Shown in pieces: positions 1-64,000 of a stretch of 64,000 bases of DNA. The position numbers and the translations under genes were made by a program. The stretch's first letter is position 1. Each line of letters starts with the position of its first letter. The notes under the pieces are model-generated. The model was not told where the DNA came from. It searched no databases and saw only the letters and a list, made by a program, of their open reading frames with translations. Source of the stretch: an uncultured Dyadobacter sp. (GTDB taxonomy: Bacteria; Bacteroidota; Bacteroidia; Cytophagales; Spirosomataceae); assembly GCF_946482605.1 (NCBI RefSeq), contig NZ_CAMLSE010000027.1, positions 1 to 64,000 of the forward strand, written 5' to 3'.

Positions 1-1
1 C

Positions 2-1291
2 GAATTCAAAACGCATTTTCGCTTTCAGGACCAGAACATCCTGCAACATGCCGAGCAATGCAACGGCTCGGGAGATTGCCGGAAAACGCAGCTGAGCGGC
101 GGCACCATGTGTCCGAGCTTTATGGCGACCCGGAACGAAAAAGACACCACCCGCGCCCGTGCGAATATTCTGCGCGAAATGCTCACCCGTTCGCCCAAGG
201 AAAACCGATTCGACAACAAGGAGATCAAGGAAGTGTACGACCTGTGCCTGGCGTGCAAGGGTTGCAAGGGTGAATGCCCGTCGAATGTGGACGTCGCTAA
301 GCTGAAAATGGAGTTTTTGCAGCAGTATCACGACGCAAACGGTATTCCCGTGCGCTCGTGGCTCATTGGTAATTTCTCCAAAATGACAGGCCTCGCGAGC
401 TACGTTCCCTGGGCTTACAACCTGATTTTCAAGAATGCACCGCTCCGGAAAATCGCAAATACCGTGGTGGGTTTCCACCCCGAACGCACCATGCCGCTGC
501 TGCACAGTACTACATTGAAAAAATGGTATGATCAGCGGAAGAAAAACGCACCGAAAGCAGGGAAGAAAGTATATCTGTTCTGCGACGAGTTTACCAATTA
601 TAACGATGTGGAGATCGGCAAAACGGCCATTCTCGCGCTGGAAAAGCTGGGTTATGAGGTGATTATTCCAAATCACGGCCCATCCGGACGGCCGCAGCTT
701 TCCAAAGGCCTGCTAAGGGATGCTAAGAAAATCGCCGAAGAAAATATCCGTTTGTTGAAAGACATTATTTCGTACGACACGCCGCTCGTGGGCATCGAAC
801 CGTCGGCAATTCTTACTTTCCGCGACGAATATCCCGATCTTGTGAGTGACGCACTGCTGGAAGATGCTAAAATGATCGCACAGAATGCATTGCAGTTCGA
901 TGAGTTCATCGCGCGTGAAATCGAATTGAAGAATATCTCGAAGAACCAGTTTACCAAGGAAAAGCGGTTGATCAAACTGCACGGACATTGCCAGCAAAAG
1001 GCCATTTCCAGCGTGATTCCTACTAAAAAGATGCTTTCATTGCCTGAAAACTACACTGTCCAGCTGATCCCCTCGGGGTGCTGCGGCATGGCGGGCTCAT
1101 TCGGCTATGAAAAAGAGCATTTTGACATTTCCATGCAGATCGGCGAATTGGTACTGTTCCCGGCCGTCCGCCAGCAACCGGAAGAGGTCATCATCGCCGC
1201 CCCGGGCACCAGCTGCCGCCACCAGATCCACGATGGCACAGGACGCAAGGCCCTGCACCCCGCCGAGATTTTGTGGAATGCATTGGTTTAA
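2..1291 (+). CDS. FAD-linked oxidase / Fe-S oxidoreductase, C-terminal part (5' truncated by window)
   Basis: This is the C-terminal part of a large flavin plus iron-sulfur oxidoreductase of the D-lactate/glycolate oxidase type. The frame is open from base 2, before any start codon, so the FAD-binding half lies outside the window. The first 4Fe-4S cluster motif is visible just inside the edge (CNGSGDCRK, then GGTMCPSFMAT) and the second is CLACKGCKGECP. The C-terminal half is a CCG-type domain with HGHCQQKA and SGCCGMAGSFGYEK, which carries cysteines typical of heterodisulfide-reductase/GlpC-like subunits. Oxidation of a 2-hydroxy acid with electrons passed to the membrane is the usual role of the family. 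The exact substrate cannot be told from the visible part. A strong terminator follows the stop codon. Confidence 0.85.
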   Translation, partial: EFKTHFRFQDQNILQHAEQCNGSGDCRKTQLSGGTMCPSFMATRNEKDTTRARANILREMLTRSPKENRFDNKEIKEVYDLCLACKGCKGECPSNVDVAKLKMEFLQQYHDANGIPVRSWLIGNFSKMTGLASYVPWAYNLIFKNAPLRKIANTVVGFHPERTMPLLHSTTLKKWYDQRKKNAPKAGKKVYLFCDEFTNYNDVEIGKTAILALEKLGYEVIIPNHGPSGRPQLSKGLLRDAKKIAEENIRLLKDIISYDTPLVGIEPSAILTFRDEYPDLVSDALLEDAKMIAQNALQFDEFIAREIELKNISKNQFTKEKRLIKLHGHCQQKAISSVIPTKKMLSLPENYTVQLIPSGCCGMAGSFGYEKEHFDISMQIGELVLFPAVRQQPEEVIIAAPGTSCRHQIHDGTGRKALHPAEILWNALV

Positions 1292-1301
1292 ATTATGAAC
1301 G

Positions 1302-1340
1302 AGGCCGGCGAGCCACTAACGACTCGCCGGCCTTTCTTTT
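1302..1340 (+). terminator. Rho-independent terminator
   Basis: A perfect 11-bp stem (AGGCCGGCGAG at 1302-1312 pairing with 1323-1333) with a 10-nt loop is followed by TTCTTTT. It sits directly after the Fe-S oxidoreductase stop and at the end of the convergent gene that follows. Confidence 0.85.
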
Positions 1341-1971
1341 AATTTGAAATAAAAGGCGCTTTCCGCAGCCAGGTGCCGTTATCGAGCTGGTCGATCATGA
1401 ACGCAGCGATATCCGCGGCGTCAATCTTACTGCCCGGCGAATCGGTCTCACTCACCTTCACCTCACTTCGGTTCCCGTTGAATTCAATGTACGGAACCCG
1501 CACCATGATCCAGTCGGCATCGCTGCCGGCCAGAACCGCATACGATTTCTGACGATCCTCGTGAATAACCGGGAATGTGGAGCGCATCCACTCGGTCGCT
1601 TTTCGCGTTTCGGGACCCTTGCGGTCCGATGGTGTATCGACATTCAAACCAGCAAGCAGCACGTATCGTACCGGTCGGTCTCCAATGGCGTTCAAAATAT
1701 GGATACTGGCCTGGCTCGCCACCAAAGGCTCGTCCTTCCGCTGCCCGACGGTGCTCAAAACAGCATCACAGCCCTGAACCAACACATCAACGGCATTCTG
1801 ATCCAGCACGTCGCCCCGAACGATTTCAATCAACGGACTTTTGGTGGTGAAATTTTCCGGATGCCGAAGCAGCAATTTGAGCCGGTACCCTTTTTCAATG
1901 AGTTGATCGACCAGATATTGACCTGTACGGCCACCGCCACCAATCAAGGCGATTCTATGAGATGTTTCCAT
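1339..1971 (-). CDS. NAD(P)-binding (NmrA/SDR-like) oxidoreductase
   Basis: A 210-residue Rossmann-fold protein of the atypical short-chain dehydrogenase or NmrA-like group. The N-terminus has the dinucleotide-binding glycine pattern IALIGGGGRTGQYL (about residues 8-21). It is followed by an Arg-rich strand end (KLLLRHPENF) typical of NADP binding and the DAVLSTVGQ strand. The length fits the single-domain NAD(P)H-binding family. Members act as soluble reductases or as redox sensors, and no substrate can be assigned here. The gene converges on the upstream Fe-S oxidoreductase and shares its terminator region. I see no operon partner. Confidence 0.8.
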   Translation of the reverse strand: METSHRIALIGGGGRTGQYLVDQLIEKGYRLKLLLRHPENFTTKSPLIEIVRGDVLDQNAVDVLVQGCDAVLSTVGQRKDEPLVASQASIHILNAIGDRPVRYVLLAGLNVDTPSDRKGPETRKATEWMRSTFPVIHEDRQKSYAVLAGSDADWIMVRVPYIEFNGNRSEVKVSETDSPGSKIDAADIAAFMIDQLDNGTWLRKAPFISN

Positions 1972-2137
1972 TTCTTTCTGATAAAAATTTAGTTATAGCA
2001 AAACATCCGGGTTGAAGTGCCCCGGAATTTGCAGAAGAGCCTGGCTCAATTCTGCGTGCGAAAACGGTGTTTTATCAGGAGATTTGAATGCGGTAAAGGT
2101 AGCAACCTGCCCGATCTTTCAAAAGAAACTTGTAAAA

Positions 2138-2661
2138 ATGCGTTACCAAAAGGTTGTCGTTACGTCTAATGTCTTAGATGTAGCCAACAAAATCATGAAT
2201 CCGGAGATCTATCAAAGTCAGTTTATAACCGAAATAAAAGAAAAGGTCCGCTCCGCCCAGTATGAGGCTTTGAAGACCGTTAACGTCAGGCTCATTCAGC
2301 TGTACTGGGAAATCGGCAAATCCATTGCTGAAAAACAGAATGAGAGCTGGGGAAAATCAATTGTGATATCGCTGTCCAAAAGAGCTGCAAGCCGAGTTCC
2401 CGAAATCGAGCGGATTTTCAGCCACCAATATCTGGTATATGGTTCAATTTTACACTGACTATCAATCAGATATAAATCTCCAACCACTGGTTGGAGAAAT
2501 TAGCTGGAGTAAGCATCTGGTCATTTTAGCCAAGTGCAAACGGAGCCAGGAAAGACATTGGAGTCGCGACCTACAATACCACTAACCGACTTCCTGAGAA
2601 ATACAGGCAGCTCCTCCCAAGCGAAGAGGAAATCGCGGCTAAAATTGGAGGCTTCTTTTAA
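2138..2661 (+). pseudogene. Decayed DUF1016 (YhcG-type PDDEXK) nuclease gene
   Basis: This is a broken gene of the DUF1016/YhcG family. Translation from ATG 2138 gives the DUF1016 N-domain signature (NVRLIQLYWEIGKSIAEKQN, then SWGKSIV). Around 2380 the match moves to another frame, which reads KELQAEFPKSSGFSATNIWY and continues to about ISWSKHLVILAKCK. Near 2545 it jumps again to KDIGVATYNTTNRLPEKYRQ and LLPSEEEIA, the usual C-terminus of the family, ending at TAA 2659-2661. The central stretch that holds the PDDEXK active site, around 200 residues in intact members, is missing. So there is at least one frameshift plus an internal deletion. A simple short hypothetical ORF (2012-2458) is the alternative reading, but it does not explain the two downstream matches. 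Confidence 0.75.
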
Positions 2662-2736
2662 TAATGCCATTCCCAAAAAGTTGAAAATAATTTTTCAGCG
2701 GCGTTTCCGAGCTCTTCAACGGAATCCCGTCCTCCT

Positions 2737-5523
2737 CTAATTCTTCCCAATATTAATATTCATCGTCGTCCCTACCCGGAACACCGTATGCTTGTACTTA
2801 AAACCCTCGAAACTGTTGGCGACTTCGATCCGTAAAGGGAAACGGATGCCGATGTCGAGGCCATACCCAAGTTCGGCGTAGTGATCCGATGCCGGCGTAG
2901 CCAGGTAATGCAGGAAAAAGTTTTCCTTAACTCCCAACACCCGGAACCAGGTGATCTGGGTCAGCAGAAACTGACGGAACTCACTCAATACATGCGCTTC
3001 GAAGAACTCTTTTGCAGTATTGTATTTGTAGTAATCCAGCATCCGGAATGTACTCACCGGGTCGCCGAGCTGAAAGAAAAATCGATTGCCAGTAAAATGC
3101 TGAAAATCAGGAAATTGCACCGAATTGTTGTTCAGAAACTTTCCGGCAGCAAGCACGTACCGCAGCTTGCTCCGCACGCCGGTTTCGAAGCCATGCCTTA
3201 CGCCGACCCTCACAAAATCGAAGTCCACATCGCTGCCGAATGCATTTCGTATCCCTTTGCGATAAGTAAATGAGAATTGGGGCGAGTCATCGTCGTAATA
3301 AGACGTCTTGCCGTTCCGGGTTTTGTACTTCTGCCAAGGTTTGTAAGAAGCCGCAATACCGACAATCAGCGCCTGGTGTCGCTGCATTTCCGGTGTCACC
3401 GACCCGGTTTCATCCGCAAGCTCCGCATTATGCGGGATATTGGAAGTAAACTCACGTCGTTTCCAGTCGATCCAGCGGTAAGGCGACGTTTTTTCAAGGT
3501 TCGGTAACGCGCTGCGATCCGCGTATTCGATATTTGCGCTCAATTCAAAATGCTGCTGCTCCTGGCTGGTTTTGAATTCCGCACGAACGAAATCCTTTTG
3601 GTATTCCTTGATAAAATTCTGTTCGAGAAACAGGGTGGTGACCGTATTGAGCAATGGATGCATCGGGCTCTCGCTGTTGAACTGGGAAATTCCCCGTCCG
3701 CCCGAAACGCTCAGCAGGTTGCGCGCCCATCCATAATTCACTCCACCCGTCGCCAGCAATTTGTTCCGCCCGAAAGCATAACGCGTGAGGCCGTCGAACG
3801 ACCACTCCTGTCTGCTTCGGACCGATATCCGTTTCAAGCCGTCTTTCCCCAATTGTACACTTTCTTTATTGTCACCAGGATTACTGCCATTATAACGCAG
3901 CTTAAAGCCTCCTCCATTCAGCACAAGCCCCTCCACCGTATTCACCTGCACACCTGGCAATGGACCTACATATTCCAGCGACCACGGGCTCTTTTTACCC
4001 AAACTGAAATGGTGCCCGGTGAAAATATCCCCGAATGGGAATTTGCTGCCCTTCTTCGATTTCGTAGTATCACTTTTTGAAGTTTTCAGACTATCCCGTT
4101 GTTGCTTAGTCCCTTCATGAACGATCACCAGGCTATCGAGGCGGGTGTAGCTTTTCACCTCTGCGGTCGTAAGCGGAACGGTCCGGATCGAATCCCAGAA
4201 TGCCGTAGTGCGCATGGTGGCCAGCGAATCCACCCGGGTCGAATCCTGCCTGCTGAAATTGAGATCGATGTCCTCGCCCTTCTTTTCTTTTTCCTTCAGA
4301 TCCTGTTTTTCATACTCCTTCATCAGTTTCCGCAGGTTTTTAGCAGAAAACTCCTTCTGTTTCCCAACAACCTCTTCCAATTTCTGTGTTTTGATCTCCC
4401 GTCCTGTCAATTTAACCTTCTTAGCTTCTTCCCGGTCCTTCTTATCATCCACAACCACGATATCAGGCTTGAATGACGGATTGATTTTGATATTCGAAAA
4501 TGACTGCGAGATCACGAAATCACCTTTGCCTTTGAGTCCGTAAATGCCTCCCTCGACGTGAAATTGCTGATTGACCGGCATCCATACGCCCTGCACCGGG
4601 CTATACACCTGTTTGATATCGATACGAAAACCCGTGTTGACCGTCTGCAAGTCGAGACTGTAAATGCTCCACTCACCCTCGATAATGTGGATTGTTCCTC
4701 TGTACACGCCCTCACCCCAGGAGCGGGGCGTCACTTTGATTTTGTTGACTTCGATCCCGTTTTCGCGGAATGCGCCCAGGTATTCGAATTTGTAGTAGGC
4801 AAATGCGCGCGGTGAGAGCGGCGACACTGCCTTCACGACCTCCGGCTGGTAAAAACTCGCCAGAAGGTACATATTCGGGTCGGCCATGTTCTTATCCTGA
4901 CTGCTCCGTGTAGCGATCACGCGCTGTTTGTAGACATTCGGCTGCCGGAATGTAACCTCAGTCACCGTTTCATTCAGCATCGGGACACCCTTTTTAAAAT
5001 TGGTCTCCTTCTCCATTTCTTTCAATTCCTTTTTATAAAGAAATTCCAGGGGAAGATCGGTAATTACAAACGACGATTTGGAGTAAGCTTTGGCCGTGTA
5101 GCTGTCCACCTGCAGAAAATGGTACCGGCTCTTGGCAATGGCCCGCCGCATGATGGTATAGGCCGGATCTTCGTCTTTGCTCCCGATACGCACCTCGCCC
5201 AGGTTCAGTGCCTGTTCTTCCATCGTCAGGTCGAAGGTCTGCATGCCGCTTTCTACTGTAAAGCCCTTTTGCCCGGTCTTGAACCCCAGGTACTGGAAAA
5301 TAACTTCGTAAAAACCAGGTTTGAGATCCAGCTGATAACGGCCTTCCTCGTTCGATATCGTGCTGATGCTCGTTCCTTTTACAATAATGGCTGCAAATGG
5401 AAGCGGTTGTCCCTTGGTCGTTTTGATCACGCCCCGGATGCCGCTGGCGGGTGTGTTTTGCGCCAGCGACGCGCTACATGTGAGAAAGATCAGGCAAAAG
5501 GCCGTGAAGTATTGTTTGAGCAT
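2737..5523 (-). CDS. DUF5686 / carboxypeptidase-like regulatory domain protein
   Basis: A 928-residue exported protein with a signal peptide ending near SASLAQ. An N-terminal carboxypeptidase-like regulatory domain follows (about residues 28-110, GIRGVIKTTKGQPLPFAAII, then NEEGRYQLDL). The rest matches the DUF5686 family seen throughout Bacteroidota, starting at YTIMRRAIAKSRYHFLQVDS and ending in repeated amphipathic strands that look like an outer-membrane barrel. A charged low-complexity stretch (about residues 365-430, many KE/EK) separates the two halves. Function of the family is unknown. The domain order resembles TonB-dependent receptors without a clear plug. The gene stands alone and I recognise no functional neighbour. 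Confidence 0.8.
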   Translation of the reverse strand: MLKQYFTAFCLIFLTCSASLAQNTPASGIRGVIKTTKGQPLPFAAIIVKGTSISTISNEEGRYQLDLKPGFYEVIFQYLGFKTGQKGFTVESGMQTFDLTMEEQALNLGEVRIGSKDEDPAYTIMRRAIAKSRYHFLQVDSYTAKAYSKSSFVITDLPLEFLYKKELKEMEKETNFKKGVPMLNETVTEVTFRQPNVYKQRVIATRSSQDKNMADPNMYLLASFYQPEVVKAVSPLSPRAFAYYKFEYLGAFRENGIEVNKIKVTPRSWGEGVYRGTIHIIEGEWSIYSLDLQTVNTGFRIDIKQVYSPVQGVWMPVNQQFHVEGGIYGLKGKGDFVISQSFSNIKINPSFKPDIVVVDDKKDREEAKKVKLTGREIKTQKLEEVVGKQKEFSAKNLRKLMKEYEKQDLKEKEKKGEDIDLNFSRQDSTRVDSLATMRTTAFWDSIRTVPLTTAEVKSYTRLDSLVIVHEGTKQQRDSLKTSKSDTTKSKKGSKFPFGDIFTGHHFSLGKKSPWSLEYVGPLPGVQVNTVEGLVLNGGGFKLRYNGSNPGDNKESVQLGKDGLKRISVRSRQEWSFDGLTRYAFGRNKLLATGGVNYGWARNLLSVSGGRGISQFNSESPMHPLLNTVTTLFLEQNFIKEYQKDFVRAEFKTSQEQQHFELSANIEYADRSALPNLEKTSPYRWIDWKRREFTSNIPHNAELADETGSVTPEMQRHQALIVGIAASYKPWQKYKTRNGKTSYYDDDSPQFSFTYRKGIRNAFGSDVDFDFVRVGVRHGFETGVRSKLRYVLAAGKFLNNNSVQFPDFQHFTGNRFFFQLGDPVSTFRMLDYYKYNTAKEFFEAHVLSEFRQFLLTQITWFRVLGVKENFFLHYLATPASDHYAELGYGLDIGIRFPLRIEVANSFEGFKYKHTVFRVGTTMNINIGKN

Positions 5524-5622
5524 AGGGTTTTCAGCCGGTCCGATGAGTGAATCTTATTTCAATGCAAGATGCTTTTAAAGATAATCCGGTTGCGCTGAAA
5601 ATTAAATCAACTCAAAAAATAG

Positions 5623-7533
5623 TTAAAGGTCCGCAAACTCCCAGGCGCTCTGATAAGCATTCAACTCCTCGGCATAGGAGATAAAGTCCGCATAAAAAGG
5701 CAGTTGAGACAACGTAGCGCTATCACCGATGACAACGAGTTTTTTGCGCGCCCGCGTCATCGCGACGTTCATGCGCCGGATATCCGCGAGGAACCCGATC
5801 TGCCCTTCGCTGTTACTGCGGGTCATGCTGATGTACACCACATCGCGCTCCTGTCCCTGGAAACTGTCGATCGTGTTGACAGCTATTTTTTCCAGGAAGG
5901 GTTGCAGGTCAGGTGCATGTGCGAGCTGGCCTTTCAGGATATTGATCTGCTCTTTGTAAGGCGATATAATGGCAATCGTCGGAAAATCCTCCGTTTTAGG
6001 ATTTACGCGGGTAAATTCGACAGCGAGTTGTGAGAGGTGTTTGAACAGGAATGCAGCCTCTTCGGGATTGGTGGAACTCGTTCCTTCCAGTTTTTCATCA
6101 AAACCACAGCCCGCGGTGTCAATAAATCCCAGGGGTGCTTCGCCCGGGAACAGCACACGGGAAGCTACCGACTCGTGCGCTTTCAGTTTGTTCTGATAGA
6201 ATACTTTCGAGGAATAGCCCATAATGGCCTCATTCATCCGGTATTGCTCTTCCAGCAGCACCACGGCTTCGGGATGTAATGCCACGCATTTTTCCAAAAG
6301 TGTGGTACTAAGCCCTTCTCTGGCCGCCTCAGCCGATTTGATCGTAGGCGGCAATTGCAAATGGTCCCCTGCCAGCACCACCTTATCCGCTTTCAGAATG
6401 GGTATCCAGCAAGCCGGTTCCAATGCTTGTCCTGCCTCGTCGATTACGACGGTATGGTACTTCATATTACGGACCGTGAAATGGTTAGCCCCTACCAGTG
6501 TAGCCGCAACCACCTGTGTTTTGGCAAGCAAATCGTCGATCACATATTGCTCCATGTTCGCCACATCCTTCATAATGCGGTGCGCCTCGTCGAACAGCGC
6601 TTTCCGCTGGTCGCGTTCGGCTTTCCCGAACTGGCGCTTGTATTTGTGCGCCATATTCTTGTACTCGTTGGCCTGCTTTTTCAACGCTTTGATGTCCTTC
6701 ACACCCGCGTGAGCGCTCATTTTGCTGTCGAGCGTCAGGGATGAAAGCCTTTCTGACACACGTACCGGGTTACCTACCCGCAGCACATTTAATCCTTCTT
6801 CACTGAGTTTTTCGCTCAAAAGATCCACCGCAGTATTGCTGGGTGCAACTACGAGTATCGGTTTGCCGGCCTTTTTCACGAGTAATTTAATGGCCTGGAC
6901 CAAAGTCGTCGTCTTGCCTGTTCCCGGAGGCCCATGCACGATCGCGAGGTCCTGCGCGGCGAGTATCTGCTGTACCGCGCGCTGCTGGGATTCATTAAGC
7001 CTGGGAATGGCGACCGGGTAGCTGCCCGGATCAAAGAAAGGTGTTTTTTCTCCCGTCAAAACGCGGATGAGATGCCCGTCCTTGTCCGAGGCTGCCTGTA
7101 TTTCGGCCGCTTTCAATGCGTTCTGCATTTCATCGTAGCTGTTGTCGTCAAACAGCAGATCGATGCCCAGCTTGCCGTCGCGTGACCATTCGGGTAGCTC
7201 GTCGGTGCGTAATGTGATTTTCAAACGATTACCGCCCTGATGGGAGATCACCCCTTCGACACGGTCCTTTTGGGGCTCATGATTGCTGAACAAAACGGCC
7301 GGCATCCCGAACCGCAATTGGTGCGGCAGGTCCTGATGCGTCGTTCGTTCCACTTCAACGGTGAGGTAATCGCCCCGGCCCATTTCGGAGCCGCGGATGG
7401 CGATGGGATACCAGGCCAGTCCATTCGCCCGGCGATCAGAAACGGAAGATTTTTCGATCAACCGCATATACGATTGCCTGTCCTCCTCCCTTTCTATTTT
7501 CAGTAATTCAAGTAGTCGTTTGAAATAATTCAT
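5623..7533 (-). CDS. SF1 DNA/RNA helicase, IGHMBP2/UPF1-like
   Basis: A 636-residue superfamily 1 helicase. An N-terminal beta-barrel-like region (about 1-130) precedes the ATPase core. The core shows a Q-like motif (LNESQQRAVQ), Walker A GPPGTGKTTT near residue 201, Walker B VVIDEAGQALEPA, motif III GDHLQLPPT, motif V DSFQGQERDVV, and motif VI MNVAMTRARKKLVVIGD. This set and spacing are those of the UPF1/IGHMBP2/SMUBP-2 class, whose bacterial members are thought to unwind or remodel DNA or RNA 5'-3'. The gene is followed on the same strand by an exporter gene, 24 bp upstream in transcription order. The role in the cell is not defined by context. Confidence 0.88.
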   Translation of the reverse strand: MNYFKRLLELLKIEREEDRQSYMRLIEKSSVSDRRANGLAWYPIAIRGSEMGRGDYLTVEVERTTHQDLPHQLRFGMPAVLFSNHEPQKDRVEGVISHQGGNRLKITLRTDELPEWSRDGKLGIDLLFDDNSYDEMQNALKAAEIQAASDKDGHLIRVLTGEKTPFFDPGSYPVAIPRLNESQQRAVQQILAAQDLAIVHGPPGTGKTTTLVQAIKLLVKKAGKPILVVAPSNTAVDLLSEKLSEEGLNVLRVGNPVRVSERLSSLTLDSKMSAHAGVKDIKALKKQANEYKNMAHKYKRQFGKAERDQRKALFDEAHRIMKDVANMEQYVIDDLLAKTQVVAATLVGANHFTVRNMKYHTVVIDEAGQALEPACWIPILKADKVVLAGDHLQLPPTIKSAEAAREGLSTTLLEKCVALHPEAVVLLEEQYRMNEAIMGYSSKVFYQNKLKAHESVASRVLFPGEAPLGFIDTAGCGFDEKLEGTSSTNPEEAAFLFKHLSQLAVEFTRVNPKTEDFPTIAIISPYKEQINILKGQLAHAPDLQPFLEKIAVNTIDSFQGQERDVVYISMTRSNSEGQIGFLADIRRMNVAMTRARKKLVVIGDSATLSQLPFYADFISYAEELNAYQSAWEFADL

Positions 7534-7557
7534 TTACAAATAAAATAAACCCGGCGC

Positions 7558-8787
7558 TCAATGCATGACGCCGGCATCCGCTCCTTGCTGCACTTCCACT
7601 TTGTTGGTAATGAAGCGTCGCCCCACGATCAGTACGATCAATGCCAATGAGGCGGATCCTGCCATCGCCGCTACCATCGGGATAATCGACGGCTCTTCGA
7701 AAAGGCTGATCGCAATGGAGATCAGCGTGCCCATCCCCATCTGGAATGCGCCCATCAGTGCCGAAGCGCTCCCCGCATTACGCGTGAATGGTGCGAGCGA
7801 AAGTGCCGCCGCATTGGGAAATGTGTAACCGACACAGCAGAGAAAAAGGAATAAAAACGCGAGCGTCGACGGAAGGGTAAGCAAGTCGTTCAATGCGGCC
7901 GCCAGGAACGTCAGGCCGATCACGGCCTGGCATATCAGGGCTATGTTCACGATCTGCTCGCTGGTAAACTTCCGCAGCATCAGCGTATTCACCTGCCCCG
8001 AACCGATGAACCCGATCGACAGGAAAGCGAAGATCCAGCCATACACTTTTCCTTCTATATGAAACACTTCCATGAACACAATGGGCGAGCCGGATACGTA
8101 GGCAAACAAGCCCGCAAATGCAACGGCGCCGGTAATGGAGTAGGTATAAAACTGCGGTTCGCGCAATACTTCAAGAAAATTCGCGATGATCGGCCTCGGT
8201 TTCAGCGACATATTCCTGTCCGGCTCATAGGTGTCGGGCAGCCACAATACCGTCGCTCCGAGGATCGCAATGCCCATGATGGTCAGAATAATGAATACCG
8301 CATGCCAACCGAATGCATCGGTTACATAACCGCCGGCCGTGGGAGCGATCATTGGGGAGAAACCTACGACGAGCAGCAGGAGCGAAAACACTTTGGCATT
8401 CTCGCTGACCGGGAAAAGGTCGCGCACCATTGCTACCGAAGCCACGGTAGCCGCACAACTGCCGATTGCCTGGATCACCCGGAGGATGATCAGCTGCTCG
8501 ATGCTCGTGGCAACGGCGCAGCCCGCCGAGGCGAGAATGTAAACGCACAGCCCGATGAAGAGCGGCTTCTTACGACCAAACTTGTCGAGCAAAGGGCCGT
8601 AAAGCAGTTGTCCCAGGGAAATTCCGACAAAAAAGCCGGACAGCGATTGCGAAACTTTCGCGGCGGTGGTGTTGAGATCCCGCGCAATGGCCGGGAAACC
8701 GGGCAGATACATATCGATCGAGAAAGGACCCAAAGCGGTCAGGCTCCCCAGAATGAGGATCAGAAAAAAGTAAGTCTTTTTGGACAT
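7558..8787 (-). CDS. Bcr/CflA-family multidrug efflux MFS transporter
   Basis: A 409-residue major facilitator protein with about 12 hydrophobic segments. The first helix region carries GSLTALGPFSIDMYLPGFP, a signature of the Bcr/CflA drug:H+ antiporter group, and loop 2-3 has the MFS motif A (GPLLDKFGRKKP). Known members export bicyclomycin, chloramphenicol or sulfonamides, and the substrate here is unknown. I chose the ATG at 8787 (MSKKTYFF) over an upstream in-frame start, because the extra 16 residues are not like a transporter N-terminus. The gene lies directly upstream of the helicase on the same strand and may be co-transcribed with it. Confidence 0.88.
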   Translation of the reverse strand: MSKKTYFFLILILGSLTALGPFSIDMYLPGFPAIARDLNTTAAKVSQSLSGFFVGISLGQLLYGPLLDKFGRKKPLFIGLCVYILASAGCAVATSIEQLIILRVIQAIGSCAATVASVAMVRDLFPVSENAKVFSLLLLVVGFSPMIAPTAGGYVTDAFGWHAVFIILTIMGIAILGATVLWLPDTYEPDRNMSLKPRPIIANFLEVLREPQFYTYSITGAVAFAGLFAYVSGSPIVFMEVFHIEGKVYGWIFAFLSIGFIGSGQVNTLMLRKFTSEQIVNIALICQAVIGLTFLAAALNDLLTLPSTLAFLFLFLCCVGYTFPNAAALSLAPFTRNAGSASALMGAFQMGMGTLISIAISLFEEPSIIPMVAAMAGSASLALIVLIVGRRFITNKVEVQQGADAGVMH

Positions 8788-8905
8788 GGGAATTTTGTGG
8801 TGTGGAGCATTCTGAAAAAAACAACACAGATCCACAAAACGGGGTTCGCCAACGACGAATTAAAATTCCCGCGGTATGGCGTCTGAGTTCTGATATCCCA
8901 GGCCA

Positions 8906-8938
8906 CAAAAAAAGGCCCCGATTATCCACCGGAGCCCG
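8906..8938 (-). terminator. Rho-independent terminator
   Basis: Read on the minus strand, an 8-bp stem with two G-U pairs (8930-8937 with 8913-8920) is followed by seven T (complement of 8907-8913). It lies just downstream of the 64-residue ORF, which supports that small ORF being transcribed. Confidence 0.6.
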
Positions 8939-8967
8939 CTTTTATTTTCATGGCAACATACCGAAGA

Positions 8968-9162
8968 TCATGCTGCAATCCATTTCAGCTTTTTATATAC
9001 TTCCCTTTCGCTCTCGCTGACTGCGTATGGGACCTTGTTTTTGAGATAAATAATACATCCGCGTCCTTTCTTAATAGGTGCTATTTTGACTACGTCGTCT
9101 CTGTGAATGATAATATTGATGAGCTTCTGCCCCAGTAATTTAAATGTACCTGACTGTACCAT
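8968..9162 (-). CDS. Small hypothetical protein (64 aa)
   Basis: I do not recognise a named family. The protein is basic and beta-rich (KLINIIIHRDDVVKIAPIKK, then GCIIYLKNKVPYAVSESERE). The spacing of an Ile/Val-rich strand, a short loop and a second strand recalls half of a LytTR-type DNA-binding fold, but this is only resemblance. A plausible terminator follows at 8906-8938. A second short ORF lies 28 bp upstream on the same strand, so the two may form a small transcript. It has no signal peptide or membrane segment. Confidence 0.6.
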   Translation of the reverse strand: MVQSGTFKLLGQKLINIIIHRDDVVKIAPIKKGRGCIIYLKNKVPYAVSESEREVYKKLKWIAA

Positions 9163-9190
9163 GTCGCTTTAAAAAGAAAAATGTTGATGC

Positions 9191-9403
9191 TTAGGCAATT
9201 CCGCTTAAAGAATCTCCTGATTTCGTGTAGAGCAAAAAATAATCTTTTGAAATCAAAAAATAGCCCAGGTCAGTCCGGTTACACAATTGTAGAAAATCAG
9301 CCACTTCTCTCTGGGCTTCCGATTCAGATCCTGCGCCTGATACGGTAAGCACTGCGCCGGGTTTCAAGCTTCTCGTTGGGTTGTTACCAAATGTAGCTAC
9401 CAT
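9191..9403 (-). CDS. Small hypothetical protein (70 aa)
   Basis: A 70-residue ORF with ATG start, composition compatible with a soluble protein and no recognised domain. The middle part (QREVADFLQLCNRTDLGYFL) reads like a compact helix followed by strands. It is in the same direction as and just upstream of the 64-residue ORF. It is supported mainly by its position in an otherwise empty interval and by the downstream terminator, so it may not be a real gene. Confidence 0.4.
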   Translation of the reverse strand: MVATFGNNPTRSLKPGAVLTVSGAGSESEAQREVADFLQLCNRTDLGYFLISKDYFLLYTKSGDSLSGIA

Positions 9404-9793
9404 ATTATATCCGATTTAAGAGTTAGTCTTTGTTGTGAAATTGCCTTTGGGAGCCGTATGTTAAAGAAACATGCCAGATCGGGGGCAATAGCTAACGTAT
9501 AAGGATATTTCAGGGAGGCTTACGTGGTAATGAGGGAGGAATATATAAATTCAAATAACTGATTACAAGCATTTTGCAATAATTAATAAAAATTTCATAG
9601 CTGCTGCTCAAATAATTCAATTGCTCCGTACTCCCGGATGCCATTTTGAGGAATGCCTATCATTCCGGTCACACCGCCCAAACGCTTCGCTCCGCAGCTT
9701 CTGCATTTCATCCTGCTGATTCTCAACTTCGGTTGACTTCATTTCCGCCCGTTCCGCATTCTGGCCAATTTTAGCCCAAATCCAGAATGATTT
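9404..9793. other. Gene-free intergenic stretch
   Basis: About 390 bp between the small minus-strand ORF and the plus-strand TonB receptor. It is AT-rich in its middle (about 9540-9620). I see no convincing ORF, hairpin or TAnnTTTG promoter element. It should hold the divergent promoters of the flanking genes. Confidence 0.5.
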
Positions 9794-11962
9794 ATGAACA
9801 ACATCTTTGCATTTCTCCTGCTACTACTTACTACACTTCCGGCGACCGGACAAACCCTTCTGTCCGGTCAGATTACCGACCAGAAAGGCAATGCAGTCCC
9901 CGGAGCCAATGCTTACGTGAAAGGCACTTACGATGGTACTTCGTCGGATACACAGGGAAACTTCCGGTTTTCGACCGACGAAACAGCCCGGCAAACGCTG
10001 GTGGTGCAGGCGGTCGGTTTCAAAACCCAGGAGATCGGAATCGAATGCATCGGAAAGCCCGTCGCGGTGCAGGTCGTGCTTACGGAAAGCATCAATCTCC
10101 TCACCGCCGTAACGATTACGGCCGGCGCAATGGAAGCAAGCGACGAAAAGAAATCGGTCGTGCTGAAACCGCTCGACATTGTGACGACTTCCGGTGCGAT
10201 GGGCGACATTACCGCCGCCCTCCTCACCTTGCCTGGCACATCCACGGTCGGGAACGACGGGCGGCTGTTTGTACGCGGAGGAGATGCTTCCGAGACCTCC
10301 ATTTTCATCGACGGCATGCAAGTCGGCAATGCATTCGGCAGCACGACGTCCAATGTGCCTACCCGCACGAGGTTCAGTCCTAACCTTTTCAAAGGATCGT
10401 TTTTCAGTACTGGCGGCTACTCGGCGGAATACGGACAGGCATTATCGTCAGCACTTGCGTTAAACACCCTGGACCTGCCGCTGCGCAACCAGGGCGACCT
10501 CAGTATGATGGCGCTGGGCGGCGGGTACACCCAAACGCTCGTGGGCAGGCAGAACGCCCTGACAGCCTCCGCCAACTACTACAACCTCGCGCCTTATCAA
10601 TCGCTGATCCCCCAGAACTTCGATTGGGAACAAGCCCCGACCAGCTGGGATTCGGAGATTTCGCTCCGGCAGAAATGGGGCAATGCCTCCAAAAGCCGCT
10701 CCGGGATGCTGAAAGCCTATTTCCATGCCGAGGGCAACCGGATGACGATATGGCAAAAGATCCCGGGCAACGACAGCCGTGGCGACCGTGTGCAACTCGC
10801 CAACCGGTATGCATACGGCAACCTGTCGTTCAGGCATTCCAATGGAAACGGGTGGCTGTTTTATGGCGGGATGGCCTATTCCCACAACCGGGACGCATTG
10901 AAGCTGAACCTCGACCCCGTCCGGCAGGTTACCGCTCTTACGCACACCAAGATCGTCGCTGTACGGGATTTCTCACCGCAATTCTCCTTGAAGAGTGGTT
11001 TGGAATGGTATATCAAAACCTATTCGGAGGCATTGACCGGCGAAAACAGGAAGCGGGATTTCAGGGACCACCAACTGAACCATTTCTTAGAGGGTACCTA
11101 CTATTTCAACAACCGACTGGTACTCGTCGGCGGCCTGCGCACGGGATATAGCACGCTGGCCAACGAGGTCTGGCTCGATCCGCGGTTTTCCATCGCCTAT
11201 AAACTGGATAACGAGGGCCAGTTTTCCTTCGCCGCGGGAGGATTCCATCAGCTGCCGGAAGAAAAAACCCGTATCCACAACACCGACCTCAAAAACACCG
11301 CTGCTACACATTACATTCTAAACTATTTTATTGTAAAAAACAACCGGACGCTGCGTGCCGAAGCTTTTTACAAAAATTATAACGACCTCGTTACCTGGCA
11401 GGGAGACGCCACAATGCCATCGAAAATTGCGCAAAACGGCTCGGGATACGCACGCGGTTTTGATGTATTTTACCGGGATAAAAAGACGGTCAAAGGAACC
11501 GACTTCTGGATTACATACAGCTTCATCGACAGCGAGCGCCGGTACGCCGCTTTTGAAACACGCATTCAACCTTCCTTTGCACCCAAACATAATGGGTCGG
11601 TCGTCGCGAAACATTTCGTGTCCACATTAAAGTCACAATTAGGACTGTCGTGGTCCTGGAACAGCGGCTACTCCTACAACGACCCGAACCTTCCTGGTGA
11701 AATGCAGCGCAAAACCGCAGCTTACAGTGACATGAGCCTCAGTTGGAGTTATTTACCCAAACCCAACATCATCATCCACGCCGCCTGCTCCAATGTGCTC
11801 GGCCGGAACAATGTATTCGGATACCGGTATGCCTCTCAGCCTGACGAAACCGGCGCTTACGCCAACCTCCCCATCGGCCAGGGCGCGAAACGATTCGCAT
11901 TCATCGGACTGTTCATTACCCTTTCCAAAGACAAGAATGCCAACCAGTTAAACAATCTATAA
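9794..11962 (+). CDS. TonB-dependent receptor
   Basis: A 722-residue outer-membrane transporter. It has a signal peptide (hydrophobic run ending near PATGQT), a carboxypeptidase-like domain (LLSGQITDQKGNAVPGANAY, then DTQGNFRFS), and a plug domain (TLPGTSTVGNDGRLFVRGGD, ETSIFIDGMQVGN). A barrel of alternating strands runs to the C-terminus. Receptors of this build import ligands such as siderophores, vitamins, peptides or glycans using TonB energy. The plug is shorter than in SusC proteins and no SusD partner follows. A periplasmic protein and a LytS/LytTR pair come next on the same strand, which suggests sensing linked to this receptor. The ligand is unknown. Confidence 0.88.
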   Translation: MNNIFAFLLLLLTTLPATGQTLLSGQITDQKGNAVPGANAYVKGTYDGTSSDTQGNFRFSTDETARQTLVVQAVGFKTQEIGIECIGKPVAVQVVLTESINLLTAVTITAGAMEASDEKKSVVLKPLDIVTTSGAMGDITAALLTLPGTSTVGNDGRLFVRGGDASETSIFIDGMQVGNAFGSTTSNVPTRTRFSPNLFKGSFFSTGGYSAEYGQALSSALALNTLDLPLRNQGDLSMMALGGGYTQTLVGRQNALTASANYYNLAPYQSLIPQNFDWEQAPTSWDSEISLRQKWGNASKSRSGMLKAYFHAEGNRMTIWQKIPGNDSRGDRVQLANRYAYGNLSFRHSNGNGWLFYGGMAYSHNRDALKLNLDPVRQVTALTHTKIVAVRDFSPQFSLKSGLEWYIKTYSEALTGENRKRDFRDHQLNHFLEGTYYFNNRLVLVGGLRTGYSTLANEVWLDPRFSIAYKLDNEGQFSFAAGGFHQLPEEKTRIHNTDLKNTAATHYILNYFIVKNNRTLRAEAFYKNYNDLVTWQGDATMPSKIAQNGSGYARGFDVFYRDKKTVKGTDFWITYSFIDSERRYAAFETRIQPSFAPKHNGSVVAKHFVSTLKSQLGLSWSWNSGYSYNDPNLPGEMQRKTAAYSDMSLSWSYLPKPNIIIHAACSNVLGRNNVFGYRYASQPDETGAYANLPIGQGAKRFAFIGLFITLSKDKNANQLNNL

Positions 11963-11985
11963 TCTCAAACTCATCATTACAAATC

Positions 11986-12645
11986 ATGAAAAAGATCGCC
12001 ATCATACTCAGCATATTACTGGCATTTTCACTGCAACTCCTTGCGCAGGACAATCCCTATCAGAAAGTCATGAAAAAGGAAATCGCCAGGCTACTTGAAG
12101 CAGACTCTCTCCCACAGCTGCAACAATCCGCCAATGCATTTGCCCGTATCACGGAGCTAAACCCCACGGAATGGCTGCCCGTTTACTACCACGCTTTGGC
12201 CTTCACCTACCAGGGCCTCCACAAAGCATTGGACACCGGCAAGAAAGACGAAGTGCTCGCAAAGGCGGAGGAACTCGCTCAAAAAGCAGATGCCATTTCT
12301 CCCAATAATCCGGAAATCGTGACGCTGCAAGGCTTCGTGCTCATGGCCAAACTCAATGCGGATCCGGCAAGCCGCGGGCGCAGCCTGTCGGGCGTGGTGT
12401 TGCAGACTTTTGGGAAGTCGCTGGCCATCGACAACAAAAATCCGCGAACGCTGGTCCTGATGGCTCAAATGGAGTATGGAATGGCACAGTTCTTCGGATC
12501 ATCTACTGAGAAAGCATGCGGACTGGCGAAGCAAAGTTTGGCTATATTTAACGGGCAGGACCAGGAAGCGCTGAAAGCTGCCATGTTACCTGCGTGGGGA
12601 AAAGGTCAGGCGCAAGGGTTGACCCAGAACTGTGACCGGAAGTAG
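11986..12645 (+). CDS. Exported TPR-like protein
   Basis: A 219-residue protein with a clear signal peptide (MKKIAIILSILLAFSLQLLA, cut near AQD). The mature part is helical with TPR-like spacing: YYHALAFTYQGLHKALD, AKAEELAQKADAISPNNPEI, and a further pair near NPRTLVLMAQMEYGMAQFFG. It starts 23 bp after the TonB receptor stop, so the two are probably one transcript. Such proteins often accompany single TonB receptors in Bacteroidota. A periplasmic partner or sensor role is inference from position. Confidence 0.7.
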   Translation: MKKIAIILSILLAFSLQLLAQDNPYQKVMKKEIARLLEADSLPQLQQSANAFARITELNPTEWLPVYYHALAFTYQGLHKALDTGKKDEVLAKAEELAQKADAISPNNPEIVTLQGFVLMAKLNADPASRGRSLSGVVLQTFGKSLAIDNKNPRTLVLMAQMEYGMAQFFGSSTEKACGLAKQSLAIFNGQDQEALKAAMLPAWGKGQAQGLTQNCDRK

Positions 12646-12701
12646 TCAGCGGCAAAGAGGCGTGTTTAGTATTCTATTTAAATAACAATCATTCGGCATC
12701 G

Positions 12702-13769
12702 ATGGGCGCCAGATATACTTCTAAGGGACCGAGGGAATTCTGGAATTTTTCACCGGGATTCCTCGCAGGCAACGCGGTGATTGCGCTGCTCATTACATTG
12801 TCCATTTGTCCCTCCTGTTTGGTCCAAGGTAAAATCATCAGTGAATTAGCTGACGACTTCCTGATTTCCTTCGTGCTCTCGACAAGTTTGAGCTACGGGG
12901 GATATTTGATAGAAGATTACTTTGATCAGCGCATTTCGTGGATACAATATCCCGTCAAACGGCTTCTGCTCGAATGCACTTGCTACCTGATATACGTATT
13001 TGCCATTAGCTTCACCATTATCTTTGTGTATTCGCTGCTTGTCCGCCAATCCTTCACGCTGGAAAATATCCCCTGGAAAGAGTTGGTGCAATGGACGAAA
13101 TTCCCAATGCGGGTTTCCTTTGTCATTTCTTTCATTTTTATCAGCCGTTCGTTCCTGATGGAGTGGAGAAAGGCGGCAATTGAAGCGGAGCAATTGAAAA
13201 CCGAGCGTTTTGCACAGCAATACCAGTCGCTCAAAGACCAGCTCAACCCGCATTTCCTTTTTAATTCACTGAACGTACTGAGCAATCTCGTCTATGAAAG
13301 CCCCGACGCGTCCGCTCGGTTCATCCGCCAACTCTCGCGCATTTACCGGTACGTGCTCGATGTGCAGCACGAAGAGCTGGTGCCATTGCAAAAGGAGCTG
13401 GATTTTGCGGGAAACTATCTTGCTTTGCAGAAGATCCGGTTTGAAGAAGGTTTGCAATATGATATCCATGTAAACGAAGACATCAAAGGAAGCCTGCCGC
13501 CGCTATCACTTCAACTGTTGCTCGAAAACGCGATCAAGCACAATGTCGCTTCGAGGCAAAATCCGCTGCACATCGAAATCAAGATCGAAAGCAATGCGTT
13601 GGTCGTACAAAATAGCCTCCAGCCGAAGTCGGGTATCCCCGAAGAATCGGCAGGCATCGGTCTTGTGAACATCAGCAAGCGATATGAATTGCTGAGCGAA
13701 AAGGAAGTAACAGTTTTGAATGGAGATGGCCGGTTTGTGGTGAGGCTTCCGGTTTTAGTGGGTGAATGA
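12702..13769 (+). CDS. LytS-family sensor histidine kinase
   Basis: A 355-residue membrane kinase of the LytS/YehU group. Four hydrophobic segments fill the first 155 residues. The phosphoacceptor motif DQLNPHFLFNSLNVLSNL has His at about 184, and the ATP-binding N-box LQLLLENAIKHN (Asn about 276) follows, with GIGLVNISKRYELL as the G-box. There is no separate periplasmic sensor domain, as in most Bacteroidota members. The partner is the LytTR regulator at 14343. The stop codon lies inside the left arm of a long inverted repeat, and the gene is split from its regulator by about 570 bp of repeats. Confidence 0.9.
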   Translation: MGARYTSKGPREFWNFSPGFLAGNAVIALLITLSICPSCLVQGKIISELADDFLISFVLSTSLSYGGYLIEDYFDQRISWIQYPVKRLLLECTCYLIYVFAISFTIIFVYSLLVRQSFTLENIPWKELVQWTKFPMRVSFVISFIFISRSFLMEWRKAAIEAEQLKTERFAQQYQSLKDQLNPHFLFNSLNVLSNLVYESPDASARFIRQLSRIYRYVLDVQHEELVPLQKELDFAGNYLALQKIRFEEGLQYDIHVNEDIKGSLPPLSLQLLLENAIKHNVASRQNPLHIEIKIESNALVVQNSLQPKSGIPEESAGIGLVNISKRYELLSEKEVTVLNGDGRFVVRLPVLVGE

Positions 13770-14206
13770 TTGACCGGGTCGCCGGAGCGATGAGCCGCCG
13801 TGGAAAGGGGAATGAGTGAATGAGTGAGTGTACGAATGAGCCGTCGTGGAACGGGGAATGAGTGGATGAGTGACCGGGTCGCCGGAGCGATGAGTGACCG
13901 GGACTCAGGAGCGATGGGCCTCGGAGAAATCAGGAGGCTCCGATGGAGCCCGACGCCTCTATTCACTGGCATCGCGCTATAAGCAGGGAGCTTCTCCGTA
14001 GCTGGCTGTTTGAAAATGTCCTTGGGCATGTAAAAGCAGGACTTTGGATCGGCAATTTCACTTGCTGTTACATCCCTAACGGGATTTGAAAACGTCTAAC
14101 CTTTGGCTTTTCTACCAATGTCGCATCGCTACGCGATTTGCTACCCCTCACATTCCCCATTCCACGGCCGCCCATCGCTCCGGCGACCCGGTCAATCATT
14201 CACCCA
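13759..14206. repeat. Long inverted repeat (56-bp arms) around a repeat island
   Basis: The arm at 13759-13814 and the arm at 14151-14206 are reverse complements at 53 of 56 positions by eye. The outer 34 bp are a perfect match. The left arm covers the last residues and stop of the histidine kinase. Between the arms there are partial direct copies of the same GGGTCGCCGGAGCGATG-type unit near 13877-13920. Confidence 0.85.
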
Positions 14207-14342
14207 TTAATTCATAACTCATTAACTCATAACTCATTAACTCATAACTCATTAACTCATAACTCATTCCCCATTCCACGGCGACTCATTCACTCATTCA
14301 GTCATTCAGTCATTCAAAATTCACTCATTCACTCATTAAAAA
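13770..14342. repeat. Intergenic repeat island between kinase and regulator
   Basis: No credible gene in 573 bp. Contents from left to right are: GAATGAGT-type short repeats; a mini-hairpin GGCTCC-GAT-GGAGCC (13936-13950); ATCCC-TAAC-GGGAT (14072-14085); and ATCGC-TAC-GCGAT (14125-14137). Next is a 15-bp tandem repeat (ATAACTCATTAACTC, three full copies from 14214 to 14258 plus a partial). Last are further ACTCATTC/CATTCAGT units up to the regulator start codon. ORFs predicted here are low-complexity artefacts of these repeats. Confidence 0.8.
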
Positions 14343-15095
14343 ATGAACGTCCTGATCATCGAAGACGAAGGTCCCTCGGCGCGCCGACTGACGCAGCTGC
14401 TCAAAGAAAAACTGCCCGGCACCAAAATCCACGGCAACCTGGATACCATTTCATCTGCGGTGCAATGGCTGCAAACGCATCCGGAGCCGGACCTGATTTT
14501 CCTCGACATTCAGCTTGCCGACGGGATCAGTTTTGAAATATTCGGGCAGGTTAGAGTGACAGCCCCCATCATTTTCTGCACGGCTTTCGACCAGTATGCG
14601 GTCAGGGCATTCAAGCTGAACAGCATCGATTACTTGCTCAAACCCATCGATCCGGACGAACTGGAACATGCATTGAACAAGTTCCGGTCGGGACGCACTA
14701 CTCCCGTCATTTCAGTGGAACAGATCCGCAGCCTCATGCAGCCAGCGGCAAAAACCTATAAGAACAGGTTCCTCGTCAAAATCGGGGAACGCATTCAGAC
14801 AGTGGATGTAGCAGATATTGCATTCTTTTTCAGCGAAGACAAGGTTACTTTCCTTCAAACCAAAGCCGGGAAAAAATACATTATCGATTACACGCTGGAC
14901 GAGGTCGACGATATGCTCTCGCCGGATACATTTTTCAGGCTCAACAGGAAGTACATCAGCTCCATTACCGCGATCAGGGATGTTTTTACTTACTCCAACA
15001 GCCGGTTGAAAATCCATCTTGAAAACTGCGCTGACCATGATATTTTGATCAGCCGGGAGAGAATGGGGGCTTTTAAGGAGTGGCTCGGGCAGTGA
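14343..15095 (+). CDS. LytTR response regulator
   Basis: A 250-residue response regulator. The receiver domain (about 1-120) has the acidic pocket IIEDEG and the phospho-acceptor Asp in LIFLDIQLAD at about residue 55, with the FCTAFDQYAVRAF and YLLKPID strands. The C-terminal LytTR DNA-binding domain (about 145-250) is shown by ADIAFFFSEDKVTFLQTKAG and FFRLNRKYISSITAI. It should be phosphorylated by the kinase at 12702. Their genes are usually adjacent or overlapping, so the repeat island between them is unusual. The start codon directly abuts an ACTCATT repeat run. The target is probably the receptor operon upstream, by inference. Confidence 0.92.
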   Translation: MNVLIIEDEGPSARRLTQLLKEKLPGTKIHGNLDTISSAVQWLQTHPEPDLIFLDIQLADGISFEIFGQVRVTAPIIFCTAFDQYAVRAFKLNSIDYLLKPIDPDELEHALNKFRSGRTTPVISVEQIRSLMQPAAKTYKNRFLVKIGERIQTVDVADIAFFFSEDKVTFLQTKAGKKYIIDYTLDEVDDMLSPDTFFRLNRKYISSITAIRDVFTYSNSRLKIHLENCADHDILISRERMGAFKEWLGQ

Positions 15096-15206
15096 TTTGT
15101 AACGCCACGAATGCTCGCATTTACACTAATGCTTTCTTGCATTAAATCCTCGCGGCAAATAAAAGGCACAGATTTTGCTCTGCACTTATTTTCAAACGAA
15201 TAATAT

Positions 15207-15980
15207 ATGAGAGCAATATGGTCCGGGGCGATCGGGTTCGGCCTCGTCAATATCCCCGTTAAACTGTTCAGCGCTACCCAGGGCAGCGAGCTCGACCTCG
15301 ATATGCTGGACAAGAAAGATCACGCCAACATCCATTTCCAGCGCGTCAACGCCAATACGGGCCGCGAAGTCAAATGGGAGAATATCGTCCGGGGCTACAA
15401 GGTGGACGACAATTATGTGGTGCTTGACGAAAGTGATTTTGAAAAAGCCAGTCCCGAAAAGTCGAAGATCATCGAGATCGCGGAGTTTGTCGAAGAAAAG
15501 GAAATCGACAGTATCTACTACGAAACACCGTACTATCTCCAGCCCGAAAAATCGGGTGCCAAACCCTACGCATTACTTCGCGACGCATTGAAGAAAACCG
15601 GCAAATGCGGCCTGGGAACTTATGTGCTCCGTAACCGTGAAAGTCTGGTGCTCATCAAACCAAAGGGTGAACTATTGATACTCAACAAAATTCGCTTCGC
15701 CGAGGAAATCCGCGATACCGAAGACCTGGTTGTTCCCGATGTAAAAATCAAACCCGCAGAAATGAATATGGCTGTGCAACTGATCGAGCAGCTTACGACC
15801 GACTTTGATATATCGCGCTACAAAGATACCTACAATGAGAAATTGCTGAAGCTGATCATGGCCAAAGCCAAAGGCAAGAAGCCTGCTTCCCCCAAAATGA
15901 AAATCGTACATTCCAAAAGCCGTGACCTGATGGCCCAGTTGAAAGAAAGCCTGAGCGCGCCCAAACGAAAAGCATCATGA
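15207..15980 (+). CDS. ku: Ku protein (non-homologous end joining)
   Basis: A 257-residue bacterial Ku. The N-terminus MRAIWSGAIGFGLVNIPVKL is the family signature and SIYYETPYYLQPEK lies in the beta-barrel core. The C-terminus is a short basic tail (KAKGKKPASPKMK, APKRKAS). Ku dimers ring the ends of double-strand breaks and recruit LigD. The stop overlaps the start of the LigD polymerase gene by 4 bp (ATGA), so the two are translationally coupled. Length is normal for the family. Confidence 0.95.
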   Translation: MRAIWSGAIGFGLVNIPVKLFSATQGSELDLDMLDKKDHANIHFQRVNANTGREVKWENIVRGYKVDDNYVVLDESDFEKASPEKSKIIEIAEFVEEKEIDSIYYETPYYLQPEKSGAKPYALLRDALKKTGKCGLGTYVLRNRESLVLIKPKGELLILNKIRFAEEIRDTEDLVVPDVKIKPAEMNMAVQLIEQLTTDFDISRYKDTYNEKLLKLIMAKAKGKKPASPKMKIVHSKSRDLMAQLKESLSAPKRKAS

Positions 15981-16879
15981 AAAAGAAAGCCGAAGTCACC
16001 CATCCGGAGAAAGTTTACTGGCCGGATGAGCATATAACTAAAGGTGAGCTCATAGATTACTACCGCTCGGTTGCACCTTACATTCTACCGTATCTGAAAA
16101 ACCGGCCCCTCTCGCTCCGCCGCCAGCCGAACGGCATTAAAGACGAAGGTTTTTTTCAAAAGGATGCCGGAGATTCGGTACCAGCGTGGATGAAAACCAT
16201 TGAAATACTAGCCGAATCAACGGGAAAAATGGTGAATTATCATGTTTGTAATGATGTGGAAAGCCTGATTTACATCGCCAACCTCGGCAGCATTGAAATG
16301 AATCCCTGGAATTCGACCATCGCCAAACTCGACTACCCCGATTACATCGTGTTGGATATCGACCCGTCTGAAAAAAATAAGTTCGACGAGGTCATCGACA
16401 TCGCGCTAACCATTAGAGACCTCCTGGACGAGGCGGGTGTGGAGGGCTATTGCAAAACCTCGGGCGCCAGCGGTATGCATGTGTATATCCCATTCAACAA
16501 AAAATATACATTCGACGAAGCCAAGGATTTTGCTGAAATTCTTGCCCACCTTGTCGTGGAAAGGCTTCCTGGACTGACGACGCTGGAACGATCGCTCTCC
16601 AAAAGAAAAAACAATCAGATCTACGTCGACTACCTCCAGAACCGCATTGGCCAAACGCTCGCATGTGCATACAGCGCCCGCCCGAAGCCCGGAGCGACCG
16701 TTTCCACACCCCTCGAATGGAGCGAAGTGAAACACGGACTGACGCCACAGGATTTTACCATCAAAAATATATTGCAACGCATCGAAGTGAAAGGCGACCT
16801 CTTCAAAGGCGTGTTGAGCAAGGGCATCGACCTGCATAAGGCGTTACAAAAATTGTCCACGCCGGTTGCCGGGTCCTGA
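15977..16879 (+). CDS. LigD polymerase domain protein (stand-alone)
   Basis: A 300-residue primase-polymerase of the archaeo-eukaryotic primase type that corresponds to the polymerase domain of LigD. The catalytic carboxylates are in DYIVLDIDPSEKN, and KTSGASGMHVYIPF follows with the conserved His. The N-terminus (HPEKVYWPDEHITKGELIDY) also matches LigD polymerase domains. It fills gaps and adds nucleotides during end joining with Ku. No ligase or phosphoesterase domain is fused to it or encoded nearby, so ligation must be supplied from elsewhere. Confidence 0.92.
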   Translation: MKKKAEVTHPEKVYWPDEHITKGELIDYYRSVAPYILPYLKNRPLSLRRQPNGIKDEGFFQKDAGDSVPAWMKTIEILAESTGKMVNYHVCNDVESLIYIANLGSIEMNPWNSTIAKLDYPDYIVLDIDPSEKNKFDEVIDIALTIRDLLDEAGVEGYCKTSGASGMHVYIPFNKKYTFDEAKDFAEILAHLVVERLPGLTTLERSLSKRKNNQIYVDYLQNRIGQTLACAYSARPKPGATVSTPLEWSEVKHGLTPQDFTIKNILQRIEVKGDLFKGVLSKGIDLHKALQKLSTPVAGS

Positions 16880-16994
16880 TCGTTGTACTGCGAAAATTCA
16901 AATTAACAGGTGTCGATCCCTGGCCGGTCGACAGGAAGATTAGGAGATGATTTGAAGCTGTGTTTATTTTAATGCTTCAATCAACTCTATTATC

Positions 16995-18161
16995 ATGCGC
17001 CTAATCCCTATCCAAAAAAGTATTGCAGCAGCACTGCTGTTCGCTCTCGCCGCAGTTTCGGCGCTGTCGCTCAATGGCTGTCAGTCCGAAAAAAAAGAAG
17101 AAGCAGCTTCCGAAACCGAAAAACGCCCGGTGGTTATCGGCTATGTCGGCGGCTTCCATGGCTTGCTCGACGTCGATAACATAGAGGCTAACAAGCTCAC
17201 GCATATCAACTATGCGTTTGTCGACATTAAAAAAGGCGAGGCATTTCTAAGCAACGAGAAAACCGACTCGACCAACTTCCGGAAACTCAACCTGCTCAAA
17301 GCGCAGAACCCTAATCTCAAAATCCTGATCTCCATCGGCGGCTGGGCGTGGAGCGAAAACTTCTCCGACGCCGTCCTTACCGATTCTTCCCGGAAGGTAT
17401 TTGCAAAGAGCAGTGTAGGCATCATTAAAAAGTACAATCTGGATGGTGTCGACATCGACTGGGAATACCCTGGTATGCCTGGCGAGGAAGGCAACGTTTT
17501 CCGGCCGGAGGATAAGCAGAATTACACCGAAATGTTCCATGCAATTCGCAACGAGCTCAATACACTGGAAGAGGAAACCGGTAAGAAAAAACTCCTGACC
17601 ACGGCTGTCGCCGGTTTTGTGGAGTTCCTGAAAACAACCGAAATGGGCAAAGCCCAGCAGTATCTGGACTATGTGAACCTGATGACCTATGACCTTTTCC
17701 AGGGTGACACCGCGGTTCATCACGCCAGTCTATACCCTTCAAGCACCTACAAAACAGCCAAATCAGTGGATAATGCGGTAAAAGGGTTCCACGCAGCGGG
17801 CGTACCGATGGAGAAACTGGTGGTGGGCCTCCCGTTCTATGGCCGGATGTTTACGGTAGCCAAAATGCAGAAAGGATTGGGACAAAAGCAGATCAAACAG
17901 CAATATATCGATGGCTATACCTACATTAAAGACAGCCTCGTCAATAAGAAAGGCTACAAGGAATACCGCGATACTGTGGCAAAGGCACCTTATCTGCTGA
18001 ATGCACGGACGGGCGACGTCCTCAGCTACGACGACGAAGAATCGGTCCGCGAAAAATGCAAATATGTTTTGGCCAACAAGCTCGGCGGCGTGATGTTCTG
18101 GGAGTACGACTCCGACCCGAAGAAGTACCTCCTCAACGCCATCGACAAATCCCTAAAGTAG
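16995..18161 (+). CDS. GH18 chitinase-like lipoprotein
   Basis: A 388-residue glycoside hydrolase family 18 enzyme. It has a lipoprotein signal peptide with lipobox LNGC (Cys 29), so it should be membrane-anchored. The catalytic DxxDxDxE motif is intact in LDGVDIDWEYPG, with the acid/base Glu at about 157. The substrate-binding strands VMFWEYDSD, LVVGLPFYGRMF and LISIGGWAWS fit chitinase or endo-N-acetylglucosaminidase folds. There is no carbohydrate-binding module. The enzyme probably cuts chitin oligomers or similar GlcNAc polymers. It stands alone, without a SusC/D pair beside it, and a REP-like palindrome follows the stop. Confidence 0.9.
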   Translation: MRLIPIQKSIAAALLFALAAVSALSLNGCQSEKKEEAASETEKRPVVIGYVGGFHGLLDVDNIEANKLTHINYAFVDIKKGEAFLSNEKTDSTNFRKLNLLKAQNPNLKILISIGGWAWSENFSDAVLTDSSRKVFAKSSVGIIKKYNLDGVDIDWEYPGMPGEEGNVFRPEDKQNYTEMFHAIRNELNTLEEETGKKKLLTTAVAGFVEFLKTTEMGKAQQYLDYVNLMTYDLFQGDTAVHHASLYPSSTYKTAKSVDNAVKGFHAAGVPMEKLVVGLPFYGRMFTVAKMQKGLGQKQIKQQYIDGYTYIKDSLVNKKGYKEYRDTVAKAPYLLNARTGDVLSYDDEESVREKCKYVLANKLGGVMFWEYDSDPKKYLLNAIDKSLK

Positions 18162-18190
18162 CTACATCTGTCTGCCACGCACACCCCCAA

Positions 18191-18307
18191 CCCCGGGTTT
18201 AAACCCGGGGACCGACCGCAGTACCGCAGTGCCCCACATCAGGACCGACCGCAGTACCGCAGTGCACCACATCAGGATCGCAGCAGTACCGCAGTGCCCC
18301 ACAGCAG
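18191..18307. repeat. REP-like palindrome plus 33-bp tandem repeat
   Basis: A perfect 20-bp palindrome CCCCGGGTTTAAACCCGGGG lies at 18191-18210. Three tandem units of about 33 bp follow (18210-18242, 18243-18275, 18276-18307), each containing GCAGTACCGCAGTGC. It sits between the convergent GH18 and endonuclease V genes. Very similar palindromes occur at 39921 and 40083. Confidence 0.8.
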
Positions 18308-18358
18308 GGCCACAGCAGGAGTGCCGCGGAGAGTGCTGCGGCAGTACCCACAGCACTC

Positions 18359-19102
18359 TCACGGAAACAGCTCCCACTGCCCGACCTCATGATACCCCTC
18401 TTTGAGCTCGCCGGTCCTGAAACGGTTCACATACTCATGCGCCCGGCGCGTCGGCTCGGGAAGACGGTGCCTGACCAAACATTTCATGGCAAGGCCGAGG
18501 CTGTCCTGCAAGCTCATCAGATGACCCGGCGATATGAATACCGGCTTGACCTTGTCTTTGCTTCGCAACGCGTATCCGATCTCCTCGCCTTTGTCCACAA
18601 CAGGCGTATATGCACCCTTCTCCGGCCCGGGATCGATATACTGCCCGGCCAGTTTCTTTTTTGCACAGCCCATCGTTACCGCGTCTGTAAGTACGCCGAA
18701 ATGCGAAGCAATGCCCATTCTCCTGGCATGCAAAATACCATTACCATCAAACATCACCACATCGGGCTTGACGGGCATTTGTTCATATGCTTTCAATATG
18801 GCGGGAATTTCACGAAAGGCGAGAAAACCAGGCACATAGGGAAATGTGGTGCTGCTTTTCACCAGAGAGTATGAAACCGGCCGTAACTCCGGATAGCTTA
18901 GTACAACAAGCCCGGCATAGACCGTCTCGCTGTAAAGTTCGAGAGAAATATCGGCGCCGGCGATCGTCCGGACCTCCCTCTGCAAAGAATCCAGGATCAA
19001 GTGCTTACGAAGATCATGCTGGATCAAGGTGGCTTCGCTTATGGTGAGCTGATCATAATTCATTTCAGGTGTGGGCATGGCGTGGTTCAGGGAGTCTGGC
19101 AT
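18359..19102 (-). CDS. nfi: Endonuclease V
   Basis: A 247-residue deoxyinosine-specific endonuclease. Family motifs are present in order: GADISLELYSETVYAGLVVL, YVPGFLAFREIPAIL, VVMFDGNGILHARRMGIASH (metal-binding Asp), GVLTDAVTMGCAKKKL and PVFISPGHLMSLQDSLGLA. The enzyme nicks DNA next to hypoxanthine as part of deamination repair. The start is uncertain: residues 9 or 14 (MPTPEMNYDQLTI) are good alternatives, since typical proteins begin close to the latter. The 3' end lies next to the repeat cluster shared with the chitinase gene. Confidence 0.92.
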   Translation of the reverse strand: MPDSLNHAMPTPEMNYDQLTISEATLIQHDLRKHLILDSLQREVRTIAGADISLELYSETVYAGLVVLSYPELRPVSYSLVKSSTTFPYVPGFLAFREIPAILKAYEQMPVKPDVVMFDGNGILHARRMGIASHFGVLTDAVTMGCAKKKLAGQYIDPGPEKGAYTPVVDKGEEIGYALRSKDKVKPVFISPGHLMSLQDSLGLAMKCLVRHRLPEPTRRAHEYVNRFRTGELKEGYHEVGQWELFP

Positions 19103-19161
19103 GATATTTCTTGATTATACCTCAATAATTTGCTTTTCATTCAAAAACCAAGCCACTTTTC

Positions 19162-19668
19162 ATGGAACACACCTCCGTCAGGCGCAAATGGGCGAACTGG
19201 AAATTTATCTCCTTCGTCGTGATACTCATTGCCATTTTTGTAAAGTTCTACGTACTCGACGATCATGACGAGAATGCGCCGGTGACCGTCGAACTCGACC
19301 TGCCCCAGGTTGCATTGCGGAATCAGCAGGAGGTGGAAGCTATTTTGGGCAAAGGCAAAATCGAAAGTTACTACAAAGACGAGCAGGCAGGTTGTGAAAA
19401 ATGCCCGAAAGTAGCCTACCGCGACGGTAAAGTCCAGATTATCTATATCAACGAGATAGCCGATCAGATCCAGCTAAACCATCTCGACGACTTCGACTTT
19501 GAAGACCGCATCATTCTCGGCCTGCTCAATCTGAAAGAAAACATCCCACCAAAAATAGATGAGAACGGGGTTAAAAGGTGGGTGAACTATGAAAAATACA
19601 GCCAGATCGCGGCGTTCTCAGCCAAAGGCCAGGTTGATTACATCCTCGTCAAATGCAAGACGGAGTGA
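19162..19668 (+). CDS. Hypothetical single-pass membrane protein
   Basis: A 168-residue protein with one N-terminal hydrophobic helix (WKFISFVVILIAIFVKFYVL) and a soluble outer domain. It contains CEKCPK, a possible metal or redox cysteine pair. I do not recognise a family. It is divergent from endonuclease V and convergent with NhaA, with only 6 bp to the end of the latter. The ORF is well formed and fills the gap between genes, so it is very likely real. Its function is unknown. Confidence 0.7.
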   Translation: MEHTSVRRKWANWKFISFVVILIAIFVKFYVLDDHDENAPVTVELDLPQVALRNQQEVEAILGKGKIESYYKDEQAGCEKCPKVAYRDGKVQIIYINEIADQIQLNHLDDFDFEDRIILGLLNLKENIPPKIDENGVKRWVNYEKYSQIAAFSAKGQVDYILVKCKTE

Positions 19669-19674
19669 TTGAGC

Positions 19675-20853
19675 TTAACTTCTTGTCCTCCTGCTTACCT
19701 GACTAAGCATTACATATCCCAGCACACCGGACAAAACCGATCCAGCCAGGATTGAAAATTTGGCTTCGGACAGGATCAGCTGTTCACCAGGAAATGAAAG
19801 CAATGCGATAAAAACTGACATCGTGAAACCAATGCCGCCCAGCATTCCCACGCCCACGATGTGCGCCCACCCTGCCCGGGTGGGCATACTGCTGATACCA
19901 AGCTTCACCGTAACCCACGACATGATCGTGATGCCGAGCGGCTTCCCGATCACCAACCCCAGGATAATCCCCATTCCCAGCGGGGTAGTAAGCCCATCCA
20001 GCATGCCTTCTTCGAACATGATATTGGTATTCGACAATGCAAAAAGCGGCATGATCAGGTAGTTGACGGGTCTCACCAGGATATGTTCCAACCTCTCCAG
20101 CGGCGACTCCTGCGCACCGGGCGTGGTGGGTATCGCGAACGCCGTTAGCACACCCGCGATGGTCGCATGTACGCCCGAGTGATGAATAAAATACCAGATG
20201 AACAGACCGGGGATCAGGTAAGCCGCCAGATTTTTCACACCAGCACGGTTCATCACGATCAGCGCCGCAAAAATAGCACCTGCGTACAGCAGGTACGCAT
20301 AATGCAGCTCCGAGGAATAAAAGATTGCAATAACCAGGATCGCCATCAGATCGTCGACGATCGCCAGCGCGGCCAGAAATATTTTCAGCGATGAGGGTAC
20401 TTTACTACCCAGCATGGTGATGATCGCAATCGCAAATGCAATGTCTGTCGCCATGGGGATACCCCAGCCCGTTGCGGTGTGCGTCCCTTTATTCAGCAAA
20501 AAATAGATTCCCGCCGGTGCCAGTACCCCGCCTAATGCCGCGAATATCGGCAATGCGGCCTTTTTGAAAGACGACAGCTCGCCCTCCACCAGTTCCCGCT
20601 TAATCTCAAGTCCTACCAGCAAAAAGAAAATCGCCATCAGTCCGTCGTTGATCCAGAGGAGCACCGGATAACGCAAATGGATGTTTTCCGTATGCACGCC
20701 AATTTCGATGGAGAGAAAATCTTCAAACGCACTGCCCAACGGAGAATTGGCGATACAGAGCGAGACGATCACACAAATAATCAGAATAGCCCCACCCAGG
20801 GATTCCGATTGTATGAATTCTTTGAAAGGTTTGAGGTTGATCAGTTGGGCCAT
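19675..20853 (-). CDS. nhaA: Na+/H+ antiporter NhaA
   Basis: A 392-residue, roughly 12-helix transporter with the NhaA signatures. GWGIPMATDIAFAIAIITML carries the conserved Asp of helix IV, and LAALAIVDDLMAILVIAIFY carries the adjacent Asp-Asp pair of helix V that binds Na+/Li+. LFFLLVGLEIKRE-type sequence is present near the N-terminus. It exchanges internal Na+ for external protons in sodium and alkaline-pH homeostasis. Length is normal. The gene appears to be transcribed alone. Confidence 0.95.
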   Translation of the reverse strand: MAQLINLKPFKEFIQSESLGGAILIICVIVSLCIANSPLGSAFEDFLSIEIGVHTENIHLRYPVLLWINDGLMAIFFLLVGLEIKRELVEGELSSFKKAALPIFAALGGVLAPAGIYFLLNKGTHTATGWGIPMATDIAFAIAIITMLGSKVPSSLKIFLAALAIVDDLMAILVIAIFYSSELHYAYLLYAGAIFAALIVMNRAGVKNLAAYLIPGLFIWYFIHHSGVHATIAGVLTAFAIPTTPGAQESPLERLEHILVRPVNYLIMPLFALSNTNIMFEEGMLDGLTTPLGMGIILGLVIGKPLGITIMSWVTVKLGISSMPTRAGWAHIVGVGMLGGIGFTMSVFIALLSFPGEQLILSEAKFSILAGSVLSGVLGYVMLSQVSRRTRS

Positions 20854-21069
20854 ACCGGCAAGTTAACAAAAGCCGTCAAACTACAAAGCGAACAAAAATT
20901 GCACTTTTTCAATAAAAACCAGCTCATTAACAAGCAAGGCCATATTTGAATATTTCAAAAGATACACCTTCCTTAAATTTATATAAATCACTCATCACCA
21001 ATTAAAACCTTTCATATGACCGTTTGATCACTCATTGAATAAATATATCCGGAACTGCAAAATCCCATT

Positions 21070-21077
21070 TATATTTG
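21070..21077 (+). promoter_or_regulatory. Bacteroidota-type -7 promoter element
   Basis: TATATTTG matches the phylum's TAnnTTTG -7 consensus. It is 46 bp upstream of the small secreted-protein ORF. I see no clear TTTG at the -33 position. Confidence 0.5.
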
Positions 21078-21123
21078 TGACATCAAATAAGACAAAGACA
21101 AGAATTCTAAATAAACAAAAGCT

Positions 21124-21342
21124 ATGAAAACTTTGATCACAACCTTCGTTAGCGTTATCGCATTGACCAGCTCTGTTGCATTCGCAGACGACAATAAAGC
21201 AGTTACTATCCACAATACATTGCCCGCTTCTACCCCCGCTGTGGAAACACCAGCTCCACCGAAAGCAAAGGCAGCTAACCAATATAATCAGCACACACCT
21301 GCTCAGAAAGCTGCTATCGTAGAGCTTAAAGTAGCAAAATAG
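21124..21342 (+). CDS. Small secreted protein (72 aa)
   Basis: A 72-residue protein with a signal peptide (MKTLITTFVSVIALTSSVAF, cut near AFAD) and a short mature part rich in Ala, Pro and Thr (AVETPAPPKAKAANQYNQHT). I do not recognise a family. It has its own TATATTTG promoter element and a strong bidirectional terminator, the layout of a highly expressed single-gene transcript. A periplasmic or surface role follows only from the signal peptide. Confidence 0.75.
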   Translation: MKTLITTFVSVIALTSSVAFADDNKAVTIHNTLPASTPAVETPAPPKAKAANQYNQHTPAQKAAIVELKVAK

Positions 21343-21378
21343 GTTTTAGGAAAAATTGAAAGGTGAAATTGAGATCTT

Positions 21379-21409
21379 AAAAAGGAGGGCACTTGCACCT
21401 CCTTTTTTT
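21379..21409 (+). terminator. Bidirectional Rho-independent terminator
   Basis: A 10-bp stem (AAAAAGGAGG at 21379-21388 pairs with 21398-21407) with a 9-nt loop has T-runs on both strands. It serves the small secreted-protein gene and the convergent end of the phosphonate operon. Confidence 0.85.
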
Positions 21410-21426
21410 ATGTCCAAATCCGCCGG

Positions 21427-22725
21427 TTAGATCGCAGCCAGCGTTGAAGTACTTCCGGCCGGCCGCCCGGCGCGATACTTATCGAAATAAATGTTGCTGA
21501 TGGCAAGCAAAAGCAATCCGAGGCAGAACTGCAGATAAGAAAATTGCATCAGCACCCGCGACCAGCTCAGGTCTTTCATAAAAAACTCTTTGTAAAGCAA
21601 CAACCCCACGCTGCCCAAATAACCAATGCTTTCGCAGATATACACAAAAAATCCGGCATTGGCCTTGATACGGTACAAAGCGATCATCCGCTCGAATACC
21701 ACCGTTTGCAACACTGTGTAGGCCAAAAATAAGCCCAATCCTATCATGAGCATCCAGCAAAAACCATTGATGACGGCCTTTTCAAAAAGCAATGTCCCGA
21801 CGCCGATCAGGATAATACCCGCGAAAAGAATGAGATAGGTCAGCCGGAAGCCCGTCAGGTTATCGCGAACAAAAGCCAGCGCCCCGATGATGACGAGCAC
21901 CGCGATACCTGTGATCATTTCGGTCGTCGTAAGCACGCTGCTCCCCCAATGTGAATCGATCTCATTCCAGATCTCTATCGTGAAATTGTCACGAAAATCG
22001 CGCACCACCACGAGCGTCGCGTAGAATATAACCAGGCAGACGATCGGAAAACCGAATTGCTGCATCACGAGCCGCTTATCCTCCCGTGTCATAGGTACGC
22101 GCTCCGTACGCAAAGCCACATCCTCGGCCGTCGGCTTCGGGATCACCGACAACATCCACACAAACAACAGGAACAAAGGAAGGAAAAGCACACCCATAAA
22201 TGCCGGCATCCAGAACTCTGAAATACCCGGAAAAATGCCATGCACCTCAATATAAGTGGTTTTAAGAATGCCCGACGCCACCACCACGCTGATGTTCAAC
22301 CCCATTGCCAGCATTTCAGTAAACCGGCGGCCTTCGAGAAAGCTGAAAACAACGCCGTAAACCATCCCGAGCGGCAAGCCGTTCATGAAAAGAAAAACAA
22401 AGTTGTAAGGATAAGGACAAAGCCCAAAAAACAGCAGCGCGAGCTCCGCGACGAGGATCAGCCCGACGACCAGCCGCACGCGCGCCCCATGTTTTAATTC
22501 CGAAATCACCTTGATCCCCGCAAATTTCGACAGCGTATAGCCGGCAACCTGCGCAATGATCAGAACAGCCTTGTAGCTCACCTCACCCAGCTCCAACCCC
22601 TGGTACAATCCGGCATTGAAGGGCTTCCGGAACGCATACATACAAAAATAAGCCCCAAACGAAGCAATAATGGCCCAGGAAATAAAGAACGTATTCGATC
22701 TTGCAAGTGCTTCTTTCAGGCGCAT
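21427..22725 (-). CDS. DUF5690 family MFS-like transporter
   Basis: A 432-residue integral membrane protein with about 12 predicted helices, matching the DUF5690 family of MFS-like proteins. The start (ISWAIIASFGAYFCMYAFRK, then PFNAG) resembles organophosphate:phosphate antiporters such as GlpT/UhpT, which carry a similar YxxRK segment. It is the last gene of the five-gene run starting with the phosphonatase-like hydrolase, 18 bp after the PLP enzyme. The likely job is inner-membrane uptake of a phosphonate or related small phospho-compound. That is inference from position and the weak OPA likeness, because the family has no assigned substrate. A bidirectional terminator closes the operon. 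Confidence 0.85.
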   Translation of the reverse strand: MRLKEALARSNTFFISWAIIASFGAYFCMYAFRKPFNAGLYQGLELGEVSYKAVLIIAQVAGYTLSKFAGIKVISELKHGARVRLVVGLILVAELALLFFGLCPYPYNFVFLFMNGLPLGMVYGVVFSFLEGRRFTEMLAMGLNISVVVASGILKTTYIEVHGIFPGISEFWMPAFMGVLFLPLFLLFVWMLSVIPKPTAEDVALRTERVPMTREDKRLVMQQFGFPIVCLVIFYATLVVVRDFRDNFTIEIWNEIDSHWGSSVLTTTEMITGIAVLVIIGALAFVRDNLTGFRLTYLILFAGIILIGVGTLLFEKAVINGFCWMLMIGLGLFLAYTVLQTVVFERMIALYRIKANAGFFVYICESIGYLGSVGLLLYKEFFMKDLSWSRVLMQFSYLQFCLGLLLLAISNIYFDKYRAGRPAGSTSTLAAI

Positions 22726-22743
22726 ATCGTCAAATGTTGAGTT

Positions 22744-24102
22744 TTATACCAAAACTGAGGCCGTTTCGATGGCTTTTTCTAAAATCTGCAATGCTGCTGT
22801 CAGCTGCTCGCGGGTGATGATAAGGGGCGGCGAAAGCTGGATCACATTGCCCTGCGACACCTTAAAGCTCAGGCCGTTTTTAAGACACTCGTACATCACG
22901 GCTTCCGCTTCCTGAACGGCTTTTTCTTTCGTTACACGGTCCTTCACCAGTTCCACACCCCACAGCAATCCGATACCCCTTACTTCGCCGATCAATGGAA
23001 ACTTGTCTTGCAGGCTGGTAAGCTCTTCGCGCATGAATGCAGCATCCGCATTCACTTTGTCCAGTACATCGTTTTGTTCGATAAAGTCCAGCATTGCCAG
23101 CGCGGCCACACTGCCCAACGGGCTTTTCTCATGCGTAAAATGCCCCAGTGAAACACTCTGCGCCACATTGTACCGATCGCGGGCGACAATAGCGGCCATC
23201 GGCATTACGCCTCCGCCCAGCCCCTTACCCAGGCATACAATATCAGGTTCGATTCCATAGTGCTCAAAAGCGAACATTTTGCCCGTACGGCCGAACGCAA
23301 TAGGGATCTCGTCCAGGATGAGCAGCACTTGATGTTTGGTACAAATCGCTCTCACGCGGTCCCAGTAGGCTTGTGAAGGAATTTGCACATCGGTATTCCG
23401 GATGGTTTCGATCACAAAAGCACCGATATCCCCTTCCTTTTCGATGACGTATTCGAGGTAGTCGGCATAGGGCAGGTCACCATTGCCGGCAGCCGTAAAA
23501 GGCCCCCGGTAGGTCATCGGAGGCGGAATGCGCTCTACGCCGGGCATCAGTGGCCCCATGTCTTTCCGGAAGTCCAGCTCGCCTCCTGCTGAAATAGCGT
23601 CCAGCGACGCACCATGGAACGAATCCCAAAGCGACACAACTTTATGCCTGCCCGTCACAATCCGGGCGAGTTTCAGCGCCATACTGATAGCCGATGTACC
23701 GCCCGGGGCAAACAGCACCCGGTTCAGGTCGCCGGGCATCAGACTGCCCAGTTTTTTGGCCAGTTCGATCGCCGGCACATTGGTATACCTGCGCGGGGAA
23801 AACGGCAGGATATCCAGCTGTTCTTTCAGTTTTTCAATGATATACGGATGCCGGTAACCCAGCTGGTGGACATTGTTGCCGTGAAAATCCATGTAACGCT
23901 TTCCCTGCACGTCGGTCAGGTAAATGCCCTCGCACGATGCCAGTACATCCAGGCAAGGCGTGGAAAGCGATTGGTGTAAAAAATACTCCGCGTCTTCATG
24001 CAGGTAGCCCGAAGTTTCGGGATCGCTGATCACCGCATACCAGTCGTGACGCGCAGATGATAAATTAATGTCGCCTTCAGTTCTGTTGTGTACCTCTGCC
24101 AT
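22744..24102 (-). CDS. Class III PLP enzyme, PbfA-like
   Basis: A 452-residue fold-type I PLP enzyme of the class III aminotransferase group. It shows the substrate/PLP segment FAPGGTSAISMALKLARIVT, the PLP Asp in ILLDE-type VLLILDEIPIAFGRTGKMFA, and the Schiff-base Lys in DIVCLGKGLGGGVMPMAAIV. The N-terminal third (YMDFHGNNVHQLGYRHPYII, LPFSPRRYTN) is typical of the 'aspartate aminotransferase family' proteins found in phosphonate clusters. One such protein, PbfA, is described as an (R)-1-hydroxy-2-aminoethylphosphonate ammonia-lyase that yields phosphonoacetaldehyde. Ordinary AEP:pyruvate transaminase activity is the alternative. The start is 15 bp after the alkaline-phosphatase-like gene. 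Confidence 0.85.
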   Translation of the reverse strand: MAEVHNRTEGDINLSSARHDWYAVISDPETSGYLHEDAEYFLHQSLSTPCLDVLASCEGIYLTDVQGKRYMDFHGNNVHQLGYRHPYIIEKLKEQLDILPFSPRRYTNVPAIELAKKLGSLMPGDLNRVLFAPGGTSAISMALKLARIVTGRHKVVSLWDSFHGASLDAISAGGELDFRKDMGPLMPGVERIPPPMTYRGPFTAAGNGDLPYADYLEYVIEKEGDIGAFVIETIRNTDVQIPSQAYWDRVRAICTKHQVLLILDEIPIAFGRTGKMFAFEHYGIEPDIVCLGKGLGGGVMPMAAIVARDRYNVAQSVSLGHFTHEKSPLGSVAALAMLDFIEQNDVLDKVNADAAFMREELTSLQDKFPLIGEVRGIGLLWGVELVKDRVTKEKAVQEAEAVMYECLKNGLSFKVSQGNVIQLSPPLIITREQLTAALQILEKAIETASVLV

Positions 24103-24117
24103 ACGCAGGTTTGAATG

Positions 24118-25782
24118 TTATTTGACAAAAAGCTTGTCTGCCGGAATCAGCTGCTTGGGAATACCCGGGCCGCGATAGAATGCATCGAGCCAAAAACCGC
24201 CGCCATTGTTATAATACTGTATCCTGATGGGGTGTTTGCCTGCTTTCAGCTCGATGGAACCCGTTTTTTCCTCTACGCCATGGTTCCCGTCATTGTTCAC
24301 CACTTCCTTACCATCCACAAACAGCTTGCTGCCATCATCGGATTGGGTTGCAAACTGGTATTTACCCTCCTGATCGATTTGGATAAAACCTTCAAACTGC
24401 ACCGCAAAACCCGCCCCTTCCTTGCCTGCCATTGCCTCTATATCCTCCTTCACCATTCCAAACTCCGGTGCCACCCAGGTTTTACCCTTTTTCAATTGCG
24501 CAAAATCCGGGACCTTGTTCATTTCTTTACCCGAATAGAAGGTCGCCATAAGGCCATTCCCCCGGCCGGATTTCACCAACCTAAAATACGCAGTTGAAAG
24601 CAAACTCGGGTTACCCTTATCATCAAAAGTCCTGGCTTTCACAACGGTTGTTTTATCGACCGCAAAAGGCTCCTTATAAACCGGAGCATTCGCATCGGGA
24701 TCCGACCCATTGGTCGTGTAGCGGGTAACGCCGTTTTCCGCTTTGGTTTCGATACGCACCGTCGCCGACCTATCCACATACAGCCCCCCGGCCTGCTGAT
24801 ACAGCTTTCGCTCGGGATAAACAACCGGCATAGCCACGCTCTTCTCACCGAGCCAGAGATTTTCAGGCTCTTCAAAACCATTGAAAACAGGTTTCACCGG
24901 GCGACCGATCCAGGCATACGGTTGTTTCAGGCCCAATGCAAATGCAATCGTGGAAGCCAGGTCATAAGTATACACCTGCTGTTTGATCTGATATCCTTTT
25001 TTCACATCCGCACCATAAAACACCCCGGCGATCTCCGCTTCCTGCGGCGTTGCGCCACCATGCCCGTAACCCAGCCCGCCATGATCGGCCCAAAGGATCA
25101 CCAGCGTATTTTCGGCCATGCCGGCTTCCTTAATGCCCGCCAGAACCTGTCCGATCAGCGAATCGGTTTTGGCCACCGACTTGTAATACTCCGGAGAACC
25201 GTGACCTCCATGGTGTCCGGCATGATCCACGTGATCGAAATGCACAAAACCGAGTACCGGCTTTTTGCTTTTGATATATCTTATAAAATCGGTGGCGGTG
25301 GAATCTTCGGTTGAGAAATGCTTGTCGTAATTCACCGCATTCTTTTGAAAAAGTCGACCGAATCCGCCCCAATGGTACACTGCGCCGATCTCCGCATTGG
25401 GCTGAGCCTTGTGTAAGATGCTGAAAATCGTAGGGAAACGCCCATCTGCCTCCTGCGCAATGGGCGGCAGGGTGTGGTCGTCCATTTCCCAGTCGTTGTT
25501 GATGATCCCATGCTGCTCCGGACCGGCACCCATGATCATCGACGCCCAGTTCTGGCTGCTGGCCGAGGTCAGTACCGTCCGCACGTTCCATTTAACGGCA
25601 CCATTCGCCACCATCTGATCGATGACAGGCGTTTCGGCTTTTTGGATACCATCAGGACTCAGCCCGTCGACACCGATCACGATCACGTGCCGGACGCCCG
25701 CAGGCTTCTCGTCTGACTGAGGATGAAAGGCCGTCAGAAGCCACGAAGCCGCCGACAACACGCAGGTAATTCTTGCAAGCAT
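24118..25782 (-). CDS. Secreted alkaline-phosphatase-superfamily enzyme with PA14 domain
   Basis: A 554-residue exported enzyme (signal peptide about residues 1-20). Residues about 30-300 form an NPP-like alkaline phosphatase superfamily domain. Metal ligands are in IVIGVDGLSPDG (Asp 39), HFDHVDHAGHHGGHG and WADHGGLGYGHGG. The nucleophile is probably Ser 75 in SASSQNWASMIMG, which aligns with the Thr-Phe-Pro-Asn-His motif of NPPs. A chitobiase/hexosaminidase C-terminal-like domain (about 325-405) and a PA14 domain (about 410-550, ATQSDDGSKLFVDGKEVVNN) follow. Both are common in carbohydrate-active proteins. It is embedded in the phosphonate operon, so release of aminophosphonate from a glycan or lipid ester is a reasonable inference. 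Phosphodiesterase or phosphatase activity on other compounds is possible. Confidence 0.85.
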   Translation of the reverse strand: MLARITCVLSAASWLLTAFHPQSDEKPAGVRHVIVIGVDGLSPDGIQKAETPVIDQMVANGAVKWNVRTVLTSASSQNWASMIMGAGPEQHGIINNDWEMDDHTLPPIAQEADGRFPTIFSILHKAQPNAEIGAVYHWGGFGRLFQKNAVNYDKHFSTEDSTATDFIRYIKSKKPVLGFVHFDHVDHAGHHGGHGSPEYYKSVAKTDSLIGQVLAGIKEAGMAENTLVILWADHGGLGYGHGGATPQEAEIAGVFYGADVKKGYQIKQQVYTYDLASTIAFALGLKQPYAWIGRPVKPVFNGFEEPENLWLGEKSVAMPVVYPERKLYQQAGGLYVDRSATVRIETKAENGVTRYTTNGSDPDANAPVYKEPFAVDKTTVVKARTFDDKGNPSLLSTAYFRLVKSGRGNGLMATFYSGKEMNKVPDFAQLKKGKTWVAPEFGMVKEDIEAMAGKEGAGFAVQFEGFIQIDQEGKYQFATQSDDGSKLFVDGKEVVNNDGNHGVEEKTGSIELKAGKHPIRIQYYNNGGGFWLDAFYRGPGIPKQLIPADKLFVK

Positions 25783-25910
25783 ATATATCTCAAATTAGAA
25801 TTCCATATAGTCTTGACTGCCAAACAGCCGCCTGACACAATCGGCCGTCTGGCCGCATCAGGCTAGCAAATCACCTGAGCAACTAACGTATAATCAATAT
25901 ACGCATAGCA

Positions 25911-27038
25911 TTATGACTGGTAAGTCCCGCCAACCACTTCATCACACAGGCCGAACGAAAGGGTCATACCATTACCACCAAGTCCATTGATGATCGTAAC
26001 GCCACTTTCCGGCTTGATGACGATCTCTGTCCTCCCGTTTGTCATCTTGGGGTATATCCCGTGCCAGGTCTGAAACACCTTCGGCGATTTGAACCGGGCA
26101 AACGTACCCAGGTAATCGAGGATCATGGTATTAATAAATTCCCGGTCGAAGGGATCGAATGTCAGCGCGTATTCGTGCGAATCTCCCACTGTTATTTCCC
26201 CCAGGCCATTTTGCGACGCCATTACGTGAATGCCCCATTTCAGATGTTCGGTATAATCCCGTTCATACCTCGCTTTCAGGCCTGGCAATGATGGCGCTGC
26301 CTGAAAACCGTGGTAGTGGATCAGCGAAAGGCCGCCGCACAATGCCGGACCGATCTTCCAGTTATCGGGCTGCGCTTCGAGACGCAGCATCTGAAGTTTG
26401 CATTTGGTTAATGGGGCCGCAGCGAACTCCGAAGGATACAAAGTTTCGAAATCCTGCCCGCTGCATACGAATATCTCGTCCGCCGACCAGCTTTGGGTCC
26501 CCGAATATACCGCAGGGTATTCCACCTTCGAAATAGCTGTATTCCAGATAAATTCAACTCCTAATGTGGCTTCGAGGTAGCCTGGAATGGCAGCAATAGC
26601 CTCGCGAGGATCCACGATCATTTCGTCAGCGGAATACAATGAACCCAGCAAACCATCCGCATTCACCGCCGGCGACTTTTCCAGCGTTTCCAATGCATTC
26701 AGGAAACTTACCGGCCTATATGGGCTCGTATCCACAAACTGCCGGATCACTTCCAGCTCGTCCTGATGATAAGCCATATGCAGGCTTCCCCCTTCATGCG
26801 ACCAGCATTTGGCTCCCGCCAACACCTCTTTCCAGATACTTTTGGCATGCAATGCACGCTCATATAACTTTCCTTCCGGCTGACCGATCGGCCATACCAT
26901 CCCAAAATTACGGATCGAAGCTCCGATAGCCTTCGACGAACGCTCCACCACCGTAACCTTATAACCACGTGTAGCCAAAGCCCGTGCAGTTGCCAACCCG
27001 ACGATCCCGGCACCGATCACTATCGCAGATTTACTCAT
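25911..27038 (-). CDS. FAD-dependent amine oxidase, TIGR03364/PbfD-like
   Basis: A 375-residue DAO-type flavoenzyme. The N-terminal Rossmann motif is AIVIGAGIVGLATARALATR, followed by VTVVERSSKAIGASIRNFGM. The C-terminus has the second FAD contact TIINGLGGNGMTLSFGL. The ASIRNFGMVWPIGQPEG segment is characteristic of the TIGR03364 clade, known for genomic linkage to phosphonatase-like hydrolases. The proposed reaction is oxidative deamination of an aminophosphonate, giving an aldehyde. I chose the ATG at 27038 rather than the TTG four codons upstream. The gene is 29 bp after the phosphonatase-like gene and 128 bp before the phosphatase-superfamily gene. Confidence 0.87.
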   Translation of the reverse strand: MSKSAIVIGAGIVGLATARALATRGYKVTVVERSSKAIGASIRNFGMVWPIGQPEGKLYERALHAKSIWKEVLAGAKCWSHEGGSLHMAYHQDELEVIRQFVDTSPYRPVSFLNALETLEKSPAVNADGLLGSLYSADEMIVDPREAIAAIPGYLEATLGVEFIWNTAISKVEYPAVYSGTQSWSADEIFVCSGQDFETLYPSEFAAAPLTKCKLQMLRLEAQPDNWKIGPALCGGLSLIHYHGFQAAPSLPGLKARYERDYTEHLKWGIHVMASQNGLGEITVGDSHEYALTFDPFDREFINTMILDYLGTFARFKSPKVFQTWHGIYPKMTNGRTEIVIKPESGVTIINGLGGNGMTLSFGLCDEVVGGTYQS

Positions 27039-27067
27039 GCTGTCAGTCAAATAATGTAAATATTGGA

Positions 27068-27772
27068 TTAACCCTTTACAGCCATCACCTGACTGCCCGA
27101 AAGAATACCGATCACCTCAGCAATGTTATCGATGACGTGCGTGGGTTTGTATGGCAACAGCTCTTCGCGGGTAAATGCCCCGGTTGTAACACCGATTACA
27201 TATTTACATCCTGCATTAATCCCTTCATTGATATCCACCTCGGTGTCGCCCACTTTCGCAATCACGTCGCCGGAAGCTATACCCAATGCGGCCATGATCT
27301 TCCTGATCATATCCGGATAGGGGCGCCCATGAGGCACCTCATCACTCGCCACGAGGTAATCGATCTTATCTTCCCAGCCCAAACGACCGACAATCACATC
27401 CGCAATGTCGCGTGAAAAACCGGTATTCAATGCAATTTTGACATGATCCGCACGAAGTGCAGCAAAAGTCTCCTCCACATTCGGCAATGGGGCAATCTCG
27501 GTGGTCGTTTGGTAAAAAGCGATCATACCGCTTACGAAATGCGTGTGAATCTTCGCCACCAGCTCCGGGGTGATCTTGGATGGATCAGCCTCGAACACTT
27601 CCAGCATCATTTTAATGGCCAGGGGCTTCTCATACCCCATTAGAGGATTCACATCCTCAATGGCGATATCATACCCTTCTGACCGCATGGCTTGCTGAAA
27701 AGCGATTCCCACAAAATTTTTGTCACGGACAGTCGTACCCGCCATATCGAAAACAACCAGTTCTATCGACAT
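27068..27772 (-). CDS. Phosphonatase-like HAD hydrolase (PhnX-like, TIGR03351)
   Basis: A 234-residue haloacid-dehalogenase hydrolase. Motif I is VFDMAGTTV with the nucleophile Asp 9 and the acid/base replaced by Ala, the DxAGT form of phosphonoacetaldehyde hydrolases. The cap domain keeps MGYEKPLAI, where the Lys matches the Schiff-base Lys region of PhnX. Motif II is IALNTGFS and motifs III/IV are HGRPYPDMI and KVGDTEVDINEG. It should split the C-P bond of phosphonoacetaldehyde or a close relative into aldehyde and phosphate. It is the first gene of the five-gene run. The operator-like palindrome lies about 200 bp upstream. Confidence 0.88.
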   Translation of the reverse strand: MSIELVVFDMAGTTVRDKNFVGIAFQQAMRSEGYDIAIEDVNPLMGYEKPLAIKMMLEVFEADPSKITPELVAKIHTHFVSGMIAFYQTTTEIAPLPNVEETFAALRADHVKIALNTGFSRDIADVIVGRLGWEDKIDYLVASDEVPHGRPYPDMIRKIMAALGIASGDVIAKVGDTEVDINEGINAGCKYVIGVTTGAFTREELLPYKPTHVIDNIAEVIGILSGSQVMAVKG

Positions 27773-27969
27773 CTTACACTTATAAAATTGGTGAACTAAT
27801 ACTGAACTCCTAACCCAATGCCACGCCAGCTTGCTGGTTCAAATTTGTTAAGCCAAATTAAACATTCAGGTTGTTTATCAATAAATCTGCTTTTGATTTA
27901 CAGCTTAAAAATATTGACAAATCAGTGAAGTCACAAATAAAAGTTAACTTATATTTAAATTCATGGACA

Positions 27970-27998
27970 CAAAAGTATCTACCGCTACAAAAGTAGCG
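27970..27998 (-). promoter_or_regulatory. Putative promoter and operator of the phosphonate operon
   Basis: Two minus-strand TACTTTTG elements (complement of 27970-27977 and 27988-27995) match TAnnTTTG. The second overlaps a palindrome CGCTAC-AAAA-GTAGCG (27983-27998, 6-bp perfect arms). An imperfect copy lies in front of the XRE-cupin gene. The leader to the hydrolase start would be near 200 nt. The rest of the 295-bp interval is AT-rich and I see no other gene in it. Confidence 0.5.
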
Positions 27999-28067
27999 CG
28001 TAAACTCCTGTTAAAAGTTAAGCTAATGTTAATTAATATTTAACTTGAAGAATCCACAAGAATGGGA

Positions 28068-28646
28068 CTACTGCGCCTCGTTGAAGAAGTAAATGACCAG
28101 AAGCAACGCCTCGTCACAATCGCTGCATTTGAGATTATGCAGTTCGTTGGCATCAAAAAACATTGAATCACCCTGGTTAAGGACATATTTGTTCTTCCCG
28201 ACCGTATATTCCACAGCCCCATCCAGGACATACTTGAATTCAAAAGCATTGGTACGGACCATCGGCCTGCGGGCGTCCTTTTCCAACCTGAGCAGCACGA
28301 CATCGATATGATTGTCCTTAAACTGCTTGCTGAATATCCGGTGATAGAAAAACCCTTTCGCATTCTCCTTTGTAAATGGCTGATACTCTTCCTTTCTGCG
28401 GATGAGCACATTCTCACCGGGTGCGGTGGAAATGATGTCCTTGAAAAACACATTGAGGTCGATATCCAACGCCTTGATCAGCCCGAGCATCACCGGCAAC
28501 GAGGGGATGGTCCGGCTGTTTTCGATCTGCGACACCAGGCTTTTAGTCACCCCGGCTTCGTCGGCGATTTCCTGAAGGGTGACTCCCTTACCTTTTCTGA
28601 TTTCCTTTAATTTGTTGCTGATCTGGAAAAGAATGTCTTCCTGCAT
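28068..28646 (-). CDS. XRE-family regulator with cupin domain
   Basis: A 192-residue one-component regulator. The N-terminal helix-turn-helix of the XRE/Cro type is clear (LKEIRKGKGVTLQEIADEAG, then VTKSLVSQIEN). The C-terminal half (about 105-185) is a cupin 2 barrel with FEFKYVLDGAVEYTVG, YVLNQGDSMFFDANELH and NLKCSDCDEALL. The usual metal-binding His residues are only partly kept, so the barrel may bind a ligand instead. It lies directly upstream of and in the same direction as the phosphonate-type genes. Control of that operon and of itself is inferred from position and from shared palindromes. Confidence 0.87.
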   Translation of the reverse strand: MQEDILFQISNKLKEIRKGKGVTLQEIADEAGVTKSLVSQIENSRTIPSLPVMLGLIKALDIDLNVFFKDIISTAPGENVLIRRKEEYQPFTKENAKGFFYHRIFSKQFKDNHIDVVLLRLEKDARRPMVRTNAFEFKYVLDGAVEYTVGKNKYVLNQGDSMFFDANELHNLKCSDCDEALLLVIYFFNEAQ

Positions 28647-28688
28647 GTTCTTGACAGTAAAATGGCGGCTACCGTTCGTTTGAATCCA

Positions 28689-28699
28689 GCTACAAAGTA
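28689..28699 (-). promoter_or_regulatory. Imperfect copy of the operator-like motif
   Basis: GCTACAAAGTA about 43-53 bp upstream of the XRE-cupin start resembles the perfect palindrome at 27983-27998 (GCTACAAAAGTAGC), with a 3-nt instead of 4-nt centre and a degenerate right arm. It is consistent with autoregulation, but it is short enough to be chance. Confidence 0.35.
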
Positions 28700-28802
28700 A
28701 ATCCTAATTTTGATCCCACAATATAAAATCTCCCGGTTGCGGCTGCCGGGAGATTTAAAATAAATAAGAATACAATGATCAGGAATAGAATGTGTAACGG
28801 CG

Positions 28803-29603
28803 TCAGGCAGGATGCCCTGTCACAGGATAATGACTCAGACCGTCCCTTACCCCTTTCAAAATGTCTTCCATCTTCAGATAGGCGGCCTTTTGTACATTCG
28901 GTCCAAAACTTACGCGCGACACGCCCAGGCGCTGAAGTACGTCGAGATCAGGCGCCCCTGCACGTGCAAGAATGTTTACCGGCACCTTCAATGCGGCCAC
29001 CAGGGTCGAGATCGACTCCTCCTCCCGGACGAAGATAGGATATACCGAATCGGCGCCCGCCTCCACATATGCGCGCCCGCGCTCGATCGCCAGCGCAAGC
29101 TTCTGCGATTCCGGGAGATCCGTCGATACCAGAAATACGTCTGTCCTGGCATTGATAAAAAGTCTCGTGTTTTCACGCTCCGCCGTTTTGACGATCAGCT
29201 TTATTTGCTCCACCTGCTCCTCAACCGGCACCAGCTCCCGCGAACGAACGTCACTGTCTTCGAAATTGATCCCGGCAACTCCCGCGGCAATCAGGCGGCG
29301 GATATTGGCTTTGAATGTCTCACGGTCGGCAGCATAGCCGGTTTCAATATCCACGGTAACCGGTACACTCACCGATTTCACGATTTGAGAGACGATCGTG
29401 AGCAGGAATTCAAAGGGAATATGTTCTCCATCCTCGTACCCATGCGCCCGCGCAATGGCTGCACTCGCAGTAGCTACGGCAGGGTAACCCAAATCTTCCA
29501 GCATCAATGCACCCGCAGCGTCCCAGATATTGGGAAGTATCAGCATTTGACCGCTATGGTGTAGTTTTTTGAGCAAATCGGCCTTTTCCGACTGTGTGCT
29601 CAT
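28803..29603 (-). CDS. ICL/PEP-mutase superfamily protein
   Basis: A 266-residue TIM-barrel enzyme of the isocitrate lyase/phosphoenolpyruvate mutase superfamily. It shows LPNIWDAAGALMLEDLGYPA, VATASAAIARAHGY, metal-site VTVDIETGYA, AGINFEDSD and LFINARTDVFL. The gating loop reads FEDSDVRSRELVPVEEQ. It lacks the Lys of true PEP mutase (EDK) and the Cys of isocitrate or methylisocitrate lyase (KxCGH), so neither of those reactions is supported. Oxaloacetate or phosphonopyruvate-type cleavage remains possible. I use the ATG at 29603, 13 bp after the upstream gene. The same gene pair, this and a CMD-like protein, is common in bacteria. Confidence 0.82.
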   Translation of the reverse strand: MSTQSEKADLLKKLHHSGQMLILPNIWDAAGALMLEDLGYPAVATASAAIARAHGYEDGEHIPFEFLLTIVSQIVKSVSVPVTVDIETGYAADRETFKANIRRLIAAGVAGINFEDSDVRSRELVPVEEQVEQIKLIVKTAERENTRLFINARTDVFLVSTDLPESQKLALAIERGRAYVEAGADSVYPIFVREEESISTLVAALKVPVNILARAGAPDLDVLQRLGVSRVSFGPNVQKAAYLKMEDILKGVRDGLSHYPVTGHPA

Positions 29604-29616
29604 CCGGATAGGGCGA

Positions 29617-30075
29617 CTATTGAACATGAGCGGGCGATTCGTTAACGGCAACCTGGTCGGTGATCAGAATGCGGTTCCAGGCGCTGATCGCGACCACGCC
29701 CATTACCACAGCCTTGGTATACTCTTCCCCCAACAGCTCCACCGCGCGGCTATAAACAGCGTCGCTCACCCCATGATCAGCGATCAGCGTCACCTCCTCG
29801 GTAAGCGCCAGAATGGCCTTTTCTTCCTCGCTGTAAATATTTGCCTCACGCCAGGCGCTTAACATATATATGCGTTGCTCGCTCACGCCCAACTCGCGAG
29901 CCTGGCGGGCATGCATATCCAGACAAAAGCCGCAGCCGTTGATCTGGGAAGCACGGATCTTGATCAGCTTATAATGCACTTTGTCGAGACCCGTCGAGGA
30001 AACGTACTTTTCAAGTTCGCGGACGGCAGCAAATGCCTGCGGCGAGATTTCACTGGTTGGTTTGCGGTGGGACAT
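29617..30075 (-). CDS. Carboxymuconolactone decarboxylase-like / AhpD-type protein
   Basis: A 152-residue all-helical protein of the CMD/AhpD family. The redox or general-base site is INGCGFCLDMHARQARELG, with the CxxC (Cys-Gly-Phe-Cys) followed by His, the AhpD core pattern. Family members reduce peroxiredoxin or act as decarboxylases, and the CxxC points to the alkylhydroperoxidase-type group. The gene is divergent from an AraC regulator and upstream of the ICL/PEPM-like gene by 13 bp, so these form a short operon. Either the ATG at 30075 or that at 30081 could start it. Short repeats of AATGGGTG type lie just upstream (about 30087-30112). Confidence 0.85.
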   Translation of the reverse strand: MSHRKPTSEISPQAFAAVRELEKYVSSTGLDKVHYKLIKIRASQINGCGFCLDMHARQARELGVSEQRIYMLSAWREANIYSEEEKAILALTEEVTLIADHGVSDAVYSRAVELLGEEYTKAVVMGVVAISAWNRILITDQVAVNESPAHVQ

Positions 30076-30290
30076 GATCAATTTTTAATGGGTGAATGGG
30101 TCAATGGGTGGATTCGCTCACTCAAAATTAAATCCACCACCGGCTACTTGCGTGATCCATTTTCAAACGTTTTGGATAGTCCAATTACGCGGATTGACAG
30201 GACGTACTTCGAAATTAAAAAGTGATTAATTCCATCGTTACAGAAACTTTTGCAGCGACTTCTGTTATTTGAATTTTATAATATTGCAAC

Positions 30291-31199
30291 ATGAATCAGA
30301 CCGAATCTATACAGGAATTTTACCGCCGCATACCACAGGCCAATGCGACCGGTCTTTCGCTCAACAACGCCGGCATCGGACATTTCAATGTTTTTGAAAG
30401 AAACTCGTGCTATAAAAAGACGCCGTATAGCCGCCGCGACTTCTACAAAGTGTCCTTTATCATAGGCACCGGCAGGCTGCATTATGCTGACAAATGGATT
30501 GAAATTGACCGCCCCGCCCTGCTCTTTTCCAATCCGATGGTGCCCTATTCGTGGGAAGCGGTTTCTGATTCGCAGCTGGGCTGGTTCGCATTGTTCACCG
30601 AAACCTTCGTACATCCGGCTGAGCGCAAGGATTTTTTGCAGGATTCTCCGCTGTTCAAAATAGGAGGCAATCCCGTATTTTTCCTCAATGATCAGCAACA
30701 GAAAGAATTGGCCGTCATTTTCGGAAAGATGATGATTGAAATCGAGTCGGACTATCCGCATAAGTACGATATGCTGCGGAATTACCTGCACCTGATCATC
30801 CATGAGGCCATGAAAATACAGCCGGCCGAAACATTTGAAAGGCAGACCAATGCGTCCAGTCGCATTACCTCACTGTTCATCGAACTGCTCGAACGGCAAT
30901 TTCCGATCGACACGCCCGAGAACGCATTGAAACTAAGAACTGCCAATGATTACGCTCAAAGCCTTTCCGTTCATGCCAACCACCTGAACCGCTCTGTGAA
31001 GGAAGTGACGGGCAAGACCACCACGGAACACATTTCGGCCCGCATTACCCGCGAAGCGCAGGCATTGCTTAACCATACGAACTGGAATGTGTCCGAAATC
31101 GCTTACAGTCTGGGCTTTGAATACCCCGCCTATTTCAATATTTTCTTTAAAAAACAGACTGGCCTCACCCCGGGCCACGTGCGCGGCAGGGCTGTGTGA
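30291..31199 (+). CDS. AraC-family transcriptional regulator
   Basis: A 302-residue regulator with a C-terminal AraC/XylS DNA-binding domain (about 200-298). The first helix-turn-helix is in YAQSLSVHANHLNRSVKEVT and the second is NWNVSEIAYSLGFEYPAYFN, followed by FKKQTGLTPGHVRGR. The N-terminal part (about 20-150) looks like a cupin-type arm domain (RLHYADKWIEIDRPALLFSN). It is divergent from the CMD-like/ICL-like pair and upstream of the aldo/keto reductase, so it may control either. Its ligand is unknown. Confidence 0.88.
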   Translation: MNQTESIQEFYRRIPQANATGLSLNNAGIGHFNVFERNSCYKKTPYSRRDFYKVSFIIGTGRLHYADKWIEIDRPALLFSNPMVPYSWEAVSDSQLGWFALFTETFVHPAERKDFLQDSPLFKIGGNPVFFLNDQQQKELAVIFGKMMIEIESDYPHKYDMLRNYLHLIIHEAMKIQPAETFERQTNASSRITSLFIELLERQFPIDTPENALKLRTANDYAQSLSVHANHLNRSVKEVTGKTTTEHISARITREAQALLNHTNWNVSEIAYSLGFEYPAYFNIFFKKQTGLTPGHVRGRAV

Positions 31200-31251
31200 T
31201 TTTTATAAAGATCTGTTTGAAAATTATAAAATCCCGGAATACCCTTCCCGG

Positions 31252-31259
31252 TACATTTG
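31252..31259 (+). promoter_or_regulatory. -7 promoter element for the aldo/keto reductase
   Basis: TACATTTG matches TAnnTTTG and lies 75 bp upstream of the start codon of the reductase, in the gap after the AraC gene. No clear -33 element is seen. Confidence 0.4.
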
Positions 31260-31334
31260 TAATGTCAGTTGACAGGATTAATCATCACCCTTGCTTTAAT
31301 GCCTATGGCTTAAAGCATACAGCCAAAAAAAGAC

Positions 31335-32336
31335 ATGCAATACAGAAGCCTTGGAAAAACAGATGAAAAATTATCAGCCATTGGATTAGGCTGCATGGGT
31401 ATGAGCTTTGCGTACGGCCCAACCGATGATGCCGAAAGCATTGCCACCCTGCACCGCGCACTCGACCTGGGGATCAATTTCTGGGATACTGCCGATATGT
31501 ATGCCAATGGGGAGAATGAAAAACTGATCGCCAAAGTGCTCGTTCCGAACCGGGACAAGGTATTCATCGCGACAAAATTCGGATTCCGCTATGGTGAGTC
31601 CAACCACGCGCCACGCAACTCGGCCGGTGCCTGGTTCGACGGTTCTCCTGCCTGGATGAGAACTGCCGTTGAGGACAGCCTGAAAAGGCTTCAGATCGAC
31701 ACCATCGACCTGTACTATGCCCACCGCGTGGACCCGAATGTGCCCGTAGAAGAAATGGTAGGAGCCATGGCGGAGCTGGTAAAAGAAGGAAAGGTCCGCT
31801 ACCTCGGCCTGAGCGAAGCTTCGGCCGCATCCATCCGCAAAGCACAGGCAGTGCACCCCATTGCAGCACTGCAAAGCGAATACTCGGTCATTACACGTGA
31901 TGTGGAAAACGGCATACTCGGCACCGCCCGTGAGCTCGGTATTTCATTGATTCCCTATTCGCCGTTGGCCAGAGGCCTGGTCACCAATACTTTGGACACG
32001 CAGGCATTAGCCGAAAGCGACTTCCGCCGGACATTACCAAGGTATCAGCAGGAATTTGCGGATAACAATGCAAAACTGGTACAAGGATTTGCCGATATCG
32101 CTGCGGACCATCAATGCACACCCGCCCAGCTCGCACTGGCATGGGTGCTTGCACAAGGCGAAGACATTATCCCGATCCCGGGCACCAAAAAGCGGAAGTA
32201 CCTGGATGAAAATGCAGGCGCCACTACCGTCAGCCTCTCGGCCGGGACACTTCAAACCATCGATGAGCTGGTGAAACGTTACCCCAATACCGGCGAACGT
32301 TACAGCGAAGGCGCTATGAAAATGGTGAACCATTGA
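31335..32336 (+). CDS. Aldo/keto reductase
   Basis: A 333-residue NADPH-dependent aldo/keto reductase. It has [20 protein letters not shown] with the catalytic Asp and Tyr, [13 protein letters not shown] with the catalytic Lys, and [18 protein letters not shown] with the active-site His. The C-terminal cofactor loop is [20 protein letters not shown]. The family reduces carbonyl compounds, commonly as a detoxification enzyme. It follows the AraC gene and has its own promoter element. A hairpin marks the end of the gene. Confidence 0.92.
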
Positions 32337-32344
32337 GGAGCATC

Positions 32345-32373
32345 CGTCTTGCCGGCCACCCGCCGGCAAGACG
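32345..32373 (+). terminator. Strong hairpin after the aldo/keto reductase
   Basis: A perfect 12-bp stem (CGTCTTGCCGGC at 32345-32356 pairing with 32362-32373) with a 5-nt loop begins 8 bp after the stop. No T-run follows, so it may act as an mRNA-end stabiliser or a weak terminator. Confidence 0.5.
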
Positions 32374-32496
32374 TTGATCAAAATAAAATATTGAAATTCC
32401 TCTCATTTATATCAAATAATCAACCAAGTACAAAAAAGTACAGTTTTTAATATTGCATTTTCACGAAATCACAATCAGACGGTTGGTAAATTATTT

Positions 32497-32504
32497 TATA
32501 TTTG
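32497..32504 (+). promoter_or_regulatory. -7 promoter element of the sigma/FecR/SusCD locus
   Basis: TATATTTG matches TAnnTTTG and lies 41 bp upstream of the chosen sigma factor ATG (32545), in an AT-rich region. The -33 part is not clear. Confidence 0.5.
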
Positions 32505-32544
32505 GTAACAGAATACCTTGTTCCTAAACCAGCCTGACTACCTG

Positions 32545-33105
32545 ATGAACCACTTCCGCCACGTTTCCGATGATGAGCTGACCGCTTTGATGAAGGAAGG
32601 AGAGGAAGGTGCATTCGATGAGATCTATCACCGTTACTGGGACAAACTCTACTATACCGCTCACCGCATGGTGAAATCGGCGGCGGTAGCGGAGGAAATT
32701 ACGCAGGACACCTTCATGCTTTTTTGGATCAAGCGCGGGCAGCTGGAAATTCAGGCATTGAAACCTTACCTGGCGGCCATGCTTCGGTATGAGGTGTACC
32801 GGTATCTCGCCAAATCGAAACAGGCTCACGAAATGGAAGAATCGATCCGGCATGAAACCACGCCGTCGGTATCGATGGAACAGGAGATCGAAAATCGGCT
32901 GTTACTGGAAATCATCACCAACCTTACCAATCGCCTGCCCGAAAAATGCCGGCTTGTTTTTCAATACAATAAATTACAGGACCGCTCCTTACCCGACATC
33001 TGCGAAGAACTACAGATATCCCCCAAAACCGCCGAAGCGCATCTCACAAAAGCATTAAAAATCGTAAGAGCCAGTTTAAGCGCAGTGGTGCAGATGTTGT
33101 TGTAG
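32545..33105 (+). CDS. ECF sigma-70 factor (Bacteroidota SusCD type)
   Basis: A 186-residue extracytoplasmic-function sigma factor. Region 2 is visible in GAFDEIYHRYWDKLYYTAHR, AEEITQDTFMLFWIKRGQL and LKPYLAAMLRYEVYRYLA. Region 4 is LPEKCRLVFQYNKLQDRSLP, then ICEELQISPKTAEAHLTKAL. I take the ATG 32545 (MNHFRHVSDDEL) rather than the TTG nine codons upstream. It should be held by the FecR anti-sigma encoded next and released by a signal from the SusC-type receptor, switching on this locus. About 200 bp of repeats lie between it and the FecR gene. Confidence 0.9.
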   Translation: MNHFRHVSDDELTALMKEGEEGAFDEIYHRYWDKLYYTAHRMVKSAAVAEEITQDTFMLFWIKRGQLEIQALKPYLAAMLRYEVYRYLAKSKQAHEMEESIRHETTPSVSMEQEIENRLLLEIITNLTNRLPEKCRLVFQYNKLQDRSLPDICEELQISPKTAEAHLTKALKIVRASLSAVVQMLL

Positions 33106-33108
33106 CGG

Positions 33109-33300
33109 CGGTCGGCGGTCGGCTTTCGGCCATCGGCTGTCGGCTGTCGGCTGTCGGCTGTCGGCTGTCGGCTATCAAACTTTGGCTGCCGACTTTCGGT
33201 TCTTTATGTGACGCATGGCTCGACTTATCTGCGCCGGCAATAAAACTGCCTTGATAAACTGCCGAAAGCCGATTGCCGACTGCCGAAGTTTTTCCTCCCC
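33109..33300. repeat. Heptamer repeat cluster with inverted flank
   Basis: Five perfect and one imperfect copies of CGGCTGT run from 33134 to 33175, preceded by related CGGCGGT/CGGCTTT units. On the right (about 33259-33288) the complementary form CCGAAAGCCGATTGCCGACT and similar units appear, making an inverted arrangement. The stretch between the sigma and FecR genes holds no credible ORF. Confidence 0.75.
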
Positions 33301-33362
33301 CCACTAAGGGTTATTCTCCTCCAATCTCCTCTATGTGCTGCAAAGGGATAATCCGCTTTGCG

Positions 33363-34337
33363 ATGACACAGGAATACATCAGACTGCTGGCCAGGAAATT
33401 CTTCGAGGGAACCGCTTCGGAGGAGGAAAAAAAGATATTGCATGAGTGGTATGACCGGCTCAATGACGATGCCGGAGCACCCGAAACCGTCGTGACGGCT
33501 ACCCCTGAAAGCTCCCCGGAGATTCGCGACAGAATGCATGCCAATCTCAGAACTTTACAGGAAAGGCAGGATCCGGCCCGGAATTTCGGTTGGGTCCGGC
33601 GATTTGCGACCTGGTCATCGGCGGCCGCGGCGGTGATCGTGATCGGTTTTATGCTCTGGACCAATGAACACAAAACCGCATCGCCGGAAGTCCACGTCGT
33701 TCAGGCGCCTTTGGGAAAAACCATGAAGGTAAACCTCCCCGACGGTTCGCACATCTGGCTCAATGCGGGCTCGACGCTGAGTTACCCACACGCTTTTGCC
33801 GGCAAAACCAGGGAAGTGGTGCTCCGGGAGGGACAGGCTTTCTTCGATATTGTTCACGACACGACCAAACCTTTCGTTGTGCATGCCAAAACACTCGATA
33901 TTACCGTGCTGGGCACTTCATTTGACGTGAAAGCCTATAAGAACGATCAGAACATCAAGGTTACCGTCAAAACAGGCAAGGTAGGCGTACAAGTCCGCGA
34001 CAAACCGGATCAGCCTGCATTGATGCTCCTCCCGGCCGAACAGGCGGTTGTCCCCGAAAAAACGGAGCAAATCCATATCAACGATGTCAGCAAACCGGCC
34101 ATAGCGCCCTGGAAGGACAACCGCATGGTGTTCGAGGATGAGCTGCTGGTGGAAGTGCTCCACGCTTTGGAACGAAAATACAATCAGCACATTGTCGTCG
34201 AAAAACCGGGACTTGCTGCCGAAAAAATATCACTTACCCTTGATAACCAGCCCATGGCGGATGTGCTGAAAGTCCTGGGCTTTTCCAAAAACTTCAATTA
34301 TTCACAATTAAACGACAGTACGATAGTCATCAGATAA
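33363..34337 (+). CDS. FecR-family anti-sigma factor
   Basis: A 324-residue inner-membrane anti-sigma factor. A short cytoplasmic N-terminus (YIRLLARKFFEGTASEEEKK) is followed by one membrane helix (AAAAVIVIGFMLW) and the periplasmic FecR domain. That domain shows DGSHIWLNAGSTLSYPHAF, VVLREGQAFFDI, and LDITVLGTSFDVKAY. A C-terminal DUF4974 domain ends in the STN-like region near LTLDNQPMADVLKVLGFSKN. I take the ATG at 33363, since the upstream in-frame residues come from the repeat region. It should sequester the ECF sigma and read the state of the SusC receptor. Confidence 0.92.
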   Translation: MTQEYIRLLARKFFEGTASEEEKKILHEWYDRLNDDAGAPETVVTATPESSPEIRDRMHANLRTLQERQDPARNFGWVRRFATWSSAAAAVIVIGFMLWTNEHKTASPEVHVVQAPLGKTMKVNLPDGSHIWLNAGSTLSYPHAFAGKTREVVLREGQAFFDIVHDTTKPFVVHAKTLDITVLGTSFDVKAYKNDQNIKVTVKTGKVGVQVRDKPDQPALMLLPAEQAVVPEKTEQIHINDVSKPAIAPWKDNRMVFEDELLVEVLHALERKYNQHIVVEKPGLAAEKISLTLDNQPMADVLKVLGFSKNFNYSQLNDSTIVIR

Positions 34338-34503
34338 GGATCAACGAAAGAAGCGGGCTGGCTTTCCAGGAAGGCTGGTCTGGTGAATACCGGGAACACG
34401 GCGAATGTCCCCGGTATCGGATGTCCCCTGCCAGGCAATGCTTGGAACCATGAATGGCGGGTGGACTCGGTTTAACAGCTTAACCATTAAACATCAGACA
34501 AAT

Positions 34504-37500
34504 ATGGTGAATTATTACCATAAGGGGCTCCCCTTATTCAAAAAATGTATGCGCATTTCTACGCTTATACTGGGTATTAATGTTCTGACAACCGCTCTGC
34601 TGATGGCCGGGCCTACGGAGGCCCAGCATATCAGCATGGATGTGAGGCAAAGTCGTGTCAAAACGGTTCTCAGGCAGATTGAACAACAAACCGGTCTCAC
34701 TTTTGCATTCGACGAAAAGCTCGTGCGTAAAGCACCCGAGATCACCATCTACGCGCTCGGCCTGCCGGTGCCTTCGATCCTCAAAATGATTGAGCAGCAG
34801 ACCGCCCTGGAATTCAGGCAGGTAGGCAACATGATCGGCATTACGGAGCGTCCCAAAACGGAAATCATGCGGGCGGTATTGCCGGTGTCGCAAGTGCTCG
34901 CGAAGCCCGTCAAAGGCAAGGTGACCGATGATAAAGGTGAGGCGCTTCCGTCGGTGGCGATCCGGCTCAAGGGCACCAACGAAGGAACCATGACCGACAT
35001 AGACGGCAATTACACGATCGACGTGGCCGGCGATGAATCGATCCTGATATTCAGCTTCATCGGCTTTACGGCCCAGGAAGTAATGGTAGGCGCACGGACC
35101 ACCGTGGATGTGGCACTGAAACCGGATGTTTCCACCCTGACCGAACTTGTGGTTACAGGTTACGGAGCGCAACGCAAGAAGGACCTGATCGGCGCGGTTT
35201 CGGTGGTGGATGTGGAGCAATTAAAGCAAACTCCCGATGGACAAGTCGCCAATCAGTTGCAGGGCCGGGCCTCAGGGGTTACCATTCTCAGCTCAGGGCA
35301 GCCCGGCGAAACGCCGCAGGTGCGCATACGCGGATTGAACACATTCGGCAATAACTCGCCATTGTATGTGGTGGACGGTGTACCGACAACCTCCATCAGT
35401 GACCTCAATACCAACGACATCGCATCGATGCAGGTACTGAAAGACGCTGGTTCGGCTTCGATTTACGGATCGCGTGCGGCAAACGGGGTCATTATCATCA
35501 CCACCAAAAAGGGTAAGGACAAGGTCAAGATCAATTACAATGCGTGGTTCGGCGTTCAAACACCTCCGGGCGGCAATGTGTGGAACACACTGAACCCTAT
35601 GGAACAGGGGCAGCTGAAATTCCAGGTGCAGAAAAACTCGGGGCTCACCGTCGGTGACGACCAGTATGGCTTTGGCACTACGCCCGTGATCCCCGACTAT
35701 ATTCTGCCTACCGGTGCCAAAGAGGGCGATCCGGCGACCAATCCGGACCTTTACTATGTGAATCCGAACTACACTTCGGTGGATGATTACAATACATTCA
35801 ACCAGATCGTGAAAGCCAACAAGACCGGCACCGACTGGTTCCATGAAATCTTCAAGGCGGCTCCATCCACCAGTCACAACATTTCGCTGAGCGGCGGCAG
35901 CGACCAGGGTAATTACCTGTTCTCGCTGAATTATTTCAACCAGCAGGGCGCATTGACCAACACCTATCTCAAACGATACACCCTGCGTTCCAACAGCCAG
36001 TACAACATCGGCAAACACGTCCGCATTGGCGAGAACCTGGCCTATTCCATCTCGGACAATCCTAAAAGCGCCCTCTCGGACGGCGGTTCGGCCATCGCAT
36101 TCTCCTTCCGTATGCAGCCCATCGTTCCCGTGCACGACATCATGGGCAACTACGCGGGCAGCCGCGCCTCGGGTATGGGCGACGCCTTCAACCCCGTGGC
36201 TATGCGCGACCGGACCCGCTATGACAAAGGGCTGGACAACCGCCTTTTCGGTAATATCTTCGCCGAAGTCGATCTTTTCAAATACTTTACATTCCGCACC
36301 AGTATGGGCGGCGAGAACTATTCCGGAAGATGGAACTCGTTTGCATTCCCGTCCTACGAAAACAAGGAGAACAGCAATACCAACACCTATTCGGAAGGTT
36401 CCTATTCCGGCTTCAACTGGACCTGGACCAATTTGCTGACTTTCCACAAAACCATGGGAAAACACGACCTGACCGTGGCGGCAGGTACCGAAGCTTACAG
36501 CGGGAAGTATTACGAGCTCGGAGGCAGTACGCAAGGCTACTTCTCCTTCGACCCTAATTATATGAACTTGGGCACCGGCTCCGGTACGCGTACCAATTCG
36601 AGCAGCCGCTCTGCAGATGCATTGTATTCGCTGCTGGGCCGGCTGGATTACATTTACAACGACAGATACCTCTTCGGTGCGATTATCCGTCGCGACGGTT
36701 CATCCAAATTTATCAACGAGCGTTACGGCTTTTTCCCGGCTGTGAGCGCGGGATGGCGGATTTCGCGTGAGGATTTCATGCGTGGCGCAACCTGGATCGA
36801 CGACCTGAAGCTCCGCGCAAATTACGGGATCATGGGTAACCAGATCAACGTGACTTCCGGCAATGCATTCACGACTTACAGTTCCAACCGTCGTAGTTCG
36901 TACTACGACCTCGGCGGTACCAGCGGCTCCGGTGCTTTGGAAGGATTCGAAAAAAGCCAGATCGGAAACCCCAATGCGGTTTGGGAAAAAAACATCAGTA
37001 CCAACATCGGTATCGACGCCACATTCTTCAAAGGAAGGCTGGATGTAATTGCTGATTATTATATCAAGGAAATCAAGGACCTGCTTTTCAATCCTGCACT
37101 GATAGGCACCGCGGGAGGCGGTTCGGTGCCGTTTGTGAATATCGGCCAGATGAAAAACCGGGGTATCGACCTGCAAATCGACGGAAAGTTTGACCTCACA
37201 CCAGACCTGAAACTGAATACAACGCTGACCTTCACCACCTACAACAACAAGATCAAAAAGGTCACCAACAGCACCAATTATTTCGATCTGGAAGGCCGAG
37301 GTTTCGATGGTGCTTCGATCGTCCGCAACCAGGTAGGAAGCTCCATCGGGCAGTTTTTCGGCTATAAAGTAATCGGCTTCTGGAACTCACAGGAAGAAAT
37401 CGCCACGGCCAACGCAGAGGCGGTGAAACAAACCGGCGACCCCAATGCCGTTTTTCAGGATGGTGCATCGGTGGGCCGTTTCCGGTATGAGAACATCAAT

Positions 37501-38064
37501 GACGACAGTCAGATTACCGCTGCCGACCGTCAGATGCTCGGCAACCCTAACCCCGATTTCAGCTATGGCCTGAACATTGGTTTAAGCTATAAACATTTCG
37601 ATTTCAGCCTCTTCCTTTACGGGGTGCAGGGCAACCAGCTCTGGAACCAGACCTTATGGTGGAGCGACTTCAATTCCTCCCGTTCGGGTGCGAAGAGCAA
37701 AACAGCGCTGTACAATTCCTGGACGCCTGAAAACCACAATGCCAAAGCACCCATTCAGGAAAACGCCAGCTCGTTCAGTACCATCAATGTACCGAATTCT
37801 TATTTCGTGGAAGACGGCTCGTACCTGCGGGCAAAGAACCTGCAAATCGGTTACACCTTCCCTGCTCCTTTGATGAAGAAGATCAGGGCACAGCAGTTCC
37901 GTGTATACCTGCAGGCAACCAACCTCTTTACGCTCACCGGCTACTCCGGCCTGGATCCGGAAGTGAGCCGGAATGCGAGTGGCAATCCTACCGTTTTCGG
38001 CATTGACGAAGGCTCGTACCCCTCGTCGAGACAATACACGGTGGGCCTTAACCTTACTTTTTAA
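34504..38064 (+). CDS. SusC/RagA-family TonB-dependent receptor with STN domain
   Basis: A 1186-residue SusC-type outer-membrane transporter. After the signal segment there is a secretin/TonB N-terminal (STN) domain (about 45-120, MDVRQSRVKTVLRQIEQQTG), which is the signalling arm to FecR. A carboxypeptidase-like domain (KGKVTDDKGEALPSVAIRLK) and the SusC plug motifs LVVTGYGAQRKKDLIGAVSV and YVVDGVPTTSISDLNTNDIA follow, then a barrel. The start 34504 (MVNYYHKGLPLFKKCM) is preferred to an upstream ATG. It pairs with the SusD gene 20 bp downstream for uptake of a glycan or other nutrient. No glycoside hydrolase is linked, so the substrate is unknown. Confidence 0.93.
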   Translation: MVNYYHKGLPLFKKCMRISTLILGINVLTTALLMAGPTEAQHISMDVRQSRVKTVLRQIEQQTGLTFAFDEKLVRKAPEITIYALGLPVPSILKMIEQQTALEFRQVGNMIGITERPKTEIMRAVLPVSQVLAKPVKGKVTDDKGEALPSVAIRLKGTNEGTMTDIDGNYTIDVAGDESILIFSFIGFTAQEVMVGARTTVDVALKPDVSTLTELVVTGYGAQRKKDLIGAVSVVDVEQLKQTPDGQVANQLQGRASGVTILSSGQPGETPQVRIRGLNTFGNNSPLYVVDGVPTTSISDLNTNDIASMQVLKDAGSASIYGSRAANGVIIITTKKGKDKVKINYNAWFGVQTPPGGNVWNTLNPMEQGQLKFQVQKNSGLTVGDDQYGFGTTPVIPDYILPTGAKEGDPATNPDLYYVNPNYTSVDDYNTFNQIVKANKTGTDWFHEIFKAAPSTSHNISLSGGSDQGNYLFSLNYFNQQGALTNTYLKRYTLRSNSQYNIGKHVRIGENLAYSISDNPKSALSDGGSAIAFSFRMQPIVPVHDIMGNYAGSRASGMGDAFNPVAMRDRTRYDKGLDNRLFGNIFAEVDLFKYFTFRTSMGGENYSGRWNSFAFPSYENKENSNTNTYSEGSYSGFNWTWTNLLTFHKTMGKHDLTVAAGTEAYSGKYYELGGSTQGYFSFDPNYMNLGTGSGTRTNSSSRSADALYSLLGRLDYIYNDRYLFGAIIRRDGSSKFINERYGFFPAVSAGWRISREDFMRGATWIDDLKLRANYGIMGNQINVTSGNAFTTYSSNRRSSYYDLGGTSGSGALEGFEKSQIGNPNAVWEKNISTNIGIDATFFKGRLDVIADYYIKEIKDLLFNPALIGTAGGGSVPFVNIGQMKNRGIDLQIDGKFDLTPDLKLNTTLTFTTYNNKIKKVTNSTNYFDLEGRGFDGASIVRNQVGSSIGQFFGYKVIGFWNSQEEIATANAEAVKQTGDPNAVFQDGASVGRFRYENINDDSQITAADRQMLGNPNPDFSYGLNIGLSYKHFDFSLFLYGVQGNQLWNQTLWWSDFNSSRSGAKSKTALYNSWTPENHNAKAPIQENASSFSTINVPNSYFVEDGSYLRAKNLQIGYTFPAPLMKKIRAQQFRVYLQATNLFTLTGYSGLDPEVSRNASGNPTVFGIDEGSYPSSRQYTVGLNLTF

Positions 38065-38084
38065 CATTCTCAAAGCGACGCGAC

Positions 38085-39863
38085 ATGAAGAAGTTCCTCC
38101 AATATATGGCCGTTCTTTGCCTGACGGCAGGTTTCATATGCCTGCAAGGATGCCAGGATGATTTTTTAGATAAACCCGTGCAAGGCGCATTGGGCGACGA
38201 CGTGCTGGCCAATGCCAAAGGTATCGATGGCCTGCTCACGGGCGCATATGCCGCACTCGACGGCCAGGGTGATTTCACCGGCGGCAGCGGGTGGGAATCC
38301 CCACCGGACAACTGGGTGTACGGCGCCATTCCGGGCGGAGACGCGCACAAAGGCAGCGACGGTGGTGACCAGACCCCCATCAGCGCCATTGCCACATTCA
38401 GCAGCGGTGCCGACAATGGCTTTTTCAACAGTAAATGGAAAGCATTGTACGAAGGGGTTTCCCGCTCCAACACGGTGCTGAAAGTACTGGCATTGCTGGA
38501 AGGCATGCCGGACGCGGAAAAAGCAAACATCGAGGGCCAGGCGCGCTTCCTCCGGGCGCATTATTATTTTGAGCTGAAAAAAATGTGGAACATGGTACCG
38601 TGGATCGACGAAACGACCACAGATTTTAACCAGCCCAACGACAAGGACATCTGGCCGATGATCGAAGCCGATTTTAAAGCGGCCTATGAAAAGCTGCCCG
38701 CTACCCAGTCACTCGTCGGGAGAGCCAATAAATGGGCCGCAGGTGCTTATCTGGCCAAAACCTACCTGTACGAGAAGAAATACACCGACGCAGTCAAGGT
38801 TTTCACGGAGGTGATCGGCAGCGGTGTGACTACCAACGGTTTGAAATACGACCTGGTCTCTTTCAAGGACAACTTCGACGCCGCGACCAAGAACAACGCA
38901 GAGTCGGTATTCGCGATCCAGATGGTCGCCAATGACGGCACCCTGGACATTACCAACGCCAACCAGGGCGGCATGCTTAACTTCCCGTACGGAACCGGCG
39001 CACCTTTCAGCTGCTGCGGCTTTTTTCAACCTACGCAAATGCTCGTCAACATGTACCGCACCGATGCGGGCGGCCTGCCTTTCCTCACGGATTACAACAG
39101 CCACAATGTAAAAAACGACATGGGTATTGCCTCCGCAGCGGCATTCACGCCGGATGCCGGGAACCTCGATCCACGGCTTGACTGGACAGTAGGTCGCCGC
39201 GGTATTCCCTACCACGACTGGGGCATTTACCCTGGCATGAACTGGGTCCGCGACCAACCCTATGGCGGCCCGTATGCGCCCAAAAAGAACATTCACCGCC
39301 AGAAAACGCAGGACCTGTACGCCGACCTGAGCTCCTGGGCACCCGGCAACGCGATCAATGTGCTGGTGATCCGTTTTGCCGATGTGCTGCTTCTGGCCGC
39401 AGAAGCCGAGGCTAACGGCGGAAGTCTGGCCAAAGCCGAAGAATATGTCAACCGGGTACGTACGAGAGCGGCGGACAAAACGGGCTGGCTTTACAAGTAC
39501 ATCACCGATTCCAATCCGCTGGGCGGCTTTTCGGCCACACCTGCGGCGAACTACGTGATTAAGCCCTATCCCGCAGGCACACTGGCTGCAAAGGGTAAAG
39601 AAGGCGTGCTGAACGCTATTTATTATGAAAGAGGGATCGAGCTGGCGATGGAAGGTCACCGTTTCTTCGATCTCGTGCGTTGGGGAAAAGCCGAAACTAC
39701 CGTCAATGGCTATTTCGGGTACGAATCCAAAATCACCACCGACCTTGCCGGCGGCAAATACCTGGAAGGTAAAAACAACTACTTCCCGATCCCACAGTAC
39801 CAGATCGATATGAGTGTTGTCAATGGCGCAGCAATGCTGAAACAAAATCCGGGATACAACTAA
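38085..39863 (+). CDS. SusD/RagB-family surface lipoprotein
   Basis: A 592-residue SusD-like nutrient-binding lipoprotein. The signal peptide has the lipobox LQGCQDDFLDK with Cys 23. The N-terminal TPR-like scaffold (GIDGLLTGAYAALDGQGDFT, RFLRAHYYFELKKMWNMVPW) and the C-terminal NVLVIRFADVLLLAAEAEAN, AEEYVNRVRTRA and ELAMEGHRFFDLVRWGKAET blocks are the family signatures. The final residues (NNYFPIPQYQIDM) also fit. It caps the SusC barrel and captures the ligand. A perfect 12-bp hairpin lies just after the stop codon. Confidence 0.95.
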   Translation: MKKFLQYMAVLCLTAGFICLQGCQDDFLDKPVQGALGDDVLANAKGIDGLLTGAYAALDGQGDFTGGSGWESPPDNWVYGAIPGGDAHKGSDGGDQTPISAIATFSSGADNGFFNSKWKALYEGVSRSNTVLKVLALLEGMPDAEKANIEGQARFLRAHYYFELKKMWNMVPWIDETTTDFNQPNDKDIWPMIEADFKAAYEKLPATQSLVGRANKWAAGAYLAKTYLYEKKYTDAVKVFTEVIGSGVTTNGLKYDLVSFKDNFDAATKNNAESVFAIQMVANDGTLDITNANQGGMLNFPYGTGAPFSCCGFFQPTQMLVNMYRTDAGGLPFLTDYNSHNVKNDMGIASAAAFTPDAGNLDPRLDWTVGRRGIPYHDWGIYPGMNWVRDQPYGGPYAPKKNIHRQKTQDLYADLSSWAPGNAINVLVIRFADVLLLAAEAEANGGSLAKAEEYVNRVRTRAADKTGWLYKYITDSNPLGGFSATPAANYVIKPYPAGTLAAKGKEGVLNAIYYERGIELAMEGHRFFDLVRWGKAETTVNGYFGYESKITTDLAGGKYLEGKNNYFPIPQYQIDMSVVNGAAMLKQNPGYN

Positions 39864-39872
39864 CACAGCACC

Positions 39873-39905
39873 TGCCTGCGCCTCATGATAGCAGAGGCGC
39901 AGGCA
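39873..39905 (+). terminator. Strong hairpin after SusD
   Basis: A perfect 12-bp stem (TGCCTGCGCCTC at 39873-39884 pairing with 39894-39905), 9-nt loop, starts 9 bp after the SusD stop. No T-run follows. It could terminate or protect the SusCD transcript. Confidence 0.5.
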
Positions 39906-39910
39906 CCCCA

Positions 39911-40140
39911 CCCCTCCCAACCCCGGATTTCAATCCGGGGGCACCGGAACACTGGGACGCGGAAACGTCAGGGTGCACCGGGACGCCCGGACACAGTGAT
40001 GCGAAGACACCAAGGCACCGGAACGCGTCTACACCGCGAACATCCGGGGTGCAGGCAGTGCGAACACCCCACCTACCCCCAACCCCGGATTTCAATCCGG
40101 GGGTACTGGGACGCGGGAGCGTCGGGGAGTACCGAAGCGA
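39911..40140. repeat. REP-like palindromes in direct repeat
   Basis: The 20-bp hairpin sequence CCCCGGATTTCAATCCGGGG occurs at 39921-39940 and again at 40083-40102. Each copy has matching flanks (a CCCA-rich left side, and CTGGGACGCGG-type sequence on the right). They are separated by about 140 bp of GC-rich sequence with short ACCGGAACGC-like units. There is no credible gene in the interval. It lies between the convergent SusD and 122-residue genes, like the copy at 18191. Confidence 0.8.
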
Positions 40141-40151
40141 GAGACCGCTCT

Positions 40152-40520
40152 CTAGATCACCTTCAGCGCAGGATCATAAAAACTCTTCCAAAGCTCCACT
40201 GCTTCCGCAACCGTCTCGGGTGGAGAAGCCAGGTAATCCTTAATTTTGGTCAGATTTTCGGAATGCGCATCCTTGGCGGAGTATTTGATGAGGTTTACGA
40301 GCAGGGCGTCGATAGTCGTCGTATCGTTCCCCCAGTTTTTGCTGTATTTGGTATACCATTCTTCATTCAGAAAAACTACTCCCGAATACCTGTAAACGTC
40401 TGAGAAACCGAATGCGTCGATGACGATCGGTTCTGTGGGCCATTCAGCATTGAGCTCTTTGTCGCTGTACCGTTCGCGGCCGTCGCCGAGAAGGGCTATA
40501 AATCTGTATGTTTTTACCAT
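40152..40520 (-). CDS. Hypothetical protein (122 aa)
   Basis: A soluble 122-residue protein with no family I recognise. It has many aromatic and acidic residues (FGFSDVYRYSGVVFLNEEWY, then SENLTKIKDYLASPPETVAE). ATG start and well-formed length support a real gene. The next gene is divergent, 156 bp away. Nothing indicates a pathway. Confidence 0.6.
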   Translation of the reverse strand: MVKTYRFIALLGDGRERYSDKELNAEWPTEPIVIDAFGFSDVYRYSGVVFLNEEWYTKYSKNWGNDTTTIDALLVNLIKYSAKDAHSENLTKIKDYLASPPETVAEAVELWKSFYDPALKVI

Positions 40521-40676
40521 GGTGACAATGTATTTATGCTCAATATATCGCTGAGGATCTACTGCTACAAATGATTTCCGAAAAATTGTTGCCTTCTCCC
40601 GGCCGCGGAATGGGGATGATTACGGGCTGGTGAATGTTTCTTAATTTTACTTCTTGAATCCAGGAAAGCACTACTT

Positions 40677-41183
40677 ATGATCGTAATATCCCAACTCCCT
40701 CTGATCCAGAACCCCGGCCAATTTTATGCTGCAGAACATATCCTGCTGGTAGACGTGCTCCTGGTGGGCGACGCTCCCCGGTCCATGCGAGAATACATCA
40801 AAGAGGCGCATGGCGGATTTATTTATGATAAAAAAACCTACATCCCCATTACCTTGACCGGCACGCCCGAGAGCCTGCTTGCCAATGCAGGCAAACCCAT
40901 CGTCTTTAAATTCGATCGGGGCTTTGAAAACCACTATCATTTCGACGGCAACCTGAACAAGGCGATATGGCACAAAAAGCTCTACAACATCTCCGCATTC
41001 ATCGGCCAGCCATCGGTGCAGTTCGAGCGCGAAGAGGAATTCATCACCGCGCGATACCTGGCAGGTTACCGGGAGTATAGCGAACCGGAAACAGAAGAAA
41101 GGCTACTCTCAATACCCTTGCAAAGCCCGGCCATCGGATTACGGGGCATCAGCGGATTCAAACCCGTCAGAAAAGGATCTTAA
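40677..41183 (+). CDS. Hypothetical protein (168 aa)
   Basis: A 168-residue protein with a mixed alpha/beta pattern (HILLVDVLLVGDAPRSMREY, PIVFKFDRGFENHYHFDGN). No signal peptide or membrane helix is visible. I do not recognise a family. It is flanked by unrelated genes on the opposite strand and so appears to be a single-gene unit. Confidence 0.6.
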   Translation: MIVISQLPLIQNPGQFYAAEHILLVDVLLVGDAPRSMREYIKEAHGGFIYDKKTYIPITLTGTPESLLANAGKPIVFKFDRGFENHYHFDGNLNKAIWHKKLYNISAFIGQPSVQFEREEEFITARYLAGYREYSEPETEERLLSIPLQSPAIGLRGISGFKPVRKGS

Positions 41184-41242
41184 GTTCAGGCTGCTATCGT
41201 TAGGTGGGATAAACCTTGCGTAGAAGGTGCACAACCGGCGAA

Positions 41243-41683
41243 CTAGTCTGTCAAACCGTACTTCGCCCGCAAATCCATGACTTTCCGGATATCGCAACCC
41301 CGCACAAAGATCCTGGTACGACGGTCGCCAGGCCCACCATAAGGAATGCTGTCCTTCCAGAAAGTGATATTCCGGATCGCCAGTTCGCGTATTATTACCT
41401 CCTCTTCGACCGCATTTCCAGCTATGCCGACCAGGTGACTGGAAGCAAAAGGGTCGCCTTTGATGGCTTGCCAGGCATAAGCGACCGCTTCCGGCTCGGA
41501 GTCAAAAGTTTTGAGGATATCTTCCCTTCCGCGTTCTGTATAGTACCATATGAAGTGCTCTTCCACCTGTCGCAGTCCGCAACCTTCATGAACGAACCGG
41601 TCACCGATCGCATAATGGTGATCGCTGTAACAATGGTCTTCCAGCCATTGCCTGAGTTCTTCGATCGTTTGCGGAGTGGCCAT
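41243..41683 (-). CDS. Hypothetical protein (146 aa), immunity-like
   Basis: A 146-residue cytoplasmic protein. Its sequence pattern (HYAIGDRFVHEGCGLRQVEE, HFIWYYTERGREDIL, then PYGGPGDRRTRIFVRGCDIR) recalls small single-domain proteins that often act as immunity partners of polymorphic toxins. I cannot name the family and see no toxin next to it. It begins 2 bp after the SGNH hydrolase gene ends, so they are probably co-transcribed. Confidence 0.55.
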   Translation of the reverse strand: MATPQTIEELRQWLEDHCYSDHHYAIGDRFVHEGCGLRQVEEHFIWYYTERGREDILKTFDSEPEAVAYAWQAIKGDPFASSHLVGIAGNAVEEEVIIRELAIRNITFWKDSIPYGGPGDRRTRIFVRGCDIRKVMDLRAKYGLTD

Positions 41684-41685
41684 CC

Positions 41686-42441
41686 TTAAAGCACCTTTTT
41701 CCTGATCGCTTTCCCCCAGAATTCGCCCAGCACGGCTACTCCTTCCACATTGGGATGCAGGTAAAACACTCCCTGCTGGCCATTTTCGGGTTTAAAAAGC
41801 TTTATGTGGTGCTTTTTGAAGTATTTGAATGCTTTTGTGTCCCCTTTGAAAACGCGGCCGGGCTCCGTGGTTCTGTATTCCGAAATCATCGCATCCAGCT
41901 CGGGAACGTAGGTTTGCAGCCTTTCCAAACCTTCTGCCAGGTACTTCGAGCGGTTGTAGGTATTCGTGCTGTACCAGATCGGATGATGGACGATCACTTT
42001 GCTTCCCGGATATCTTTTCAATAAATCAGAAATGATGGTCTGCATATTCTTTTTGTAGTCCTCCTTCGAAACCGGCGAGCCGTTGGGCCCCTGAATGGCG
42101 CTATCGTTGGTTCCCAGCTTCATTGAAAACAGCAGTTGATGGTCTTTGCGAAGATAGAGGCTATCCGCAGCCGCCGTCGCCAGCGCAAAATACTTGCCGC
42201 TCCCCGGCAGCCAGTCGACAGTGGTGGAGCCGCTTCTGCCTGCATTGGCATACAACACATCTTCAACCCCTTTTTGCGCTTTGAGATAATTCACCGCGTG
42301 TGTCGGCGGCGGAAAACCGTTGTCACCGCCTTTCCCCTGGGTGATGCTGTTGCCAATGAAGACAATGCTGAGCCGGGTTTGTGCAGAAAGGCTTTGTGTT
42401 AAAAAGCAGAGGGCAGAGAATAGTAGCAGCTTAACCTTCAT
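41686..42441 (-). CDS. SGNH/GDSL-type hydrolase, secreted
   Basis: A 251-residue esterase-like enzyme with a signal peptide (MKVKLLLFSALCFLTQSLSA, cut near SAQT). Block I is IVFIGNSITQGKG with the catalytic Ser, block II is the NAGRSGSTTVDWL segment, block III MKLGTNDSA, and block V HPNVEGVAVLGEFW with the Asp/His region. These are the blocks of SGNH hydrolases, which include acetylxylan esterases, rhamnogalacturonan acetylesterases and lipases. Deacetylation of a polysaccharide in the periplasm is likely but not shown. Confidence 0.88.
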   Translation of the reverse strand: MKVKLLLFSALCFLTQSLSAQTRLSIVFIGNSITQGKGGDNGFPPPTHAVNYLKAQKGVEDVLYANAGRSGSTTVDWLPGSGKYFALATAAADSLYLRKDHQLLFSMKLGTNDSAIQGPNGSPVSKEDYKKNMQTIISDLLKRYPGSKVIVHHPIWYSTNTYNRSKYLAEGLERLQTYVPELDAMISEYRTTEPGRVFKGDTKAFKYFKKHHIKLFKPENGQQGVFYLHPNVEGVAVLGEFWGKAIRKKVL

Positions 42442-42656
42442 GGGGCGATCAGAAATTTAAATTTTGTATTGGAATGCAATACTGACGACCGCATTCATCA
42501 CAATTGAGTAAAATAAAGCATCAACAAAAAGCTCCGAAAGAAAAATACTACCGTCTTTCCACTAAGAAAAACATGTAAAACCTGCCGCCTTTTCTCAGGC
42601 ATCAGGATACATAAAAAGGGCATGGGGAGAAAATACCGGCCGGAAGTGGCCAATTC

Positions 42657-42884
42657 TCAGGAGAGAAACCTCCTGACGAGCCAGATGATGACGTTAATGA
42701 GGCCACTGAGCAGCAACATGGTGGTGATGGGAAAGTAAAACCGGAAATTTTCTTTCTCAACCCGGATATCGCCGGGCAATCTGCCCAGCCAATGCAGCTT
42801 GTCACTCAGGAAGTAGACGGTGATGCCGATCAGCACCACCGCCAGTCCGATTACAATGAGATATTTGCCTGTGGTCTGCGACAT
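42657..42884 (-). CDS. DUF2905 family membrane protein
   Basis: A 75-residue protein with two membrane helices (YLIVIGLAVVLIGITVYFL and YFPITTMLLLSGLINVIIWL) and the DUF2905 centre LGRLPGDIRVEKENFRFYFP. Function is unknown. It starts 3 bp after the upstream bacillithiol-transferase-like gene ends, so the two are co-transcribed with the YfhO-like gene. Confidence 0.85.
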   Translation of the reverse strand: MSQTTGKYLIVIGLAVVLIGITVYFLSDKLHWLGRLPGDIRVEKENFRFYFPITTMLLLSGLINVIIWLVRRFLS

Positions 42885-42887
42885 TCG

Positions 42888-43415
42888 CTAGCCTATGTTT
42901 CCCAATGCGAGATCGATATGTGCCAGATGGTGCTGTGTATGCCAGACAGACATCGCCAACGCTTGCGCCTGATTGAACCAAAACTTGCGCGGGGCATGGT
43001 AATATTGAATCGCCAGTTGCTCCTCGCTCAGCGTGCCTGCCACGTAAGCGTAGCGTGCGTGCGTCCCTTCAAACAACGCCAGTGACGGCGCTACGGGCAT
43101 ATGGAGGGAATCCGGGGTACCGGCCCAGGCATTCATGTCAATCAGCGTAACTTCTTTGTAATCCGGTTCGGTGATTGCCTTTTTCATCCTCAGGTAATGC
43201 ACAAATTGCAGGTCTGCAACGTGGTGCACGAGCTGCCGGATGTTCCAGCTTCCTTCCCGGTAGGTCTTCGCCAGATCTTCATCCGACAGGTCGGCTACGC
43301 GCCGGCGGTATTCGGCTGGAATGGAAGCGATCACATCGATCAGCTGCCCGATTTCTTGCTTTGAATAGGAATCCTGTAAAACGAGCTTGCCAATGGGAAA
43401 TTTCCGGTCTGTCAT
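42888..43415 (-). CDS. YfiT-type DinB-superfamily protein
   Basis: A 175-residue four-helix protein of the DinB superfamily, closest to the YfiT-type metal-dependent or bacillithiol-transferase-like group. Metal-binding His residues appear in NIRQLVHHVADLQFVHYLRM and WHTQHHLAHIDLALGNIG. The YPIGKF-like start is seen as KFPIGKLVLQD. I choose the ATG at 43415, 2 bp after the YfhO-like stop, over an upstream in-frame ATG inside that gene. The enzyme probably conjugates or hydrolyses a small thiol-reactive compound. Confidence 0.85.
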   Translation of the reverse strand: MTDRKFPIGKLVLQDSYSKQEIGQLIDVIASIPAEYRRRVADLSDEDLAKTYREGSWNIRQLVHHVADLQFVHYLRMKKAITEPDYKEVTLIDMNAWAGTPDSLHMPVAPSLALFEGTHARYAYVAGTLSEEQLAIQYYHAPRKFWFNQAQALAMSVWHTQHHLAHIDLALGNIG

Positions 43416-43417
43416 CG

Positions 43418-45892
43418 CTAAGCGCTTTTTGTTCTTTTGGCTTCCATCCATACAGCTCCGGCTATCAGTCCGATGAGCAGCAAAGAGCTCACCAGGTCCA
43501 CCTTGCTTCCCGTAGCCACCGAAATCGGTTCAAAACGGAACTTGATGGTGTGCTTACCCGCCGGAACACGTAGTGCCCTCAACACATAGTTTGCACGCAG
43601 GAGATCAACCGGCTTGTCGTCGATCGTAACTTTCCATTCGTCACGCACATTGTAGTAAATTTCCGAGAACACCGCCAGCCCATCCGCATTCGAGCTCGTC
43701 TCGTAAACCAGTTCATTGGGTTTGTAAGAGATCAGGCTGATTTTAGCTGTTGAGTCGGGCTGGATTTTCAAGCCATTCAGTTTCGAAGCGAAACGCTGGT
43801 CGATCACGGCCTCCTCTTTCAGGTTCACTGTGTTTAATGCAGCCATTTCCCCATCGGCATCCGGCACTATTTTGTAGGACTTCACAAACCACGCGTGGCC
43901 GTATGCCATCGGATTGGGCTGCGCTATTTTATTACCCTGCTGATCCGCCGAAATAAAGTATTTCGCATTCAGCATGTTGATGATCTCGATATTGGGCTTT
44001 TCGGTCATGAGCTGATGCTCGAACAGCTCCTGATAGCGACGCAGCTTGGCAGCGTGGTATCCCCCGAGGGACTTATGGAAGTAGGAAGCATCGGCGCTAT
44101 TGAACGGCCCCTGACGGGACGATTGGTCGAAAACACGGTAATCCGGATCTGTATCACGAAGAATTTGCTCGTCGGCTGGGGAAGGAGTAGTTACTCCCTG
44201 TGCCACATAGCTGCTCACAAAGTCTTCGCTGTTCAGGTATCTTTTATCAATTCCGAATAAATCAAAGATAATCAGCACGAGCAATACGCCTGCAAACAGC
44301 ACGGGTTTGACTTTTTCCTGCACATAAAACCAAACCAGACCGGCAGCGAGGGCTATAAAAATCAGGCTCCTGATGGCATCCGCCTTCATCATGCCCTCGC
44401 GGTCCTGCACGATGGCATTAATAATCTGCTGACCGAATGCCTTGTCCTGCATGATCTGCTCTATAAACTGTGCGTCGTTCGCCGACTTGAAGCTGAAAAA
44501 CAAGCCGGGAAGGAGCGCCATCAGGAGCATCAGTCCACCGGTAATTCCGGCCGAAATCAGGAAAGGTTTCTGGAATTCCTTAGCGGATATCTTCTTTTGA
44601 GCGATTGCGGATAATGCGAGTACGCCCACCAGCACCATCAGCAATTGCGCCAGCGAGATGACCATCGTCATTGCCCGGAACTTGTTGAACATCGGGAAGT
44701 AATCGAAGAAAAGATAGTTGATCCCGGCAAAACTTTTACCCAATGCCCAAATCACATAGAGCACAATCACGCCCGTCGCCCAATGCTTTAAAGGGTTTTT
44801 CACAATGAACAACCCTAGCACGAACAGAAAGAACACAATAGCTCCGATGTAATTAGGACCGCCCATAATGGGCTGGCCACCCCAGTAAAGCGGCCATTGC
44901 TGGCTTATTGCAGTAGCAGGATCGACGCCCCGCCCGGTGAGCAGCTTGTACGTCTCCGATGTATTCGGCAAAGGGCCTATGGAAGTACCGCCGTATGCAT
45001 TGGGGATAACCAACGTCAGCAACTCTCCCACCCCGTAACTGTATGTAAATGCATATTCCTTATCCAATCCGCTGCCTTTTTTTGCGGTTGCCTGATTGGC
45101 ACCGGCGGTTAGTTCAGACTTCCCGCGTATGGTCTCTTTGGTATAATCATACGCATTCCAGAGCCTGGTGGTGTGCGTACCAACCGCGAGCACCGCCGAG
45201 AGTGCAAGTCCCCCCAGAATGAATGTAAGCTCTTTAACCTTGCCATTCCTGAAATAGGCAATGCTCTCCATCACAACCAGAATCACCACGCCGATACCGA
45301 GGTAGTAAGTGATCTGGACGTGGTTGCCATACAATTCCAGTGAGAGGAACAGTCCGGTGAGTGCCGATCCAGCCAGCCAGTTCTTGCGGAAGGCCAGGAT
45401 CACACCCGCCAGCACGCCGGGTGCATACATGATCGCAATTACCTGCGAAACATGCCCTGCTTCCAGGTTTATTACGTTGAAACACGAAAATGAAAAAGCC
45501 ACCGCTCCGATCGCCGCAAGCCACCCTCCGGCGCCCAGGACGATAAAAAGGATGTAGGCACTGACTAACCCGATCAGAAAGTAATTGGCTGGTGCCGGCA
45601 GAATTCTGTTGATCCCCTGACCGATTTTGGTGGAAACGCTCGTCGGATAGTCCGCAGCCACCAGGTAAGCTGGCATCCCTCCGAACATTCCGTTGGTCCA
45701 TGCCGACCATTCCCCGGTTTGCTTGTGGTAATCGAGTACCTCCCGCGCAGCACCTTTGGCCTGGATCTCATCCTGAGCACTGAGTTTTTTACCCTGCAAC
45801 ACAGGTGAAACGTACGCGATGGACAAGATCACAAAACCGATGACGGCCACCAGGTGAGGCCAGATGCGCGGCCAGGAAAACAGATTTTTCAT
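43418..45892 (-). CDS. YfhO-like membrane protein
   Basis: An 824-residue polytopic membrane protein of the YfhO type, a GT-C-fold glycosyltransferase-like family. About twelve hydrophobic segments span residues 10-560. The first periplasmic loop has DEIQAKGAAREVLDYHKQTG, EWSAWTNGMFGGMPAYL, and the C-terminal soluble domain includes VFSEIYYNVRDEWKVTIDDK and PAGKHTIKFRFEP. In Bacillus, YfhO helps glycosylate lipoteichoic acid, and the Bacteroidota role is unknown. It heads an operon with the YfiT-like and DUF2905 genes. A TATATTTG promoter element lies on the minus strand at 46028-46035. Confidence 0.85.
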   Translation of the reverse strand: MKNLFSWPRIWPHLVAVIGFVILSIAYVSPVLQGKKLSAQDEIQAKGAAREVLDYHKQTGEWSAWTNGMFGGMPAYLVAADYPTSVSTKIGQGINRILPAPANYFLIGLVSAYILFIVLGAGGWLAAIGAVAFSFSCFNVINLEAGHVSQVIAIMYAPGVLAGVILAFRKNWLAGSALTGLFLSLELYGNHVQITYYLGIGVVILVVMESIAYFRNGKVKELTFILGGLALSAVLAVGTHTTRLWNAYDYTKETIRGKSELTAGANQATAKKGSGLDKEYAFTYSYGVGELLTLVIPNAYGGTSIGPLPNTSETYKLLTGRGVDPATAISQQWPLYWGGQPIMGGPNYIGAIVFFLFVLGLFIVKNPLKHWATGVIVLYVIWALGKSFAGINYLFFDYFPMFNKFRAMTMVISLAQLLMVLVGVLALSAIAQKKISAKEFQKPFLISAGITGGLMLLMALLPGLFFSFKSANDAQFIEQIMQDKAFGQQIINAIVQDREGMMKADAIRSLIFIALAAGLVWFYVQEKVKPVLFAGVLLVLIIFDLFGIDKRYLNSEDFVSSYVAQGVTTPSPADEQILRDTDPDYRVFDQSSRQGPFNSADASYFHKSLGGYHAAKLRRYQELFEHQLMTEKPNIEIINMLNAKYFISADQQGNKIAQPNPMAYGHAWFVKSYKIVPDADGEMAALNTVNLKEEAVIDQRFASKLNGLKIQPDSTAKISLISYKPNELVYETSSNADGLAVFSEIYYNVRDEWKVTIDDKPVDLLRANYVLRALRVPAGKHTIKFRFEPISVATGSKVDLVSSLLLIGLIAGAVWMEAKRTKSA

Positions 45893-46213
45893 TTTAATAA
45901 TATTAAGCTACGGGTTGGTTTCAGGCTGAGACGGTATCGTAAACGATCCGCCACAAATATGACTTTTCAAACAGTAATAGTAGCAACAGGCGCCGGTCAA
46001 GGGATATTAAATTTCTATTAACCGGCGCAAATATATGAGTATTGGTATATGTTTGAGATGTAAAAAATGATTCTTGTTCGCGCATTTTTTTAACATAATT
46101 AAGAATCAAGGCATCTATTTTAAGAAAATACCGGATAAATTTGCGGAAATTGTGCCTTTAAGGTTCAACTGGTGCTGTACATAGAAAGATTAGAAGTAAC
46201 CCGAAATTATTAA
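45893..46213. promoter_or_regulatory. Divergent promoter region, YfhO-like / pfkA
   Basis: A 321-bp intergenic region with no ORF. It holds a minus-strand -7 element TATATTTG (complement of 46028-46035, 136 bp before the YfhO-like start) and a plus-strand TAAATTTG (46136-46143, 71 bp before pfkA). Both match TAnnTTTG. The region is AT-rich. Confidence 0.5.
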
Positions 46214-47188
46214 ATGAAAAGAATTGGAGTATTTACCTCAGGAGGAGATGCCCCGGGTATGAACGCCTGCATCCGGGCGGTAGTACGCGGAGCATGCTAT
46301 CACGGTATTGAAGTTTTTGGAATCAGAAGAGGATATAGCGGAATGATCGCCGGGGATGTCTACAAGATGGAGTCCCATTCGGTTAGCAATATAGTACAAC
46401 GGGGAGGTACGATCCTCAAATCGGCAAGAAGCAAAGAGTTCATGACACCCGAAGGCCGCAGGAAAGCACACGATAACCTGCAAGCGCTGGGAATCGAGGG
46501 GCTGATCGCCATCGGTGGTAACGGTACTTTCACCGGAGCTATGATTTTCGGCAACGAATACGGTATCCCCACAGTGGGAGCTCCCGGAACGATCGATAAC
46601 GACCTGTACGGAACAGACTATACCATTGGCTTCGATACCGCGGTGAACACGGCATTGGACGCCATCGACCGTATCCGCGACACCGCCAGCTCACACGACC
46701 GGATCTTCTTCATCGAAGTAATGGGGCGTGACTCCGGCTATATCGCTATCCAGTCGGGTATCGCAGGTGGTGCGGAACTTGTGATGGTCCCGGAAGTACT
46801 TACGCCGATCTCCCAGGTCGTCGAAACACTCAAGCAGGGATGGAGCCGCTCCAAATCATCTTCCATTATCATCGTGGCCGAAGGCGACGAGGAAGGAAGC
46901 GCACAGGAAGTGGCTGATAAGATCAAAGTTCAGGTAGACGAAAATGCGGATATCCGGGTAACTACGCTGGGGCACACCCAACGCGGAGGGACGCCGTCAG
47001 CCTATGACCGTATTCTGGCGAGTCGTTTGGGATTGGGCGCACTGGAAGGTCTCATCGCCGGACAGAAGAACGTTATGGCAGGGATCATCAACAACGAACT
47101 GGTGTACACACCGTTCGAAGATACGATCCGCTTGCCAAAGCCTATCAATGAAGACCTGCTGAGAATGGTAAAGATCCTGAGCGTTTAA
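46214..47188 (+). CDS. pfkA: 6-phosphofructokinase
   Basis: A 324-residue ATP-type phosphofructokinase that makes fructose 1,6-bisphosphate in glycolysis. Signatures are FTSGGDAPGMNACIRAVVRG (ATP site), GTFTGAMIFG, GTIDNDLYGTDYTIGFDTAV with the catalytic Asp, MGRDSGYIA, and GHTQRGGTPSAYDRILASRL. Length and start (MKRIGVFTSGGD) are typical. It has its own promoter element and is convergent with the YdcF gene, with a 16-bp gap. Confidence 0.96.
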   Translation: MKRIGVFTSGGDAPGMNACIRAVVRGACYHGIEVFGIRRGYSGMIAGDVYKMESHSVSNIVQRGGTILKSARSKEFMTPEGRRKAHDNLQALGIEGLIAIGGNGTFTGAMIFGNEYGIPTVGAPGTIDNDLYGTDYTIGFDTAVNTALDAIDRIRDTASSHDRIFFIEVMGRDSGYIAIQSGIAGGAELVMVPEVLTPISQVVETLKQGWSRSKSSSIIIVAEGDEEGSAQEVADKIKVQVDENADIRVTTLGHTQRGGTPSAYDRILASRLGLGALEGLIAGQKNVMAGIINNELVYTPFEDTIRLPKPINEDLLRMVKILSV

Positions 47189-47204
47189 TGCGCCAGGTTG
47201 CCAC

Positions 47205-47975
47205 TCAGCAGTAACCCATGATTTTGTAAATCACGAATCCGACCACCTCGTGCCATAGCACATTGCAATCAGCAAGAACTGCTGGTTCAGGGACGATTTC
47301 GCGAATACCTAATTGACTATATCCTCCGTAAAAGTCGGCCGGGAAGGGCATTGTTTTGATACCCGCTTTTTCAAAACACCCGACCGACCGGCGCATGTGG
47401 AATGCGGAAGTAATCAGGATGTACCGTCCCGAGGGGAACATTTTGTTGAGTATCCGTGCGGAGTAAAGCGCATTTTCGCGTGTGTTCTTCGCATTTTCTT
47501 CGAAGACGATATCGCGACCCGGGACTCCCCATTCCGTCAGTAGCAATGCAGCTCTTTTGGTTTCCCCTCTCCCGTCGGCCATTACTTCGTTGCTGCTCTT
47601 GCCGGTGATCAGGATCTTTTTGATTTTTCCGCTTTTATAAAGCTCGAAAGTCTGTAAAACACGGTCCCCGTGATGGCCCATTGCTATATGGTCCTGCCCC
47701 GGCATATCGGTATAGATCAAACCGCCCGAGAGCAGTATCCCTACATCGTATGTTCCTTGGATGTCGTTCAGATTGACCAGAGGCGCCTCGTACCAGTTCA
47801 TGGCCTTTCTGACCAGGAAGGTGTTCGACATCGCAAACAACAGAACAATCGCCAGGCCCACGATCCGTTTTCGTTTCTTTGCATTCCTGGTCGTGAATGC
47901 ATACAGGAGCAATATGAAAATGATGCTCAGGGGCATGACCAGGAAATCGATGGCTTTGGAGAGAAAAAAAAACAT
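47205..47975 (-). CDS. YdcF/DUF218 family protein
   Basis: A 256-residue protein with two N-terminal membrane helices (FLVMPLSIIFILLLYAFTT and IVGLAIVLLFAMSNTFLV). The C-terminal DUF218 domain (about 75-225) shows VGILLSGGL, HGDRVLQTFELYKSGKIKKI, LITGKSS, ENAKNTRENALYSARIL and ITSAFHMRRSVGCF. The family includes ElyC/SanA, which take part in envelope or polyprenyl-lipid biology. The domain should sit outside the inner membrane, since it follows the second helix. No linked genes. Confidence 0.88.
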   Translation of the reverse strand: MFFFLSKAIDFLVMPLSIIFILLLYAFTTRNAKKRKRIVGLAIVLLFAMSNTFLVRKAMNWYEAPLVNLNDIQGTYDVGILLSGGLIYTDMPGQDHIAMGHHGDRVLQTFELYKSGKIKKILITGKSSNEVMADGRGETKRAALLLTEWGVPGRDIVFEENAKNTRENALYSARILNKMFPSGRYILITSAFHMRRSVGCFEKAGIKTMPFPADFYGGYSQLGIREIVPEPAVLADCNVLWHEVVGFVIYKIMGYC

Positions 47976-48080
47976 TTGGATAAGAACTCGACAAAAGTTG
48001 TCGTTTTGAAGTTAATTTTACAATGATCCGGATTTGAAATAATCCAATAAACAGCTCAAAAGCAAACTTTCCATATCCTG

Positions 48081-49487
48081 ATGACAGTTTATACCCGCGC
48101 TTCGGTTTTCACATTGCTGCTCCTTCTGACTTTTTTCTGCAACGCTTTTTCACAAGGCTATCGTATCGAGGCGACGGTGAAGGGCATGCGGGACTCTTCC
48201 TTTGTCATCGGGCATTACAATCGTAATGCCACTCAGTTTGTTCCCAAGGACACTGCCAAAGCAGACGCGAATGGCAAAATCGTCTTCGAAGGTCAGACAG
48301 CCCTTCCGGGAGGCTTATACGTAATCCTTTTTCCCGGTAACCAGAAAATGATCGAGCTCATCTATTCCGGCAAGGAGACCAGCTTCGCCATTGAAGTGGA
48401 CACGACGGACATGATCGGTTCCATGAAAGTAACCGGTTCCAAGGAGAACGAGCTTTTCAACAACTATCGAAAAGAACTAAACAACGGCAGCAGGGAAATG
48501 GAGGCGCTGAGCAAACAAGCGACTCCGGAAGCACGCGCCCGGCTGAAAACGATTCAGGACGGCTTCGGAACCTACCGCAAAAGGTTATTGACCGAAAATG
48601 CCGACAGCTTCACCGCAAAGCTGCTGAAAATGTCGGCGGACCCCGAAATACCTGCCGCACCCAAGCTAGCCAACGGCAAAACCGACTCAACCTGGGTTTT
48701 CAACTATTATAAGGCACATTACTGGGATGCATTCGATTTTTCGGATCCCCGGATCGTGAACACGCCATTTCTGGAACCCAAGCTGGAACGCTATTTCAAA
48801 AACCTGGTCGTACAGGTGCCTGATTCGATCATCAAAGATGCTGATATGATTGTGAAGAAGGTTTCGGTCAACAAGGACCTCAAAGCCTGGACTGTTTTTT
48901 ACATCACCAACCAGTACGAAAACCCCAAGACGGTGGGAACAGAGGCCGTTTGGGTACATATGGCCAACAAATATTATCTGTCGGGCGAAATGGGTGTTGC
49001 CGAGGATACCAAAAAGCGCATTGCCGAAAAGGTAGCTACATTAAAAGACCTCCTGGTCAATAAAACTTTCCCTGCACTGACGTTAACTGACCTCACGGGC
49101 AAGAAAGTGAGCGTTCAGACTATTCAGGCCAATTATACCGTACTGTTTTTCTTCGCCCCCAGCTGCGGGCATTGCAAGGAAGCTTCCCCGGTGTTGCGGG
49201 CATTCTACGATAAGAATAAAGCGAACGGAATCAAGGTAATGGCTATTTCGACGGAGCATAACGCCGAAGAATGGAAATCATTCGTCAAAACATACCACCT
49301 GGATGAATTGATCAACGGGTTCGACGCGCTTCAGCAGATCGACTTCAACAGGAAGTTCGACGTCGTAACGACCCCGACGGTTTACATCCTCGACAAAAAC
49401 AAAAAGATCATTGCCCGCAAAATGCCCGTGGAGCAGATCGAGGACTTCCTGAACTACTACCAAAACAAAATGGCCAGAAAACTCTGA
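48081..49487 (+). CDS. TlpA-like thioredoxin with N-terminal DUF4369 region
   Basis: A 468-residue exported thioredoxin-fold protein. Signal peptide is about residues 1-24 (LLLLTFFCNAFSQG). An N-terminal DUF4369-type beta domain (YRIEATVKGMRDSSFVIGHY) and a helical DUF5106-like middle are followed by a C-terminal AhpC/TSA-Redoxin domain. The active site is CGHC in FFFAPSCGHCKEASP, and the cis-Pro is in VVTTPTVYILDKN. Such proteins keep periplasmic thiols reduced or act in cytochrome assembly. It stands alone. Confidence 0.88.
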   Translation: MTVYTRASVFTLLLLLTFFCNAFSQGYRIEATVKGMRDSSFVIGHYNRNATQFVPKDTAKADANGKIVFEGQTALPGGLYVILFPGNQKMIELIYSGKETSFAIEVDTTDMIGSMKVTGSKENELFNNYRKELNNGSREMEALSKQATPEARARLKTIQDGFGTYRKRLLTENADSFTAKLLKMSADPEIPAAPKLANGKTDSTWVFNYYKAHYWDAFDFSDPRIVNTPFLEPKLERYFKNLVVQVPDSIIKDADMIVKKVSVNKDLKAWTVFYITNQYENPKTVGTEAVWVHMANKYYLSGEMGVAEDTKKRIAEKVATLKDLLVNKTFPALTLTDLTGKKVSVQTIQANYTVLFFFAPSCGHCKEASPVLRAFYDKNKANGIKVMAISTEHNAEEWKSFVKTYHLDELINGFDALQQIDFNRKFDVVTTPTVYILDKNKKIIARKMPVEQIEDFLNYYQNKMARKL

Positions 49488-49496
49488 CCATTTCGT

Positions 49497-50603
49497 TTAC
49501 AGGAATGTCACGCAGATGGGCGTTTTCACACCAATGCTTTCGTGCTTGAATGTGAATTTGCCCGTTGTGGCGTCCACGTCATATACCACCAGGTTATCCG
49601 ACGACTGGTTGGCCACAATCAGGAACTTACCGGTAGGATCGATATTGAAGTCCCGAGGTGTGGCGATAGACTTGGTTTGCTGGTCAACCATTTCCAATTC
49701 CCCATTGCCCAGTATCCTGAATGCGCTGATCGAATTGTGGCCCCGGTTGGAAACATAAACGAACTTCCCGTTCGGGTGCAAATGGATCGCGGCGCTCGTA
49801 TTGGCCGGCCCTGAATAATCGGCAGGAATTGTGGGATACGTTTTAATGGCCGTGATCACGCCCTTTTTCCCTATGTTACAGGCGGTCACTGTCGCATCCA
49901 GTTCGTTGAGCAGAAACAACTTTTTTCCGGAAGGATGAATGATCAAATGGCGGGGGCCCGCGCCAGCCTTTCCCGAGAAAAACGGCTGCGCTTCGTTCGG
50001 TGCCAGTTTCCCCGAATTGACGTCTACCGTGTAATTCATGATCTTGTCACTTCCCAGGTCCGTCACATACACATATCTGCCGTCCGGGCTGGCTGTCGCG
50101 AAGTGCGCATGCGCTTTGTCCTGCCGTTTCGCATTCGGCCCCGTTCCGGTATATTGCTCTTTATACACCGGCGCGCTCAGCTTCCCGTCGGTACCGATAT
50201 TGTAAGCCGAAAAACTTCCGCCGCCATAGTTGGAAACAAAAGCCATTTTTCCCGTGGAATGCACTGAAACGTGGCAAGGTCCGGTACCTTCCGAGGGTTC
50301 GCTGTTCAGATAGGCCAGCTTCCGGTCCGCACCGATGGCAAAGGCAGACACCTTATTGTCGGAAGAGATCGCGTAGAGGTTCTTTTTATTGGGTGAAATC
50401 GCCAGATAGCCCGGCGCGAGGCATTTATTGATGGTGTCGACCAGGGTGATCTGGCCGGACGACAGATTAAGCTCACACCGTGTGATGGAAGAATTGGCCC
50501 CCTTATCCTGTGTGCCAACATAGAACGTAATGGTTCTGTCCTGAGAAGAAAAAGCCAGTAATCCGGCCGAAAGCAGCATGATGGAAACGATCAGTTTTCT
50601 CAT
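49497..50603 (-). CDS. Lactonase family (6-phosphogluconolactonase-like) beta-propeller
   Basis: A 368-residue exported seven-bladed propeller of the lactonase family. It has a signal peptide (MRKLIVSIMLLSAGLLAFSS) and repeated blades with GPCHVSVHSTGKMAFVSNYG, GAGPRHLIIHPSGKKLFLLN and NTSAAIHLHPNGKFVYVSNR. Cytoplasmic relatives (Pgl) hydrolyse 6-phosphogluconolactone in the pentose phosphate route. The export signal makes that role doubtful here, and action on an extracellular lactone is more likely. It converges with the TlpA-like gene, 9 bp between stops. Confidence 0.87.
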   Translation of the reverse strand: MRKLIVSIMLLSAGLLAFSSQDRTITFYVGTQDKGANSSITRCELNLSSGQITLVDTINKCLAPGYLAISPNKKNLYAISSDNKVSAFAIGADRKLAYLNSEPSEGTGPCHVSVHSTGKMAFVSNYGGGSFSAYNIGTDGKLSAPVYKEQYTGTGPNAKRQDKAHAHFATASPDGRYVYVTDLGSDKIMNYTVDVNSGKLAPNEAQPFFSGKAGAGPRHLIIHPSGKKLFLLNELDATVTACNIGKKGVITAIKTYPTIPADYSGPANTSAAIHLHPNGKFVYVSNRGHNSISAFRILGNGELEMVDQQTKSIATPRDFNIDPTGKFLIVANQSSDNLVVYDVDATTGKFTFKHESIGVKTPICVTFL

Positions 50604-50710
50604 ATGTCATGTTTTAAATGAATCCTGTCAATGCAAGGGAAAGGTCGGCAAAAGGCTTTTTTAATGTTAATTTGCCAGATAAGTATTGCTAATATTAAAC
50701 TGAGAGTCAT

Positions 50711-51049
50711 ATGGACACGATTACCTGGCAGGATTTTGAGCAAGTTGATCTGAGGGCCGGAACGATCATTCAGGTTGACGATTTTCCGAAAGCGAGGAAA
50801 CCTGCATTCAAGTTGCGCATTGACCTGGGGCCTGAAATCGGTATCAAAGCTAGCTCCGCACAGATTACCGCCCGCTACACCAAGGAGCAGCTGCTCGGTA
50901 AGCAGGTCCTTTGCGTCGTCAACTTTCCGCCGAAACAAATCGCCGATTTCCGGTCCGAGGTCCTTACCACCGGCTTCGTTCTCGCCAATGGGGAAGTGAT
51001 CCTGACCAGCCCCGACTTCCCCGTCCCGAATGGCACGCGCCTGGCCTGA
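50711..51049 (+). CDS. tRNA-binding protein, CsaA-like
   Basis: A 112-residue OB-fold protein of the CsaA/tRNA-binding domain type. It has FEQVDLRAGTIIQVDDFPKA, the characteristic KASSAQITARYTKEQLLGKQ, VLCVVNFPPKQIADFRSEVL and the closing DFPVPNGTRLA. Members bind tRNA or act as secretion chaperones. It lies just upstream of copA on the same strand, but copA has its own promoter-like element, so the two are probably not linked by function. Confidence 0.9.
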   Translation: MDTITWQDFEQVDLRAGTIIQVDDFPKARKPAFKLRIDLGPEIGIKASSAQITARYTKEQLLGKQVLCVVNFPPKQIADFRSEVLTTGFVLANGEVILTSPDFPVPNGTRLA

Positions 51050-51085
51050 CATGCCGCTTCCCTAAATCTTGCAAACCACAGCCAG

Positions 51086-51127
51086 AATTGTGTAACGACT
51101 CCGCGAGCGCCGGATTTTATCTTTGTA
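51086..51127 (+). promoter_or_regulatory. Putative copper-responsive promoter of copA
   Basis: AATTGTGTAACG (51086-51097) is followed after exactly 25 nt by TTTGTA (51122-51127), with a TATCTTTG -7 element at 51118-51125. The same TGTAAC-25 nt-TTTGTA arrangement precedes the 69-residue HMA gene. It lies 20-60 bp before the copA ATG. Confidence 0.5.
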
Positions 51128-51146
51128 TACCAATTCTGAAAGACTA

Positions 51147-53375
51147 ATGGAAACGACAACAGATATAAAAAAAGTAACGCTACCAGTGACCGGCATGTCT
51201 TGTGCCGCCTGCGCTGTAAGCGTCGAATCGATGCTGAGCCATACGAAAGGAGTGATCAATGCGGGGGTGAACTATGCCAATCAATCGGTCTCCGTCGCAT
51301 ATGATCCCGACCTGGTGGATCTGCCCGGCATGGACCAGGTGCTGCAAAGCATCGGTTACGGACTGATCATCGAAGACGATGAGGACGAAGCCATAGCTGA
51401 ACAGGAGAAAATACAGCAGGAACGCTATCGAAAGCTCAAAAACAATGCCATTTACACCGGCATTCTGACAGCGCCCATTGTGGCCCTGGGTATGTTCTTC
51501 ATGGATTGGCCTAATGCCAATTATATCATGTTCGCGCTCACGATTCCGGTCCTGCTGGTATTCGGAAAGGATTTCTTCGTCAACGCATGGAAGCAGGCCA
51601 GCCACCGCAAAGCCAATATGGACACGCTCGTGGCATTAAGTACCGGCGTGGCATTCCTTTTCAGTACTTTCAATACATTCTACCCGGAATTCTGGCATGA
51701 ACGTGGTCTACATCCACATGTCTATTTCGAAGCCGCGGCGGTGATAATATTTTTCATTCTGTTGGGTAAACTGATGGAAGAACGCGCCAAATCGAACACT
51801 TCGGATGCATTAAAAAAGCTGATTGGTCTCCAACCCAAGACGGTACGCGTGTACCGCGACGGGGCCGAAATGGAGATTGGCGTGAAAGACGTACTCTTGG
51901 GTGATGAAATCGTGATCCGCGCCGGTGAAAAAATTCCGGTCGACGGCAAAGTACTGAGCGGCAATTCGTATGTCGACGAAAGCCTGATGACCGGCGAACC
52001 GCTTCCTGCCGAGAAGAAGACAGGCGACGCTGTTTTTGCAGGAACGATCAATCAGACCGGTAGTTTCACCTTCTCGGCCGAAAAAATCGGAAAGCAAACC
52101 GTGCTGGCCCAGATCATCAAAACCGTGCAGGCTGCTCAGGGCAGCAAAGCGCCTGTTCAGCGACTAGTTGACCGTATTGCAGGCATATTCGTTCCGATCG
52201 TGATCGGTATTGCCCTACTCACATTTGCAGCATGGATGGTTTTGGGAACCGAAAATGCCCTGACACATGCCATGCTGGCAGCCGTTTCGGTACTGGTGAT
52301 CGCGTGCCCCTGCGCACTCGGCCTCGCGACGCCCACGGCTATGATGGTCGGGGTCGGTAAAGGCGCGGAAAACAATATCCTGATCCGCGATGCAGAAAGC
52401 CTCGAAAAAGCTTACAAGGTCGATGCGGTGATTCTTGACAAAACCGGTACCCTCACCGAAGGTCGCCCCAAAGTGACCGACTGGCAGTGGATCGGCTCCC
52501 TGGAAAACCAACCGGCGCACCTGGCGGCAGTCAAAGCGCTCGAATCCCGATCCGAACATCCGCTCGCACAGGCCATTGTCGATTTTATTGAAGATGGAGC
52601 AAAAGCCCATGTGACCGATTTTCAGTCCCACACTGGCAATGGCGTCCAGGGTACCGTCAACGGCAGCCGATATCTGATCGGAACATTCAGGTTCCTTGAA
52701 AAGGAAGGCATTGTACTCGATGCCGCGTTACAGGCCGAATATCAAGTGCTCACCGCACAAGCCAAAACGGTAATCGGTATAGCGATCGACGGTCGGCACG
52801 CCGGACTTGCGGCCATCGCCGATCAATTGAAAGCGACCTCACGGGAGGCCGTTGCAAAGCTGCATGCACAGGGAATTGAAGTACATATGCTGACCGGTGA
52901 TAATGCCCAAACGGCTGCCGCAGTGGCCCGGCAGGTCGGAATCGACAGTTATCAGGCGGAAGTAAAACCCGACGATAAAATGCAGTTCGTAAAAAAATTA
53001 CAGGAAGCGGGCAAGACGGTTGCGATGGTAGGCGACGGCATCAACGACTCACAAGCCCTTGCGCAGGCGGATGTGAGTGTTGCAATGGGTAAAGGTTCGG
53101 ATATTGCCATGGACGTCGCCAAAATGACGCTCATTACCTCCGACCTCCTGGCATTGCCCAAGGCATTGAAGTTGTCGCACAAAACCGTGGTAACGATCAA
53201 GCAAAATCTGTTTTGGGCATTTATTTATAATGTGATCGGCATTCCGGTCGCCGCCGGGATCCTCTATCCCTTCAACGGTTTCCTGCTGGATCCGATGATC
53301 GCGGGCGGCGCGATGGCGCTGAGCTCGGTTTCGGTGGTAATGAATAGTTTGAGGTTGAAAAGCGCTCGGTTATAA
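51147..53375 (+). CDS. copA: Copper-translocating P1B-type ATPase
   Basis: A 742-residue heavy-metal P-type ATPase. One N-terminal HMA domain carries [15 protein letters not shown]. The transmembrane metal site is [20 protein letters not shown]. The P-domain has [12 protein letters not shown] with the phosphorylated Asp, the N-domain [12 protein letters not shown], and the hinge [20 protein letters not shown]. The CPC site and single HMA are those of Cu+ exporters. I choose the ATG at 51147 over a TTG 24 bp upstream. It is the first gene of a copper-handling locus that continues after the opposing RhuM-Doc gene. Confidence 0.94.
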
Positions 53376-53392
53376 TCCGTATGTGGTAAGTT

Positions 53393-54376
53393 TTAATTGT
53401 TCTGATTGATAAGGCTTACCACTACTTTTACCATCATTTCTTTTTCCGTCGGACTGCTTTCGGCGATCATTAATGTAAGCGCTACCAGAGCGTTGTCCGC
53501 GATACGTTTCGAACCGTCCGGCCTGTAAAGGATTTTATTTCTTTCCAGGAACCACACAAAAATCAACGCGGCTATTCGCTTGTTTCCATCACTGAACGAA
53601 TGGTTCTTGACTATGAAATACAGCAAATGGGCCGCCTTCTCTTCAATGCTTGGATAAAGTTCTATCCCATCGAAAGTCTGGTAAATGGTACTAATCGACC
53701 CTTTGAAAGAGTCGTCCTTTTCATTGCCGAAAAGATGATGGTTCCCAAACTTGCTCCTTAAACCACGGATAGCCGAAATCGCCTCGTCGTAGGTGATGAC
53801 GAAGATCTGCCGTTCCGAAACATCCTCCATTGCAAGAGCCTGGTGATCATATTTATCCAGAATATCCAGCGCGTATGCAAAATTGGTAACGACCTGGATC
53901 AATCCCGTCGCCTCTCCCGCTGTCAATTCTTTGGATTGTATCACATTCGCAAGCAGGCCAACCGTCTTTCTCAGATTTTCCAGCTGGTCGAGTTTTACCT
54001 TCTCCTGCACCGCGAAACCCTTGATCAAAAAGTCTTTCAAAATCCTGTTGGCCCATATCCTGAATTGAGTGCCTTGCCTGGATTTGACGCGGTAGCCGAC
54101 AGAGATGATTGTGTCCAAGCTATAAACCGAAACAGGTTTATCAGAGAAAGCAATGTGCATAAAATGCACATTGCTTTCTCTTTCCAATTCTTTTTCCTTG
54201 AATATATTAGAAATGTGTTTTGTAATGACTGACCTCTCCTTCCCGAACAACTCTGCCATTTGCGCTTGTGTGAGCCAAACGGTTTCATTCCGAAGCCGGA
54301 CCTCAAGAGACGTTTTTCCGTCTTCTGTTTCATAAAGAATGATCTCGCCCTGCTTTTCTATTTCTCCGAATTCCAT
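53393..54376 (-). CDS. RhuM-family protein with C-terminal Doc/Fic domain
   Basis: A 327-residue fusion. The N-terminal RhuM domain (about 10-130) includes ETVWLTQAQMAELFGKERSV, SVYSLDTIISVGYRVKSRQG and FRIWANRILKDFLIKGFA. The C-terminal Fic/Doc fold carries HSFSDGNKRIAALIFVWFLE (His about 259). The motif HxFxDGNKR lacks the second Arg of AMP-transferring Fic proteins and is nearer the Doc kinase type. Doc inactivates EF-Tu by phosphorylation, and the substrate here is unknown. I use ATG 54376 over a TTG ten codons upstream. No antitoxin gene is next to it. It sits inside the copper locus on the opposite strand, behind a perfect palindrome. Confidence 0.87.
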   Translation of the reverse strand: MEFGEIEKQGEIILYETEDGKTSLEVRLRNETVWLTQAQMAELFGKERSVITKHISNIFKEKELERESNVHFMHIAFSDKPVSVYSLDTIISVGYRVKSRQGTQFRIWANRILKDFLIKGFAVQEKVKLDQLENLRKTVGLLANVIQSKELTAGEATGLIQVVTNFAYALDILDKYDHQALAMEDVSERQIFVITYDEAISAIRGLRSKFGNHHLFGNEKDDSFKGSISTIYQTFDGIELYPSIEEKAAHLLYFIVKNHSFSDGNKRIAALIFVWFLERNKILYRPDGSKRIADNALVALTLMIAESSPTEKEMMVKVVVSLINQNN

Positions 54377-54405
54377 AAAAAGTTGATGTCTAAGTGATTT
54401 ATCCA

Positions 54406-54433
54406 ATTTAATATCAATGCACTGATATTAAAT
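54406..54433. promoter_or_regulatory. Perfect palindrome upstream of the RhuM-Doc gene
   Basis: ATTTAATATCA (54406-54416) and TGATATTAAAT (54423-54433) are exact reverse complements with a 6-nt centre. The site begins 30 bp before the RhuM-Doc ATG and looks like an operator for a dimeric regulator. It is not followed by a T-run, so a terminator is unlikely. Confidence 0.55.
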
Positions 54434-54497
54434 ACGTCCAATGTCCCAAATGGTAACACGATGAACACAACTTTTTAAGCTAATATCTCAAACCAAA

Positions 54498-54560
54498 AAC
54501 TCTGTAACGCATTCCCACAATTCTGTAACATTCTTCCGCCCGTCGCTGCCGATATTTGTA
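54498..54560 (+). promoter_or_regulatory. Putative copper-responsive promoter of the 69-aa HMA gene
   Basis: Two copies of AAyTCTGTAAC (54498-54508 and 54519-54529), 21 bp apart, precede a GATATTTGTA -7 core (54551-54560). The distance from the second TGTAAC to TTTGTA is 25 nt, equal to that in the copA promoter. The gene starts at 54611. Confidence 0.5.
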
Positions 54561-54610
54561 AAACAATTAATCACGAAGTAAATGGGGCGTTGCCCCGACC
54601 ATTAACAACC

Positions 54611-54820
54611 ATGGAAACCTTGCAATTCAAAACCAATATCAAATGCGGCGGATGTGTCGCCGGCGTTACACCTTTCCTCAATGGTGACGAAAATGTTCAA
54701 AACTGGACCGTCGATCTCGAAAGTGCCGACCGCGTACTGAAAGTAGAAACGACCCATTCTCCGGAAGAAATCAGTCAGTTGATTAAAAAGGCCGGATATG
54801 TAGCCGAAGAAATCGCCTGA
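54611..54820 (+). CDS. Small HMA-domain metallochaperone-like protein (69 aa)
   Basis: A single heavy-metal-associated domain with no signal peptide, so cytoplasmic. The metal-binding site is FKTNIKCGGCVAGVTPFL with CxxC, and the fold continues as NVQNWTVDLESADRVLKVET. It resembles CopZ-type chaperones that hand Cu+ to CopA. I use ATG 54611, since the upstream in-frame residues are not conserved-looking. It has its own promoter-like region with two TGTAAC sites and starts the plus-strand half of the copper locus. Confidence 0.87.
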   Translation: METLQFKTNIKCGGCVAGVTPFLNGDENVQNWTVDLESADRVLKVETTHSPEEISQLIKKAGYVAEEIA

Positions 54821-54832
54821 TAATTAGTATTT

Positions 54833-54866
54833 TTGGCCCGGAGTTCAGGTTTCGGGCCAAATTAAA
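54833..54866 (+). terminator. Possible hairpin after the HMA gene
   Basis: An 8-bp stem (TTGGCCCG at 54833-54840 with 54853-54860), 12-nt loop, then AT-rich sequence, lies 12 bp after the HMA stop. No real T-run follows, so it is a weak candidate. Confidence 0.35.
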
Positions 54867-54897
54867 TAGCCCCAAGTCTACCGCCGACAGCAACGCA

Positions 54898-55362
54898 ATG
54901 AAAAACAAACTGCACCGATCGATCACCATCCTGATGGCATTCCTGGTTCTGCTGAGCAGCACCGGTTTCGCTATTACGGAGCGCTTGTGCACGATGATGG
55001 ACAGCAAGTCGGCGCAGTTCGCGAGCAATTCCAAAGAAAGTTCCTGTAAACCAAAAGTCGTTTCTTCCTGCTGTGCCAAAAGTGCGGAGTTGAAAATGGC
55101 CAAAGGCACTTTTCTAAAAAAAACCGACTGCTGCCGGGAAAGCCAGCAATTCAAGAAACTTGAAATTGTTTCCCTGGATTCACACCTGGTTGCCAAACTG
55201 CTCAAATCGGCAGCGACCGGCGTCGTATGGGAAGTAACCCGCTTCCGTTTTATCCAGGCCGAATGGGTAATCCATGCCCCCCGGCTCTCTCCCGACCTAT
55301 CCTTCTCTTCCCGTCTTCATGGGAGAAGTATGCTCGCATTTATCCAGTCCTTCCTGATTTGA
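54898..55362 (+). CDS. HYC_CC_PP family protein
   Basis: A 154-residue exported or membrane-anchored protein with an N-terminal hydrophobic segment (ITILMAFLVLLSSTGFAIT). It has paired cysteines in SCKPKVVSSCCAK and KKTDCCRESQ, and a hydrophobic C-terminus. This matches the HYC_CC_PP family, which in Bacteroidota sits beside copper TonB receptors. Cysteine pairs suggest metal binding in the periplasm. Position between the HMA chaperone and the TonB receptor supports a role in copper handling, but the family has no defined function. Confidence 0.82.
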   Translation: MKNKLHRSITILMAFLVLLSSTGFAITERLCTMMDSKSAQFASNSKESSCKPKVVSSCCAKSAELKMAKGTFLKKTDCCRESQQFKKLEIVSLDSHLVAKLLKSAATGVVWEVTRFRFIQAEWVIHAPRLSPDLSFSSRLHGRSMLAFIQSFLI

Positions 55363-55451
55363 TCATTGAATAACAGCCATTTAATGTAAATCTACGCCCA
55401 ACAGCGTCGGATTTGACAAAGAATCTCTTATTCCAATGAATCCATGCAATC

Positions 55452-57677
55452 ATGAACAAACACCTGCTGGGAGGGCTGCTTTTACTGATTACCTCCTCCA
55501 TTTACGCACAGCGTATAACCGGCTCAGTGAATGAGCAAGATGCTCAAACCAAAAGCCTGAAACCCATCATCGGAGCCAATGTGTATTGGTCCGGAACAAC
55601 CCAGGCCACTGCTACGGACCTGAATGGAAAATTCAGCATTCCGCGATCTGCCCAATCGGCAATGCTGGTGGTCAGCTTTGTCGGGTTCCGAAACGATACC
55701 ATCAAAATAGGGCAGGAAAGCGAACTGCAGGTAGTTCTGCAAAGCGATCAGACGCTGGATGAAGTGGTGGTACGTGCCGGCAATACATCCATTGACCGTC
55801 TTTCTCCGCATCAAACCGAAATCATCACAACACGTGCACTCGCCAAAGCAGCCTGCTGCAACCTTTCCGAAAGTTTCGAAACGAATGCATCGGTATCGGT
55901 TTCATATGCCGACGCAGTAACGGGCTCCAAACAGATCCAGATGCTCGGCCTGAACGGCACCTACATTCAAACCAATGTGGAAAACATCCCGTCCATACGC
56001 GGACTTGCATCTACTTTCGGACTTAATTTCGTGCCGGGCACCTGGATCCAGTCGATCGATGTCGGTAAAGGAGCGGGTTCCGTCGTGAATGGGTATGAAT
56101 CCATGACGGGCCAGATCAACGTGGAGCTGCAAAAGCCGGATACGGACGAAAAACTGTACCTGAACACCTATGTGAATAACTTCGGTCGCGCCGAGGTGAA
56201 TCTGAACCTTGCCCATAAGCTGACCGAAAAGTGGAGCACCGGACTGCTCACGCATGGCAGCACGCTCCGCAACCGCGTCGACAAAAACGGTGATGGCTTT
56301 CTCGATCTGCCGCTGTACACGCAGTACAATGCAATTAACCGATGGAAATACCAGGGAACCAAGATGATGGCCCAGTTTGGTGTGAAAGCGCTCTACGAGG
56401 ATCGACTTGGCGGACAAAAAGGTTTTGAGCGGGAAATGAAGGGAACCGCACAGGCTTACGGGTTTGGTGCACGGGTAAACCGTTACGAGTTTTTCTCAAA
56501 GATTGCGCGCCTGTTTCCCGAACAGCCCTACAAAGGACTTGGCCTGATCGTCAATGCTTCCTTACACGACTCCAAATCCTATTTTGGCCTGAATAATTAC
56601 GACGGCCGGCAAAAAACGCTCTACGGAAACCTCATTTACCAGTCCATTATCGGGAATACGAATCATTCCTATAAAACCGGGGTCAGCTATCTGCTCGATG
56701 ACTATGATGAACTTTATAAAGACATCAGCCTGAAAAGAAACGAGTCAGTACCGGGCGCATTCTTCGAATATACTTACAACCATCTCGACAAATTTGTGAT
56801 GGTGGCCGGTGGACGCGTCGATTTTCATAACCTGTATGGTACACAATGGACGCCACGCCTGCATTTGAAGTACAATCTGACCGATCAGACCACACTTCGG
56901 GCTTCGGCAGGACGAGGCTTCCGGGTATCAAACCCGCTGGCCGAGTACTATGGTAACCTGGTGAGCTCCCGGGCCGTGATCTTCCGCGAAAGTATCCGCC
57001 CGGAAGTGTCCTGGAACTATGGAGCCAGCCTGACCCAGGAATTCAAAATCGGGGAAATGAATGGTAACTTTATCATGGATTTTTACCGCACCGATTTTGA
57101 AAACCAGTTGGTAGCAGACATGGAAGATCCGCGGTACATACGTTTCTACAACCTCGAAGGCAAGGCTTATGCCAACAGCTTCCAGGCAGAAGCGAATTTG
57201 ACACCCATCAAACGCTTTGAGCTCAAACTCGCTTATCGCCTCTTTGATGTGAAACAAACCATCCGGAATGTGTACGATGCCAATACGCTGCAACCCAGGA
57301 TGATGGTCAGCCGCGACCGGGTGCTGTTCAATGCGGGCTATGCCTTGCCTTATGACAAATGGAAGTTTGACGCTACGGTACAATGGAATGGCAAACGGCG
57401 GATTCCTTACATGGGTCACGTTCCCGACCACCACGTTCCGACCGACCTGACAGCGACCATGTCTCCCTCATTCTATAACCTGAATGCCCAGATCACGCGA
57501 ACATTTCCCAAATGGGACATCTATCTGGGTGGCGAAAATCTCGCTAATTTCCGTCAGAAAGACCCGATTATGGGAGCCTCGGAACCTTTCGGGCAGCATT
57601 TCGATGCGGGAATGGCCTGGGGGCCGGTCGTAGGACGAATGATTTATGCCGGAATGCGTTATAAGATTGTTCGGTAG
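55452..57677 (+). CDS. TonB-dependent receptor of the copper locus
   Basis: A 741-residue outer-membrane receptor. It has a signal peptide (LLLLITSSIYAQR), a carboxypeptidase-like domain (ANVYWSGTTQATATDLNGKF) and a plug with ALAKAACCNLSESFETNASV, QIQMLGLNGTYIQTNVENIP and GYESMTGQINVELQKPD. The adjacent Cys-Cys in the plug is typical of the receptor group found beside HYC_CC_PP and HMA proteins. Uptake of copper or a copper complex, or signalling, is inferred from the neighbourhood. The barrel has normal length and no break. Confidence 0.9.
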   Translation: MNKHLLGGLLLLITSSIYAQRITGSVNEQDAQTKSLKPIIGANVYWSGTTQATATDLNGKFSIPRSAQSAMLVVSFVGFRNDTIKIGQESELQVVLQSDQTLDEVVVRAGNTSIDRLSPHQTEIITTRALAKAACCNLSESFETNASVSVSYADAVTGSKQIQMLGLNGTYIQTNVENIPSIRGLASTFGLNFVPGTWIQSIDVGKGAGSVVNGYESMTGQINVELQKPDTDEKLYLNTYVNNFGRAEVNLNLAHKLTEKWSTGLLTHGSTLRNRVDKNGDGFLDLPLYTQYNAINRWKYQGTKMMAQFGVKALYEDRLGGQKGFEREMKGTAQAYGFGARVNRYEFFSKIARLFPEQPYKGLGLIVNASLHDSKSYFGLNNYDGRQKTLYGNLIYQSIIGNTNHSYKTGVSYLLDDYDELYKDISLKRNESVPGAFFEYTYNHLDKFVMVAGGRVDFHNLYGTQWTPRLHLKYNLTDQTTLRASAGRGFRVSNPLAEYYGNLVSSRAVIFRESIRPEVSWNYGASLTQEFKIGEMNGNFIMDFYRTDFENQLVADMEDPRYIRFYNLEGKAYANSFQAEANLTPIKRFELKLAYRLFDVKQTIRNVYDANTLQPRMMVSRDRVLFNAGYALPYDKWKFDATVQWNGKRRIPYMGHVPDHHVPTDLTATMSPSFYNLNAQITRTFPKWDIYLGGENLANFRQKDPIMGASEPFGQHFDAGMAWGPVVGRMIYAGMRYKIVR

Positions 57678-57722
57678 AGGAAAAAAGAAGGAAAGGGAGA
57701 AAGACATTGACAGCTTTATATT

Positions 57723-58292
57723 ATGAAATTATATATTAAAAATATGGTCTGTGACCGCTGCAAGCGGGTAGTTCGGGAAGAACTGAACCGGCTTGGAATT
57801 GACCTCAACTTCATAGAGCTCGGTGAGGTCGAAACGGTGGCAGAGGTAGACGGCGATCAACTGAAAGAGGTAAAAACAGTACTGGAAGCCAATGGTTTTG
57901 AGCTGCTCGATGATCGCCGGCTTGCATTGGTAGAGCATATCAAAACGCTGGTGATCGACGAGGTACAAAACCTGAAAGGCAACAAACCCACGCAGATGAA
58001 TTTTTCGGACTATCTCTCGGAAAAGATCGGATATGAGTACTCCTATCTGAGCAACCTGTTCTCCTCCGAAACCGGGCAAACCATCGAGCAGTATATTATT
58101 GCCCAAAAGGTGGAGAAGGTAAAAGAATGGCTATCATATAATGAGCTCACATTGAGCGAAATAGCCTGGCGACTTTCTTACAGCAGCACGGCGCATCTCA
58201 GTAATCAGTTCAAAAAAGTGACCGGCATGACGCCGGGTGAGTTCAAGAAAAGTACTTTACAAAGAACCGCACTGGATCAGGTAGGCCAGTGA
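57723..58292 (+). CDS. AraC-type regulator with N-terminal HMA-like domain
   Basis: A 189-residue protein. The first 60 residues read as an HMA-like metal-binding fold with MVCDRCKRVVREELNRLGI (CxxC) and VETVAEVDGDQLKEVKTVLE. The rest is an AraC DNA-binding domain: SDYLSEKIGYEYSYLSNLFS, the second helix-turn-helix LTLSEIAWRLSYSSTAHLSN, and FKKVTGMTPGEFKKS. This is a compact candidate one-component metal sensor. It starts 45 bp after the TonB receptor and is likely co-transcribed. It is the best candidate to act at the TGTAAC sites, by inference only. Confidence 0.88.
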   Translation: MKLYIKNMVCDRCKRVVREELNRLGIDLNFIELGEVETVAEVDGDQLKEVKTVLEANGFELLDDRRLALVEHIKTLVIDEVQNLKGNKPTQMNFSDYLSEKIGYEYSYLSNLFSSETGQTIEQYIIAQKVEKVKEWLSYNELTLSEIAWRLSYSSTAHLSNQFKKVTGMTPGEFKKSTLQRTALDQVGQ

Positions 58293-58341
58293 CCCACATC
58301 AATAACCTATTTTTCAAGTATTAATTCAAAACTTCAACTGT

Positions 58342-58584
58342 ATGAAACAAGTCATTTTTGCATCACTGGTATTTCTTTTCACCGCTTGTGCAGGGAACAG
58401 CGAAAAGTCAGAAAAGACGGCTTCGGATACTGAGACACAAGCGGCGAGCGAAAAAAAATATGCCTGCCCGATGAAATGCGAAGGCGAAAAGACCTACGCC
58501 GAGGCAGGCAAATGCCCGGTTTGTAAAATGGATCTGCAGGAAGTAGCGATGGCCGAAACCGATTCGAGCACCCATCAGCATTAA
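58342..58584 (+). CDS. Lipoprotein with heavy-metal-binding (HMBD) motif
   Basis: An 80-residue lipoprotein (signal MKQVIFASLVFLFTACAGN with lipobox TACA, Cys 17). The mature part has YACPMKCEGEKTYAEAGKCP, then VCKMDLQEV, which is the short HMBD motif found at the start of CusB-like and copper proteins. It should bind metal at the membrane surface. It follows the AraC/HMA gene by 49 bp and precedes a periplasmic HMA protein. Confidence 0.88.
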   Translation: MKQVIFASLVFLFTACAGNSEKSEKTASDTETQAASEKKYACPMKCEGEKTYAEAGKCPVCKMDLQEVAMAETDSSTHQH

Positions 58585-58607
58585 TCATTTCAAAACTTTA
58601 AGAAAAT

Positions 58608-58949
58608 ATGAAAACGACCATTCTCAGCATTCTGACTGCCCTGGTTCTGGGCCTGAACGTCGCTATCGCCGACGGGCAAAAGGAGGTAAAAATCAAGACC
58701 TCAGCCATTTGTGAAATGTGCAAGGCGCGTATTGAGCGTAACCTGGGCCTCTCCAAGGGAGTGAAAGAGTCGAACCTCGACTTAGGCAACAAGGTTGTAA
58801 CGGTGAAATACAATCCGAATAAAACTACTCCGGAGGCTATCAAAGCCACCATTATCAACACCGGGTACGACGCCGATGAGCTGCCCGCCAACCAGAAATC
58901 GCACGACAAACTGCCAAGCTGCTGCCGGAAAACTGCCGCAGCGCATTGA
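58608..58949 (+). CDS. Periplasmic HMA-domain protein
   Basis: A 113-residue exported protein with signal peptide (MKTTILSILTALVLGLNVAI, cut near IAD). The HMA domain has IKTSAICEMCKARIERNLGL with CxxC, and VVTVKYNPNKTTPEAIKATI follows. A short tail ends in LPSCCRKTAAAH with an extra Cys pair. It is a likely periplasmic Cu(I) binder that could pass metal to the lipoprotein or the membrane partners. It follows the HMBD lipoprotein gene by 23 bp. Confidence 0.88.
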   Translation: MKTTILSILTALVLGLNVAIADGQKEVKIKTSAICEMCKARIERNLGLSKGVKESNLDLGNKVVTVKYNPNKTTPEAIKATIINTGYDADELPANQKSHDKLPSCCRKTAAAH

Positions 58950-58967
58950 TCACGAAACTACTTCATC

Positions 58968-60362
58968 ATGCTTCTCAACAAACTGATCCTGATGACAGCC
59001 GCCGGAATGGGGGCTGTCATATCCCCCGCATTTGCGCAGCACGAACACCGCCACGAGCCAGCCAAAGACACCGTTAGCCACGAAATGCACGACATGAAAA
59101 GTATGGATCATGAGCAAATGGACCATACTCAAATGCAGCATGGTGCCTCGCATATGACGCATGGCTTTTCATTGAGTCTGCCGATGACCCGCAATGGCTC
59201 GGGCACAGGGTGGCAGCCCGACGCCACGCCCATGTACGCCTACATGAAGCATGGCAGCAAATGGAACTACATGCTGCACGGAAGCATTTACCTGCGTTAC
59301 ACCGCACAAAATTTCAACAACGACGGTAAAAGAGGCTCCGATTCCAAGTTCAGCGCGCCTAACTGGTTCATGGGAATGGCCCAGCGCCAAGTAGGCAAAA
59401 ACGGCTTGCTTAACCTTCGGGCCATGGTTTCCCTCGATCGCATCGTCGATGGGGGTGCAGGTTACCCGCTGCTTTTTCAATCCGGCGAAAGCTGGAAAGG
59501 CCAGCCGCTTATCGACCGCCAGCATCCGCACGACCTCATTTCGGAGCTTTCAGTAGGTTACACACAGCGGATCAATGACAAGGTCGATTTGACCATTTAC
59601 GCGGGTTACCCCGGCGAGCCGGCGCTTGGCCCTACGGCGTTCATGCACCGGATGTCGGCATTCAACAATCCCGATGCCGTGCTCGGCCACCATTGGCAGG
59701 ATGCCACACACATTACATTCGGCGTGGTGACGGCAGGTATCCGATATGGTAAATTCAAACTGGAAGGATCTTCGTTCACCGGCCGCGAACCGGACGAGAA
59801 CCGCTTCGATTTCGACAAGCCACGCTTCAATTCATACAGTTACCGGTTGTTGTTCAATCCTTCTGCCAACTGGGCATTACAGGCTTCGAGAGGTTTAATC
59901 AAAAGCCCGGAACCAAGGGAGCCGGATGAAGATGTCAACCGTACGACCGCTTCCGTACAGCATTCGGGTAGTCTGGGTGGAAAAAACAAATGGATTTCGT
60001 CGACACTCGTATGGGGATTGAATGATGCGGGCGAGCACCACAAGGAACATTCTGTGCTGGCCGAATCAAATCTGCAACTCGACAAATGGGCCATTTACGG
60101 CCGCTATGAATGGGTTCAGAAAAGCGGCGGTGAGCTGGGACTGATAGCCTATGATTACGATCCCCTCCTGAACCGGCTTCCTGTTTCCATGTTTTCACTC
60201 GGCTTGAACCGGCAGATCGCCGCTTTCAGTAACACACTCCTACAAGCCGGAGCGCAGATCAGCCTTTACAAACCGGACCGCCTGCTGGAAAGCATTTATG
60301 GTAAAACACCGCTTTCCGGGCAGGTGTACCTGCGCATTACCCCCGCGCTCATGCGTATGTGA
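58968..60362 (+). CDS. Outer-membrane-barrel-like protein with His/Met-rich N-terminus
   Basis: A 464-residue exported protein (signal about residues 1-23, AAGMGAVISPAFAQ). The start of the mature chain is very rich in His and Met: HEHRHEPAKDTVSHEMHDMK and MDHEQMDHTQMQHGASHMTH. That stretch should bind copper or another soft metal. The rest (about 75-464) consists of alternating amphipathic strands with aromatic ends, as in a beta-barrel outer-membrane protein. I do not recognise a named family. It is the last gene of the copper run, 18 bp after the periplasmic HMA gene, so metal efflux or storage at the outer membrane is plausible. Confidence 0.75.
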   Translation: MLLNKLILMTAAGMGAVISPAFAQHEHRHEPAKDTVSHEMHDMKSMDHEQMDHTQMQHGASHMTHGFSLSLPMTRNGSGTGWQPDATPMYAYMKHGSKWNYMLHGSIYLRYTAQNFNNDGKRGSDSKFSAPNWFMGMAQRQVGKNGLLNLRAMVSLDRIVDGGAGYPLLFQSGESWKGQPLIDRQHPHDLISELSVGYTQRINDKVDLTIYAGYPGEPALGPTAFMHRMSAFNNPDAVLGHHWQDATHITFGVVTAGIRYGKFKLEGSSFTGREPDENRFDFDKPRFNSYSYRLLFNPSANWALQASRGLIKSPEPREPDEDVNRTTASVQHSGSLGGKNKWISSTLVWGLNDAGEHHKEHSVLAESNLQLDKWAIYGRYEWVQKSGGELGLIAYDYDPLLNRLPVSMFSLGLNRQIAAFSNTLLQAGAQISLYKPDRLLESIYGKTPLSGQVYLRITPALMRM

Positions 60363-60384
60363 GCGGGCTTTTTTAGTAGTTTTG
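60342..60384 (+). promoter_or_regulatory. Terminator-like hairpin and -7 promoter element
   Basis: A bulged stem (60342-60351 with 60360-60367) is followed by TTTTTT (60369-60374), which is a likely terminator for the copper run. TAGTTTTG (60377-60384) then matches TAnnTTTG and may start transcription of the methyltransferase, 27 bp before its GTG. Confidence 0.5.
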
Positions 60385-60411
60385 CGTTTTAATATAAACC
60401 AAAATATTGCC

Positions 60412-61155
60412 GTGGCCTGGTACCATACCTATTTCAAAGGACTCCCGCAGCGTGCCTGGAAACTGCACCAGGATGAAGAATATACTGATTATGAAGTCGA
60501 TTTCCTGCGGGATGTGCTTGAAATAAATGGTGACAGCCAGGTGTTGGACATGCTCGCCGGCTACGGACGGCACGCATTACCGCTCGCGGAGCAGGGCGTT
60601 GCCATGACCTGTATCGACATTTCTACCGAGTACTGCGATGAATTGCGCGGCATCGCGGACGAGCAGCAACTACCCGTCAAAGTCGTTTGTGCCGATGTAC
60701 TTGAAGTAAACCTGCCGGAAGAGAGTTTTGATGCAGCTTATTGTTTCGGAAACAGTTTCAGCTTTTTTCCACGGGCCGAAACGCAGCAACTCATTAGTCA
60801 GATCGCGTCGGCACTGAAGCCTGGCGCGCACGCGGCTATTCATACCGAAAACCTGGCCGAAAGTATCCTGCCTAACTACCAGTCGCGGAACTGGATGCCT
60901 GTGAAAGAAGATATCGTGTATCTGGCTGAAAATGAATACAACGCCGCTGGTGGCTATATCGAAGCCGAACAGACATTTATTTCGGGTACTGAAAAAGTGA
61001 CGCACAGCGTCCGCCAGCATATTTACACATTGGGAGAGCTTACTTCTATGTTCGAAAGCGCGGGGCTGACAGTCGTAGGCACATTCAGCAACCTCGAAGC
61101 CGACCCGTTTATGCTGGGCGACGAGCAACTTTACCTGGTGGCTCGGAAAGATTGA
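60412..61155 (+). CDS. SAM-dependent class I methyltransferase
   Basis: A 247-residue class I methyltransferase. Motif I is VLDMLAGYGRHALPLAEQGV, followed by MTCIDIST, the motif-II-like VVCADVLEV and DAAYCFGNSFSFF. I take the GTG at 60412 (VAWYHTYFKGLPQRAW) as start, because it clears the upstream gene and its terminator and because YHTYF is a typical beginning of this group. The substrate is unknown. It appears to be a single-gene unit unrelated to copper. Confidence 0.85.
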   Translation: MAWYHTYFKGLPQRAWKLHQDEEYTDYEVDFLRDVLEINGDSQVLDMLAGYGRHALPLAEQGVAMTCIDISTEYCDELRGIADEQQLPVKVVCADVLEVNLPEESFDAAYCFGNSFSFFPRAETQQLISQIASALKPGAHAAIHTENLAESILPNYQSRNWMPVKEDIVYLAENEYNAAGGYIEAEQTFISGTEKVTHSVRQHIYTLGELTSMFESAGLTVVGTFSNLEADPFMLGDEQLYLVARKD

Positions 61156-61156
61156 C

Positions 61157-61672
61157 TCAATGCGGGAGCCGGGCGCGGATTAGTCCGTAAACCCAGGTAC
61201 CGGCAATGGCGCTCAGCAATGTCACAGCTACCGCAGTGTAACCGGCACCGATCTGCGCGAACAGCGGCCCAGGGCAAGCACCCGTAATGGCCCATCCGAC
61301 GCCGAACATGAGGCCGCCGTAAATCTGTCCTTTGTCAAAAACTTTGTCGGCAATGCTGACGTGCTCGCCGGACAAGGTCCTGATATCAAATTTTCTGATC
61401 AGCCAAACCGAAAGCAGGCCCACTGCCACAGCGGAGCCGATGACGCCATACATGTGGAAAGAGTCCAAGCGGAACATTTCCTGTATCCGAAACCATGATA
61501 CGATTTCCGCTTTCACGAAAACAATCCCGAACACAACGCCTACAATCAGATATTTGAGGTTCGCTCCGAAACCTTCGGCACTTTCCTGACGGTTTGCACC
61601 ATCGCAACCGTCCATTTGGATGGGGTCGGGCTGATGATCCGCAATAGGGGTAGGTTGATGTATTTTTTCCAT
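61157..61672 (-). CDS. YedE-type transporter half (DUF6691)
   Basis: A 171-residue membrane protein with four to five helices and the SulP-unrelated YeeE/YedE signature GGLMFGVGWAITGACPGPLF. The Cys and Gly-Ala-Cys-Pro-Gly element is the conserved part of thiosulfate or sulfur-compound transporters. The N-terminus has an additional cytoplasmic stretch. It is the second half of a two-protein transporter whose first half is the YeeE gene at 61719, 46 bp upstream. Sulfur import or export is inferred from the neighbouring MBL-rhodanese gene. Confidence 0.86.
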   Translation of the reverse strand: MEKIHQPTPIADHQPDPIQMDGCDGANRQESAEGFGANLKYLIVGVVFGIVFVKAEIVSWFRIQEMFRLDSFHMYGVIGSAVAVGLLSVWLIRKFDIRTLSGEHVSIADKVFDKGQIYGGLMFGVGWAITGACPGPLFAQIGAGYTAVAVTLLSAIAGTWVYGLIRARLPH

Positions 61673-61718
61673 TGTTGAGTATTGTATTAATAAGTAAAAT
61701 ATAAAAGTCGCCAGCCAA

Positions 61719-62294
61719 TTATCTGACCAGATCGAGCACGACCGGAAGCAGCAAATGCGTGCATGCGAACCCGCCGATCATGAAACTGACGGTAGCGACG
61801 AGCGACGGCCACTGCAGATTGGACAGCCCCATAATGGCGTGCCCGGACGTGCAGCCTCCTGCATAGCGCGTCCCGAAACCCACGAGAAAGCCCCCCAACA
61901 CTAAAAAAACAAGTCCCTTAAGACTAAAAACATGAGCGAGCGAGAAGATATCCGAAGGCATCAATCCCGAAAAATCAGTAATGCCGAGTGCCGACAACGC
62001 TTTCCGGGTGTTATCAGAAACCACAAAAGCGTCGGGGTTTCCTAATGCAAAGTTTCCAACCAGACCACCTATCACAATACCTGCAACGAAAAACAGGTTC
62101 CAGGCCTCTTTCTTCCAATTGTACTTGAAAAAAGGAATATTGGCCGGTATCACTGCCGCGCAAATGTGCCTGAGCGATGAAGAAATGCCGAAGGATTTGT
62201 TTCCAAGCAGCAGTAGGATCGGGACCGTAAGCCCGATCAGCGGGCCGGCCACATACCAGGGCCATGGTCTTCGGATTATTTCAATAATTTCCAT
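61719..62294 (-). CDS. YeeE/YedE-type transporter half
   Basis: A 191-residue membrane protein with about five helices. It has [20 protein letters not shown], the YeeE/YedE motif with the conserved Cys. The sulfur carrier passes a thiosulfate or sulfide-like species. It pairs with the DUF6691 half downstream, as in PmpA/PmpB-type systems. The gene lies 79 bp downstream of the MBL-rhodanese gene on the same strand and is likely part of one operon. Confidence 0.88.
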
Positions 62295-62373
62295 ATTAAT
62301 TATATCGGATTAATATATTAAACAATAAAATGAATATCTGCGATCCAGTCGCAGCCGTTTGTCAACTACTTAT

Positions 62374-63765
62374 TCAAACTCCTGTTAAAACCGGCACTCC
62401 GGTCTTCACCACAGCCCCATATCCGCCTTCGATATTGACGACGTCACTAATACCCCTGGATTTGAGAATAGAGGCTGCTACCATCGAACGGTACCCGCCC
62501 GCGCAATGAATGTGAAGCTGTTTGTCTTTCGGAAACTCCTGCATCAGGTCGTTAATATAATCCAGTGGAAGGTTTCTGGCACCTTCAATATGGCCTGTCG
62601 CAAATTCATCGGGCTTACGCACATCGATTACTTCCAGTTCATCGCTCACGAATCGTTCCGCAAATTCCTCCGCAGTAACCGACTGTACCCAGTCTGTTTC
62701 CTTTCCGGCATTTTTCCAGCTCTCGAATCCGCCATTCAGGTAGCCAATGGTGTAATCGTATCCCACACGTGCAAGCCGTGTCACGGCTTCCTCCTCTCTG
62801 CCCGGCTCGGTAACGATCAGGAGCAGCTGCTTCAGATCGGGAATTAGGGCCCCTACCCAGGGTGCAAAACTGCCGTCAATGCCGATATTGATAGAATTGG
62901 GAATAAAACCTTTGGCAAATGCTTCCGGACTCCGGGTATCGAGGATCAATGCGCCCGTGTTATTGGCTTTTGCCTCGAATGCTTCCGGCGATAAGGCCTG
63001 ATGCCCCCGCTCTAGTACGTCGTCGATGCGCTCGTAACCGTCGCGGTTCATCCGCACGTTTTCGGGAAAATACTGCGGGGGTTCGGTGAGCCCGGCAGTC
63101 ACTTCCTCTATAAACTCGTCCTTAGTCATGTCCGCGCGCAGCGCATAGTTGAACCGTTTCTGATTACCCAGCGTATCGGACGTTTCCTTACTCATATTCT
63201 TCCCGCACGCCGATCCCGCCCCGTGCGCCGGGTACACGATCACGTCATCGGGTAATGGCATGATCTTCGACCGCAGGCTGTCGTAAAGTATACCTGCGAG
63301 GTCTTCCATTGTCAGTTCCCCTTTTTGCGCTAGATCGGGGCGGCCCACATCGCCGATAAATAAGGTGTCGCCGCTGAACAACGCCACCGGCTTACCCGAC
63401 TCGTCCGTGAGGAGATAGCTGGTGGATTCCATCGTGTGCCCGGGCGTATGCAACGCCGTGATCGTCACATCTCCTAACCTGAACTCCTCCCCGTCTGCCG
63501 CGATATGTGCTTTGAATCCGGTTTGAGCCCCTGGCCCGTACACGATCTCCGCTCCTGTTTTCTCAGCCAGATCCAGATGACCGGACACGAAATCCGCATG
63601 AAAATGGGTTTCAAACACATACCGTATGTTGGCCCCAATCTTTTCAGCTTTCTGAATATAGGGCGCCACTTCCCGCAGCGGGTCAATCACGGCGACCTCG
63701 CCGTTTGAAACTATGAAATAAGCCCCCTGGGCAAGGCATCCGGTATATATCTGTTCTATTTTCAT
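62374..63765 (-). CDS. MBL-fold/rhodanese fusion, persulfide dioxygenase-like
   Basis: A 463-residue fusion. The N-terminal metallo-beta-lactamase domain (about 1-250) has ETHFHADFVSGH, TALHTPGHTMES and LFSGDTLFIGDVGRPDL, the metal ligands of ETHE1/CstB-type persulfide dioxygenases. Two rhodanese domains follow. The first (about 265-355, LILDTRSPEAFAKGF) lacks the catalytic Cys loop and is probably inactive. The second has the active loop HIHCAGGYRSMVAASI. The likely role is oxidation of persulfides to sulfite or thiosulfate. The ATG at 63765 (MKIEQIYTG) is preferred, as the upstream residues are not related. Two YedE halves follow. Confidence 0.9.
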   Translation of the reverse strand: MKIEQIYTGCLAQGAYFIVSNGEVAVIDPLREVAPYIQKAEKIGANIRYVFETHFHADFVSGHLDLAEKTGAEIVYGPGAQTGFKAHIAADGEEFRLGDVTITALHTPGHTMESTSYLLTDESGKPVALFSGDTLFIGDVGRPDLAQKGELTMEDLAGILYDSLRSKIMPLPDDVIVYPAHGAGSACGKNMSKETSDTLGNQKRFNYALRADMTKDEFIEEVTAGLTEPPQYFPENVRMNRDGYERIDDVLERGHQALSPEAFEAKANNTGALILDTRSPEAFAKGFIPNSINIGIDGSFAPWVGALIPDLKQLLLIVTEPGREEEAVTRLARVGYDYTIGYLNGGFESWKNAGKETDWVQSVTAEEFAERFVSDELEVIDVRKPDEFATGHIEGARNLPLDYINDLMQEFPKDKQLHIHCAGGYRSMVAASILKSRGISDVVNIEGGYGAVVKTGVPVLTGV

Positions 63766-63923
63766 GCGGATATGACGAAATGTATCATTGCTAAAACCCC
63801 AAAGGTCGTGTTTTTGTTTCGACCTACCTCCGTCCCAACACGGAAAGGCAATAGCGTACCACCACCAGGCACGACCTCGCGAATGCAATCAATACATGAC
63901 TCCCTTTTATAATTCCGGGCATA

Positions 63924-64000
63924 TTATACTTTTACGGCCTTCCATCCCCCAAGACGGAACCGCCAAATGCCCAGCATAGCCAGGATAGACTCCGCAATGG
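63924..64000 (-). CDS. Possible C-terminal end of an upstream gene (partial)
   Basis: On the minus strand the frame is open from the window edge for 24 residues (IAESILAMLGIWRFRLGGWK, then AVKV) and ends with TAA at 63924-63926. The hydrophobic, basic tail could be the end of a membrane protein transcribed toward the MBL-rhodanese gene. Too short to be sure, and the 158 bp to the MBL-rhodanese start has no other feature. Confidence 0.3.
   Translation of the reverse strand, partial: IAESILAMLGIWRFRLGGWKAVKV

Follow-up and report, generated by a model that had tools for sequence, protein, structure and literature searches.

The window, by which we mean the whole 64,000-nucleotide stretch analyzed here, from a Dyadobacter-like genome, contains six open reading frames that all lie on the minus strand, in the order and at the positions that the preliminary description had given. 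In the direction of transcription, they encode an XRE-cupin transcriptional regulator (Pfam HTH_3 and Cupin_2), a HAD hydrolase (HAD_2), an FAD-dependent amine oxidoreductase (DAO), an enzyme of the alkaline phosphatase superfamily, hereafter AP (Phosphodiest, CHB_HEX_C_1, and PA14), a PLP enzyme (Aminotran_3), and a membrane protein (DUF5690). The five genes from HAD to DUF5690 are separated by gaps of 17, 128, 15, and 18 bp, and the regulator is separated from the HAD gene by 295 bp.

The regulator (192 residues; 28068..28646, minus strand) matches HTH_3 and Cupin_2 above cut-off; its identification as PuuR was rejected at 40.7 bits against a cut-off of 211. Three operator-like 17-bp sites, read on the minus strand, are confined to the gap between regulator and HAD genes: a near-palindrome, GTTAAATATTAATTAAC, at 28028..28044, a second site at 27943..27959, and a third at 27791..27807, just 5' of the HAD gene. 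Exact 17-bp sites number 29, in 20 of 172 loci, and every one lies 5' of the HAD gene. Counts of sigma-70 promoters and terminators were no higher than in shuffled sequences (8 vs. 10.6 and 7 vs. 8.5, respectively).

The arrangement recurs in related genomes. Among the best 80 of 330 relatives, a set biased towards close kin, tblastn finds PbfA, DUF5690, FAD, and HAD genes together in all 27 Dyadobacter loci, some of which come from drafts or metagenome-assembled genomes; the count for HAD based on open reading frames was 25/27, two genes (L005 and L028) having been missed by frame picking and recovered by tblastn. The regulator is present in 21 of these 27 loci and in 13 of the 53 others, where it is encoded on the opposite strand, and the AP gene occurs in 25/27, in nine as a short form comprising the catalytic domain only. 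Because PbfA, DUF5690, FAD, and HAD genes recur in every Dyadobacter locus, and the regulator and AP genes in 21 and 25, the arrangement is not a product of chance.

Two neighboring features were set aside. The next upstream gene (28803-29651, PF13714) could have been linked to PEP mutase, which would suggest phosphonate synthesis, and this link was dropped. We left the gene out because the only NCBIfam match of its product at E <= 1e-20, methylisocitrate lyase PrpB, is weak (86.5 vs. 354.4 bits), because the product presumably has no PepM signature, and because tblastn did not find the gene in many of the Dyadobacter loci among the best 80 of 330 relatives. In the same set, SusC occurs in 5/27 Dyadobacter and 18/53 other loci. 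The window's operon contains no SusC-SusD pair of the kind found in PUS clusters; a SusC/SusD-like pair recognized by reading at 34405-39863, which lies 5.8 kb past the regulator on the opposite strand, was not linked to it.

Two of the enzymes belong to curated families, as first proposed. The FAD enzyme (25911..27050, minus strand) is a putatively PbfD-type member of TIGR03364 (418.2 bits, cut-off 285.1), the family to which PbfD1 is assigned in the excerpted part of PMC10590968; its listed start codon is TTG, with an ATG four codons further in. The PLP enzyme (22744..24102, minus strand) is PbfA by NF049939 (741.8 bits, cut-off 525) and is 64% identical over 98% of its length to a Vibrio plasmid protein. 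Activities of PbfA, PbfC, and PbfD are described in sections of PMC8154272 and PMC10590968.

The HAD protein (27068..27772, minus strand) is a predicted phosphonoacetaldehyde hydrolase whose class had to be corrected in part: the PhnX-like description stands, but the protein is not a cut-off-passing PhnX. Its best NCBIfam model, the PhnX-like TIGR03351, scores 193.8 bits, below the cut-off of 218.9 that a Flavobacterium ortholog (L066) passes at 234.2 bits, and PhnX itself (TIGR01422) scores 118 bits against 220. The DxAGT motif and cap lysine noted earlier are both present, D9 and K49 corresponding to the nucleophile D12 and Schiff-base K53 of PhnX, and equivalents of these two residues occur in 46/46 aligned sequences (the window's protein and 45 of 46 cluster members, one 184-residue sequence being omitted). 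In the alignment, the window's protein also retains PhnX residues T16, T126, R160, D186, and D190; H56 and C22 are replaced by A52 and N19.

Profile searches found no PhnX or PhnW above cut-off in any of the 27 Dyadobacter genomes among the best 80 of 330 relatives, a search without a positive control, since 0/14 control genomes passed; both models work elsewhere in these data, at 331 and 468 bits, respectively, both at locus L062. PhnJ was likewise absent from all 27 genomes, with the Escherichia coli control matched. A PhnA search gave no match in any genome, controls included, and is therefore no evidence of absence; with proteins from loci L174 and L175, the PhnA model reached 496 and 515 bits. 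The operon had been described as self-contained, which fits the C-P step, given that none of the 27 Dyadobacter genomes shows a cut-off-passing PhnX or PhnW or a PhnJ, but does not extend to the rest, as the window's operon includes neither an outer-membrane porter nor an acetaldehyde enzyme.

The AP gene (24118..25782, minus strand) encodes an NPP-like phosphodiesterase whose domains and probable signal peptide, the latter recognized by reading, agree with the secreted PA14 enzyme first described. Its N-terminal part (residues 1-314; 24841..25782, minus strand) comprises the probable signal peptide and the catalytic domain, followed by CHB_HEX_C_1/Fn3-associated and PA14 domains (24118..24840, minus strand). 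The protein matches PF01663 at 106.1 bits (cut-off 23), in line with an NPP domain, and its catalytic domain is nearest to nucleotide pyrophosphatase/phosphodiesterases, with Xac NPP as best fold match; the phosphonoacetate hydrolase PhnA (TIGR02335) scores 23.6 vs. 407.55 bits. By reading of the alignment, a serine occupies the likely nucleophile position. The AP protein shares fold and PF01663 with the branch of its superfamily that holds NPP, phosphonate monoester hydrolase, and PhnA, and differs in its extra CHB_HEX and PA14 domains, its likely serine nucleophile, and a score far under the PhnA cut-off.

The distribution of DUF5690 was followed in 395 Bacteroidota genomes, drawn regardless of phosphonate genes except for the chosen center genome, a Dyadobacter found via PbfA (G001). 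Of 49 DUF5690 places listed, two under the family cut-off were dropped, and the center genome is counted among the remaining 47 as L160; L161-L166 are additional loci that do not enter these counts. A phosphonate enzyme (FAD, HAD, PhnW, or PbfA) lies within three genes of DUF5690 in 34 of the 47 cases and not in 13, and phosphonate-enzyme genes make up 62 of the 276 genes within three positions vs. 2 of 385 farther out. DUF5690 occurs in 42 genomes and TIGR03364 above cut-off in 32, with both in 29 (Fisher p 1.4e-30); 12 of the 15 genomes with PbfA also have DUF5690 (p 1.6e-10). The preliminary description had made its reading depend on DUF5690 and AP genes being conserved beside the HAD, FAD, and PLP genes of other genomes: DUF5690 is, and AP is in 25 of the 27 Dyadobacter loci, nine of which hold the catalytic domain only.

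The AP subfamily, counted with its own HMM at no less than 400 bits (seven of the 47 loci show weaker matches, at 70-109 bits, that were left uncounted), is present at 6/47 DUF5690 loci, and PbfA is nearby in 6/6. Put differently, AP accompanies 6/8 DUF5690 loci with PbfA vs. 0/39 without (p 2.6e-6), and in distant PhnWAY-type clusters, it directly adjoins PbfA in 3/3. With score limits of 300 bits for FAD and 400 for PhnW, the 47 places contain FAD alone in 23, PhnW alone in 8, and both in none. We rejected a strict exclusion of the two enzymes, as L121 has an FAD gene on the other strand at 260 bits, under a slightly lower limit, and both enzymes are present in three clusters without DUF5690. 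Among individual records, gut Bacteroidales (Parabacteroides and Bacteroides) show the order DUF5690-phnX-phnW, and the alphaproteobacterium Novosphingobium shows DUF5690-TIGR03364-phosphonoacetaldehyde hydrolase; three of four plasmid records found to carry DUF5690 were examined. In the three genomes with PbfA and FAD and without DUF5690, an organophosphate:phosphate antiporter (OPA) transporter takes its place, adjoining the FAD gene or one gene on (3/3).

The DUF5690 protein itself (21427..22725, minus strand; PF18943 at 481.1 bits, gathering cut-off 25), a predicted OPA-like aminophosphonate permease, looks like a diverged GlpT/UhpT-type transporter that retains the phosphate-binding residues, as judged from sequence profiles and a predicted model. 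Compared by hhalign with a profile of six OPA sequences, it scored 93.3% locally (E 2.8e-7) and 97.2% globally, with E-values that hold for one comparison each, and R33, K67, and R242 align with GlpT R45, K80, and R269. Six non-OPA carriers used as controls reached 0.72% at most; among them, CynX was truncated at its start and AdeQ is one that we take not to be an MFS protein. The likeness is strong only with the pooled OPA profile; single-sequence comparisons with each of the three OPA proteins found in its place gave weak values (0.5 to 1.3%), and the protein of L175 has Q at the GlpT K80 position. The AlphaFold2 model (pLDDT 88.3) has SLC37A4/G6PT as its top fold matches. The window's DUF5690 has no NCBIfam or MFS_1 match, and PF07690 is found in 4 of the 120 homologs listed. 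Because a search of the DUF5690 profile against the PDB gave no match, the OPA assignment rests on the profile comparison, the residues, the fold, and the replacement.

We consider it likely that the six genes form a substrate-induced operon for the release, uptake, and hydrolysis of aminophosphonates. The secreted or lipoprotein NPP-like enzyme would cut P-O esters of aminophosphonates outside the inner membrane; its likeliest substrates would be esters of R-HAEP, for example in phosphonolipid head groups. Gene context, fold, and residues suggest that DUF5690 imports the free aminophosphonate into the cytoplasm, perhaps in exchange for phosphate. Based on curated family membership, PbfA would convert R-HAEP to phosphonoacetaldehyde and ammonia, and the TIGR03364 flavoenzyme would yield phosphonoacetaldehyde from AEP and/or N-methyl-AEP, standing in for PhnW where that is missing. 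Judging by its retained catalytic residues, the PhnX-like HAD would then release phosphate and acetaldehyde, and the XRE-cupin protein may sense a pathway compound and act at the three sites before the HAD gene. A bolder version, less likely than not, is that DUF5690 constitutes a family of its own, whose members act as aminophosphonate:phosphate antiporters in Bacteroidota, those of the gut Bacteroidales among them, and in some Alphaproteobacteria, with AP as a dedicated R-HAEP-ester hydrolase. Such loci would serve to acquire nitrogen and carbon and vent phosphate rather than to scavenge phosphorus, because an antiporter would export one phosphate per phosphonate imported.

Parts of this scheme could be read differently. 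With the cytoplasmic part unchanged, AP may be a general NPP-type phosphodiesterase/phosphatase for ordinary phosphate scavenging, inactive on phosphonate esters and sharing the operon only since both supply phosphorus. We regard this as possible, if somewhat doubtful: AP follows PbfA and not phosphonate loci overall (6/8 vs. 0/39, and 3/3 PhnWAY-type clusters), and such tracking of a HAEP enzyme is unexpected for a general phosphatase. For the cytoplasmic steps, the FAD enzyme might instead oxidize hydroxy-AEP to hydroxyphosphonoacetaldehyde, which HAD would split into glycolaldehyde and phosphate, with PbfA as a side branch. In keeping with this, PhnX H56 is missing from 21/21 FAD-linked HADs, the two HADs with PhnW alone retain C22 (one of them also H56), the PhnW-linked HAD of L062 qualifies as PhnX proper with 331 bits, and the TIGR03364 description, as quoted in a portion of PMC10590968, suggests HAEP oxidation. 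However, the HAD of L121, which accompanies PhnW and PbfA, has neither H56 nor C22, the tested enzymes PbfD1 and PbfD2 oxidize N-methyl-AEP and AEP, and near DUF5690, the FAD gene mostly replaces PhnW, an AEP enzyme. PbfA also makes phosphonoacetaldehyde, which, with no cut-off-passing PhnX found in the 27 Dyadobacter genomes, would most likely be used by the HAD of the operon. On these grounds, hydroxy-AEP oxidation by the FAD enzyme is unlikely.

It is more improbable still that DUF5690 acts as a UhpC-kind sensor or as a product exporter. UhpC, a sensor by annotation, retains the same three residues; Parabacteroides has an annotated inorganic phosphate transporter two genes upstream, and Bacteroides finegoldii has FucP and another MFS gene within the stretch shown. 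Nevertheless, DUF5690 is the sole carrier inside the phosphonate gene run of Parabacteroides, B. finegoldii, and Novosphingobium, no histidine kinase gene adjoins it in the window, and in the three genomes with PbfA and FAD that lack it, an OPA transporter is found instead.

On the preferred reading of release, import, and hydrolysis, DUF5690, a family of unknown function, gains a specific and testable role as candidate aminophosphonate importer in many Bacteroidota, including gut Bacteroides and Parabacteroides with phnX and phnW beside it. The exchanges of FAD for PhnW and of DUF5690 for OPA transporters reveal steps common to different clusters. Hydroxy-AEP serves as a head group of lipids, and a hydroxy-AEP lipid is said to have been described by Watanabe in 2001, a reference cited in PMC4642753. 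The link between AP and PbfA offers a candidate enzyme for freeing hydroxy-AEP from larger molecules, which would tie pathways for free aminophosphonates to bound sources.

The closest known systems are the PbfA/PhnX and PbfD/PhnX pathways, in which, from extracts of PMC8154272 and PMC10590968, PbfA and PbfD-type enzymes likewise feed phosphonoacetaldehyde to a HAD enzyme, and PbfD2 is reported to stand in where PhnW is missing. Compared with those accounts, the present clusters lie in Bacteroidota, some with SusCD, and have a PhnX-like HAD, an NPP-like secreted enzyme coupled to PbfA, and the DUF5690 carrier. The preliminary description placed both the non-ABC transporter and the phosphatase-type enzyme outside the standard AEP pathways, and precedents temper each point. 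AepP of Pseudomonas putida is a GlpT-family 2-AEP permease (PMC8316502, in part); like DUF5690, it is an OPA-type MFS protein beside AEP enzymes, with phosphate-binding residues, but it is recognizably GlpT-like (27.75% identity), whereas DUF5690 forms a separate Pfam family lacking an MFS_1 match. Flavobacterium PUS clusters (PusCD) combine SusCD with phosphoesterases and phosphonate-degrading enzymes (PMC8115612, in the part available). That layout is shared by relatives of the window's operon and not by the operon itself, and PUS clusters are defined there by low-phosphate induction, whereas the operon has its own XRE-cupin regulator. PMC8115612 is absent from the open-access papers found to contain the word PbfA or DUF5690, and no paper on DUF5690 or PF18943 was found in open-access full texts, titles, or abstracts. 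SusCD-linked phosphonate clusters and a GlpT-family AEP transporter are already known; relative to the papers searched, the assignment of a function to DUF5690 is new.

All six ORFs of the operon lie in the same orientation on the minus strand (21427–28646). Intergenic spacing is 15–128 bp along the stretch that runs from HAD to DUF5690, and 295 bp between the regulator and HAD genes. The host is Dyadobacter-like, its PbfA being 94% identical to those of D. jiangsuensis and D. fermentans. The family identity of PbfA and of the TIGR03364 enzyme is established computationally: the PLP enzyme scores above the cut-off of the PbfA equivalog model (741.8 bits vs. 525), and the FAD enzyme above that of TIGR03364 (418.2 bits vs. 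285.1). The secreted AP enzyme combines PF01663, CHB_HEX_C_1, and PA14 domains. Upstream of the regulator, a CMD (AhpD-like) gene (29617–30081, minus strand) adjoins a PF13714 PEP-mutase/isocitrate-lyase gene (28803–29651, minus strand). The latter was rejected as a phosphonate link, as it falls far short of the PrpB model, and so was the pair, which is missing from many Dyadobacter loci. A SusC/SusD-like pair, recognized by reading, lies on the opposite strand about 5.8 kb past the regulator (34405–39863, plus strand) and is not counted here as part of the operon.

The top model for the HAD enzyme is the PhnX-like TIGR03351, matched below its cut-off (193.8 bits vs. 218.9), and the score against PhnX proper is also below cut-off (118 bits vs. 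220). The catalytic residues are kept: D12, A14, T16, G50, K53, T126, R160, D186, and D190 (reference, B. cereus PhnX) are retained in all 46 HADs compared, the window's included. In the same numbering, alanine occupies the H56 position in 43 of the 46 and asparagine the C22 position in 42. Within the 395-genome sample, none of the 21 HADs accompanying the FAD enzyme has H56, and of the two found with PhnW alone both have C22 and one has H56; the split between FAD-linked and PhnW-linked HADs is not clean, however, because the HAD at L121, a locus with PhnW and PbfA, has neither residue. The HAD of locus L062, which also has PhnW, qualifies as PhnX proper with 331 bits. PhnX or PhnW passing its cut-off was found in none of the 27 Dyadobacter genomes, although the control genomes gave no positive either, and PhnJ in none of the 27. 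Given these absences, and given that the product of PbfA is phosphonoacetaldehyde, the window's HAD would be expected to act on phosphonoacetaldehyde. A few Dyadobacter genomes carry a second PhnX-like HAD outside the operon (G001:C15, G407:C3, G417:C22, G417:C33, and G419:C22), scoring about 102–114 bits against TIGR01422.

The gene order of the operon is conserved. A PbfA-seeded scan yielded 330 loci, of which the best 80 were taken (27 from Dyadobacter and 53 from elsewhere). By tblastn, DUF5690, FAD, and HAD are present in all 27 Dyadobacter loci; the AP gene is complete in 16 of them, shortened in nine, and missing from two. The short ORFs (312–330 residues) correspond to the catalytic part, matching residues 1–314 in eight cases and 30–311 in one, and one locus (L008) retains a scrap resembling the lost C terminus. 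Among the best 80, AP also occurs in 14 of the 53 non-Dyadobacter loci, with a SusC-SusD pair directly upstream in 13, the contig of the 14th being cut. PbfA directly follows AP in 10 of the 14, and in the other four a single gene intervenes, whose representative has a metallo-beta-lactamase domain. In Flavobacterium the genes typically run SusC-SusD-AP-PbfA-second phosphoesterase-DUF5690-FAD-HAD, and the regulator is encoded on the opposite strand; one representative scanned of each kind showed the second phosphoesterase to be of unrelated kinds (AP superfamily, purple acid phosphatase, and beta-propeller/PF04185). One Flavobacteriaceae-type locus (L181, genome G190) has four phosphoesterase-like genes around PbfA: two of the AP superfamily (AP itself and a second gene), one of metallo-beta-lactamase type, and one of purple acid phosphatase type. 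Elsewhere, in Chitinophagaceae and others (L029–L041 and L176–L180), PbfA stands alone with the other parts not nearby; two such genomes (G005 and G008) have DUF5690 at another place, adjoining PhnW (L161 and L162).

To follow DUF5690 itself, PF18943 was run against a sample of 395 Bacteroidota genomes spread evenly around G001, a Dyadobacter genome found via PbfA; apart from this center, the sample was chosen independently of phosphonate genes. It scored above cut-off in 42 genomes, at 47 places, all of which were examined, most with about 9 kb per side, and partners were scored by HMMs built from the 80 PbfA-scan loci. FAD, HAD, PhnW, or PbfA lies within three genes of DUF5690 at 34 of the 47 places (FAD at 23, HAD at 26, PhnW at 8, and PbfA at 7). 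As an inner control on the same stretches, 62 of 276 genes within three positions of DUF5690 encode phosphonate enzymes vs. 2 of 385 further out. Of the 395 genomes, 32 have TIGR03364 above cut-off, and DUF5690 is present in 29 of these 32 (3.4 expected), with the two genes at most three apart at 23 places and separated in six genomes; PbfA is above cut-off in 15, and 12 of these have DUF5690 (1.6 expected). With at most four candidates scored per genome these co-occurrence counts are lower bounds, and because the genomes are related, the p-values serve as a guide only. Excluding G001 leaves a partner at 33 of 46 places and DUF5690 in 28 of 31 TIGR03364 genomes and 11 of 14 PbfA genomes.

The FAD enzyme and PhnW are frequently exchanged for one another, and the two occur together at none of the 47 places at the score limits used, L121 having PhnW with a FAD enzyme just below the limit. 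DUF5690 and OPA transporters are exchanged as well. Three clusters (L173–L175) combine PbfA, TIGR03364, PhnW, and an OPA transporter; L174 and L175 also carry PhnA, and L174 has a PhnY-like gene as well. The AP protein of these clusters is 818–836 aa long, and each of the two copies scanned contains two stretches matching PF01663. No partner was found within three genes at 13 DUF5690 places (L118, L123, L134, L138, L141, L142, L143, L146, L147, L148, L151, L153, and L156), and ten neighbor genes from nine of them yielded no consistent family. Individual neighbors there include an adjoining beta-propeller phosphoesterase (L148), an Exo_endo_phos gene (L143), and a DAO-type flavoenzyme (L156).

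Outside the sample, where three of four plasmid records with a DUF5690 match were examined, public annotation labels on a Novosphingobium plasmid give DUF5690, then TIGR03364, then phosphonoacetaldehyde hydrolase, and those of Parabacteroides distasonis and Bacteroides finegoldii give DUF5690, then phnX and phnW. The genome of the laboratory organism Caulobacter vibrioides, which served as a control, also has a DUF5690 gene above cut-off. In a P. distasonis locus (L183, 886–3141), the second gene upstream of the DUF5690-phnX-phnW run is annotated as an inorganic phosphate transporter, a position that would fit phosphate exchange.

The gap between the regulator and HAD genes contains three copies of a 17-bp near-palindrome (27791, 27943, and 28028). 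The pattern has no further copy across the 64 kb (0.02 expected), a count that is no independent test because the pattern was derived from those copies. The independent part of the evidence is that exact matches number 29 sites in 20 of 172 loci, all from Dyadobacter (20 of 27), and that all 29 lie just 5′ of the HAD gene. This placement is suggestive of control that is local and responds to substrate, with the XRE-cupin protein acting at these putative sites.

The main yield of this analysis is a proposal of function for the unassigned family DUF5690, which would act as an importer of phosphonate, with AP probably cleaving an ester and the regulator presumably controlling the operon. On the boldest reading, if DUF5690 were a phosphate antiporter as other OPA proteins are, one phosphate would be spent per phosphonate imported, and the operon would therefore serve nitrogen and carbon supply; AepP, the GlpT-family AEP permease of Pseudomonas putida, is likewise required for the use of AEP as a nitrogen source (PMC8316502). 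DUF5690 or PF18943 is named in no paper of the open-access full-text literature searched; “alkaline phosphatase” is absent from the published Pbf papers searched for that term, and “phosphodiesterase” from those searched for that word. One paper already mentions PbfA with PhnX in phyla beyond Proteobacteria (PMC12366243), and another reports SusCD clusters of Flavobacterium, associated with low phosphate, in which phosphoesterases occur together with carriers and enzymes that degrade phosphonates (PMC8115612).
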